Origin: Treponema sp.
GTDB taxonomy: Bacteria > Spirochaetota > Spirochaetia > Treponematales > Breznakiellaceae
Direction: 5' to 3'
DNA length: 34,048 bases
Assembly (NCBI GenBank): GCA_031257105.1
Contig: JAIRPG010000060.1
Location: forward strand, 1 to 34,048
Made by a program: the position numbers and the translations under genes. The notes under the pieces are model-generated. The model did no database searches, was not told the DNA's origin, and saw nothing but the letters and a program-made list of their open reading frames with translations. Positions 1 through 34,048 of the stretch are shown piece after piece. Each line of letters begins with the position of its first letter. Position 1 is the first letter of the stretch.

Positions 1-8
1 GCCCCCCG

Positions 9-30
9 CCGGGGAGGCGCGCCTCCCCGG
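9..30. repeat. Perfect 22-bp GC-rich palindrome
   Basis: Positions 9-19 are followed directly by their exact reverse complement at 20-30 (half-site CCGGGGAGGCG). It sits 14 bp beyond the stop codon of the minus-strand lipoprotein gene. No T-tract follows on either strand, so a classic intrinsic terminator is not supported. It could be a 3'-end RNA hairpin or a dispersed palindromic repeat; the left window edge hides its further context. Confidence 0.6.
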
Positions 31-43
31 GCCCCTCCCAATT

Positions 44-1375
44 TTATGGCTGCGTTAAAGTTCCCGTTATCCAGCCCCGGGAGAAACGTTGGGCCTCTAC
101 CCACGAATCTTCTCCGGCGCGGGGCAAGGCGTCGGTCAAGGGAAAGCCGTACCGGGAAAAACCTTCCAGCAGCGCCCCGGTGAACCCGCTCCGGTAGAGC
201 GTGGGCAGCGTATCCGGAAGGTTTGGAGGCTCCGGAGCCTCCAAACCGGGAAGGACGCCGGCGGCGACGAGGGCGTCCAAGAAGGGAGCGCGGATAACCC
301 GAACGGTAAAGGGCAGCGCCGGAGCGTCCAGGGCGGCGAACACCGTTTGGGCGTTATCAAAATACTGGAGGTATACGCCCTCAACGGATGCGGGCTCCCC
401 TTCCTCGGAAAGGAGTCTGCCGTCCCAGGGGATATACTCAGGCGGGCCGTCCGCTTCCGGGGGAATCCGGCTTTGCCCTTGACGGCGAGCGGCTTCCCTG
501 CGCCAGGCGTCGCGGAAAGCGCGGCGGAAAGCGCGGCGGAAAGCGCCCTCTTCCCCTTCTCCCCTGCCGCGAATACCGGCGGGTATTTCCGGTGAAATGA
601 CGTAATTTACGTCACCCCCGTCCGGGTGGGCGGCAAGACGTTCCCACGGAATAAAGGAAGCGCCTTCTTGAGCTATCAGAATGAGGCCGTAATCAAATGC
701 CTGGGCGATACCCCCATCCTGGAAAAAAACGTTTCCCCGGGGAGCGCCGTAGCCTGCCGCCCCGTTCGCGCCGCCAATGCCTTTGCTCTTCCCGTAGAAA
801 TCCAGGATAGGGCCGTGAACGAGCGCGGTCTCGCCCTCGCCGTCAACAAAGCTGCCGCCGGCAAAGCTGCCATCGGCAAAGTTGCCGCCGGCGCATATAG
901 CCAGTACCAGGGAGGGGATACCCCAGGAGTTGGCCGTTTCCGGCCCGGTATGACGCCAGTTTTGAACCCAGCTTACCGGATCGCGGGGAGGCCAGCGGTG
1001 AACGAGGTCGCCTCCCAGAACGCCCGCCAGGGGAATCCCTTGAAGCAACCCTTCAATATAGGCGTTTTGGAAGGATTCGGTCATGGGGCTTTTTTCCGCT
1101 TCCGGCACGGACGCTTCCGGCTGCCCCACGCCGGGGGGATACTCTAGCGCGGGAAGGGCGGCGGGGATAAAACGGAACCCTTCCGGTACGGCGTAGTTTC
1201 TCCGGTTAAAGCCGTCCGGTTCCGGAAGCCTCCCGGCGGTTTCGGAATCGCCGTCCGCGCCCGCGAAAGAAGGTGGGGCGGGGTCAGGCGGCTGTTTCAG
1301 CCCGGCGCACGCGCCCAGAAGCAGCGCGGCGGAGCAGGCGAAGAGAAGCGAGTTGCCTCGCCGAGCGTGTTTCAC
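44..1375 (-). CDS. Secreted lipoprotein of unknown function, possible LGFP-like repeats
   Basis: The 443-residue product starts with a basic n-region, a hydrophobic stretch and a lipobox LLGAC ending at Cys23, so it should be exported and lipid-anchored. The mature part begins Pro-rich. Two segments, GYGAPRGNVFFQDGG near residue 210 and YGFPLTDALPRAGED near residue 415, resemble LGFP-type cell-envelope repeats (a G-x-P core followed by a QxFxxG-like end); this is a visual resemblance only. Two in-frame tandem repeats are visible in the DNA: three 15-bp units at 848-892 encoding AGGSF-like units, and three 12-bp units at 512-547 encoding FRRA/FRDA. The start ATG overlaps the stop of the upstream aroF-pheA gene (ATGA), implying translational coupling, although no metabolic link is evident. 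I do not recognise the family. Confidence 0.8.
   Translation of the reverse strand: MKHARRGNSLLFACSAALLLGACAGLKQPPDPAPPSFAGADGDSETAGRLPEPDGFNRRNYAVPEGFRFIPAALPALEYPPGVGQPEASVPEAEKSPMTESFQNAYIEGLLQGIPLAGVLGGDLVHRWPPRDPVSWVQNWRHTGPETANSWGIPSLVLAICAGGNFADGSFAGGSFVDGEGETALVHGPILDFYGKSKGIGGANGAAGYGAPRGNVFFQDGGIAQAFDYGLILIAQEGASFIPWERLAAHPDGGDVNYVISPEIPAGIRGRGEGEEGAFRRAFRRAFRDAWRREAARRQGQSRIPPEADGPPEYIPWDGRLLSEEGEPASVEGVYLQYFDNAQTVFAALDAPALPFTVRVIRAPFLDALVAAGVLPGLEAPEPPNLPDTLPTLYRSGFTGALLEGFSRYGFPLTDALPRAGEDSWVEAQRFSRGWITGTLTQP
512..547. repeat. Three 12-bp tandem repeats inside the lipoprotein gene
   Basis: The unit GCGGAAAGCGCG occurs three times, the last copy with one change at its final base. 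It is in frame and encodes FRRA-FRRA-FRDA on the minus strand. Confidence 0.8.
848..892. repeat. Three 15-bp tandem repeats inside the lipoprotein gene
   Basis: The unit AAAGCTGCCGCCGGC is repeated with one or two substitutions per copy. It is in frame and encodes a Gly/Ser/Phe-rich pentapeptide run (NF-ADGSF-AGGSF type) on the minus strand. Confidence 0.8.
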
Positions 1376-3360
1376 GCCGCAGCCCGGTACATTCCCAGAA
1401 AATGAAAATCTTCGGTGATAGCCTTGAGTTCTCCGAGGGTCTGGGTAAAAAGCCCTTCGGTTTCGGGGATACTCACGTCAACGTAGAAAAGATACCGCCA
1501 GGGCTGCCCCTGAATAGGCCGGGATTCCAGTTTGGATAAATTGATGCCCCGCTCGCTCAAGATTTTGAGGCACGCAAAGAGGCTGCCCGGTTTGTTGGGA
1601 ACGGAAAAAATGAGAGACGCCTTATTGGGCCGCTCCGACCCCAGGCTTGGAGGTACCGGGGCGGCATCCCCCACCCGGCGGGATATGATCGCGAAACGGG
1701 TATAATTGAGAGGATTCGTTTCGATGCCCATCTTGAGAACCTTGAGGCCCTGAGCGGCGGCGGCGGCTTCCCCGGCAATGGCGGCGATGTGCGGGGGAAG
1801 TTCTCCGGCGCTGTTTTTTTCCCTCATGATGGAGGCCACGGCGGCGGCAGTGTTGTTCCACGGTTCAAGCCGCCATTGGGGATGCTTGTCTAGGAATTCC
1901 CGGCATTGCTCGAAGCCCTGGGGGTGGCTGCGGACAATGGTGAGAGAATCCATATCCGCGCCGGGGGCGGCGATAAGACAGTGGACGATCCGCAGCTTGA
2001 GTTCCCCCGCCATAGCAATATCGGGATAACGGATAAAAAGATCGTAGTTTTCGTGGATAGACCCGGCCAGGCTGTTCTCTACCGGCACAACCCCAAAGGC
2101 GGCGGATCCGTCCAGCACGGCGTTGAATACCAGGTTAAAGCCGGGGCAGGAGAGCCGGGGGACATCCTCTCCAAAGGCCCGCATCAATGCCCGCTCGGCG
2201 TACGCGCCGCTTTCCCCGGAGAAGGCGACGGGCAATTCCGCCGATAGCTTCGCTACCGGCGTTAGCGAAGCTACCGGCGTTAGCGAAGCTACCGGTGCGG
2301 CGCGGCGCGGGGCCGAGCCGGTAGACCGGGGGGTTCTGAGTAGTTCCTTGCCCACCACCGGGGCCAGGGCTTCGATGTCCCGCATGAGCCGCTCAAACTG
2401 CTCCGGGTAGAGGGACTGGGGGCCGTCGGAGAGGGCCTCGTCGGGCCGGGGGTGAACCTCCACGGTAAGGCCGTCCGCTCCGGCGGCAATGGCGGCTAGG
2501 GCGGCGGGGCTTATCTTAGCCCGAATCCCCACCGCGTGGCTGGGATCCACGATAACCGGCAGGTGGGAGAGGGCCTTCACCACCGGAATAGCCGAAATAT
2601 CCAGGGTGTTTCTGGTGTACGTTTCGAAGGTGCGGATGCCCCGCTCGCAGAGCGCCACATCCTTCGTGCCCGACGCCAGCAGATACTCCGCCGAGAGGAG
2701 CCATTCTTCGATAGTCGCCGAAGGGCCCCGTTTCAGGAGTACCGGCTTCCCCAGGGAACCTACCCGTTTCAAGAGCTCAAAATTCTGCATATTCCGGGCG
2801 CCGATCTGGAACATATCGGTGAGATCCCGCATCTGCGCGGCCCATTCTGGGGATACTACCTCGGTAACAATCGGCATATCCGCGGCTTCACCGGCGGCTT
2901 TCATAAACTCCAGCCCCTTCATTCCCAAACCCTGGAAGGCGTAGGGGCTCGTTCGGGGCTTAAAGGCCCCGCCTCGAAGGATCACCGCCCCGGATTCCCG
3001 AACCCGTAGGGCGGTCTCCAGGATCTGCTCCCGGCTTTCAACCGCGCAGGGCCCGGCGATGATGGTAATTCGAGAGCCGCCCATCTTCACCGCCGTCTCA
3101 CCTGAACCCACCGTAACAATAGTATCCTCGGCATGGGTTTCCCGTGAGGCCAGCTCATAGGGCTTGGAAGTGGCCGCCACCCGTTCCACGCCGGGGAGCA
3201 GGCTGAGTTCCCGTAAATCCGCCGCGCTTTTACCCACCGCGCCGATGATCAGGTCGTCACCCAGCTTCTGTTCCCGTACCGCGAAGCCCTGATCCCGCAG
3301 ATAGATCAAAATCATCTCTTTATCATGGGCGGAGACGCTTTTAGATAGTATAACGAGCAT
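1372..3360 (-). CDS. Bifunctional DAHP synthase / prephenate dehydratase with ACT domain
   Basis: This 662-residue fusion combines the first committed step of the shikimate pathway (phosphoenolpyruvate plus erythrose 4-phosphate to DAHP) with a late phenylalanine step (prephenate to phenylpyruvate). Residues 1-70 look like the ferredoxin-like regulatory domain of Thermotoga-type DAHP synthases. About 85-340 is the synthase core, with AGPCAVES at 102-109, KPRTSPYAFQGLG, IGARNMQNFELL, CERGIRTFE, VDPSHAVG and VEVHP. A repetitive linker (about 355-375) follows. The dehydratase (about 378-565) has VPVENSLAGSIHE and the catalytic NYTRF motif. The C-terminal ACT domain (about 580-655) carries ESRP, the Phe-binding motif. 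No chorismate mutase module is present. The ATG at 3360 is preceded by AAGGTGAGG. It is probably cotranscribed with the isomerase gene 46 bp upstream. GPS replaces the more usual GMS/GLS in the KRGxSATIEE motif. Confidence 0.93.
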   Translation of the reverse strand: MLVILSKSVSAHDKEMILIYLRDQGFAVREQKLGDDLIIGAVGKSAADLRELSLLPGVERVAATSKPYELASRETHAEDTIVTVGSGETAVKMGGSRITIIAGPCAVESREQILETALRVRESGAVILRGGAFKPRTSPYAFQGLGMKGLEFMKAAGEAADMPIVTEVVSPEWAAQMRDLTDMFQIGARNMQNFELLKRVGSLGKPVLLKRGPSATIEEWLLSAEYLLASGTKDVALCERGIRTFETYTRNTLDISAIPVVKALSHLPVIVDPSHAVGIRAKISPAALAAIAAGADGLTVEVHPRPDEALSDGPQSLYPEQFERLMRDIEALAPVVGKELLRTPRSTGSAPRRAAPVASLTPVASLTPVAKLSAELPVAFSGESGAYAERALMRAFGEDVPRLSCPGFNLVFNAVLDGSAAFGVVPVENSLAGSIHENYDLFIRYPDIAMAGELKLRIVHCLIAAPGADMDSLTIVRSHPQGFEQCREFLDKHPQWRLEPWNNTAAAVASIMREKNSAGELPPHIAAIAGEAAAAAQGLKVLKMGIETNPLNYTRFAIISRRVGDAAPVPPSLGSERPNKASLIFSVPNKPGSLFACLKILSERGINLSKLESRPIQGQPWRYLFYVDVSIPETEGLFTQTLGELKAITEDFHFLGMYRAAA
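2245..2291. repeat. Palindromic/tandem repeat in the aroF-pheA linker
   Basis: TAGCTTCGCTA at 2245-2255 is followed by its reverse complement TAGCGAAGCTA at 2263-2273 and again at 2281-2291, an 18-bp period with CCGGCGT spacers. It is read in frame on the minus strand as VASLTP-VASLTP-VAKL, exactly between the synthase and dehydratase domains. Confidence 0.85.
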
Positions 3361-3406
3361 AGAAACCTCACCTTCCCGCGAAAATTAACCGAAAACGGCC
3401 TTTCGC

Positions 3407-4138
3407 CTATTCAAGAACCTTCCTCAGTCCCTCGCAGCTTTGGCGTATCCCATCAAAGTGATCGCTGGAAAACTCTTCCTGCTCAACGATGTATGGATAC
3501 CGAGCGGGAGGGCACAAGGCGGCGATAGCCTTGAAGTCGATCCTCCCCCGGCCTACATACACATTCGCCGTACCTGTTTTGGCTATCTCTTTAGCGTGGA
3601 TGGCGCAAATCCTTCCAGCTTCAGCCACCGGCTTTAGATACCGTACCGGATCAACTCCCGCGTGGGCGATCCAGTACACATCCGGCTGAAATTGCACCGT
3701 GGGGGCTTTTTCCAGCAGAATGTCCAGCGCGTAACGTCCGTCAAATTGAACGAATTCATGGGCGTGGTTGTGATACCCCACCGTGATCCCGTCTTGGGCC
3801 GCTTTTTGGGCGCAAGACTCCAGAATAGCCGCGTTCTGGAGTACTTCTTCTTTGGAAGCGCAGCTTACCCAGGGACAGACGATGAGCTTAAAGCCCAGGG
3901 TCTTGAGGTACTGAATCTCGCCGTCCCAATTGTTTTGGAGCCGGTCGATACCCACATGGCTTGAAACCGCCTTGAGGCCGCAGGCCGCCAGCATTTCTTT
4001 TACGCGCTCAGGCGTATTCCCGTAATACCCGGCAAACTCGACTCCCCGGTATCCCGCTTTTTCCACGAGCGCCAGCGCCCCGGCAAAGTCCTTCTCCGCT
4101 TCTTCTTTTATTGACCAAAGCTGTAACGAAATATCCAT
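3407..4138 (-). CDS. Sugar phosphate isomerase/epimerase, xylose isomerase-like TIM barrel
   Basis: The 243-residue protein belongs to the AP endonuclease family 2 / xylose isomerase-like barrel superfamily. Recognisable barrel strands include YRGVEFAGYYG, LKAVSSHVG, GITVGYHNHAHEF, VQFQPDVYWI, AIHAKEI and YIVEQEEF. The H-N-H, D and E residues at strand ends fit the metal and substrate site of this group. Length is slightly short for the family (often 250-290) but the barrel appears complete. The ATG at 4138 has AAGGAG upstream. It is the first gene of a minus-strand run leading into aroF-pheA. The substrate cannot be read from the sequence; relatives act on keto-sugars or inositol derivatives. 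Confidence 0.85.
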   Translation of the reverse strand: MDISLQLWSIKEEAEKDFAGALALVEKAGYRGVEFAGYYGNTPERVKEMLAACGLKAVSSHVGIDRLQNNWDGEIQYLKTLGFKLIVCPWVSCASKEEVLQNAAILESCAQKAAQDGITVGYHNHAHEFVQFDGRYALDILLEKAPTVQFQPDVYWIAHAGVDPVRYLKPVAEAGRICAIHAKEIAKTGTANVYVGRGRIDFKAIAALCPPARYPYIVEQEEFSSDHFDGIRQSCEGLRKVLE

Positions 4139-4248
4139 CTTCTTCTCCTTATGATACCTTCGCCGTTTAACACGCCCCGCGCCCGGTAAAGATACCGCTC
4201 AAGTATACGCTTCTTTAAGGGCAGTGATAAGCGGTGATTCCGGAGGCG

Positions 4249-4277
4249 TTGCTTTTTTCCCTGTTTCGGACTATGTT
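4249..4277 (+). promoter_or_regulatory. Possible promoter for the alcohol dehydrogenase gene
   Basis: TTGCTT (4249-4254) and TATGTT (4272-4277) are separated by 17 nt, 37 nt upstream of the ATG. The match to the sigma70 consensus is moderate. The rest of the 176-bp divergent gap (4139-4314) shows nothing else clear. Confidence 0.35.
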
Positions 4278-4314
4278 GTTTTTAGAGTAGTCGGCAGCCG
4301 CCGAAGGAATTACC

Positions 4315-5433
4315 ATGAAGTTTATGTATACTATGCCGGTAAAAATCATTGCCGGAGAAGGATGCCTTAACGAAAACCGCGCCCTCCTTATGGAATTGGG
4401 AAGGAAGGCCCTCATCGTTACGGGAAAGCAGTCCGCCCAAAAGAACGGTTCATACGCCGATGCGGTTAAGGCGCTGGAAGCAAATGGTCAGGGCTTCTTT
4501 CTTTACGATAAAGTGATGAGCAACCCTACCGTTGACTGTGTTTTTGACGCGGCGGAAGCGGCCAAACGAGAAAGCTGTGACTTTGTCTTGGCCATCGGGG
4601 GTGGATCTCCCCTGGATGCGGGCAAAGCGGCGGCGGCCCTCGCGGTGAACGCGGTTGAAAAAGACGCAATCTTCAGGTTTTCCTGCGCCGGGGCGCTGCC
4701 CATTGCCGCCGTGCCTACCACCGCCGGTACCGGTTCTGAGGTAACCCAGTACGCCATCCTCACCAACCACGCCGCTCAAACCAAGACCTCTGTAGCAAGC
4801 CCGGCGCTTTTTCCGCGCTTCGCCTTTCTAGACGGGCGCTATATGCGGGGCCTCAGCCGGGCCGTCACCATCAATACCGCAATTGACGCCCTTTCCCACT
4901 CGATAGAAGGAATGTTGTCGGTCAGGGCTTCCGTGTTGAGCGATCCCATGGCAAAAAACAGCATCAAGGCCATTGCCGAATGTTTCCGGGCCCTCAAAGA
5001 GGACGAGCCGGGCCTTCCGGTGAGGGAGAAACTTCTCCATGCCAGTACATTGGCGGGCATGGTGATCGCCAATACGGGCACTACCGCCGTCCATGCCGCG
5101 GGTTATCAACTTACCTACCACCGGAACATCGATCACGGCAGGGCTAACGGTCTCCTCATCGGGGCGTACCTGCGGTTCGTTGAAAAAAAAGAGAAAAGCC
5201 TGGGTACAGACCGCGTAGGCGAGATCCTCGCGGCGTTAGGTATGCGGAACCTGGATGAATTCGACGCCGCGCTGAACGGCCTTTTAGGAGAACGGGAACG
5301 GTTCAGCGCCGCCGAGATCGAAGGTTACGCCGAAGCCGCCATGCGCGCGAAGAACATCGCCAACGCCGCCATAGCGCCCCAAAAACAAGAACTGCTGGCA
5401 ATTTTACAGAATGCTCTGGCGCCGGGCGCTTAA
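4315..5433 (+). CDS. Iron-containing (group III) alcohol dehydrogenase
   Basis: The 372-residue product is a full-length iron-type NAD(P)-dependent alcohol dehydrogenase, interconverting an alcohol and aldehyde in the cytoplasm. The nucleotide-binding domain contains AIGGGSPLDAGKAAA and VPTTAGTGSEVT. Metal ligands are visible as the D and H of AIDALSHSIEG and the two histidines of HAAGYQLTYHRNIDHGRANG. Start ATG 4315 is preceded by GAAGGAAT. It stands alone between a divergent isomerase gene and the mla operon. Substrate is unknown; a fermentative ethanol, butanol or diol role would fit an anaerobe but is inference. Confidence 0.93.
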   Translation: MKFMYTMPVKIIAGEGCLNENRALLMELGRKALIVTGKQSAQKNGSYADAVKALEANGQGFFLYDKVMSNPTVDCVFDAAEAAKRESCDFVLAIGGGSPLDAGKAAAALAVNAVEKDAIFRFSCAGALPIAAVPTTAGTGSEVTQYAILTNHAAQTKTSVASPALFPRFAFLDGRYMRGLSRAVTINTAIDALSHSIEGMLSVRASVLSDPMAKNSIKAIAECFRALKEDEPGLPVREKLLHASTLAGMVIANTGTTAVHAAGYQLTYHRNIDHGRANGLLIGAYLRFVEKKEKSLGTDRVGEILAALGMRNLDEFDAALNGLLGERERFSAAEIEGYAEAAMRAKNIANAAIAPQKQELLAILQNALAPGA

Positions 5434-5512
5434 AAAACCGGCGGATCCGAAGCTCCGGCTATGCCGGTGAGCCTTGAAAAGGCTGCGCCGTGTTCTTATA
5501 AAGACAGAGTTT

Positions 5513-6277
5513 ATGCTGCGTTTTTTTGGAAAAAAATTGGAAGAAATGGGACGCTATTTTGTCTTTGTAGGGGAGACGCTGGGGTATCTCTCGCGCCGGC
5601 CCTTCCGTATTGGACAGTATATCGCCGAAATAGAGCGTTTGGGGGTGAATTCGGTGCTGATCATCTTTCTTTCCGGCGGGGCTATAGGGATGATCTTCGC
5701 GCTGCAAATGGCGGCGCTGCTCCAACAGTTCCAGGCGGAGATAGGAACCGGCGCGGCGGTTTCTGTCGCCTTGGCCAGGGAATTGGCGCCGGTTATCACC
5801 ACGTTGATGCTAATCGCGAAGAACGGTTCCGCTATGGCGGCGGAGTTGGGAACGATGCAGGTAACGGAGCAGATAGACGCTCTGGAATCCATGTCCATCA
5901 GCGCGCTGCATTATCTGGTACTCCCCAGAGTAGTGGCGTCAGTGCTGGCCTTTCCGGTACTGACCTTGCTGGCCAATGTGATAGGCGCCGTCGGGGCGTA
6001 CGTTGTTTCGGTGTCCCTGTACGCTATTGATTCAGCCGGTTACTTAGATTATCTCTTCAGTTTTCTGCGCCCTCGTGATGTGTACATAGGGCTCATCAAA
6101 GCGGCGATCATGGGCTTTATCGTCTCTACCGTATGTTGTTTTTATGGACTGCGGACATCCCAGGGAGCCAAGGGAGTGGGAGACAGCGCTACCAAAGCGG
6201 TAGTGGTCTCGTCGGTATCTATTCTTGTAACCGACTATTTCCTCACGAGCTTTATGATACGGATCATATACGCATGA
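5513..6277 (+). CDS. mlaE: MlaE-type ABC transporter permease
   Basis: Inner-membrane permease of a Mla/MCE phospholipid transport system. The PF02405-like core is clear: GAIGMIFALQMAALLQ, LARELAPVITTLMLIAKNGSAMAAELGTMQVTEQIDALESM and several long hydrophobic segments, ending in FMIRIIYA. The frame is open back to a TTG at 5474, but ATG 5513 gives 254 residues, the usual family size, so I chose it; neither start has a strong Shine-Dalgarno. The stop overlaps the ATG of mlaF (ATGA), so the two subunits should be made together. Confidence 0.92.
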   Translation: MLRFFGKKLEEMGRYFVFVGETLGYLSRRPFRIGQYIAEIERLGVNSVLIIFLSGGAIGMIFALQMAALLQQFQAEIGTGAAVSVALARELAPVITTLMLIAKNGSAMAAELGTMQVTEQIDALESMSISALHYLVLPRVVASVLAFPVLTLLANVIGAVGAYVVSVSLYAIDSAGYLDYLFSFLRPRDVYIGLIKAAIMGFIVSTVCCFYGLRTSQGAKGVGDSATKAVVVSSVSILVTDYFLTSFMIRIIYA

Positions 6278-7026
6278 AGCCGATTATCCGTACCCAAAGT
6301 TTGAGCAAAACCTTCAATAACCACGCGGTACTCAAGAATGTGAACTTAGCGATCCCCGAAAAGTCGATATGCGCCATTATCGGCCAGAGCGGTACCGGCA
6401 AAAGCGTTCTTTTGAAGACGATCCTGGGTATGTTAAAGCCCGACAGCGGAAAAATCTGGTTCAAAGACACCGAATTGACCGCTTTGGATCGAAACGGTAT
6501 GATTGCTTTGCGAAGATGTTTCGGCTATTCCTTCCAGAACGCCGCGCTTTTCGATTCTATGACCGTGGAAGAAAACCTCGCTTTTCCTCTACGGGAAGCG
6601 CTGCGGATCAAAAATCAGATAGAAATAAACCGGCGGATAACGGAATTGCTCGATTGGATTGAATTGCCCGGTATAGCGTCTAAGCGGCCTGACGAATTAT
6701 CGGGAGGTATGCGAAAACGGGTGGGCGTGGCTCGAGCGCTGGTTATGCGCCCGGAGGTGCTTTTCTTTGATGAGCCCACCACCGGCTTAGACCCGGTTTT
6801 ATCGGAAACTATTAACAATCTGGTAGTCCGGGTAAACCGGGAATTGGATATTACCTGCGTGATGATCACCCACGATATACCGGCGGCCTTTCGTATCGCG
6901 GATAGGATAGCCGTGCTGGATCAGGGGTATATCATCGCCGACGGAACGCCCCTGGAAATCGCCCGATCGGATCACCCGCTGGTACGGGATTTTATCCGCA
7001 TCTCCTTTGTGAATTTAGAGGTATAA
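6274..7026 (+). CDS. mlaF: MlaF-type ABC transporter ATP-binding protein
   Basis: The 250-residue ATPase is the energy subunit of the MlaE/F/D system on the cytoplasmic face. Walker A GQSGTGKS lies at 37-44; also seen are the Q-loop YSFQNAALFDS, the signature LSGGMRKRVGVARAL, Walker B LFFDEPTTGLDP and the switch MITHD. ATG 6274 overlaps the mlaE stop. An in-frame extension back to 6133 exists but would run through the coding region of mlaE and is rejected. Its stop codon shares one base with the start of the MCE gene. Confidence 0.95.
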   Translation: MKPIIRTQSLSKTFNNHAVLKNVNLAIPEKSICAIIGQSGTGKSVLLKTILGMLKPDSGKIWFKDTELTALDRNGMIALRRCFGYSFQNAALFDSMTVEENLAFPLREALRIKNQIEINRRITELLDWIELPGIASKRPDELSGGMRKRVGVARALVMRPEVLFFDEPTTGLDPVLSETINNLVVRVNRELDITCVMITHDIPAAFRIADRIAVLDQGYIIADGTPLEIARSDHPLVRDFIRISFVNLEV

Positions 7027-8489
7027 TGTCACGGTATTTAAAAGTAGCCTTGTTTTTTATTCTTCTAGGAGGCGCCGGAGGAACTTATATCATCCTTTCC
7101 TCAGACGGGCTTAACGCCTTTAATACAAAGCTGTACAGCGCGACACTGCAAGACGCCACCGGCCTTTCCACTCGCTCCAAGGTGTACCTCGCCGGAGTGG
7201 CGGTAGGCAAAATTGAGGAAATTCTCTTGGAGGGAGCCGAGGCGCGGCTTAAAATCGCCTTTTTGAAGCATATTGAGATCCGCGAAAACGCCCGGCTCGC
7301 CCGGAAATCTTCTTCCATTCTGGGTACTTCTATTCTCGCCTTGGATCCGGGGACGGAACTGAGCCCTCTCATCCCCGAAGGAGGCCGGATCAATACCGAG
7401 CGGAACAGCCAGGACATAAACGCCGTAATGGGAACGGTTCAAGATGTCGGAGGACAGTTTTCGCAGTTGCTGGAGGAGCTTCAAGCTAATCAACTACAGG
7501 CGCTGACCGCCGCCCTAGAGAATTTTAACGCTCTTACCGCCAAGCTCAACGAGCGATCCGATGTGGAACTGGAGCGGGTATCCAGGATTCTGGAGGCGGC
7601 GGCGCTGATCGCTGAACAGACCCGGCGGATTCTAGAAGACCGAGAAACGGATATCGAGGGAGCGGCCGTGGACATCCGCGCCGCCCTCGAAAATCTGCGA
7701 ATGATTACCGAAGATATTAGGCAGGGACAAGGGAACCTCGGACAGGTTCTGTACGACGAAAAACTTTACCATAATCTCTTGTCCATAACCGGGAAAACCG
7801 GTACGGCGATAGATACGGTGCAAACTACCCTGGATACGGTGAATTCCGTAGCGGTCAACGTGAACGGCGTCGTCGACAGCGCCGCCGAGATCGTGGATCG
7901 GGCCTTAGGACTGGGCATACAGGTAGACGCGCTGTCCCAGTATGATATACGCGCCGGAACCATGCGCGCCGGGGCGTCTCTCCGGCTGGAGCCGGCGTCC
8001 AATGATCGCTGGTACCGCATCGGCGTTAGTTCACTTCCCGAAGGCATCGTTTCCCGTACCGTAAAGGAAACGACGACCTCGGGCGGTCTTGTTCCAGGGA
8101 CGATTCGGGAAGATACGATCGAAACCAAGTACACCGTAGCCTTTAACGTTGAATTAGCCCGGCGCTTCGGCCCGATAACGCTCCGTGGCGGCCTCTTGTA
8201 TAACACAGCGGGGCTGGGGATTGATATTCAGCCTATACGTTGGGTAAGTCTTTCCGGCGAAGTATTTGATTTTAAGGCCGGAGAAGTTCCGAATCTGCGA
8301 AGCGTCGTGACCATCTTCCCCTTCTTCGATCCTAACGGAGACAATCCCTGGAACTGGCTCTACTTCCAGGGCGGGGTCAACGACATCCTTCGGGATAAAC
8401 GAGATTTCTTTCTCGGCGGGGGGGTGCGTTTCGCCGACCGGGAAGTACGGGGGCTTGTGGGCTTGGTACCCTTCGGAGGCCGCTCGTAA
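7026..8489 (+). CDS. MCE-domain (MlaD-like) lipid transport protein with extra C-terminal domain
   Basis: The 487-residue protein has an N-terminal hydrophobic anchor (about 5-27) and an MCE domain at about 35-115 (YSATLQDATGLSTRSKVYLAGVAVGKI to the L-DPG region). A predicted helical, coiled-coil-like segment covers about 130-290. The last about 170 residues are rich in alternating aromatic/polar strands (ASLRLEPASNDRWYRIGVSS, KYTVAFNVELARRFGPITLR, FFLGGGVRFADREVRGLVGL). E. coli MlaD is about 183 residues, so this is far longer. The C-terminal part looks like beta-hairpins of an outer-membrane or barrel-like domain, which would let one polypeptide span the periplasm; this is inference. It is the last gene of mlaE-mlaF-mlaD; no MlaB or MlaC is encoded here. 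Confidence 0.88.
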   Translation: MSRYLKVALFFILLGGAGGTYIILSSDGLNAFNTKLYSATLQDATGLSTRSKVYLAGVAVGKIEEILLEGAEARLKIAFLKHIEIRENARLARKSSSILGTSILALDPGTELSPLIPEGGRINTERNSQDINAVMGTVQDVGGQFSQLLEELQANQLQALTAALENFNALTAKLNERSDVELERVSRILEAAALIAEQTRRILEDRETDIEGAAVDIRAALENLRMITEDIRQGQGNLGQVLYDEKLYHNLLSITGKTGTAIDTVQTTLDTVNSVAVNVNGVVDSAAEIVDRALGLGIQVDALSQYDIRAGTMRAGASLRLEPASNDRWYRIGVSSLPEGIVSRTVKETTTSGGLVPGTIREDTIETKYTVAFNVELARRFGPITLRGGLLYNTAGLGIDIQPIRWVSLSGEVFDFKAGEVPNLRSVVTIFPFFDPNGDNPWNWLYFQGGVNDILRDKRDFFLGGGVRFADREVRGLVGLVPFGGRS

Positions 8490-8525
8490 GCGTCTGTCCA
8501 CAAAGTCGGTTCAGGACAGACGCTT
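8488..8525. terminator. 12-bp stem hairpin between convergent mla operon and jag
   Basis: AAGCGTCTGTCC (8488-8499) pairs perfectly with GGACAGACGCTT (8514-8525) across a 14-nt loop. It starts at the stop codon of the MCE gene and lies 42 bp past the jag stop, so it may serve both directions. It lacks a clear T-tract, so Rho-independent function is uncertain. Confidence 0.55.
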
Positions 8526-8567
8526 ATTCCATTCGCGGCGATTTCCAAGGCGTCTCACCCTTCCCGG

Positions 8568-9296
8568 CTAACGGGCTCCCCGATAGTAGACTCGTACCTG
8601 CTTGTAAAGGCCTTCGCCTTCGCTCTTGGTTTCCACGTCGGCAAGATCGTTCAATGTGGTGTGAATAAGCCGGCGATCAAAAGGATTCATCGGTTCAAGG
8701 AGTACGGAACTCCGGCTTTCCCGTACCCGGTCGGCCACCGTATAGGCGAGGCGCACCAGCGATTCTTCCCGGCGGATCCGGTAATTCTCGCTATCCAGAA
8801 TGATCCGCATATCTTCTTCGCTTTGGCGTCCAGCGTAGATATTAGCCAAAAACTGAAGAGCGTCCAGGTTCTTGCCCTTCTTTCCGATGAGGATGGATGA
8901 ACTGGGAGAGTCTATCTTGAGTCCCAGCTTGCGGTCTTCACGAAACAGCACCGAAACAGAGCCTTCGTACCCCATGTACCGGATAAGGTTCTCAACGAAG
9001 CCGACTATTTTCCGCTCAATGTCGTTTTGCGCCTCCGGGACACCGAAGACCGGCGGTCCGGAAGGCTCCCGTTCGGGGGGGGCGGCAACCTCGCGGTCCG
9101 CCGCTACGGGTATGTTCTGGGACAACGAAACCGTCTTGTCCGTGTGAACCTGAATCCGGACATACCCTTTCTTAAACAGGCTGGAACGCTGAGTTTCCAA
9201 TATCTCAACATCGAACCCATCTTTCTCAAGCCCAAGTTCTTCCGCCGCCCGGTCAATAGCTTCTTTTTCGGTACGGCCTTCAAATTCATATATCAT
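8568..9296 (-). CDS. jag: Jag/KhpB RNA-binding protein (SpoIIIJ-associated)
   Basis: The 242-residue protein shows the standard three-part order. The Jag-N domain (1-52) begins MIYEFEGRTEKEAIDRAAEELG. A KH domain follows with the GxxG loop IGKKGKNLDALQFL near residue 138. A C-terminal R3H domain contains DRRLIHTTLNDLADVETKSEGEG. KhpB-type proteins bind RNA and, in Gram-positive bacteria, affect cell division and envelope growth. Position downstream of yidC is the conserved arrangement. The Shine-Dalgarno GAGGAG lies 9 nt upstream of ATG 9296. A 147-bp gap separates it from yidC and contains a 17-bp motif shared with the ymdB upstream region. Confidence 0.95.
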   Translation of the reverse strand: MIYEFEGRTEKEAIDRAAEELGLEKDGFDVEILETQRSSLFKKGYVRIQVHTDKTVSLSQNIPVAADREVAAPPEREPSGPPVFGVPEAQNDIERKIVGFVENLIRYMGYEGSVSVLFREDRKLGLKIDSPSSSILIGKKGKNLDALQFLANIYAGRQSEEDMRIILDSENYRIRREESLVRLAYTVADRVRESRSSVLLEPMNPFDRRLIHTTLNDLADVETKSEGEGLYKQVRVYYRGAR

Positions 9297-9317
9297 AACG
9301 CGCTCCTCGCAAAAGAG

Positions 9318-9334
9318 ATTAGACTTGTTCCGAA
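9318..9334 (-). repeat. 17-bp motif, copy 1 (upstream of jag)
   Basis: TTCGGAACAAGTCTAAT on the minus strand, 21 nt before the jag start codon. An identical copy lies at 14014-14030 upstream of ymdB. Confidence 0.75.
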
Positions 9335-9443
9335 ACCCGGTTGGTTTCTGTAGACTGAAGTCCGATGCATAAGTCCGCCCCTCCGCGATAAATACGCCGA
9401 ATTCTCAATAGGAATCGGCTGTTTTACCGCAAAAAGTGTTACC

Positions 9444-11237
9444 CTAGCGTTTTTTCTTCTTTTTAGGGGCAATCACCGGCTCAGGATGGGCCGCCGCCAT
9501 AGCGGCCCGTTTTTTTGCCAGATACTTGTTGATCGCCAATTGCTGAATCATCGATAAAAAGTTTGTCATAATCCAATATAAAAGCAGTCCTGACGGGACA
9601 TCGTAAAGGATAAAAAAGAAGACTAGCGGCATTACATAGAGCATCATCTTCATCTGGGTATTGCTCTGCTGATCCGGGGTTTGGGTGATCCTGCCCGAAA
9701 GGAGTTGGGAACCTACATAGATGAAAGGCAAAAGCCGTATATCGCTCCAGCCAAGAATGGGAATACGGAAAGGGGCGAAATTAAAAATCGATTCCGGCAG
9801 GGAAAGATCGGGGATCCATCGGGGAATAAACAGAGCCCCCCGCAGGTCAAAGTGATTATTGAAGAGATTATACATAGCAAAAAAGATCGGAATCTGCAGG
9901 AGCATGGGAAGGCAACCTGAGAGGGGATTGTACCCTTCCTTTTTATACAATTCCGCCATTTCGGTATTCATCTTGGCGGGGTTATCCTTGTATTTATCCT
10001 GTAGTTCTTTGATCTTAGGGGAGAGGGTCTGCATACGCAGAGTCGATTCTGAGCTCTTCTTGGTCAGGGGGAAAAGGAGAAGCTTCACCAACAATGTAAG
10101 GAGGATAATGGCTACCCCATAGTTGGGGATCACCTTGTAAAAGATCATCAGCAGCCACTTTAAGACGGCCTCCAGCGGGGAAAGAATACCGCTGGTATTG
10201 GCGACCCGGACGAGAGACATATCCCGCAAGTTGAAACCATTGCCGCCCGTATCATACGCCGATAGGACATTTTGGTTCTTGGGGCCCAGATAGAAACGGT
10301 AGGTATCGGTAGTTCGGGAACCATTCAGTACCGGACGGCTCATATAGAACCGGGACGCGCTGGGTATGCCCGGTTCGGGTTTGTTAGAAAAGGCCAACTC
10401 GTAATTGGTGGCGTCCGGAACAGCAATAAAGGTAAAATATTTGCCGGCAATAGCCGCCCAGGATACCCGGGACGTGATAATGGTGGGCGCGTTATCTTTT
10501 ACCTTTTCCGTACGCTGTTTGCCGTTGCTGTACGTGTAATAGTTGCGGTATTCCGAACGTTGATCCAGTTTATCAAAACGAGGGCCGATCTGGGGGCCGA
10601 ATGCCAGGGTGTAAGCCGTTCCGTTAAAGTTGAGAGAAGGCGTCGACTGCCCCCCGTCCAGCGATACGGCAAGCTCAAACATGTATTCATCGGGATTGAA
10701 GGCGTACCGTTTGGTCAGCCGGAAATGTTCCCCTTTTTCGGTGGAAAAATCCCGGTAGAATTCCACCACATAATCGGAAATCCGGTTTACATAGAACAGC
10801 GACGTTACCGGCCGGGCATTAAGGTTGCCAAAAGCCACGGTAAAGGCATGGGATTCGGTATCACCGGAGAGCACCATCTCCACGAAGTCTTCCCTCTCGT
10901 TATGCTCTTTGAGCTTATACGAAACAATGTCTCCCCCGGCGTTGGTAAGAATCACCTTCAAGAGCTTCGTCTCAATAGCGATCCGCTGTTCGGCCCTCGG
11001 CCCGGTTTCCGCCGGAGCGGAAGCAATTTCATCTATTTTTTCTGAAGGGAGCGGCCCGCTCAGATCTTCACCGCCGATGAAATCGGCGGGAGCGGGAGCT
11101 TCGGCGACGGTTTCAGAAACCGGTCTTTCGGCCTCATCTCTGATAACGGCGGGGGGAAAAAAGATCCCCTGGATAATATAAAATCCAGAAATCACCACGA
11201 TAGAAAGCACAACAGCTAACAATGTTCGTTTTTCCAT
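9444..11237 (-). CDS. yidC: Membrane protein insertase YidC
   Basis: The 597-residue protein is the Gram-negative form of the YidC/Oxa1 insertase, which integrates inner-membrane proteins with or without SecYEG. An N-terminal membrane segment lies at 5-26. A large periplasmic beta domain spans about 60-340. The conserved five-helix core begins at SPLEAVLKWLLMIFYKVIPNYGVAIILLTLLVK-like sequence near residue 350, followed by a cytoplasmic hairpin rich in Lys/Glu and GCLPMLLQIPIFFAMYNLF. It ends in a lysine-rich tail. AAGGAA precedes ATG 11237. It lies between yidD (29 bp upstream) and jag, the conserved order. Confidence 0.97.
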   Translation of the reverse strand: MEKRTLLAVVLSIVVISGFYIIQGIFFPPAVIRDEAERPVSETVAEAPAPADFIGGEDLSGPLPSEKIDEIASAPAETGPRAEQRIAIETKLLKVILTNAGGDIVSYKLKEHNEREDFVEMVLSGDTESHAFTVAFGNLNARPVTSLFYVNRISDYVVEFYRDFSTEKGEHFRLTKRYAFNPDEYMFELAVSLDGGQSTPSLNFNGTAYTLAFGPQIGPRFDKLDQRSEYRNYYTYSNGKQRTEKVKDNAPTIITSRVSWAAIAGKYFTFIAVPDATNYELAFSNKPEPGIPSASRFYMSRPVLNGSRTTDTYRFYLGPKNQNVLSAYDTGGNGFNLRDMSLVRVANTSGILSPLEAVLKWLLMIFYKVIPNYGVAIILLTLLVKLLLFPLTKKSSESTLRMQTLSPKIKELQDKYKDNPAKMNTEMAELYKKEGYNPLSGCLPMLLQIPIFFAMYNLFNNHFDLRGALFIPRWIPDLSLPESIFNFAPFRIPILGWSDIRLLPFIYVGSQLLSGRITQTPDQQSNTQMKMMLYVMPLVFFFILYDVPSGLLLYWIMTNFLSMIQQLAINKYLAKKRAAMAAAHPEPVIAPKKKKKR

Positions 11238-11266
11238 GCAAATTCCTTATAAACACAGCGTTAAAA

Positions 11267-11503
11267 TCATGGTACCGGATCGTAACCCCCCGGACGCAGG
11301 GGATGACAGCGCAAAATTCGCGTTAATCCCAGAAAAAGCCCCCGAAATACCCCGTATTTTTGTATCGCGTCTGAGGTATAAACGGAACAACTGGGAAAAT
11401 ATCTGCAACAAGCGGGAAAATACGGGGAAACCGCCTCTTGATAAAACCGTATCAACAAAAGTATCCCCCGGCGCGCCATACCGCGGAGACCTGTTACCAT
11501 CAT
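11267..11503 (-). CDS. yidD: Membrane protein insertion efficiency factor YidD
   Basis: The 78-residue protein carries the family pattern [37 protein letters not shown] followed by [20 protein letters not shown], with the three Cys usual for YidD. It is a small membrane-associated protein aiding YidC-dependent insertion. Start is ATG 11503 or the adjacent ATG 11500. The first overlaps the rnpA stop (ATGA). It lies exactly between rnpA and yidC, as in most bacteria. Confidence 0.96.
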
Positions 11504-11844
11504 AACAAGCCCGCTTTAAAAAACAGAATACCAAGCTGCTCCATCCGGACCGTAAAAAAATCCTTCCCCGGATATACGAGCAACACCAAGTCATACCCGT
11601 TTTTTGTCGTATCGCGTATATGCCGGTACGCTTCCCGGCCTACCCGCCGGGCACGGTTCCGCTCTACCGCATTCCCGAATTTACGGGCATACGTAAAGGC
11701 TATACGGTTATAGGATAACTCATTCTTGAGACAAAACAATTTTGCCCCGGCACAGGTTACAACCCTTCCCCGCTTAAAGACTTGCCGGATGGCGTCTCTT
11801 TCCTTTAACCGCTCCTCTTTCTTGAAGCGAAATATATGCGCCAT
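11500..11844 (-). CDS. rnpA: Ribonuclease P protein component
   Basis: The 114-residue basic protein has the RNase P signature [13 protein letters not shown] (about residues 61-73) and the preceding [17 protein letters not shown]. It begins [22 protein letters not shown], the usual N-terminal substrate-binding part. It combines with the rnpB RNA to mature tRNA 5' ends. The ATG at 11844 lies 12 nt after the rpmH stop, in the typical rpmH-rnpA coupling. Confidence 0.97.
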
Positions 11845-11856
11845 GCGGTGTTTCGC

Positions 11857-12012
11857 CTAATAAGGTTTCTTTTCATCAGAAACGGTCAGTTTTGTCCGGC
11901 CTTTAGCCCGGCGGCGTTTGAGCACAAGCCGCCCCCCCCGGGTTTTCATCCGCGCCCGGAATCCGAATTTCCGGTTACGCTTTACTTTGCTGGGCTGATA
12001 GGTTCGTTTCAT
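11857..12012 (-). CDS. rpmH: 50S ribosomal protein L34
   Basis: Reading the minus strand from ATG 12012 gives 51 residues beginning [20 protein letters not shown] and ending SDEKKPY before a TAG at 11857-11859. This is a full-length L34: the family start MKRTYQPS, the RxxGFRxRM core and a strongly basic [12 protein letters not shown] segment are all present. AAGGAG lies 8 nt upstream. A run of eight G residues inside the gene keeps the frame open. It is the first gene of the rpmH-rnpA-yidD-yidC-jag unit and has its own strong promoter about 95 nt upstream. Confidence 0.98.
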
Positions 12013-12105
12013 GTAATATCTCCTTGACCGAAACCGCCTCGGGCGGCTGCTCCGGCGTAAATTTCGTAAACATCTCTTACAAAACAGGGATGCTACAGGG
12101 ACTTT

Positions 12106-12133
12106 ATTATAGAAAAACCTGCTCTATTGTCAA
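12106..12133 (-). promoter_or_regulatory. Strong sigma70 promoter of the rpmH operon
   Basis: On the minus strand TTGACA (12133-12128) and TATAAT (12111-12106) are separated by 16 nt, both perfect consensus hexamers. The predicted transcript has a leader of roughly 85-90 nt before rpmH. That leader contains a small hairpin (GCCGCC-CGA-GGCGGT) just upstream of the Shine-Dalgarno, perhaps used for expression control. Confidence 0.85.
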
Positions 12134-12164
12134 TATCCCGCATTGCCTTCGCCGTCGCGCCGTG

Positions 12165-12193
12165 TTGACCTTGCGGCGGATTCACCGTAATAT
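12165..12193 (+). promoter_or_regulatory. Promoter of the GerMN gene, start codon at the predicted +1
   Basis: TTGACC (12165-12170), a 17-nt spacer and TAATAT (12188-12193) are followed by only 6 nt before GTG 12200. Transcription would begin at or next to the start codon, and no Shine-Dalgarno is visible. It is divergent from the rpmH promoter. Confidence 0.6.
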
Positions 12194-12199
12194 TGAAAC

Positions 12200-13060
12200 G
12201 TGGCGGCGCGAAGAAATACGGGAAAACAGCCCATAAAATCACCCAAAGGGCCGAATAAGTCTCCGGCGGTGATTGTTTTTTGGGTAGGTTTTATTATTTT
12301 CCTTCTATTGTTATTTCTGGTGAACCGGAGATCTATCCGGATAAGCATGGAAAACACCGGTTTTATGGAACGGCTGATGAACGGTTCTTTAGCCCAGGAG
12401 AAGCGGAAACAACCGGACCAGGACTTTTACTGGTACACCCCCGTTGAGGAGCCGGCGGATAATCCGGCGGAGAATCCGGCTGCGGTAACGGAGGTTCCCC
12501 AGAGCTTTGCTGAAAACGTGGCGGCGCGGAGCCTTACGCAAACTCTGGAAGCGCCGCCCGCATCCGCGGGTTTGACACCGTCACAAGTGACGCCGTCACT
12601 TGTGACGCCGCAACCGGCGGCGCCGCCGCAAAAAAATGAATCAACCCAGAATCATATATGCTACCTTATACAGGTAGACCGGGATGGTGATATTGTACGA
12701 ACCGGCGTTGTACGGAGCCTGCCCGCTTCGATTTCTCCTTTGCGGGATGTCATTGAAACCTTGTTAAGCGGGCCTACGGCGGAAGAACTGCAACGTGGTC
12801 TTACTTCCCTTATCCCCCGTGAAACCAAGCTTCTCAATGTAGTTATCCGGGGAAATACCGCGTATATCAATTTTAACGAAGACTTCCAATTTAATACCTT
12901 TGGAGTGGAAGGCTACCTTGGCCAATTGCGGCAGGTTGTGTGGACGGCAACGGAATTCTCCGCCATCAATGATGTACAGATCCTTATCGAAGGCCGCCGG
13001 GTAGATTATCTGGGCGAAGGTATTTGGATTGGCGGGCCTGTAGGCAGGGATTCACTTTAA
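12200..13060 (+). CDS. GerMN-domain membrane protein
   Basis: The 286-residue product has a basic cytoplasmic N-terminus, one membrane anchor (about 24-41) and a Pro/Ala-rich linker (about 85-150). A C-terminal GerMN (sporulation/germination) domain begins at CYLIQVDRDGDIVRTGVVRSLP and includes TLLSGPTAEELQRGL, SLIPRETKLLNVVIRGNTAYINFNEDF-like sequence and LGQLRQVVWTATEF. GerMN domains occur widely outside spore formers on cell-surface proteins of unknown function. The domain should lie outside the cytoplasmic membrane. The start is GTG 12200, chosen because promoter hexamers end 6 nt before it and the frame has no better start before the membrane segment. The linker contains a palindromic repeat at 12580-12606. 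Confidence 0.88.
   Translation: MAARRNTGKQPIKSPKGPNKSPAVIVFWVGFIIFLLLLFLVNRRSIRISMENTGFMERLMNGSLAQEKRKQPDQDFYWYTPVEEPADNPAENPAAVTEVPQSFAENVAARSLTQTLEAPPASAGLTPSQVTPSLVTPQPAAPPQKNESTQNHICYLIQVDRDGDIVRTGVVRSLPASISPLRDVIETLLSGPTAEELQRGLTSLIPRETKLLNVVIRGNTAYINFNEDFQFNTFGVEGYLGQLRQVVWTATEFSAINDVQILIEGRRVDYLGEGIWIGGPVGRDSL
12580..12606. repeat. Palindromic repeat in the GerMN protein linker
   Basis: GTCACAAGTGAC (12580-12591) is followed after GCC by its reverse complement GTCACTTGTGAC (12595-12606). It is read in frame as SQVTP-SLVTP in a disordered linker. Structure and the ACGCCG (Thr-Pro) spacer recall the repeat at 2245-2291. Confidence 0.8.
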
Positions 13061-13112
13061 AAATGCGGTTTTGCCGGACTTATAACCCGCGGCTTTAGCC
13101 TGAAAAACCGCA
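13058..13112 (-). terminator. Probable intrinsic terminator of ymdB
   Basis: On the minus strand TGCGGTTTT (13112-13104) and AAAACCGCA (13072-13064) form a 9-bp stem followed by TTTTT (13063-13059). The 31-nt loop contains further GC-rich sequence. It also lies just 3 bp past the stop of the convergent GerMN gene and could act on both. Confidence 0.6.
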
Positions 13113-13124
13113 GGACTTGTATAG

Positions 13125-13979
13125 TTAACCGCGAATTCGCCGTATCGAAACGGCCTTACCGGTCTGCCGGTCTATTTCCACGATAATCCCCTGAATCGCC
13201 GCTTCACCTTTGGCGCATTCCATACGGGAGGATAGCTGAGTTTTAGCCCGGTTAAGACAAATTGTGGTATCCATGCCGAGAATACTGTTTTTTACACCGG
13301 TCATGCCGAGATCCGTAATATAGGCCGTCCCTTTGGGCAGGATTCGCTCATCGGCGGTCTGAACATGGGTGTGCGTACCGGCCACAATACCGGCCCGCCC
13401 GTCGAGGTAGAACGCCAGGGCTTCTTTTTCTTGGGACGACTCGGCGTGAAAATCAACGACAATAATATCAGAACTGCCGCTCTCCAGGTTCGGCAGCAAC
13501 CCCTCAAGGTCAAAAAGAGGATGCGTGTCCGAAGCGATCCCGTTCCTGCTGTTCGCAATCTCGTCAAAAGTCCGAAAAGGGCAGTCTATAGGCTTCATTA
13601 ATTCCCGTCCCTGAAGGTTTATCACCAGCCATGAAACAAAATCGCCTTCTACGTTTTTTCCAATGGTAATCCAGCCTCTGCCGGGAACGCCGGCGGGATA
13701 GTTCGCGGGCCGTAAAATGCGGGAATCGGTGTTCATAACCTGCCAGAAATCCCGTTTTTCCCATACATGGTTTCCTGAGGTCACCACATCCGCGCCGGCG
13801 TTGAGGATGCGTTTAAGGGTTTCCCCCGTCATGCCGAATCCTCCGGCGGCGTTTTCCCCGTTCACCGTTACGAGCGCCGCGCCGGTCTCTTGAATCAGAC
13901 CGGGAAGCCTCTCTTCCAGGGCTTCCAGCCCCGGATCGCCGACGACATCGCCGATCATGACGGCCCGTAAAATACTCAT
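13125..13979 (-). CDS. ymdB: YmdB-family metallophosphoesterase
   Basis: The 284-residue protein matches the YmdB/TIGR00282 calcineurin-like phosphoesterase family through its metal-site motifs: MIGDVVGDPG near the N-terminus, VNGENAAGGFG, TSGNHVWEKRDF, VDFHAESSQEKEA and GTHTHVQTADERILP. Such enzymes hydrolyse 2',3'-cyclic nucleotides and influence RNA turnover and motility/biofilm choice in Bacillus. Length is near the family norm (about 265). No Shine-Dalgarno precedes ATG 13979. A TACTAT element lies 6 nt upstream, so a leaderless transcript is possible. It is divergent from dnaX. Confidence 0.93.
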   Translation of the reverse strand: MSILRAVMIGDVVGDPGLEALEERLPGLIQETGAALVTVNGENAAGGFGMTGETLKRILNAGADVVTSGNHVWEKRDFWQVMNTDSRILRPANYPAGVPGRGWITIGKNVEGDFVSWLVINLQGRELMKPIDCPFRTFDEIANSRNGIASDTHPLFDLEGLLPNLESGSSDIIVVDFHAESSQEKEALAFYLDGRAGIVAGTHTHVQTADERILPKGTAYITDLGMTGVKNSILGMDTTICLNRAKTQLSSRMECAKGEAAIQGIIVEIDRQTGKAVSIRRIRG

Positions 13980-14013
13980 GGAATCATAGTACCGTAATCA
14001 TTCTGGAAAAGCT

Positions 14014-14030
14014 ATTAGACTTGTTCCGAA
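14014..14030 (-). repeat. 17-bp motif, copy 2 (upstream of ymdB)
   Basis: TTCGGAACAAGTCTAAT on the minus strand, 34 nt before the ymdB start codon, identical to 9318-9334 upstream of jag. Confidence 0.75.
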
Positions 14031-14058
14031 TTCAGGAGAACGGCCAAGGGAACGCCTG

Positions 14059-14086
14059 TTTCCAATCCCGGATAATGTGTTATACT
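14059..14086 (+). promoter_or_regulatory. Possible dnaX promoter adjoining the start codon
   Basis: TTTCCA (14059-14064), 16 nt, TATACT (14081-14086). The -35 match is partial. The predicted +1 falls around 14093, next to the third possible start codon ATG 14094. Confidence 0.4.
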
Positions 14087-14087
14087 C

Positions 14088-15506
14088 ATGGTGATGGCAT
14101 ACGAAGTGACCGCTACCAGGCGGCGTCCAAAAACTTTTGATGAACTGGCGGGGCAGGATTTTGTGGCCGCTACCCTAAAAAGTTCTATTGAAACCGGGCG
14201 GATTGCCCATGCGTACCTCTTTTCGGGGCCACGAGGCTGCGGTAAGACCAGCGCCGCCCGAATACTTGCCCGATCCCTCAACTGCGAGAAGGGGCCTACC
14301 GTTCAGCCCTGTGGGGTGTGCGCCGGTTGTCAGGAGATCAGCCGGGGAGCGAGTCTAGACATTATCGAAATCGATGGCGCCTCCAACACATCGGTAAACG
14401 ATGTCAGACAGATCAAGGATGAAGTGCTGTTTCCCCCCAATGCGGCGCGTTACAAGGTTTATATCATTGACGAGGTACACATGCTCTCCAACAGCGCCTT
14501 CAACGCGCTGCTTAAAACGATTGAGGAACCGCCGCCCTACATCATTTTTATCTTCGCCACCACAGAACTCTACAAAGTGCCCGCTACCATCAAGAGCAGG
14601 TGCCAGCAGTTCGCTTTTCGATTGATCCCGCTCGAAATCATTCAGCGGATTTTGAAGGATACCTGCGCGGAGATGGGAATAGAGGCCGAAGATGAGGCGC
14701 TGTTCTGGATTGCCAAGGAGTCCACCGGCAGCCTCCGAGATGCGTATACCCTTTTTGACCAAGTCGCATCGTTTTCCGGCGGGAATATCCGATCGGCGCT
14801 GATCCGGGAAAAGCTTGGCCTCGTGGGATTGGATACCCTCAACACCCTCGCGGAACGCTGCGCCGCGGGCGATACGGCCGCCGCTTTCAATTGTATCGAT
14901 GAAATTCTCGATTCGGGGGTGGCTATCGAGCAATTGGTCATCGATTTGGCCGGATATTACCGGAGCCTCCTCCTGCTCAAAAACGGGGTAATTCGGGAAT
15001 CGCTGTTGGGGTACCGCCCCGAACGATTCTCCGGCGAAGTTCTGGCGGCTCTGGATTCGGTTCATCTGGAACGGGCGCTGGAACTGCTCCTGGAACTGTA
15101 CCGGAATATCCGTTACTGTGTTTCACCCCGTTTTGAGCTTGAGACGGCGGTTTCAAAACTTTCCTGGCTTGACCGGTGGATTTCTCTTCCGGAACTGCGG
15201 GAGGCCGTTGCCGGCGCGCGGGAAGCTCTGGGGGCTGCCGGGGCGAAAAGGAGAATAGAACCCCGCGCAGGGGAAAGGCCCGCCGCCGTGCAGTATGATA
15301 GCCCCATGAATCCCGCGAAGAACGAATCCTTAACGGAAGGGTTTAAGCGTTTTATTGCGGCTCGTGAATCCACTCCTCAGGGCAGGGAAGGTGAAACAGC
15401 CGGAGAGCCGGCGGATTCCGGCGCCGGGAAAGGCGAAGAGGACATTCCCCCAGAAGCCGAACTGGTTCGCCACGTGTTCCACGGAACGGTGGTTAAGAAA
15501 AAATAA
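14088..15506 (+). CDS. dnaX: DNA polymerase III subunits gamma/tau
   Basis: The 472-residue clamp-loader ATPase contains Walker A GPRGCGKT (47-54), a four-Cys zinc site C66-X8-C75-X2-C78-X2-C81, Walker B IIDEVHML, sensor I FIFATTE and the arginine-finger motif SRCQQF. The C-terminus is shorter than E. coli tau (643 residues) and carries a low-complexity Glu/Gly tail, so it may resemble a gamma-like form. No frameshift slippery sequence was evident. Three in-frame starts cluster at ATG 14088, GTG 14091 and ATG 14094; the last (MAYEVTATRRRPKTF) best matches the family start and fits a leaderless mRNA. It is the first gene of dnaX-ybaB-recR. Confidence 0.97.
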   Translation: MVMAYEVTATRRRPKTFDELAGQDFVAATLKSSIETGRIAHAYLFSGPRGCGKTSAARILARSLNCEKGPTVQPCGVCAGCQEISRGASLDIIEIDGASNTSVNDVRQIKDEVLFPPNAARYKVYIIDEVHMLSNSAFNALLKTIEEPPPYIIFIFATTELYKVPATIKSRCQQFAFRLIPLEIIQRILKDTCAEMGIEAEDEALFWIAKESTGSLRDAYTLFDQVASFSGGNIRSALIREKLGLVGLDTLNTLAERCAAGDTAAAFNCIDEILDSGVAIEQLVIDLAGYYRSLLLLKNGVIRESLLGYRPERFSGEVLAALDSVHLERALELLLELYRNIRYCVSPRFELETAVSKLSWLDRWISLPELREAVAGAREALGAAGAKRRIEPRAGERPAAVQYDSPMNPAKNESLTEGFKRFIAARESTPQGREGETAGEPADSGAGKGEEDIPPEAELVRHVFHGTVVKKK

Positions 15507-15536
15507 CAGGCTTATGCCGTTTATAATGGAGAGTAT

Positions 15537-15884
15537 ATGAACATTAATCCTTTCGATATTTTTAAAAACGCCCAGAAGTTCCAAGAACAGATGGGACATT
15601 TTCAGGAAAAACTGCTTCACATCACCGCAACCGGTTCCGCAGGGGGAGGTATGGTGGAGATAGACCTCAATGGCCGTATGGAGCTGCGCGCGGTACGGAT
15701 CTCCCCTGAAGCGCTAAATCCGCCTGATGTGGAGATGCTCCAGGATCTTATCGCCGCGGCATTTACGAATGCTCTGGAAAAGATCAAAGATGCGATTAAC
15801 CGCGAAATGGGTTCCCTGACCGGCGGGCTCGGCATACCGGGGCTGCCGGGATTGGCAGGGTTATCCGGTATGGGGCCGGCATGA
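15537..15884 (+). CDS. ybaB: YbaB/EbfC nucleoid-associated protein
   Basis: The 115-residue protein begins MNINPFDIFKNAQKFQEQMG and includes the family segment GSAGGGMVEIDLNGRMELRAVRISPEAL followed by DVEMLQDLIAAAFTNALEKI. YbaB proteins are small dimeric DNA-binding proteins that coat the chromosome. Shine-Dalgarno GGAGAG precedes ATG 15537. The C-terminus is Gly/Leu/Pro-rich. The stop overlaps the recR start (ATGA). Confidence 0.95.
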   Translation: MNINPFDIFKNAQKFQEQMGHFQEKLLHITATGSAGGGMVEIDLNGRMELRAVRISPEALNPPDVEMLQDLIAAAFTNALEKIKDAINREMGSLTGGLGIPGLPGLAGLSGMGPA

Positions 15885-16525
15885 ACGCCGCCGGACCATA
15901 TACTTCTGAATACGGCGCGAAAAGCGGCGCAAAAAGGTACAATGCGCTCGATCGGCTGGTAGCGATGCTCGCTAAACTACCGGGTATAGGAAAAAAGAGC
16001 GCCGGCCGTATGGCCTACTATATTTTGGATACCGATCCCGGCTATGCCCGGATACTGGCGGAACAGTTGGCGTCTTTGCATAGTTCTATCCGGCGCTGTT
16101 CCCGCTGCGGCAGCTTCACCGAAACCGATCCTTGCCCCATCTGCGCCGACAGCGGGAGGGACGGCTCCATCCTCTGCGTGGTGGAACGGGCTCAAGACGT
16201 GCGGGTTATCGAGGAATCCCGGGAATTCCGGGGCCGCTTCCATGTGCTGGGGGGCCTTATCGCGCCGTTGGAAGGGATAGGGCCCGATAAGCTTTCTCTC
16301 GGTCCGCTTGTAAGCAGGCTTCGCGCCGAGGGCGTCCGGGAGGTTATCCTCGCTCTGAATCCCACCGTGGAAGGGGATACAACGGCGTTGTATATCCAGA
16401 AGCTTCTCAAGGACTCCGGCGTAGAAGTTACCCGCCTCGCTTCGGGGCTTCCCGTGGGAGGAGATCTGGAATACACCGACCGGCTTACCCTGTCCCGCAG
16501 TTTTCGGGGCAGAGTGAAGCTGTAA
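15881..16525 (+). CDS. recR: Recombination protein RecR
   Basis: The 214-residue RecR has an N-terminal helix-hairpin-helix (MLAKLPGIGKKSAGRMAYYIL), a four-Cys zinc finger (CSRCGSFTETDPCPIC) and a Toprim domain (LCVVERAQDVRVIEE, HVLGGLIAPLEGIGPDKL). It ends with ASGLPVGGDLEYTDRLTLSRS. It acts with RecO/RecF in loading RecA at gaps. It follows ybaB with an ATGA overlap in the classic dnaX-ybaB-recR order. Compared with the usual about 200 residues it has a short N-terminal extension of about 15, ahead of the conserved start of the family. Confidence 0.97.
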   Translation: MNAAGPYTSEYGAKSGAKRYNALDRLVAMLAKLPGIGKKSAGRMAYYILDTDPGYARILAEQLASLHSSIRRCSRCGSFTETDPCPICADSGRDGSILCVVERAQDVRVIEESREFRGRFHVLGGLIAPLEGIGPDKLSLGPLVSRLRAEGVREVILALNPTVEGDTTALYIQKLLKDSGVEVTRLASGLPVGGDLEYTDRLTLSRSFRGRVKL

Positions 16526-16549
16526 CGGCGCTTTTACCCGATAGCCGGC

Positions 16550-17980
16550 TCAGAGCCGAAAATCCCGCAGGCCGTTCTCTATATCGAGGAGATTTTTGCG
16601 CGCCAGTTCGCGGATTTTTTCTTTCGGAATCTGATCAAGTTCCCTTTCAATCAGCCGCTCTCCCGCCTCGCGGGTAGGCGCGGAGGCGTAATCAACCAGA
16701 TATTCCTTGAGGGTCATAAGCGCGTTGGGGTGACAGCAGTTCAGTATCTGCTTGCTCTTGCAGAGCGCCATGAACCGGTCGCCGGTGCGCCCCTCGCGGT
16801 AACAGGCCGTGCAGAAACTCGGAACGTAACCGGCGTCAATAAGCCACTGTATCACCTCGTCCAGGGTCCGGGTGTCGGATACCTCAAACTGCCGGGTATC
16901 GTCATCCGGGGCCGCGTCATTCACGCCGCCGCCTTCGGCGTACCCGCCGACAGAGGTGCGGGACGCGCCGCTTATCTGGGAAACCCCGGCCCGGAGCATC
17001 CTTTCGCGGACCTTTTGGCTCTCCCGCGTGGAAATGATCATGCCCGTATAGGGCACGGCGATGCGGATGCAGGCGGCGATTTTTTCAAACAGTTCATCGC
17101 TTATGCCGCCTTCAAACGAATCCGGATCAACCCCCTGGGCGGGCTTCACGCGGGGAACGCTTATCGTGTGGGGCCCCACGCCGTGTACCGCCTCAAGATG
17201 CTCCGCGTGCATAAGGAGTCCCGCGAATTCACGGGCGTAGTTTTCCAGCCCGAAAAGAACGCCCAGGCCCACATCGTCAATGCCCCCGTCCATCGCCCGG
17301 TCCATCGCCTCGGTATGGTATGCGTAATTGTGCTTCGGCCCTTTCGGGTGCAGGTGCTCATAACCCGGTTTATCGTAGGTTTCCTGAAACAGGATGTAGG
17401 TGCCGATGCCCGCGTCCCGGAGCTTCCGGTAATTTTCGACAGTAGTGGCGGCGATATTCACATTGGCCCGGCGGATCGCGCCGTTTTTGTGCTTTACGCT
17501 GTATATGGTACCGAGGCTTTCAAGGATGTACTCAATGGGATTGTTCACCGGGTCCTCCCCCGATTCAATGGCAAGCCGCTTGTGTCCCATATCCTGGAGG
17601 GCCGCGGTTTCCGCGTAAATCTCTTCCTGGGTCAGCTTTTTCCGGGCCATGCCGGAACCGTAATGGTAGGGGCAGTAGAGGCAGCCGTTGACGCAGTAAT
17701 TCGACAGATACAGCGGCGCGAACAGCACGATCCGGTTGCCGTAGAATTCCTGCTTGATTTGGTACGCAAGGCTGAATATCTCCCGCGTCTTTTCGCCGTC
17801 ATCGCAGGCAAGCAGCACCGACGCCTCCCGGTGGGTCAGGCCCTTCTGCTCCCTGGCCTTTTCCAGAATACGGTCAACCGCGGCCAGGTCATCCTTCATG
17901 CGCCGGGCATATTCCACGGTTTCCCGCATTTCATCATGGCTGATAAATTCCTCCGCCCTTGCCGATTTCGGGTCGTACAT
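16550..17980 (-). CDS. hydG: [FeFe]-hydrogenase H-cluster maturase HydG
   Basis: The 476-residue radical SAM tyrosine lyase makes the CO and CN ligands of the H-cluster from tyrosine. The SAM-binding cluster motif is C96-VNG-C100-LY-C103. The C-terminal second-cluster motif CX2CX22C is present (C390, C393, C416). Other family stretches are GPHTISVPRVKPAQG, MIISTRESQKVRE and SGASRTSVGGY. GGAGG lies upstream of ATG 17980 and the gene begins 2 bp after the TM1266-type gene. hydE, hydF and the hydrogenase itself are not in the window, so the maturation genes are split. Presence implies an [FeFe]-hydrogenase elsewhere in the genome. Confidence 0.97.
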   Translation of the reverse strand: MYDPKSARAEEFISHDEMRETVEYARRMKDDLAAVDRILEKAREQKGLTHREASVLLACDDGEKTREIFSLAYQIKQEFYGNRIVLFAPLYLSNYCVNGCLYCPYHYGSGMARKKLTQEEIYAETAALQDMGHKRLAIESGEDPVNNPIEYILESLGTIYSVKHKNGAIRRANVNIAATTVENYRKLRDAGIGTYILFQETYDKPGYEHLHPKGPKHNYAYHTEAMDRAMDGGIDDVGLGVLFGLENYAREFAGLLMHAEHLEAVHGVGPHTISVPRVKPAQGVDPDSFEGGISDELFEKIAACIRIAVPYTGMIISTRESQKVRERMLRAGVSQISGASRTSVGGYAEGGGVNDAAPDDDTRQFEVSDTRTLDEVIQWLIDAGYVPSFCTACYREGRTGDRFMALCKSKQILNCCHPNALMTLKEYLVDYASAPTREAGERLIERELDQIPKEKIRELARKNLLDIENGLRDFRL

Positions 17981-17982
17981 GG

Positions 17983-18249
17983 CTACATTCCTCCTTCGGT
18001 TTTCAGGGTGTTTGAGATGGCGGTCTTGACCGTTACATTGGGCAGGTTTCCCAGCTTGCCGGTGAGGGCATTGATGTCGTCCAACTCGCCCATAACCGTT
18101 AACGAAATAACCGAGACTTCTTCATGGTCAAAGGGGATCCCCATGCGGCCCTTGATAAGGCCCCTAAACGCGGCCACCGTTTCGTTAAACGCCGCCTGAC
18201 TTTGCAAGGGTTTTTCGAGTACCGCCCCTATCACGCCGATTCGTTTCAT
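17983..18249 (-). CDS. TM1266-type [FeFe]-hydrogenase system regulator
   Basis: The 88-residue protein, MKRIGVIGAVLEKPLQSQAA and onward with VSVISLTVMGELDDINALTGKLGNLPNVTVKTAI, matches the small TM1266 family (ACT/NikR-C-like fold) that accompanies hyd maturation genes. A ligand or DNA partner is not established from sequence; no separate DNA-binding domain is present. The frame is open upstream to 18393, but ATG 18249 has AAGGAG at a good distance and gives the family length, so that start is chosen. It is the first gene of a two-gene operon with hydG. Confidence 0.92.
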   Translation of the reverse strand: MKRIGVIGAVLEKPLQSQAAFNETVAAFRGLIKGRMGIPFDHEEVSVISLTVMGELDDINALTGKLGNLPNVTVKTAISNTLKTEGGM

Positions 18250-18287
18250 GTTTCGCTCCTTCCGTTTGTTCCTAAAAACAAAACCTC

Positions 18288-18305
18288 TTTTCGCAAGGGC
18301 GAAAA
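18288..18305 (-). promoter_or_regulatory. Leader hairpin with T-rich tail upstream of TM1266-hydG
   Basis: On the minus strand TTTTCGC (18305-18299) and GCGAAAA (18294-18288) form a perfect 7-bp stem with a 4-nt loop, followed by GAGG and TTTTGTTTTT. This resembles a weak terminator or attenuator about 40 nt before the start codon. Confidence 0.45.
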
Positions 18306-18455
18306 CACAAAACGGTCGGGCAGGGCTCCCGAAGGTATTGGATTCACCCTCGGCAAACCAGAACACGGAAATCATCCCGTTCTTAATCCGCAAGGAATAA
18401 ATCTTGTTTTTCTCACATCCGGTAAGATCGCTCTCGCCGGATATGATCTTCCTTG

Positions 18456-18485
18456 AGTATAACCTAATTTACGGGTTTTTCGCAA
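18456..18485 (-). promoter_or_regulatory. Candidate promoter of the TM1266-hydG operon
   Basis: Minus-strand TTGCGA (18485-18480), 18-nt spacer, TATACT (18461-18456). Confidence 0.45.
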
Positions 18486-18519
18486 GCGCGTTATCGCTCT
18501 GACGCAGGCCGGCGATTCG

Positions 18520-18549
18520 TTGACCGGCGGCGCCGGAAAGGAGTATCTT
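18520..18549 (+). promoter_or_regulatory. Candidate rhomboid gene promoter next to the start codon
   Basis: TTGACC (18520-18525), 18 nt, TATCTT (18544-18549), then 6 nt to ATG 18556. The only Shine-Dalgarno-like AAGGAG (18538-18543) lies upstream of the -10 and would not be transcribed if this promoter is used. Confidence 0.45.
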
Positions 18550-18555
18550 TACCCT

Positions 18556-19182
18556 ATGAACCCAATCAGACGGCCCTTCCGCTATCGTTACAATAACATG
18601 GCGCTCTACGTGATCGGTATCAATGTCCTTGTGTACGCGCTTCAGCGGATATTCCCCAGACTAACTAATTACACGGCTCTGAACCCGGTATGTGTGCTCA
18701 ATGGCTGGGTTTGGCAGTTTGTTACCTATATGTTTTCTCACGGAGGATGGAGCCATCTTCTATTCAATATGTTGGCGTTGTTTATTTTCGGTACTCAGTT
18801 GGAACGCCGGATGGGAAGCGGGGAATTTCTCCTGTATTATATGGTAACAGGGATTCTGGCCGGGGCGTTCTCCTTTGTCGTGTACTGGTTTACCGGCGCT
18901 TATGGAGTTTTCCTCCTCGGCGCTTCAGGGGCTATCTTCGCGGTGCAGTTGGCCTACGCGGCATACTTCCCCAATGCGGTGGTGTACTTGTGGGGCATTC
19001 TGCCGCTGCGGGCGCCGGTCATGGCGCTCGGATTTACCGCGTTGGAACTGATTTCGTCATTTTTCGGCTTCGGGAGCGGCGTGGCCCATTTGACCCACCT
19101 CGCGGGATTCGCCTTCGGCTGGATCTATTTTCTCGTTCGGTTTGGCGCTAACCCCTGGAGATACCTAACCGGGCGGTATTGA
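18556..19182 (+). CDS. Rhomboid-family intramembrane serine protease
   Basis: The 208-residue protein has six or more hydrophobic segments and the rhomboid catalytic pieces. These are SHGGWSHLLFNMLALFIFG (about 61-79), the nucleophile in LGASGAIFA (Ser124), and the partner His181 in HLTHLAGFAFG. It should cleave single-pass membrane proteins within the inner membrane; the substrate is unknown. A longer frame from TTG 18520 exists, but ATG 18556 gives the expected short cytoplasmic N-terminus. It leads a plus-strand run of four genes. Confidence 0.92.
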   Translation: MNPIRRPFRYRYNNMALYVIGINVLVYALQRIFPRLTNYTALNPVCVLNGWVWQFVTYMFSHGGWSHLLFNMLALFIFGTQLERRMGSGEFLLYYMVTGILAGAFSFVVYWFTGAYGVFLLGASGAIFAVQLAYAAYFPNAVVYLWGILPLRAPVMALGFTALELISSFFGFGSGVAHLTHLAGFAFGWIYFLVRFGANPWRYLTGRY

Positions 19183-19201
19183 AGCGCCGATAAATAGGAT
19201 T

Positions 19202-19942
19202 ATGCGTCTTCCTTTCAATATATCCTGTGGATGGACGGTGGTGTTTTTAGGCGTGGGAGCGCTTGTTTTTGGACAGGGGTATGCGCCGGGTAATTCCATA
19301 GGCGAGCCGCCGGGGGGCGATCCGGTACTCCGGGGCGAGGTACGGATCGATATGGAGCCGGTCTTTGCCCTCGACGCCGATGTACCCTACCCGATCGATG
19401 ACACAACCGCGCGCAGGCGGGCGTTGAATGAGGCGGCTCTGTTTTTTTCAGCGATGATTTACGGCTGGTCGTTTCAATATGAGATTGGGGAGCGGGCCAG
19501 GGGCATCGCGGAAGATATGGAACTGACGCCCCTGGGAGAGATACGCTGGGGAGATCCCCGGCTCTTTGCCACCGACGCCCAGGTTCGGGAAAGGCGGCTG
19601 TACCTTTGGGTCGATTATCGGCCCTCGGAGGAGCAGATCCGCCGATTGAGCTTTTGGCGGGCCGGAACGGTACGGAACGCGCAGGCCGTAGGTTACGGCC
19701 CATCGGGAGCGCCTCGAGATGGGGCGGATTGGTATGCCATTACCAAGGCCGCATTGGAAGACGCCGCCCGGTCAGGGATCAGGGCCATGCTCCGCGGAAG
19801 CGAACGGAACCGGCCCAAGGAAGCCCGGGGGGTTATCGCCCTGGCGGAATTCCCTTCGTACCGGATGGACGCGGGCCGCTGGACGGCGCGCGCCCGGTTC
19901 CGGGTACAAATAACTGAAATTATCCCTTTTGCGGCATATTAA
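19202..19942 (+). CDS. Exported protein of unknown function
   Basis: The 246-residue protein has a signal-peptide-like N-terminus (hydrophobic about 9-25, ending GALVFGQG) and a mature region without further membrane segments. Features include a hydrophobic patch LNEAALFFSAMIYGWSFQYEIGE-like near residue 80, RLYLWVDYRPSEEQIRRLSFW, a Tyr/Gly segment, and a C-terminal strand-rich end ARFRVQITEIIPFAAY. No known domain is recognised. It lies 19 bp after the rhomboid gene, so cotranscription is likely, and it could be a periplasmic or envelope protein. Start ATG 19202. Confidence 0.75.
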   Translation: MRLPFNISCGWTVVFLGVGALVFGQGYAPGNSIGEPPGGDPVLRGEVRIDMEPVFALDADVPYPIDDTTARRRALNEAALFFSAMIYGWSFQYEIGERARGIAEDMELTPLGEIRWGDPRLFATDAQVRERRLYLWVDYRPSEEQIRRLSFWRAGTVRNAQAVGYGPSGAPRDGADWYAITKAALEDAARSGIRAMLRGSERNRPKEARGVIALAEFPSYRMDAGRWTARARFRVQITEIIPFAAY

Positions 19943-19995
19943 ATCGCTCCGATTACTTGAAAGCGCCTTATCTTTGGGGCATAGTGATAGTATTC

Positions 19996-21996
19996 ATGAT
20001 CCCAAGCCAGGAAGACGCACTTTACGAATTTCTCGAAAACGCGACGGAACCTTTTACGTTGGAAAATGTAACTCACTTTGTCCGTATGATAGTTTCGCAG
20101 AAAACGCCCCATTTAAGCTCGGAGATTGCCGCCCTTATCAATATCCGGAAAGCGGCCTTCCCGCTGGGGGCGAATCGCTGGATTTCCCGGCGGGGTTACT
20201 TTGAGCCGCTGCGGTTTGCTATCAATCCCAGCCGGCTTGAACTCCTCAACGGTATTTTGATCCCGGGGCATCGCTGCGTACCCTTTGCCAATCCTATGCT
20301 GATGCCCCAGGAATATGTTTTTTACTGGCGCAGGCATCTGGTTCCCGTTACTACCACCGAAGGGACGCCGGATGATTTCTACCCTTATTACACCATTTTT
20401 GGGGAAGAATACGCCCCTCAGTACGTGGCCCGGGACAACCCGGAGAATGAAGCGGCCTTTAATAGCGATCCTTACGAAGATCCGTCTGATGTTTCCATTC
20501 ATACCCTGGATATGCGGAATATCTACCGGGAAACCTCTTTCGTTCCAGGAGATCGCTTTGTGGTGCGGACGTTGGACTGGAAAGCCGGCATCTTTGAACT
20601 TGAACGGGTGGGCAAGGAAGAATGGGATCCGTCCGATATAGACGCCTGGGTTGAGGCCGCGGAAACCGGCTTTGAAGATTCCTTCCGAAACCTGGGCCCG
20701 GGGGCTTCCACCGATGAGCAGCTCGCCTTTGCCTACTGGTACGGCGGCAAGCGGATGCGGGATGTACCGGCTCTTTCGCTGGAAGACTTCCTCTACGAAA
20801 AGACGGATCGCATCGAGACGGTATCCTACGGCATCGAGACCCGTTTCTGGTACGCGGGCCGGGACATTCCTGATTGTAAGACCCTGGAAGGCCCTCAGGC
20901 GATTCCCGACCGAACCGCTATCGAGGAACTGCTCTACCGGTACGAGATCCCTATTTCTGAATATGTCGTACAATCCTATGCTCGGGATGCCCTCTACCGC
21001 AACGATCCGGATAACTCCCGCCTGGTGGAGCGCATCGCGCCTCCGACGGTGAGTATGGATAAACGGAGCCGGGACATTCTGGCCGAATACGCCGCCGATA
21101 TTTACGAGGAATTCAGCGAAACGTATAATATGTTTACCGATAACGCCATGGGCTCTATACGGCAGCGGGTGGGAGAACTGCATACCGCGGTGATCGATCT
21201 GGTAGCCAGACTTCGGAATGGGGGCATCGAGCTTTCGTGGCTGCCGAAACATACCTTTGTGGTGCTGTCCCAGATACAGTGCCACGCGGCGGGCCTGATG
21301 GAAGAACTCGATATGGAAGACGGCCCCTCCGCCGATGAACTGGAATTCATGGATAATTCTCTAGACAGCATGATTGAAACCTACGAAGATATGAAGGAGT
21401 TGATTGAAGAAGCGCTGAACAGCTTCCGCCGGAGCAATATTTCGGTGGTGAAATTTGGGAAACGTTCCCGCCTGGGTGCGATGTGGTGGACACTGCAGCT
21501 TGGACTGGGAGGAACCGATGTCTGGCGCCGGATAATCCTTCCGGAGAACTACAGTCTTACGAAGCTTCATGGGATCATCCAGATACTATTCGAGTGGAAC
21601 GAATCTTTTTCCTATCAATTTACCGGGGACGATGAGGCGTTGGACCTCAAAACCGATTTGGAAACGTTGAACAGGCGGAATTTTGGGGAAATTCTTTACG
21701 AATACGGAGCGTACTGGACGGTGAAGATCATGTTTCTTGCCCGTCAAGAGGCCGGCGAGGAAGAGCGAATTCGTTGTGTGTCCGGCGCCGGGGCGGCCCC
21801 TCCGATTTTTATCGACGGCCCCCTGCGCTTTAAAAAATTTATTTCCGCGTTGGAACGGGGCGATAAAAAGGAACTGCATCTAGTTCAGGAAAAAATGGGC
21901 GCCGAATTTAATCCGGACGAATTTGACATAGAGCGGTGTAACCGCCGGCTAGAATCCCGCCTTTTTACAAAAAGTCAGAGACGGGATTTAGTCTGA
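19996..21996 (+). CDS. Large protein with C-terminal PRiA4_ORF3 domain
   Basis: About 666 residues. The last about 170 residues match the plasmid pRiA4b ORF-3 (PF07929) domain: WWTLQLGLGGTDVWRRIILPENYSLTKLHGIIQ-like start, LFEWNESFSYQF, and LRFKKFISALERGDKKELH. The first about 500 residues have no recognised domain. They begin MIPSQEDALYEFLENATEPF, are acidic and mostly soluble, and end in a helical region (FMDNSLDSMIETYEDMKELI). The frame is open to TTG 19957; ATG 19996 is preferred because the extension adds a hydrophobic stretch with no Shine-Dalgarno, but this is uncertain. It is followed 10 bp later by the PTS EIIA gene, suggesting a shared transcript. PF07929 is of unknown function and not proof of mobility. 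Confidence 0.8.
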   Translation: MIPSQEDALYEFLENATEPFTLENVTHFVRMIVSQKTPHLSSEIAALINIRKAAFPLGANRWISRRGYFEPLRFAINPSRLELLNGILIPGHRCVPFANPMLMPQEYVFYWRRHLVPVTTTEGTPDDFYPYYTIFGEEYAPQYVARDNPENEAAFNSDPYEDPSDVSIHTLDMRNIYRETSFVPGDRFVVRTLDWKAGIFELERVGKEEWDPSDIDAWVEAAETGFEDSFRNLGPGASTDEQLAFAYWYGGKRMRDVPALSLEDFLYEKTDRIETVSYGIETRFWYAGRDIPDCKTLEGPQAIPDRTAIEELLYRYEIPISEYVVQSYARDALYRNDPDNSRLVERIAPPTVSMDKRSRDILAEYAADIYEEFSETYNMFTDNAMGSIRQRVGELHTAVIDLVARLRNGGIELSWLPKHTFVVLSQIQCHAAGLMEELDMEDGPSADELEFMDNSLDSMIETYEDMKELIEEALNSFRRSNISVVKFGKRSRLGAMWWTLQLGLGGTDVWRRIILPENYSLTKLHGIIQILFEWNESFSYQFTGDDEALDLKTDLETLNRRNFGEILYEYGAYWTVKIMFLARQEAGEEERIRCVSGAGAAPPIFIDGPLRFKKFISALERGDKKELHLVQEKMGAEFNPDEFDIERCNRRLESRLFTKSQRRDLV

Positions 21997-22006
21997 GGGA
22001 GAGACG

Positions 22007-22489
22007 ATGGAAAAAAAACGGGAAGGCGGGCTGGTAGAACTGGTTAAACGGGGAGGGGTGTTCTATGAGATTCCTGGAACGGCTCCCCGCGAGGTAATTG
22101 CCGCCCTGATCGAGGCCGCCGGCCTGCCGCCGGCGGTTGACCGGAAGTGTTTTTTGGAGGCGGCGCTTGAGCGCGAAGCGTTAATGCCTACTTCGCTGGG
22201 GCATGGAATCGCGCTGCCCCATCCCCGGAATCCGCCGCTTATCGATGTCCATGAGCAGATGGTAGCCCTGGGGTTCCTCAAACAGCCGGTTGACTGGAGG
22301 GCATTAGACGGGGAACCGGTACATACGGCGCTGCTCATCGTTTCGGCTTCGGCAAAACTGCACCTCCATACCCTATCGGAGATCAATTTTTTTTGCCAAC
22401 AAGAAGATTTCCGGGCGCTGCTTGCCAACCGCGCGTCACCGGAGGATATTATCAAAGTTATCGAAGATGCCGAGGCCGACTGGCGCTAG
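22007..22489 (+). CDS. PTS EIIA type-2 domain protein (PtsN-like)
   Basis: The 160-residue protein has the EIIA(fru/mtl/Ntr) fold with the phosphorylatable histidine in GHGIALPHPRNP (His72) and the C-terminal VSASAKLHLHTLSEINFFCQ. No EIIB or EIIC domain is attached, which favours a regulatory EIIA(Ntr)-like protein that senses PTS phosphorylation rather than a sugar carrier. Shine-Dalgarno GAGGGAG precedes ATG 22007. It is coupled to the PRiA4_ORF3 protein upstream. Confidence 0.9.
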   Translation: MEKKREGGLVELVKRGGVFYEIPGTAPREVIAALIEAAGLPPAVDRKCFLEAALEREALMPTSLGHGIALPHPRNPPLIDVHEQMVALGFLKQPVDWRALDGEPVHTALLIVSASAKLHLHTLSEINFFCQQEDFRALLANRASPEDIIKVIEDAEADWR

Positions 22490-22519
22490 AAACGCGCGGG
22501 TTTAGTCCGATGCAAACCG

Positions 22520-22548
22520 TAGCCATGGGGAGCCGGTTTTGCTATACT
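22520..22548 (+). promoter_or_regulatory. Candidate icd promoter
   Basis: TAGCCA (22520-22525), 17-nt spacer, TATACT (22543-22548). Predicted start near 22555, leaving about 20 nt including GGGAGG before ATG 22575. Confidence 0.5.
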
Positions 22549-22574
22549 GGATAAAAATACGCGGGAGGCATCTT

Positions 22575-23774
22575 ATGGCGGCAAAGATTACGATGAAAAA
22601 CCCCTTGGTAGAGCTTGATGGGGACGAAATGACTCGGGTGCTCTGGGCGCTGGTCAAGGAGAAGCTGATCCTTCCCTGGGTGGAACTCAAGACCGAGTAC
22701 TACGACTTAAGCCTCCTCCAACGGGACGCCACAGGCGACCGGGTAACCACCGAAGCTGCGGAGGCCATTCTCCGCCATGGCGTAGGGGTAAAGTGTGCAA
22801 CCATCACCAGCAACGCCGACCGTAAGGCCGAGTATAACCTGAAGAACCTTTACCCCAGTCCTAACGCCACCATTAGGGCGATCCTGGATGGTACGGTATT
22901 CCGCAAGCCTATCGCCGTATCCGTTATCAAGCCGTCGGTATCGACCTGGAAGAAGCCTATCGTCATAGGCCGCCACGCCTATGGGGATGTGTACAGAAGC
23001 GCGGAAATGCTCATTCCCGGACCGGGCAAGGCGGAGTTGGTGTTCACCGACGCCCGGGGCGGCGAGCGGCGTATCCTGGTAGCGGAATTTTCCGGGCCCG
23101 GTATCGTTCAGGGGATTCATAACCTGGACGAATCGATTAGGAACTTCGCCCGCTCTTGCTTCCGCTACGCATTGAATGAAAAACTGCCGGTTTGGTTTGC
23201 CGCCAAAGACACCATCTCTAAAACCTACGACGGCCGCTTCAAGGAACTTTTTAACCAAATTTATGAGACCGAATTTAAGGAAAAGTGCGCCGCCGCGGGA
23301 ATATCCTACTTTTATACGCTCATAGACGACGCGGCGGCCCGGATGGTCAAAGGCGAAGGGGGGTTCCTCTGGGCCTGCAAGAACTACGACGGCGATGTGA
23401 TGAGCGACCTTATCGCCGCCGCCGCCGGGAGTTTGGCCATGATGACGAGCGTCCTCGTATCGCCTTCGGGAGTTACCGAGTATGAAGCCGCCCACGGCAC
23501 GGTACAGCAACATTACTACCGCTGGCGGAAGGGGGAGAAAACAAGCACCAACCCCACGGCGTTGATCTTCGCCTGGACCGGCGCGCTCGCTAAACGGGCG
23601 GAACTGGATGCCGCGCCCGACCTCGGCGGCTTCGCCTCACGCCTGGAAGCGGCGGTTCTGACCGCGATAGAAGCGGGAGATATGACCGGCGATCTAGCCC
23701 GTCTCGCCAACCCCGCGCCGGCGCGCATCTTGGATTCCTGGGAATTTATCGAAGCTATCGCCCGGCGGCTTTAA
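22575..23774 (+). CDS. icd: Isocitrate dehydrogenase, eukaryotic-type (type II)
   Basis: The 399-residue enzyme oxidatively decarboxylates isocitrate to 2-oxoglutarate, in treponemes most likely for glutamate synthesis. It aligns by eye with the IDH1/IDH2 and Thermotoga group. Landmarks are NPLVELDGDEMTRVLW, CATIT, SPNATIRAILDGTVFRKPI, the substrate arginine in IGRHAYGD, KTYDGRFKELFNQIYE, GGFLWACKNYDGDVMSD and TSTNPTALIFAWTGAL. The NADP-contact Arg314 of human IDH1 (sequence TRH) is replaced: HGTVQQHYY places Gln at residue 312, with the next His kept, so cofactor choice may be altered. Start ATG 22575 has GGGAGG upstream; an in-frame TTG at 22539 lies ahead but would include the promoter. 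Its 3' end overlaps a convergent small gene by 20 bp. Confidence 0.95.
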   Translation: MAAKITMKNPLVELDGDEMTRVLWALVKEKLILPWVELKTEYYDLSLLQRDATGDRVTTEAAEAILRHGVGVKCATITSNADRKAEYNLKNLYPSPNATIRAILDGTVFRKPIAVSVIKPSVSTWKKPIVIGRHAYGDVYRSAEMLIPGPGKAELVFTDARGGERRILVAEFSGPGIVQGIHNLDESIRNFARSCFRYALNEKLPVWFAAKDTISKTYDGRFKELFNQIYETEFKEKCAAAGISYFYTLIDDAAARMVKGEGGFLWACKNYDGDVMSDLIAAAAGSLAMMTSVLVSPSGVTEYEAAHGTVQQHYYRWRKGEKTSTNPTALIFAWTGALAKRAELDAAPDLGGFASRLEAAVLTAIEAGDMTGDLARLANPAPARILDSWEFIEAIARRL

Positions 23775-23946
23775 GGAACTCGTCTAGTTCAGTTTCTATA
23801 CCGGCGAGGCATCTATCTAACTCCTCTATCCGTTTGAGAGAATAACGGACTTTCGTATCCCACAAACGGCTACAGGTTTTGTCCAGCATCTGCTCAAACG
23901 AGTAATTTTTGATAAGAACAGGATGCGAACCGGAATCGTTGCTCAT
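23755..23946 (-). CDS. Small conserved-looking helical protein, 63 residues
   Basis: The 63-residue product (MSNDSGSHPVLIKNYSFEQM onward) is charged and probably helical, with ELDRCLAGIETELDEFLKA near the end suggesting a short coiled coil. Two Cys are present. Its ATG overlaps the stop of the upstream 46-residue gene (ATGA), which supports real translation. The 3' end overlaps icd tail to tail. Family and function are not recognised. Confidence 0.6.
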   Translation of the reverse strand: MSNDSGSHPVLIKNYSFEQMLDKTCSRLWDTKVRYSLKRIEELDRCLAGIETELDEFLKAAGR

Positions 23947-24083
23947 TGATTTTCCGGAGAAGCGTCTAATGTACTAACCGGCGTCCTAGAAATTGGGTTT
24001 ACAACGCCGCCGGCGCTGTCAAATGCTCGGATAAAAGTTACTACCGCGATAAAAGCGATCAAGATAAAAACAAGTTTGCGCAT
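23943..24083 (-). CDS. Small membrane or exported peptide, 46 residues
   Basis: The 46-residue product starts MRKLVFILIAFIAVVTFIRA, a single hydrophobic segment (4-18) after two basic residues, then a polar tail rich in Pro/Ser/Thr. It could be a single-pass membrane micro-protein or a cleaved secreted peptide. AGGGAGGAATA directly precedes ATG 24083, a strong ribosome site, and the stop overlaps the next gene. The longer in-frame start at 24167 has no such site and is rejected. Function unknown. Confidence 0.65.
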   Translation of the reverse strand: MRKLVFILIAFIAVVTFIRAFDSAGGVVNPISRTPVSTLDASPENQ

Positions 24084-24119
24084 TATTCCTCCCTGGCGCT
24101 TGCTGTATATCCGTTTTGA

Positions 24120-24139
24120 GGCTTGTTTACAAACAAGCC
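24120..24139. repeat. 9-bp stem inverted repeat
   Basis: GGCTTGTTT (24120-24128) and AAACAAGCC (24131-24139) flank a 2-nt centre, in the 147-bp gap (24084-24230) between the M23 gene and the 46-residue gene. Two more inverted repeats follow in the same gap: GCGCCG/CGGCGC around 24150-24166, and CTTTCAA/TTGAAAG around 24187-24211. No T-tract is present. This may be an operator or a mRNA stabiliser. Confidence 0.5.
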
Positions 24140-24230
24140 CACGATCCCGCGCCGTATGGCGGCGCAACCGCTTTCTTGAGCGTTACACTTTCAACCGTTT
24201 TGTTTTGAAAGAGCCGCTTCTATTGTAATT

Positions 24231-25514
24231 TTAAGGGGTTAGAAGTTCAAGGGGATCCACCGCCCTATTGTTCTTAAAAACCGCGAAATGCAGATGAGGC
24301 CCCGTACTATAACCGGTATTGCCGACCTCGCCTATTTGAGCGCCCTGAGACACCGCTTCTCCACGTTTAACCGAAATCGTATTCAAGTGGGCGTATAACG
24401 TCTGGAAGCCGTCTTTATGGGTTAAAATAATATATTTCCCAAAACTCGCGTTCACCCCAACCATGGCGACTTGACCTCCTCCAGCAGCCTTAACCGGCGT
24501 ACCGATAGGAGCGGCAAGATCCAATGCCCCATGGAGTTTTCTGATTCCGGTAATAGGATCGTCACGCCAGCCAAAACTGGAGGTGAGCCGTCCCCGTACC
24601 GGATAGACGAAGAGCCGTTCCCCCAAGGCGGATCTGAGCTCTTCTTTCGGCATTTTCGCCCCGGGGAGAAAAAGGGTCATGCCCGCCGCGATATGTTCGC
24701 TATCAATATCGTTGGCGTCTACAATCGCTTCCAGGGGGATCCCCATCCGGCTTGATATTTGGACAAGGCTGTCGCCTTTCTTTACCTTGTAGGGTATTCC
24801 GTCAATATTGGGAATCTTGAGCGTTTCCCCCACAGCCAGCCGCCCGGCATGAGTGATGTTGTTGGACGCGATAACGGCGTCTAAGGAAAGGGCATGATCC
24901 GAGGCGATCTTTGAAACAGAATCTCCCTGCTTAACGGTATATGTTTCCCACGCAAAGGTATCGATCAGCTTGAGGGGGATCTCGTCGGTTCGCAAGACCG
25001 GCTCCGGAGCGCCAAGTCCCGCGTAAGCGGCCAAACGCTGCCGGATATGGGTATCCGCTTCCACGACGAGGGAATTTTCTCCTCGCGGCGCCGGTATGAG
25101 CATAACCGCCGGCGCCGCCGCGGCAATAACGCAGAGTATCAACAAAGAGCGGAGGCGCGCCTGAGTCCATTTTTTCCCGCTCTTGTCGATCCGTACGGAC
25201 GGCTTCACCGGTTCTTTGTGTTTTCTTCTGACGGGAATTTCCTGATATATCCGCCCGGTGTTGTGGTACGTTTCAGGCGCCCGGCGGACGCCGCCCTTTT
25301 TCAGCGCCGGCTGTTCCGCCCGGTATTTGAGGCCGGGCTGCTGTTGGATCTGATCAATAAGATTAAGGCTTGCTTTCCAATGATAGCTCTGTTCATAAGT
25401 CTCCCGCGACTTGCGCCCAAAACGAGCCGGAATTTCTTGAACAATTACCGGTCCTCGTGATGGGGCGCTGCGTACACGGCGCTGAACATGCTGAACCGCC
25501 ACTGCGTCAATCAT
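24231..25514 (-). CDS. M23 peptidase with two LysM domains
   Basis: The 427-residue protein has a long basic cytoplasmic N-terminus (1-120) and one membrane anchor (about 122-141, LRSLLILCVIAAAAPAVMLI). Two LysM modules follow: YTVKQGDSVSKIASDHALSL (about 190-233) and YKVKKGDSLVQISSRMGIPL (about 239-283). The C-terminal M23/LytM domain has the zinc motifs LHGALDLAAPIGT (HxxxD) and GPHLHFAVF (HxH). Both metal-binding motifs are intact, so active peptidoglycan endopeptidase activity is expected. The long N-terminus with many Arg/Gln is unusual. It is divergent from lepB, and the two -10 elements overlap. Start ATG 25514. Confidence 0.92.
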   Translation of the reverse strand: MIDAVAVQHVQRRVRSAPSRGPVIVQEIPARFGRKSRETYEQSYHWKASLNLIDQIQQQPGLKYRAEQPALKKGGVRRAPETYHNTGRIYQEIPVRRKHKEPVKPSVRIDKSGKKWTQARLRSLLILCVIAAAAPAVMLIPAPRGENSLVVEADTHIRQRLAAYAGLGAPEPVLRTDEIPLKLIDTFAWETYTVKQGDSVSKIASDHALSLDAVIASNNITHAGRLAVGETLKIPNIDGIPYKVKKGDSLVQISSRMGIPLEAIVDANDIDSEHIAAGMTLFLPGAKMPKEELRSALGERLFVYPVRGRLTSSFGWRDDPITGIRKLHGALDLAAPIGTPVKAAGGGQVAMVGVNASFGKYIILTHKDGFQTLYAHLNTISVKRGEAVSQGAQIGEVGNTGYSTGPHLHFAVFKNNRAVDPLELLTP

Positions 25515-25523
25515 ACTGGTTTA

Positions 25524-25552
25524 TCGACATAATTCAGGTGAACCATTATACT
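25524..25552 (+). promoter_or_regulatory. Promoter of the lepB operon, with overlapping minus-strand -10
   Basis: TCGACA (25524-25529), 17 nt, TATACT (25547-25552), then 10 nt to ATG 25563. No Shine-Dalgarno is visible and the predicted leader is only a few nt. On the minus strand TATAAT (25550-25545) overlaps the same bases and could serve the divergent M23 gene, though its -35 is poor. Confidence 0.6.
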
Positions 25553-25562
25553 GAATGAACGT

Positions 25563-25967
25563 ATGGAAAAAAACGGACTTCGCCAAAACACCGGCAAAGC
25601 CGTGTTGCTGGCATTTTTGACGGCTCTCGCGCTGAAAGGATTTTTCTTTGATTTTATGATCGCCGAAGGGCGTTCTATGCTGCCGGTAATTAACCCCGGA
25701 ACCGTATTAGTGGTGAACCGGGCGGCTTACGGTATCCGCATTCCCGGCGCCGGTTCATACCTCTGGCGGTGGGCATTGCCCAAGGCGGGGGATATAGTGA
25801 TATTTTATACTCCCGGGGGAGATACCGTGGTAAAGCGCTGTATAGAAGTAACAAACACCCAGAAATTTTTTGCCTTGGGGGATAACCTCCTGGAATCCTA
25901 TGATTCCCGTTCCTACGGCCTGGTACCGGCGGATCACATAATCGGTAAGGTAATAGGAATAAAATGA
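25563..25967 (+). CDS. lepB: Signal peptidase I (short form)
   Basis: The 134-residue S26 peptidase has one N-terminal membrane helix (about 12-31). The catalytic Ser38 lies in EGRSMLPVI and the Lys91 in TVVKRC. The box E segment GDNLLESYDSRSYGLVPADHIIGKV is complete. It removes signal peptides on the outer face of the cytoplasmic membrane. At 134 residues it is short for the family (E. coli 324; Gram-positive types about 170-190), but the catalytic pieces are present. It is cotranscribed with the PBP gene (ATGA overlap). Whether it is the main signal peptidase or a specialised paralogue cannot be told here. Confidence 0.9.
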   Translation: MEKNGLRQNTGKAVLLAFLTALALKGFFFDFMIAEGRSMLPVINPGTVLVVNRAAYGIRIPGAGSYLWRWALPKAGDIVIFYTPGGDTVVKRCIEVTNTQKFFALGDNLLESYDSRSYGLVPADHIIGKVIGIK

Positions 25968-27886
25968 TCGCCATAAATGAACAGAAAGACGAATCTTTTC
26001 CTTCTATCAGAATCAGATTTCTTATACTGATCATCGCTTTTTCGCTGTTTGGTTTGGTAGTTTTAATTCGTTATGGGTACCTTATGGCAACCCCTCCGGA
26101 ACCGGAAAAGCCGGCGGCTTCCCGCCGTTTTACCGAGCGGGGCAGTATTCTGGATCGAAACGGACGAATCCTGGCCCTCCAAGTCAGGCTGGGCAATGTA
26201 ACCGCCTGGCGGCCTAATATAACCGATCTTGAGGGGACGGTTCAGGAACTGGCCCTGATTTTAGAGATCCCCGCCAATGAAATTCGGGATCGCATCCTCC
26301 TTTCCACCGCCGATTTTATCTATCTGAAGAAGCAGGTGGATCATTCCACTATAGAACGGATAAACGCGGCCCAGGCGAGGAAGAGCCTGCGGGGAATAAG
26401 CGTTGAGCCCGTTGTGGGACGCATATACCCGGAAGGGCAGCTTGCCGGCCCTGTCATCGGCTTCGTGGGAGACGAAAACAACGGCCTTGCGGGGATCGAA
26501 TACGCTTTTGAAGAGGAACTGGCCCCACGGGAAGAACGAAACGCCGGCTTAGGCGGAAACGATCCCGACGAAAACCGGAACGGCAACCAGGTGATCCTGA
26601 CGCTGGACGTGAATGTGCAGTACATACTGGAGGATATTGCCCGGCGAACCCGGCGGGATCACCGGGCGGAGGCGGTCATGCTTATGGCGATGGATCCCCG
26701 CACCGGAGATTTGCTGGGTTCAGCTTCCATACCGGACTTTGATCCCAACAACTTTAGAAACTCCGATGAAATATCCCGGATGGACAGGCCCGCCATCTGG
26801 GCCTACGAACCCGGTTCGGTTTTTAAAATCTTCTCCATGGCGGCGCTGCTGGACGCCGGAGCCATAAAATCAAACACCGTATTTACCTGTAACGGCGAGT
26901 ATACACGGACGACCGGCAGGGGAGAACGGATAACTATCAAATGCCTGAGCGCTCACGGTTCGGTAACGGCTCGGGAAATCCTTATGTACTCCTGCAATGC
27001 CGGAGCCGCTTACGCATCGGATAGGCTGGCGGCGGATCCCTTCTACCAAATCCTGAAAGAAACCGGGTTCGGCTCCAGAACCGGGGCGGGAAATCCCGGC
27101 GAAACCGCCGGAATTCTCTATTCCTTGGAGCGTTGGTCCGACCGTTCCAAACCAACCATAGCCATGGGGCAGGAGATTGGCGTTTCGGCGCTGCAAATGC
27201 TCCAAGCGGCCTCGGCTATCGCCAACGACGGCGTACTCGTTCCGCCCCGTATCGTTTCCCGGATCGTTTCCGCCGACGGGCGAACCGTGAAAAACTACGA
27301 GCCCGCTCCGTCCCGGCGGGTCTTGAAGCCGGAAACCGCCAGGGCTATCCGTTCCGCTATGGTGGACGTAACGTCCGAAATCGGTACGGGCTGGCGGGCC
27401 AATGTGGACGATATGTTCCTGGCGGTTAAGACCGGTACGGCTCAGATTACCAACCCCCAGACAGGGGGTTATTCTTCAACGGACTTTATCGCCAGTTGTA
27501 TAGCCCTGCTTCCCGCGGATACGCCGACGCTGGCGCTCTATCTGGTTATCGTAAAACCTCAGGCAGGTGAAATCTTTGGAGGACGTATCGCCGCTCCGGT
27601 GATAGGCGAAGCCGCCCAAGCCCTCGCCGATTACCTGGGGATACCCCGGGGACGGAATCCTCAAGTGCTCCATTCCGGCGCGGTAGATCTACCGCCGGAA
27701 GAAATTCCCGTGGTCAACGAACGGACGCCCGATTTTACCGGCCTTTCCAAACGGCAGCTCCTTCCTCTCCTGCTCCGGGAGGATATGCGGATCGAAATTT
27801 CAGGCGACGGTTGGGTGCGCCGCCAAAATCCGCCGCCGGGAACGCCGGTAACCGATGACCTCATAATCACCCTGGAACTGGAATGA
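25964..27886 (+). CDS. Penicillin-binding protein (FtsI/class B) with PASTA domain
   Basis: The 640-residue class B transpeptidase has one membrane helix (about 17-39), a dimerisation/pedestal region (about 45-220) and the transpeptidase core. Active-site motifs are Ser285-x-x-Lys288 (EPGSVFK), SCN (Ser343-Asn345) and KTG (Lys489). A C-terminal PASTA-like module follows (about 575-640, PDFTGLSKRQLLPLLL to ITLELE). Class B proteins crosslink peptidoglycan, here most likely for septation. No ftsL, mraY or mur genes are adjacent; instead lepB precedes it and the DUF115 gene follows with an ATGA overlap. FtsI versus another class B PBP is not certain. Confidence 0.92.
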   Translation: MIAINEQKDESFPSIRIRFLILIIAFSLFGLVVLIRYGYLMATPPEPEKPAASRRFTERGSILDRNGRILALQVRLGNVTAWRPNITDLEGTVQELALILEIPANEIRDRILLSTADFIYLKKQVDHSTIERINAAQARKSLRGISVEPVVGRIYPEGQLAGPVIGFVGDENNGLAGIEYAFEEELAPREERNAGLGGNDPDENRNGNQVILTLDVNVQYILEDIARRTRRDHRAEAVMLMAMDPRTGDLLGSASIPDFDPNNFRNSDEISRMDRPAIWAYEPGSVFKIFSMAALLDAGAIKSNTVFTCNGEYTRTTGRGERITIKCLSAHGSVTAREILMYSCNAGAAYASDRLAADPFYQILKETGFGSRTGAGNPGETAGILYSLERWSDRSKPTIAMGQEIGVSALQMLQAASAIANDGVLVPPRIVSRIVSADGRTVKNYEPAPSRRVLKPETARAIRSAMVDVTSEIGTGWRANVDDMFLAVKTGTAQITNPQTGGYSSTDFIASCIALLPADTPTLALYLVIVKPQAGEIFGGRIAAPVIGEAAQALADYLGIPRGRNPQVLHSGAVDLPPEEIPVVNERTPDFTGLSKRQLLPLLLREDMRIEISGDGWVRRQNPPPGTPVTDDLIITLELE

Positions 27887-29883
27887 GCCCGGATCATTGG
27901 GAAGAAAACTTCCCGGTCATCAGGGAGAAATACCCTCGCCTCGCGGAAGAACTCGGTGTTCACCATGCGCGCTCCGCGTTTTCCGGCGCGGAGGACCTCG
28001 ATATACGGATAGAAACCGGCCCGGCAGGGGTCGGCCTTATCATCAACGGGCTGCACATCCATTCCCCTCGGGATCCGGTACGGGAAAGCCGGCGTATGAT
28101 AGAAGCGGCCAGCCAAGCGGAAGACTCCGATCCGGAAGGGCCGTTGATCTTTCTGGGGTTCGGCTTAGGCTACGCCGTTGAAGCCGCGAGAGAAAAATGG
28201 CCGCTCCGGCCCTTTATCGTTCTGGAACGGCGGAAGCGGGTACTCAAGACGGCCCTTGAAGTTCGGGATCTGCGGCGAATCTTTCAGACAGGCCCCCTTA
28301 TCATCGTCCTCGGCGAGGATACGGACAGCGGCGCTGATGGCGGCGCTGACGGCGGCGCCATTACCGGGGCGCTCAGGCTTGCGGAAAAACTCAGCGGTGA
28401 AAAAACCGGCAAGCCGGTATTGATCCGCAACCGGGGGCTTATGTCCCTGGACGAAGCGTGGTACGCCGAGATGGAACGGCGCATCGATGCGTGGAGTTCT
28501 AAGAACGAAGTAAACGCCGCCACCCTGCGCCGTTTTGGAAAACGCTGGGTCAGAAACCTCGGCAAAAACATGGATGCGATTCGGGATCTGCCGGGGATCT
28601 CCAGCCTCAGGGGTATCCTGGACGGGGAGATCCCGGTTTTCCTCGCCGCAGCGGGGCCTTCGCTGGAAGAAGCGGGCCCGCTGCTGGAAGAAATCGCCCA
28701 ACGCTGCCTCATTGTGGCGGTGGATACCTCCCTTCGCTTCCTTTTGAAACGGGGAATAGACCCGGACTTCGCGGTAGTCGTGGATCCCCAGTATTGGAAC
28801 GCCCGGCACCTGGATCGCGCCCCCGCCCCTAAAACCGCCCTTATCGCCGAGTCGGCGGTGTACCCTCCGGTACTGAACCACCCTTTTGCCCGAAGATTCC
28901 TCTGCGGCTCCCTCTTTCCCCTGGGACGCTTCATTGAAGACCGGGTAGACGCCAAGGGAGAACTGGGGGCTGGAGGCTCTGTGGCCACGACAGCCTGGGA
29001 CTTCGCCTGCCAACTGGGGGCGTCTTCCCTCTGGATATCGGGGCTGGATCTCTCCTTCCCGGGCCTTAAGACCCACTTTAAGGGGGCGCTCTTTGAGGAA
29101 CGCGCCCTGGGGGAAGCCACCCGTTTTGTCCCGGCGGAAACTCGGTCGGTGCGGGCGCTGCGGGACGGGCGGCCTTTCATGGCCCCGGCGGCGCGAGGCG
29201 GGAACGTCCTTACCGACCGGCGCCTTTCCCTCTACGCCGCCTGGTTTGAAAACCGTTTTAGCCTGAACCCGGCCCTTCCGAATTACAGCCTTTCCCCCAA
29301 GGGGGTTGAGGGCGGCTTGGCCATTCCGGGCCTTATTCCCACGGATCCTGAGGCTATTCTGGCGTTACCCCTCCGCCGGGAAGAGATAAACTCCCGGCTC
29401 AACCGGGCCTTTGCCGCCGCCCGCGAGGAATTCGCGCGCGCTCCGGAACGGGCGGCCCGCTACGAAGAAGCCCGGCGGGCCTTGCTGGAAGGTATGGAAC
29501 GACTCCGTTCTCTCGCGGAATCCGCCGCCCGCGCCGCCGAGGAAGCCTTGAGACGGACAGATCGGATGTCCGCCGGCGGCGTTGAGGCCGTTCTGTCACA
29601 ACTGGACCGAATAAACCGTCTGATCAGCGGAAGCGAGGTAAAGGATGTGGCGGGTTTTCTCTTTCCCCCAATACGGGAACTGGAACAGGGCCTCCCCTCA
29701 GGCGGAACAGATCCCTATGGCCGCCATCTGGAATTGTGCGCCCGCCTCTACCGCGCCCTCGTACAGGCGGCGGACTACCATCTATCGATCCTGGGGAACA
29801 AAAAACAACGGCAATTTTCCGGAAATCGCGCTAAAGGTTCAAAAAATCAAGCCGATAAAGTAAGAAGGGGGGGGGGAATTTGA
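27883..29883 (+). CDS. DUF115 / motility accessory factor-like protein
   Basis: The 666-residue protein belongs to the MAF_flag10 (DUF115, PF01973) family: VFLAAAGPSLEEAGPLLEEI, IVAVDTSLRFLLKRGIDPDFAVVVDPQYWN and GGSVATTAWDFACQLGASSLWISGLDLSFPG are characteristic. The N-terminal half has a Rossmann-like ILGFGLGYA segment; the C-terminus is helical (about 500-600). Relatives in Campylobacter and Helicobacter modify flagellin with nonulosonic sugars, and others act as pterin kinases (MptE-like), so exact chemistry is open; in a spirochaete flagellar modification is plausible. A 12-bp in-frame repeat at about 28330 encodes GADGGADGGA. It overlaps the PBP stop and ends at a strong terminator. Confidence 0.85.
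   Translation: MSPDHWEENFPVIREKYPRLAEELGVHHARSAFSGAEDLDIRIETGPAGVGLIINGLHIHSPRDPVRESRRMIEAASQAEDSDPEGPLIFLGFGLGYAVEAAREKWPLRPFIVLERRKRVLKTALEVRDLRRIFQTGPLIIVLGEDTDSGADGGADGGAITGALRLAEKLSGEKTGKPVLIRNRGLMSLDEAWYAEMERRIDAWSSKNEVNAATLRRFGKRWVRNLGKNMDAIRDLPGISSLRGILDGEIPVFLAAAGPSLEEAGPLLEEIAQRCLIVAVDTSLRFLLKRGIDPDFAVVVDPQYWNARHLDRAPAPKTALIAESAVYPPVLNHPFARRFLCGSLFPLGRFIEDRVDAKGELGAGGSVATTAWDFACQLGASSLWISGLDLSFPGLKTHFKGALFEERALGEATRFVPAETRSVRALRDGRPFMAPAARGGNVLTDRRLSLYAAWFENRFSLNPALPNYSLSPKGVEGGLAIPGLIPTDPEAILALPLRREEINSRLNRAFAAAREEFARAPERAARYEEARRALLEGMERLRSLAESAARAAEEALRRTDRMSAGGVEAVLSQLDRINRLISGSEVKDVAGFLFPPIRELEQGLPSGGTDPYGRHLELCARLYRALVQAADYHLSILGNKKQRQFSGNRAKGSKNQADKVRRGGGI
28330..28359. repeat. 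12-bp tandem repeat inside the DUF115 gene
   Basis: Two full units GGCGCTGAYGGC and a partial third, in frame, encoding GAD-GGAD-GGA. Confidence 0.7.
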
Positions 29884-29937
29884 CGGCGCGCGGCGGACCT
29901 CGGGTCCGACAACGTCCAGGCGCGCCGTCTTTTTTTA
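29883..29937 (+). terminator. Strong intrinsic terminator after the lepB-PBP-DUF115 operon
   Basis: ACGGCGCGC (29883-29891) pairs with GCGCGCCGT (29920-29928) and is followed by CTTTTTTT. The loop holds a second stem CGGACC/GGTCCG. The first base is the last base of the stop codon. Confidence 0.88.
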
Positions 29938-30774
29938 TACCCGGAACTTTTCAGAAGGCCTGCCGTACAACCAGACGCCGGCTTCTTCGAGATAAGGGCG
30001 CAAGATCACGCCGTGGATCTCCGTCTGTACCTTAGACCGCTCCTTATCCCAGACCGTCCGGGAAGGCAGGGCCTTGAGCGCCCGGCTTCGTCCGCCGGCG
30101 GCGGCGCCGGGTTCGTACTTCCTGCCCAGCGCCACGCTGAGGTGTTTTTCTAAAAAGCAGGCGGCAAGCGCCGTAACAAGCGCGTCATGTGAGGACAGCG
30201 CAAGCGCCTTAAACCGTTCCGCCGCGCCTTCATACTTCCCGCTCAGAAACAGAGAAAACGCGCAAAAGAATTCCAGCCGGTACCGGTCGGGGCCGTTTTT
30301 CCCCTCTCCGCAGTGTTCCGCGAAGAATAACGCCGCGCCTTCGTAATCCTTTTGCAGAATCCGGGCAACGCCGAATATGAGGGCGTTTTTTTCTACCATG
30401 CCGGGCCGGGCAATAGCCACCCGGTTTTCTAAGGTAATCACCGACGCGGAATCGGAGAGTATCAAATAGGTATGGGCCAGCAGCCGTACGAGCGAAAAAG
30501 AATACCGGCCCCGGCGGAATATCCGCTGCTCCAGATACTGGGACAGAGCGGGCCAGTCCTCCTTCTCCAAGAGCAAAAGCAGGCGGCGGTTACGGAGGTA
30601 GAAGGCGTCCATACCGGCGATAGTGAGAAACAACAAAAGCGTAAGGGGCCATATCCCCCCCCAAAAACTCCGGCTTGCTTCACCCCCCAGTATTACCGCC
30701 GGGGCAATGAAGATGAATCCCAAAAAAAATAAAATAATAATATTGAAAAGGATAAATATGGCCGAAAATTTCAA
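29935..30774 (-). CDS. Membrane protein with TPR-like helical domain
   Basis: The 279-residue product has two N-terminal membrane segments (about 4-31 and 38-57), a short linker with EKEDWPALSQYLEQRIFRRG, and a helical, alanine-rich region (about 110-200) whose pattern recalls tetratricopeptide repeats (ILQKDYEGAALFFAEHCGEG, FLSGKYEGAAERFKALALSS). The rest is basic. The start is TTG 30774: no ATG is available before the membrane segment, and GGGAG lies 9 nt upstream. Its stop lies at the T-tract of the terminator at 29883-29937. Function unknown. Confidence 0.75.
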   Translation of the reverse strand: MKFSAIFILFNIIILFFLGFIFIAPAVILGGEASRSFWGGIWPLTLLLFLTIAGMDAFYLRNRRLLLLLEKEDWPALSQYLEQRIFRRGRYSFSLVRLLAHTYLILSDSASVITLENRVAIARPGMVEKNALIFGVARILQKDYEGAALFFAEHCGEGKNGPDRYRLEFFCAFSLFLSGKYEGAAERFKALALSSHDALVTALAACFLEKHLSVALGRKYEPGAAAGGRSRALKALPSRTVWDKERSKVQTEIHGVILRPYLEEAGVWLYGRPSEKFRV

Positions 30775-30848
30775 GTCTGGGGTCTCCCTGATGCTTTTTT
30801 GTTTATCATAAAAGAAAGGGCTGGGCGCGTCAACGAGAGGAGAAGTTC

Positions 30849-32003
30849 ATGGGAAGTTTCAAGGTCAAAGAAATCCCGGATAATTACTACTTTACCAAAC
30901 CGGTTTTTCTGGACACCGGGTTTTTTATCGCCTCACCGGAAATGCCTTTTACCGGGGAATTGAAGCGGGTCTTGCTGGATTGGGAATTCACCGAAGTCTT
31001 CAGCGAAGGGGAACCGCAGGAAGAGTACCGTTCCAACGAGAACGAAGGCGGCGGAGATGCGGGAATAAACGAGGAGGTATCCTTAAACGAGCGGCAAAAG
31101 CTCGAAAAGGCGGAGGAATTTTATCATTCCTTTCTCGATTTCGCCGAATTTATCTATATCCACATTTCGCTCAAGGTGGACTTTACGTTTCAAGAGACCG
31201 CGGACCGGATCAAGGAACTCTGCCAAATCGTCAAGGACGATCGCCGTTTTCTGCTGCGGGTACTGAAGAACCATGAACCGTCCGACTACAAGAACTATCT
31301 GGCCGTTCACGGGGTAAAATCCGCCATTATATCGGTAATTATCGGCGCTTACCTCAAACTGCCCACTCACCGGCTGATAGAACTAGGAACCGCCGCTTTG
31401 CTCCATGAGGCGGGGATGATCAAGGTTCCGTCCAATATCTACTCAAGCAACCGGCCTCTCTCGCCGGACGAGCGGAAGGTCATGCTGAATCACCCGATAG
31501 AAAGCTACATCCTGCTGAGGGATCATGATTTTCCCCTGCCGGTGAGCATTGCGGCGCTGGAACATCATGAACGGGAAAACGGCGAAGGGTATCCCCGGAA
31601 GTTGAGCGGGAACAAGATAAGCCTTTACGCCAAGATCATTGCCGTCGCCTGTTCCTACGAGGCGCTCACCGCCAACCGGCCCTACCGGGAAGCCAAGGAC
31701 GGCTATAACAGTATGCTGGATCTGCTCAAAAACACCGGCAAGCAGTACGACGATACGGTCATCCGGGCGCTCGTGTACTCCCTATCCATCTACCCCATCG
31801 GCCTGTACGTGCTCCTCTCCAACGGGAAGAAAGGCCAGGTGGTGGACGTGAACCCCGAAAATCCCCGGTTCCCCGTCGTCCAGATCTTAGGCGAGATAAG
31901 CCCCAGCGGAACGATAAAGACGCTGGAAACCTCCTCCTCGGAGATCTCTATCGTCCGGCCTCTCCGGCGGGAAGAACTTGGCTTTACGGAGCCTGTCGGG
32001 TAA
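30849..32003 (+). CDS. HD-GYP-like protein with degenerate metal site
   Basis: The 384-residue protein has an N-terminal region (1-100) resembling the DUF3391-like leader of HD-GYP proteins and an HD-GYP domain at about 145-300. Preserved pieces are YLAVHGVKS, the LxxDExxxMxxHP-like segment, HHERENGEGYPRKLSG and ALTANRPYRE. The HD pair is HE (LLHEAGMIKVP instead of LLHDIGKIGVP), and the conserved vaDvyDALT reads VACSYEALT, so two further acidic residues are changed (D to C and D to E). Known HD-GYP enzymes degrade cyclic di-GMP; this one may be impaired or act as a sensor. GAGGAG precedes ATG 30849. It is convergent with the helicase gene. Confidence 0.88.
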   Translation: MGSFKVKEIPDNYYFTKPVFLDTGFFIASPEMPFTGELKRVLLDWEFTEVFSEGEPQEEYRSNENEGGGDAGINEEVSLNERQKLEKAEEFYHSFLDFAEFIYIHISLKVDFTFQETADRIKELCQIVKDDRRFLLRVLKNHEPSDYKNYLAVHGVKSAIISVIIGAYLKLPTHRLIELGTAALLHEAGMIKVPSNIYSSNRPLSPDERKVMLNHPIESYILLRDHDFPLPVSIAALEHHERENGEGYPRKLSGNKISLYAKIIAVACSYEALTANRPYREAKDGYNSMLDLLKNTGKQYDDTVIRALVYSLSIYPIGLYVLLSNGKKGQVVDVNPENPRFPVVQILGEISPSGTIKTLETSSSEISIVRPLRREELGFTEPVG

Positions 32004-32008
32004 AGCGC

Positions 32009-32021
32009 CCGCTTTAAGCGG
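32009..32021. terminator. Short hairpin between convergent HD-GYP and helicase genes
   Basis: CCGCTT-T-AAGCGG, a 6-bp stem with a 1-nt centre, in the 21-bp convergent gap. No T-tract, so weak as a terminator. Confidence 0.25.
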
Positions 32022-32024
32022 CCC

Positions 32025-33314
32025 TCAAAGCGGGGGAGGGGAGTCCAGGCGGCCTTCGCGGAGGATCTTAGGGTACACCACGATGCCCAGCTTCTTTTCC
32101 AGGACCGCCAGACGCCGCAGCCCCTGCTCGTCCTCTATGGTAACCATGACGCCTTTCTTGCCCGCTCTGCCGGTACGTCCCGCCCGGTGGATATAGGCGT
32201 CTCCGGTATGGGGCGTATCAAGGGCGATAACGTGGCTTATTTCGGGAATATCCAGGCCCCGGGCGGCGAGATCGCTGGTTACCAGCGCCCGGATTCGATC
32301 CCGGCGGAAGTCTTCCAGCGCCCGCTTGCGCTCTTTCTTGTCCATATCCCCGTAGAGCCCGCCGGTTCCTATCCCGTGGTACTGGAGCTGGGACACGATG
32401 TTTCCAACCTGTCCTCCCCGATCTAAAAAGATCAGGGCTTTCCGTGGTTGTACCGCGGCGAGAAAGGATCGAAGGGCGCTTATCTTCCGGCGGCTCTCGC
32501 TGAATAAGGCCCAATGCTGTATCCATTCCCGAAGGATCTCCTGATCTTCGCTTTCCAGGATTATGACGCCGCCGCCGTTATCGGCGTCCGCCAACGGCGC
32601 TGCCAATGGCGCCGCCAAAGCGAGGAGCCGTTCCCGGTTTTTGGAAGGCAGGGTGGCGGAGCATGAAGCGATCTGCCGGGGGAACCTTCGCTCCCGGCTC
32701 ACCAGAAAGCTCAAAGCCGCCCGGGTTTCTTCCAGCGTTTCGTCCGCCGTAAGCCGATCCCCTTCGTCCAGAACGAGGAACCGGACATCCCCAAGCTTCA
32801 GCTTTCCCATACGGGCAAGCTGAAGGATGCGGCCCGGGTTTCCCACGATCACCTGGGGGCGTTTCTTGAGTTCTTCGATCTGGCGATCCGTATTGGCCTG
32901 GCCGATGAGCAGCGCCGTTCTGATACCGGAGCCTTCCAGCAGGAATTCCGCCTCTCCCCGGATCTGGGCGCAGAGTTCATAGGTGGGGGCGCAGCAGAGC
33001 ATCGCCGGATTGCGCCCCGATTTTCCGTCCGAAAAGCCGTCCGGTTCCCCGGCGCGTTCCATGAAGCGCTGGAATAGGGGGATAAGATACGCAAAGGTCT
33101 TCCCCGTGCCGGTTGCGGAGCGGAAGAACACATTTTCTCCCCCCAGAAGCCGGGGGATCACCAGGGATTGAACCGCCGTTGGGACGGTTATATTCCGCGC
33201 CGCCAGCCGTTCCACAAAGCGCGGCGCCGCTCCCAGGGCGGTAAACGATTTCGCCGCGCTTACGGGATCGCTCGCCGGATCGTTTCCGGTACGCTCATGT
33301 ATAGTCTTACTCAT
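32025..33314 (-). CDS. DEAD-box family RNA helicase with DEGD motif
   Basis: The 429-residue superfamily 2 helicase has the Q motif region (FTALGAAPRFVERLAARNI), motif I SATGTGKT, motif Ia PTYELCAQI (canonical PTRELA), Ib NPGRILQ, motif II LDEGDRL in place of DEAD, motif III SATLPS, motif V TSDLAARGLDIPE and motif VI HRAGRTGRAGKKG. Catalytic D and E of motif II are retained, so activity is likely. No C-terminal RNA-binding extension. A 12-bp repeat at 32591-32622 encodes LAAPLAAPLA. ATG 33314 lacks a strong Shine-Dalgarno; TATATT is 9 nt upstream on the minus strand. Function in RNA remodelling is inferred. Confidence 0.9.
   Translation of the reverse strand: MSKTIHERTGNDPASDPVSAAKSFTALGAAPRFVERLAARNITVPTAVQSLVIPRLLGGENVFFRSATGTGKTFAYLIPLFQRFMERAGEPDGFSDGKSGRNPAMLCCAPTYELCAQIRGEAEFLLEGSGIRTALLIGQANTDRQIEELKKRPQVIVGNPGRILQLARMGKLKLGDVRFLVLDEGDRLTADETLEETRAALSFLVSRERRFPRQIASCSATLPSKNRERLLALAAPLAAPLADADNGGGVIILESEDQEILREWIQHWALFSESRRKISALRSFLAAVQPRKALIFLDRGGQVGNIVSQLQYHGIGTGGLYGDMDKKERKRALEDFRRDRIRALVTSDLAARGLDIPEISHVIALDTPHTGDAYIHRAGRTGRAGKKGVMVTIEDEQGLRRLAVLEKKLGIVVYPKILREGRLDSPPPL
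32591..32622. repeat. 12-bp imperfect tandem repeat inside the helicase gene
   Basis: CCAACGGCGCTG, CCAATGGCGCCG and a partial third copy, in frame on the minus strand as the LAAPLAAPLA stretch. Confidence 0.65.
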
Positions 33315-33339
33315 AGCAACTCTAATATACTCTTAACGG

Positions 33340-33376
33340 GCTCCGCGAACTACGCGCCCGACGGTTTGAGCGGAGC
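33340..33376. repeat. 7-bp inverted repeat in helicase/symporter divergent gap
   Basis: GCTCCGC (33340-33346) and GCGGAGC (33370-33376) lie just before the symporter Shine-Dalgarno AAGGAG (33378-33383). A transcript hairpin here could affect ribosome access; a protein-binding site is also possible. Confidence 0.35.
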
Positions 33377-33388
33377 AAAGGAGTAATT

Positions 33389-34048
33389 GTGATACGTATC
33401 GGGGTTATTTTTCTAGCGGTCTTTTTGGCCTTGATGACCGCCATCGGCGTCTGGGGGATGCGGAAGACGAAAACCTTGGGAGACTTCTTCCTCGGCGGCA
33501 GATCCCTGGGCCCCTGGATATCGGCGGCGGCCTACGGAACTTCCTACTTTTCGGCGGTTATCTTTATCGGCTTTGCGGGAACACAAGGCTGGCAGTTCGG
33601 CCTCAACGCTCTGTGGATAGCCGTGGGGAACGCCGTTATCGGCGCGGGAGCGGCCTGGCTCGTCCTGGCCCGTCGTACGCGGCGCATGACCCAGAACCTG
33701 GACGCCATGACCATGCCGGAGTTCCTCCAGGAACGGTACGGCGCGAAGCGCCTCAAACCCCTGGCCGCCTCGATCATCTTCTTTTTTCTGCTCCCCTATT
33801 CCGCGGGCGTGTTCAAGGGCCTGGGGCACCTCTTTGAAAAGGTCTACGGCATCCCCTACGACCTGGCCCTCCTCATCATGATCGCCTTCACCGGGATCTA
33901 CCTTATCCTGGGGGGCTACTTCGCCATCGCCGTTACCGACTTTATCCAGGGGATCATCATGTTCGCCGGGGCCGCGGTGATGGTGCTGGTCATTTCCGGC
34001 GAAGGGGGCGGCCTTGGGGAGATGTTCGGCGCCGCGGCGGCGGCCTAC
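33389..34048 (+). CDS. Sodium:solute symporter (SSS family), 5' part only
   Basis: From GTG 33389 the frame stays open for 220 codons to the window end, so the C-terminal half is missing. AAGGAG lies 5 nt upstream. The translation begins with a membrane helix (IGVIFLAVFLALMTAIGVWG) then TKTLGDFFLGGRSLGPWISA, a helix with YFSAVIFIGFAGTQGWQFG, and later FTGIYLILGGYFAIAVTDFIQG, the SSS-family signature region. About five to six membrane helices are seen. It should import a solute (amino acid, sugar, carboxylate or similar) with Na+; the substrate cannot be assigned. It is divergent from the helicase gene. Confidence 0.92.
   Translation, partial: MIRIGVIFLAVFLALMTAIGVWGMRKTKTLGDFFLGGRSLGPWISAAAYGTSYFSAVIFIGFAGTQGWQFGLNALWIAVGNAVIGAGAAWLVLARRTRRMTQNLDAMTMPEFLQERYGAKRLKPLAASIIFFFLLPYSAGVFKGLGHLFEKVYGIPYDLALLIMIAFTGIYLILGGYFAIAVTDFIQGIIMFAGAAVMVLVISGEGGGLGEMFGAAAAAY

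Follow-up and report, generated by a model that had tools for sequence, protein, structure and literature searches.

What is the role of an MCE protein of 487 residues in a position where an MlaD of about 180 residues would be expected, and could one such polypeptide reach from the inner membrane to the outer membrane? The window analyzed here is an entire contig of 34 kb (34,048 nucleotides) from the genome of a Treponema sp. of the family Breznakiellaceae, and this source genome is 86% complete. Its named relatives put the genome with the termite-gut and free-living spirochaetes listed as Treponema sp., with Breznakiella homolactica, and with Gracilinema caldarium, for which the family name is Breznakiellaceae (PMC13067680). 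Elsewhere in the window, 1372-3360 (-) encodes a 662-aa fusion of DAHP synthase and prephenate dehydratase with an ACT domain, and 19957-21996 (+) encodes a protein of 679 aa that ends in a plasmid pRiA4b ORF-3-like domain (PF07929) and whose first 500 residues match no other family.

The genes mlaE, mlaF, and mlaD form an overlapping three-gene unit with the gene for the long protein, MlaD2, in the last position; on its 3' side there is a gap and then a convergent gene on the opposite strand. At 6274, the mlaF start codon (ATG) and the mlaE stop codon share the sequence ATGA. A 297-aa ORF from 6133 was an over-long call for mlaF, and it was shortened to 250 aa with the start at 6274. The mlaD2 start overlaps the end of mlaF as TAATG, with AGAGG upstream, and the reading frame at 7026-8489 (+), with an ATG start, gives an MCE protein of 487 aa, confirming the length given for the gene in the preliminary description. 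The Pfam MlaD model PF02470 matches residues 34-109 with 44.6 bits (cut-off 25.1), so that MlaD2 has a single MCE domain behind an N-terminal transmembrane helix, as in the MCE/MlaD family. With the adjoining mlaE permease and mlaF ATPase, it has the gene content of an MlaEFD lipid ABC transporter. The proteobacterial equivalog TIGR04430 (OM_asym_MlaD) is not reached by MlaD2 (47.6 bits, cut-off 135). The features of the locus are as follows.

5474..6277, + strand: MlaE-type permease (MlaE2, 267 aa; start position uncertain); PF02405, 250 bits (cut-off 22.5); TIGR00056, 224.6 bits (cut-off 212.2)
6274..7026, + strand: MlaF-type ABC ATPase; ABC_tran PF00005, 119.9 bits; MlaF model NF008809, 180 bits, under its cut-off
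7026..8489, + strand: MlaD2, MCE protein with a predicted C-terminal barrel, 487 aa; ORF, Pfam, alignment, AF2 model
7029..7100, + strand: inner-membrane helix, residues 2-25; AF2 model and hydrophobic sequence
7125..7397, + strand: MCE domain, residues 34-124; PF02470, pLDDT mostly about 75-95, matches to MlaD/MCE proteins in the PDB
7452..7907, + strand: helical "needle", residues 143-294; low-confidence helices in AF2, profile aligning into the helices of 8fed_B and 13hr_I
7914..8435, + strand: predicted C-terminal beta-barrel domain, residues 297-470; AF2, outer-membrane barrel matches, face alternation, conservation
8046..8129, + strand: polar hairpin of variable length, residues 341-368, probably an extracellular loop; lacks face alternation and shrinks in homologues
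8403..8432, + strand: last strand, residues 460-469 (DFFLGGGVRF), putatively beta-signal-like
8436..8486, + strand: conserved C-terminal tail, residues 471-487, with the motif DREV[KR]GLVGL; AF2 models and alignment

The full-length AF2 model of MlaD2 contains a transmembrane helix (residues 2-25), the MCE strands (34-124), helices (143-294), and twelve strands (297-470), followed by a helix at residues 471-478 of the tail that is predicted with low confidence. Thus, the earlier observation of about 170 residues of alternating amphipathic strands after the MCE domain and a helical stretch was accurate. Since the pLDDT of the needle region is 29-48, the span across the periplasm is a prediction only. 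Positions 6-262 of the family profile align with the mycobacterial Mce1 subunit 8fed_B, reaching its helical part; together with the low-confidence helices at 143-294, this alignment to MCE needles points to the extended helical segment that follows the MCE domain and characterizes a transenvelope MlaD. Mce1 (8fed) and Escherichia coli PqiB likewise have an MCE domain and then a long helical tunnel; however, the subunits of the heterohexameric Mce1 each contribute a single strand to the tip, PqiB contains three MCE rings, and neither has a full barrel per chain (PMC10665443).

The C-terminal domain modeled alone by AF2 has twelve strands, with a pLDDT of 84.2 (about 95 in the core) and a pTM of 0.72. 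A Foldseek search with this model gave no match below E = 0.001, but its best rows are, with few exceptions, outer-membrane barrels. Most of the best rows in VIA-align 2 are also outer-membrane barrels, led by the Dot/Icm porin I (Z about 15) and the ten-strand OpcA (Z = 15.0), with the designed transmembrane barrel TMB10 (Z = 14.3) and Pla (Z = 13.7) as further ten-strand barrels. Ten of the 12 strands show an alternation of hydrophobic and polar faces of 1.46, compared with 0.74 ± 0.17 in within-strand shuffles, of which 1 in 20,000 was as strong. The alternation is absent from the strands at 341-351 and 358-368, and the 34-residue stretch containing them, 337-370, is reduced to 7-14 residues in five homologues; for both reasons, we read the modeled domain as a barrel of ten strands that carries a polar hairpin at its surface. 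By prediction, it has the roughly ten strands and the hydrophobic exterior of a transenvelope MlaD barrel. A Pfam search of the barrel region gave no family and one chance match. When the barrel profile was searched against PDB sequences, designed TPR proteins appeared; we rejected these matches, 24-26 residues long with no stretch passing alone, as a composition artefact.

In the last strand, F462, G466, and R468 are invariant, and G464 and F469 are present in 48 of 49 proteins. The sequence DFFLGGGVRF resembles a beta-signal and may act as one. Since both ends of the barrel would be periplasmic, the stretch 337-370 and the variable loops 308-311, 415-422, and 453-459 would lie on the outside, and the periplasmic side would hold the C-terminal tail and loop 431-444, which has 14 residues and is conserved.

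Does the organism have separate partners for this system? The preliminary description had noted that no MlaC or MlaA is encoded nearby, and this holds for the whole genome at the sensitivity used: a profile search found no MlaA and no MlaC above the cut-off. Because the genome is only 86% complete, the search was extended to 27 relatives with the barrel-type system (26 rated high quality by the tool), and there too neither MlaA (0/27) nor MlaC above the cut-off (0/27) was found. Thus, 28 genomes have the barrel-type system without MlaA or an above-cut-off MlaC, and the separate partners that would speak against a bridging MlaD did not appear. The best MlaC match in the source genome is partial and sub-threshold (21.8-22.8 bits, cut-off 26). 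It covers the C-terminal 90 residues of a 328-aa secreted-looking protein on another contig (L031:1480-2466, contig C79), in which no other family was recognized, and one relative (G599) has a similar weak match. As the match is below threshold and has only this one counterpart in the 27 relatives, we did not count the protein as an MlaC partner. The source genome encodes one BamA-type Omp85 protein. LpxC was found neither in this genome nor in 150 family genomes (0/150) or 12 separately checked carriers (0/12), with positive search controls in E. coli and other genomes. The call on LPS is based on LpxC, which catalyzes the committed step of LPS synthesis; by this one marker, the carrier spirochaetes appear to be without LPS, and the hosts do not show the LpxC that would accompany an LPS-dependent asymmetry.

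We suggest, with a probability of roughly three in four, that MlaEFD2 is a three-gene transenvelope Mla lipid transporter of the kind known from Veillonella parvula. In V. parvula, MlaEFD works without MlaA and MlaC, and its MlaD of 419 residues starts with a transmembrane domain and an MCE domain, continues with about 150 helical residues, and closes with a barrel of ten strands, which was recovered in the outer-membrane fraction (Grasekamp et al. 2023, PMC10665443). The spirochaete system resembles it by architecture, with the same three genes, the same lack of MlaA and MlaC, the same order of transmembrane helix, MCE domain, helical part (about 150 residues), and barrel, and, in our reading of ten strands plus a hairpin, the same number of barrel strands. 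Features that may set MlaD2 apart from the V. parvula protein are the polar hairpin of variable length that separates strands 3 and 4 and the conserved tail after the last strand; furthermore, its hosts have no detectable LpxC, and some relatives have a tandem barrel-less MlaEFD with a TPR lipoprotein. The E. coli system (MlaFEDB with MlaC and MlaA) has MlaE, MlaF, and an MCE-domain MlaD in common with MlaEFD2. However, E. coli MlaD has 183 aa with neither needle nor barrel, it needs MlaC and MlaA, and its known role is in LPS asymmetry (PMC10665443).

In the proposed mechanism, MlaE and MlaF would form the ABC machine in the inner membrane, beside which MlaD2 would be anchored through its N-terminal helix. 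Six copies of MlaD2 would form a ring of MCE domains, continued through the periplasm by a hydrophobic tunnel of helices, and the protein would end in the predicted ten-strand barrel with its variable polar hairpin, folded by BamA and inserted into the outer membrane. This bridge would take the place of the MlaC shuttle and the MlaA lipoprotein. The cargo would most likely be phospholipid, probably moved in the retrograde direction, and, since the hosts appear to be without LPS, the process may maintain an asymmetry between phospholipid and glycolipid or lipoprotein. The predicted architecture, the fold matches, and the absence of MlaA and MlaC provide support for the preliminary proposal that one polypeptide is anchored in the inner membrane, spans the periplasm, and ends in an outer-membrane barrel that replaces these partners. 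That proposal also called the protein an alternative lipid conduit design; the architecture is supported, but the design is not new, having been published in 2023 (PMC10665443).

Does lipid pass through the barrel? MlaD2 might span the envelope with the barrel as an anchor or spacer only, in which case lipid would exit from the needle on the periplasmic side of the outer membrane; alternatively, transport might be anterograde. The authors of the V. parvula study judged a single barrel too narrow for the passage of phospholipid, and the ten-strand barrel of MlaD2 may therefore be a mere anchor; a barrel is present in only about 10% of MlaD proteins (PMC10665443), and the order-wide system in the spirochaetes is the neighboring barrel-less one. 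However, the phenotypes of the V. parvula mutants point to retrograde lipid handling by the whole system (PMC10665443). We regard this possibility as unlikely, with a real claim to attention, and it departs from the best explanation only in detail.

Is the C-terminal domain a membrane barrel at all? It might instead be a soluble periplasmic barrel of a lipocalin-like type that binds lipid, caps the needle, and passes lipid to a carrier or to the membrane surface. A minority of the VIA-align 2 rows are soluble lipocalin-like barrels of ten strands, namely Rv0813 (Z = 11.1), OlmO (Z = 10.3), the CpeS-like 4tq2 (Z = 9.5), and Ycf58 (Z = 8.7), and MlaD2 runs past its last strand into a conserved tail. 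However, the AF2 model does not favor a compact soluble fold, the outcome that would have spoken against the preliminary proposal, and the top matches of the model, at Z of about 15 and in nearly all Foldseek rows, are outer-membrane barrels. Furthermore, the polar face of the strands is more conserved than the hydrophobic face (entropy 0.86 vs. 1.15, one-sided p = 0.01), which runs counter to the expectation for a lipid-binding interior and fits, as indirect evidence, a polar core with a lipid-facing exterior, the orientation of the faces being read from sequence rather than coordinates. The V. parvula barrel of the same architecture was, as noted, recovered with the outer membrane (PMC10665443). 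A soluble barrel is thus improbable, at odds of several to one against.

The C-terminal domain is kept over a broad set of proteins. A search for the same C-terminal domain in other MCE proteins, proposed in the preliminary description, found it in 48 further full-length MlaD2 homologues, most of them 48-64% identical and one 38%; 19 homologues from a whole-genome search were aligned as a separate set. The last 190 residues hold invariant positions, as the MCE domain does. That the extension is an unrelated or chance fusion with no envelope function, which has nothing in its favor besides the lack of a Pfam family, is refuted by its conservation, with invariant residues throughout, in 49 proteins from several spirochaete families, and it can be dismissed.

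Whole-protein homologues are present in 22 of 79 searched genomes, counting the source genome, and all are from Breznakiellaceae. The barrel profile matched 11 of 393 Spirochaetota genomes, in Breznakiellaceae and three other families, and MlaE together with synteny identified two more genomes with the barrel system, from a fifth family. The barrel-type MlaEFD of G329 and G336, both from outside Breznakiellaceae but within its order, is nested among Breznakiellaceae sequences in the MlaE tree, possibly as a result of horizontal transfer or because the genomes are misplaced. Candidate barrel relatives outside the spirochaetes, from a plasmid search, were rejected, as the matches were confined to the MCE and helical part.

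The source genome also has a second, barrel-less system on another contig (L034:4149-7552, contig C17), in which mlaE1, mlaF1, and the gene for a 333-aa MCE1 protein are followed by that for a lipobox-bearing TPR lipoprotein. The two systems share an MlaEF-type ABC transporter and a protein with one MCE domain, but the second is without the C-terminal barrel, has the TPR lipoprotein after MCE1, and has an MlaE from a distinct clade (100/100 in the MlaE tree). Its gene order is repeated in relatives, among them the f3 genome G267, where the search for a barrel domain was negative. In six early-branching relatives (L106-L111) and a G. caldarium record (L072:20-6386), both systems form one seven-gene row, E1-F1-MCE1-TPR lipoprotein-E2-F2-MlaD2. 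This tandem arrangement hints that the barrel-less and barrel-type systems are functionally paired. A hand count over the 45 listed family genomes with a completeness of 90% or more and a contamination of no more than 5% gave 20 with the barrel type (19 of which also have the barrel-less type), 22 with the barrel-less type alone, and 3 with neither. We rejected co-occurrence as evidence of a link; these counts are statistically uninformative, and the tandem order is the sole sign. It is conceivable, if rather doubtful, that MlaEFD2 and MlaEFD1 with the TPR lipoprotein make up a paired two-way system that keeps a glycolipid/lipoprotein outer leaflet free of phospholipid in LPS-free spirochaetes.

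How do these results relate to what is known of Mla in spirochaetes? Our literature search for MlaD in spirochaetes found no dedicated study. The V. parvula paper reported barrels in 103 MlaD sequences, widespread in diderm Terrabacteria and, beyond these, mostly from certain Proteobacteria and phyla related to them, and stated that Mla is lost in most LPS-less bacteria and that Borrelia and Treponema are without Mla homologues because they are without LPS (PMC10665443). A 2024 review noted that LPS-less spirochaetes retain a modified Mla and proposed an asymmetry with respect to other glycolipids (PMC11784454). The design, the proposed mechanism, and the retention of Mla without LPS all have precedents; what is added to them is the occurrence of a barrel-type Mla in Breznakiellaceae and in a small number of further spirochaete families, together with the tandem arrangement.

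The 2023 model ties Mla to keeping phospholipid out of the LPS leaflet, with Mla usually lost together with LPS (PMC10665443). Here, some members of a spirochaete family in whose genomes LpxC was not found keep a barrel-type Mla, among them Breznakiella homolactica and Gracilinema caldarium, in agreement with the 2024 review (PMC11784454), so that the role of Mla without LPS can be asked in these organisms. If the two-way pairing is true, it would mean that the original function of transenvelope Mla is separate from LPS.
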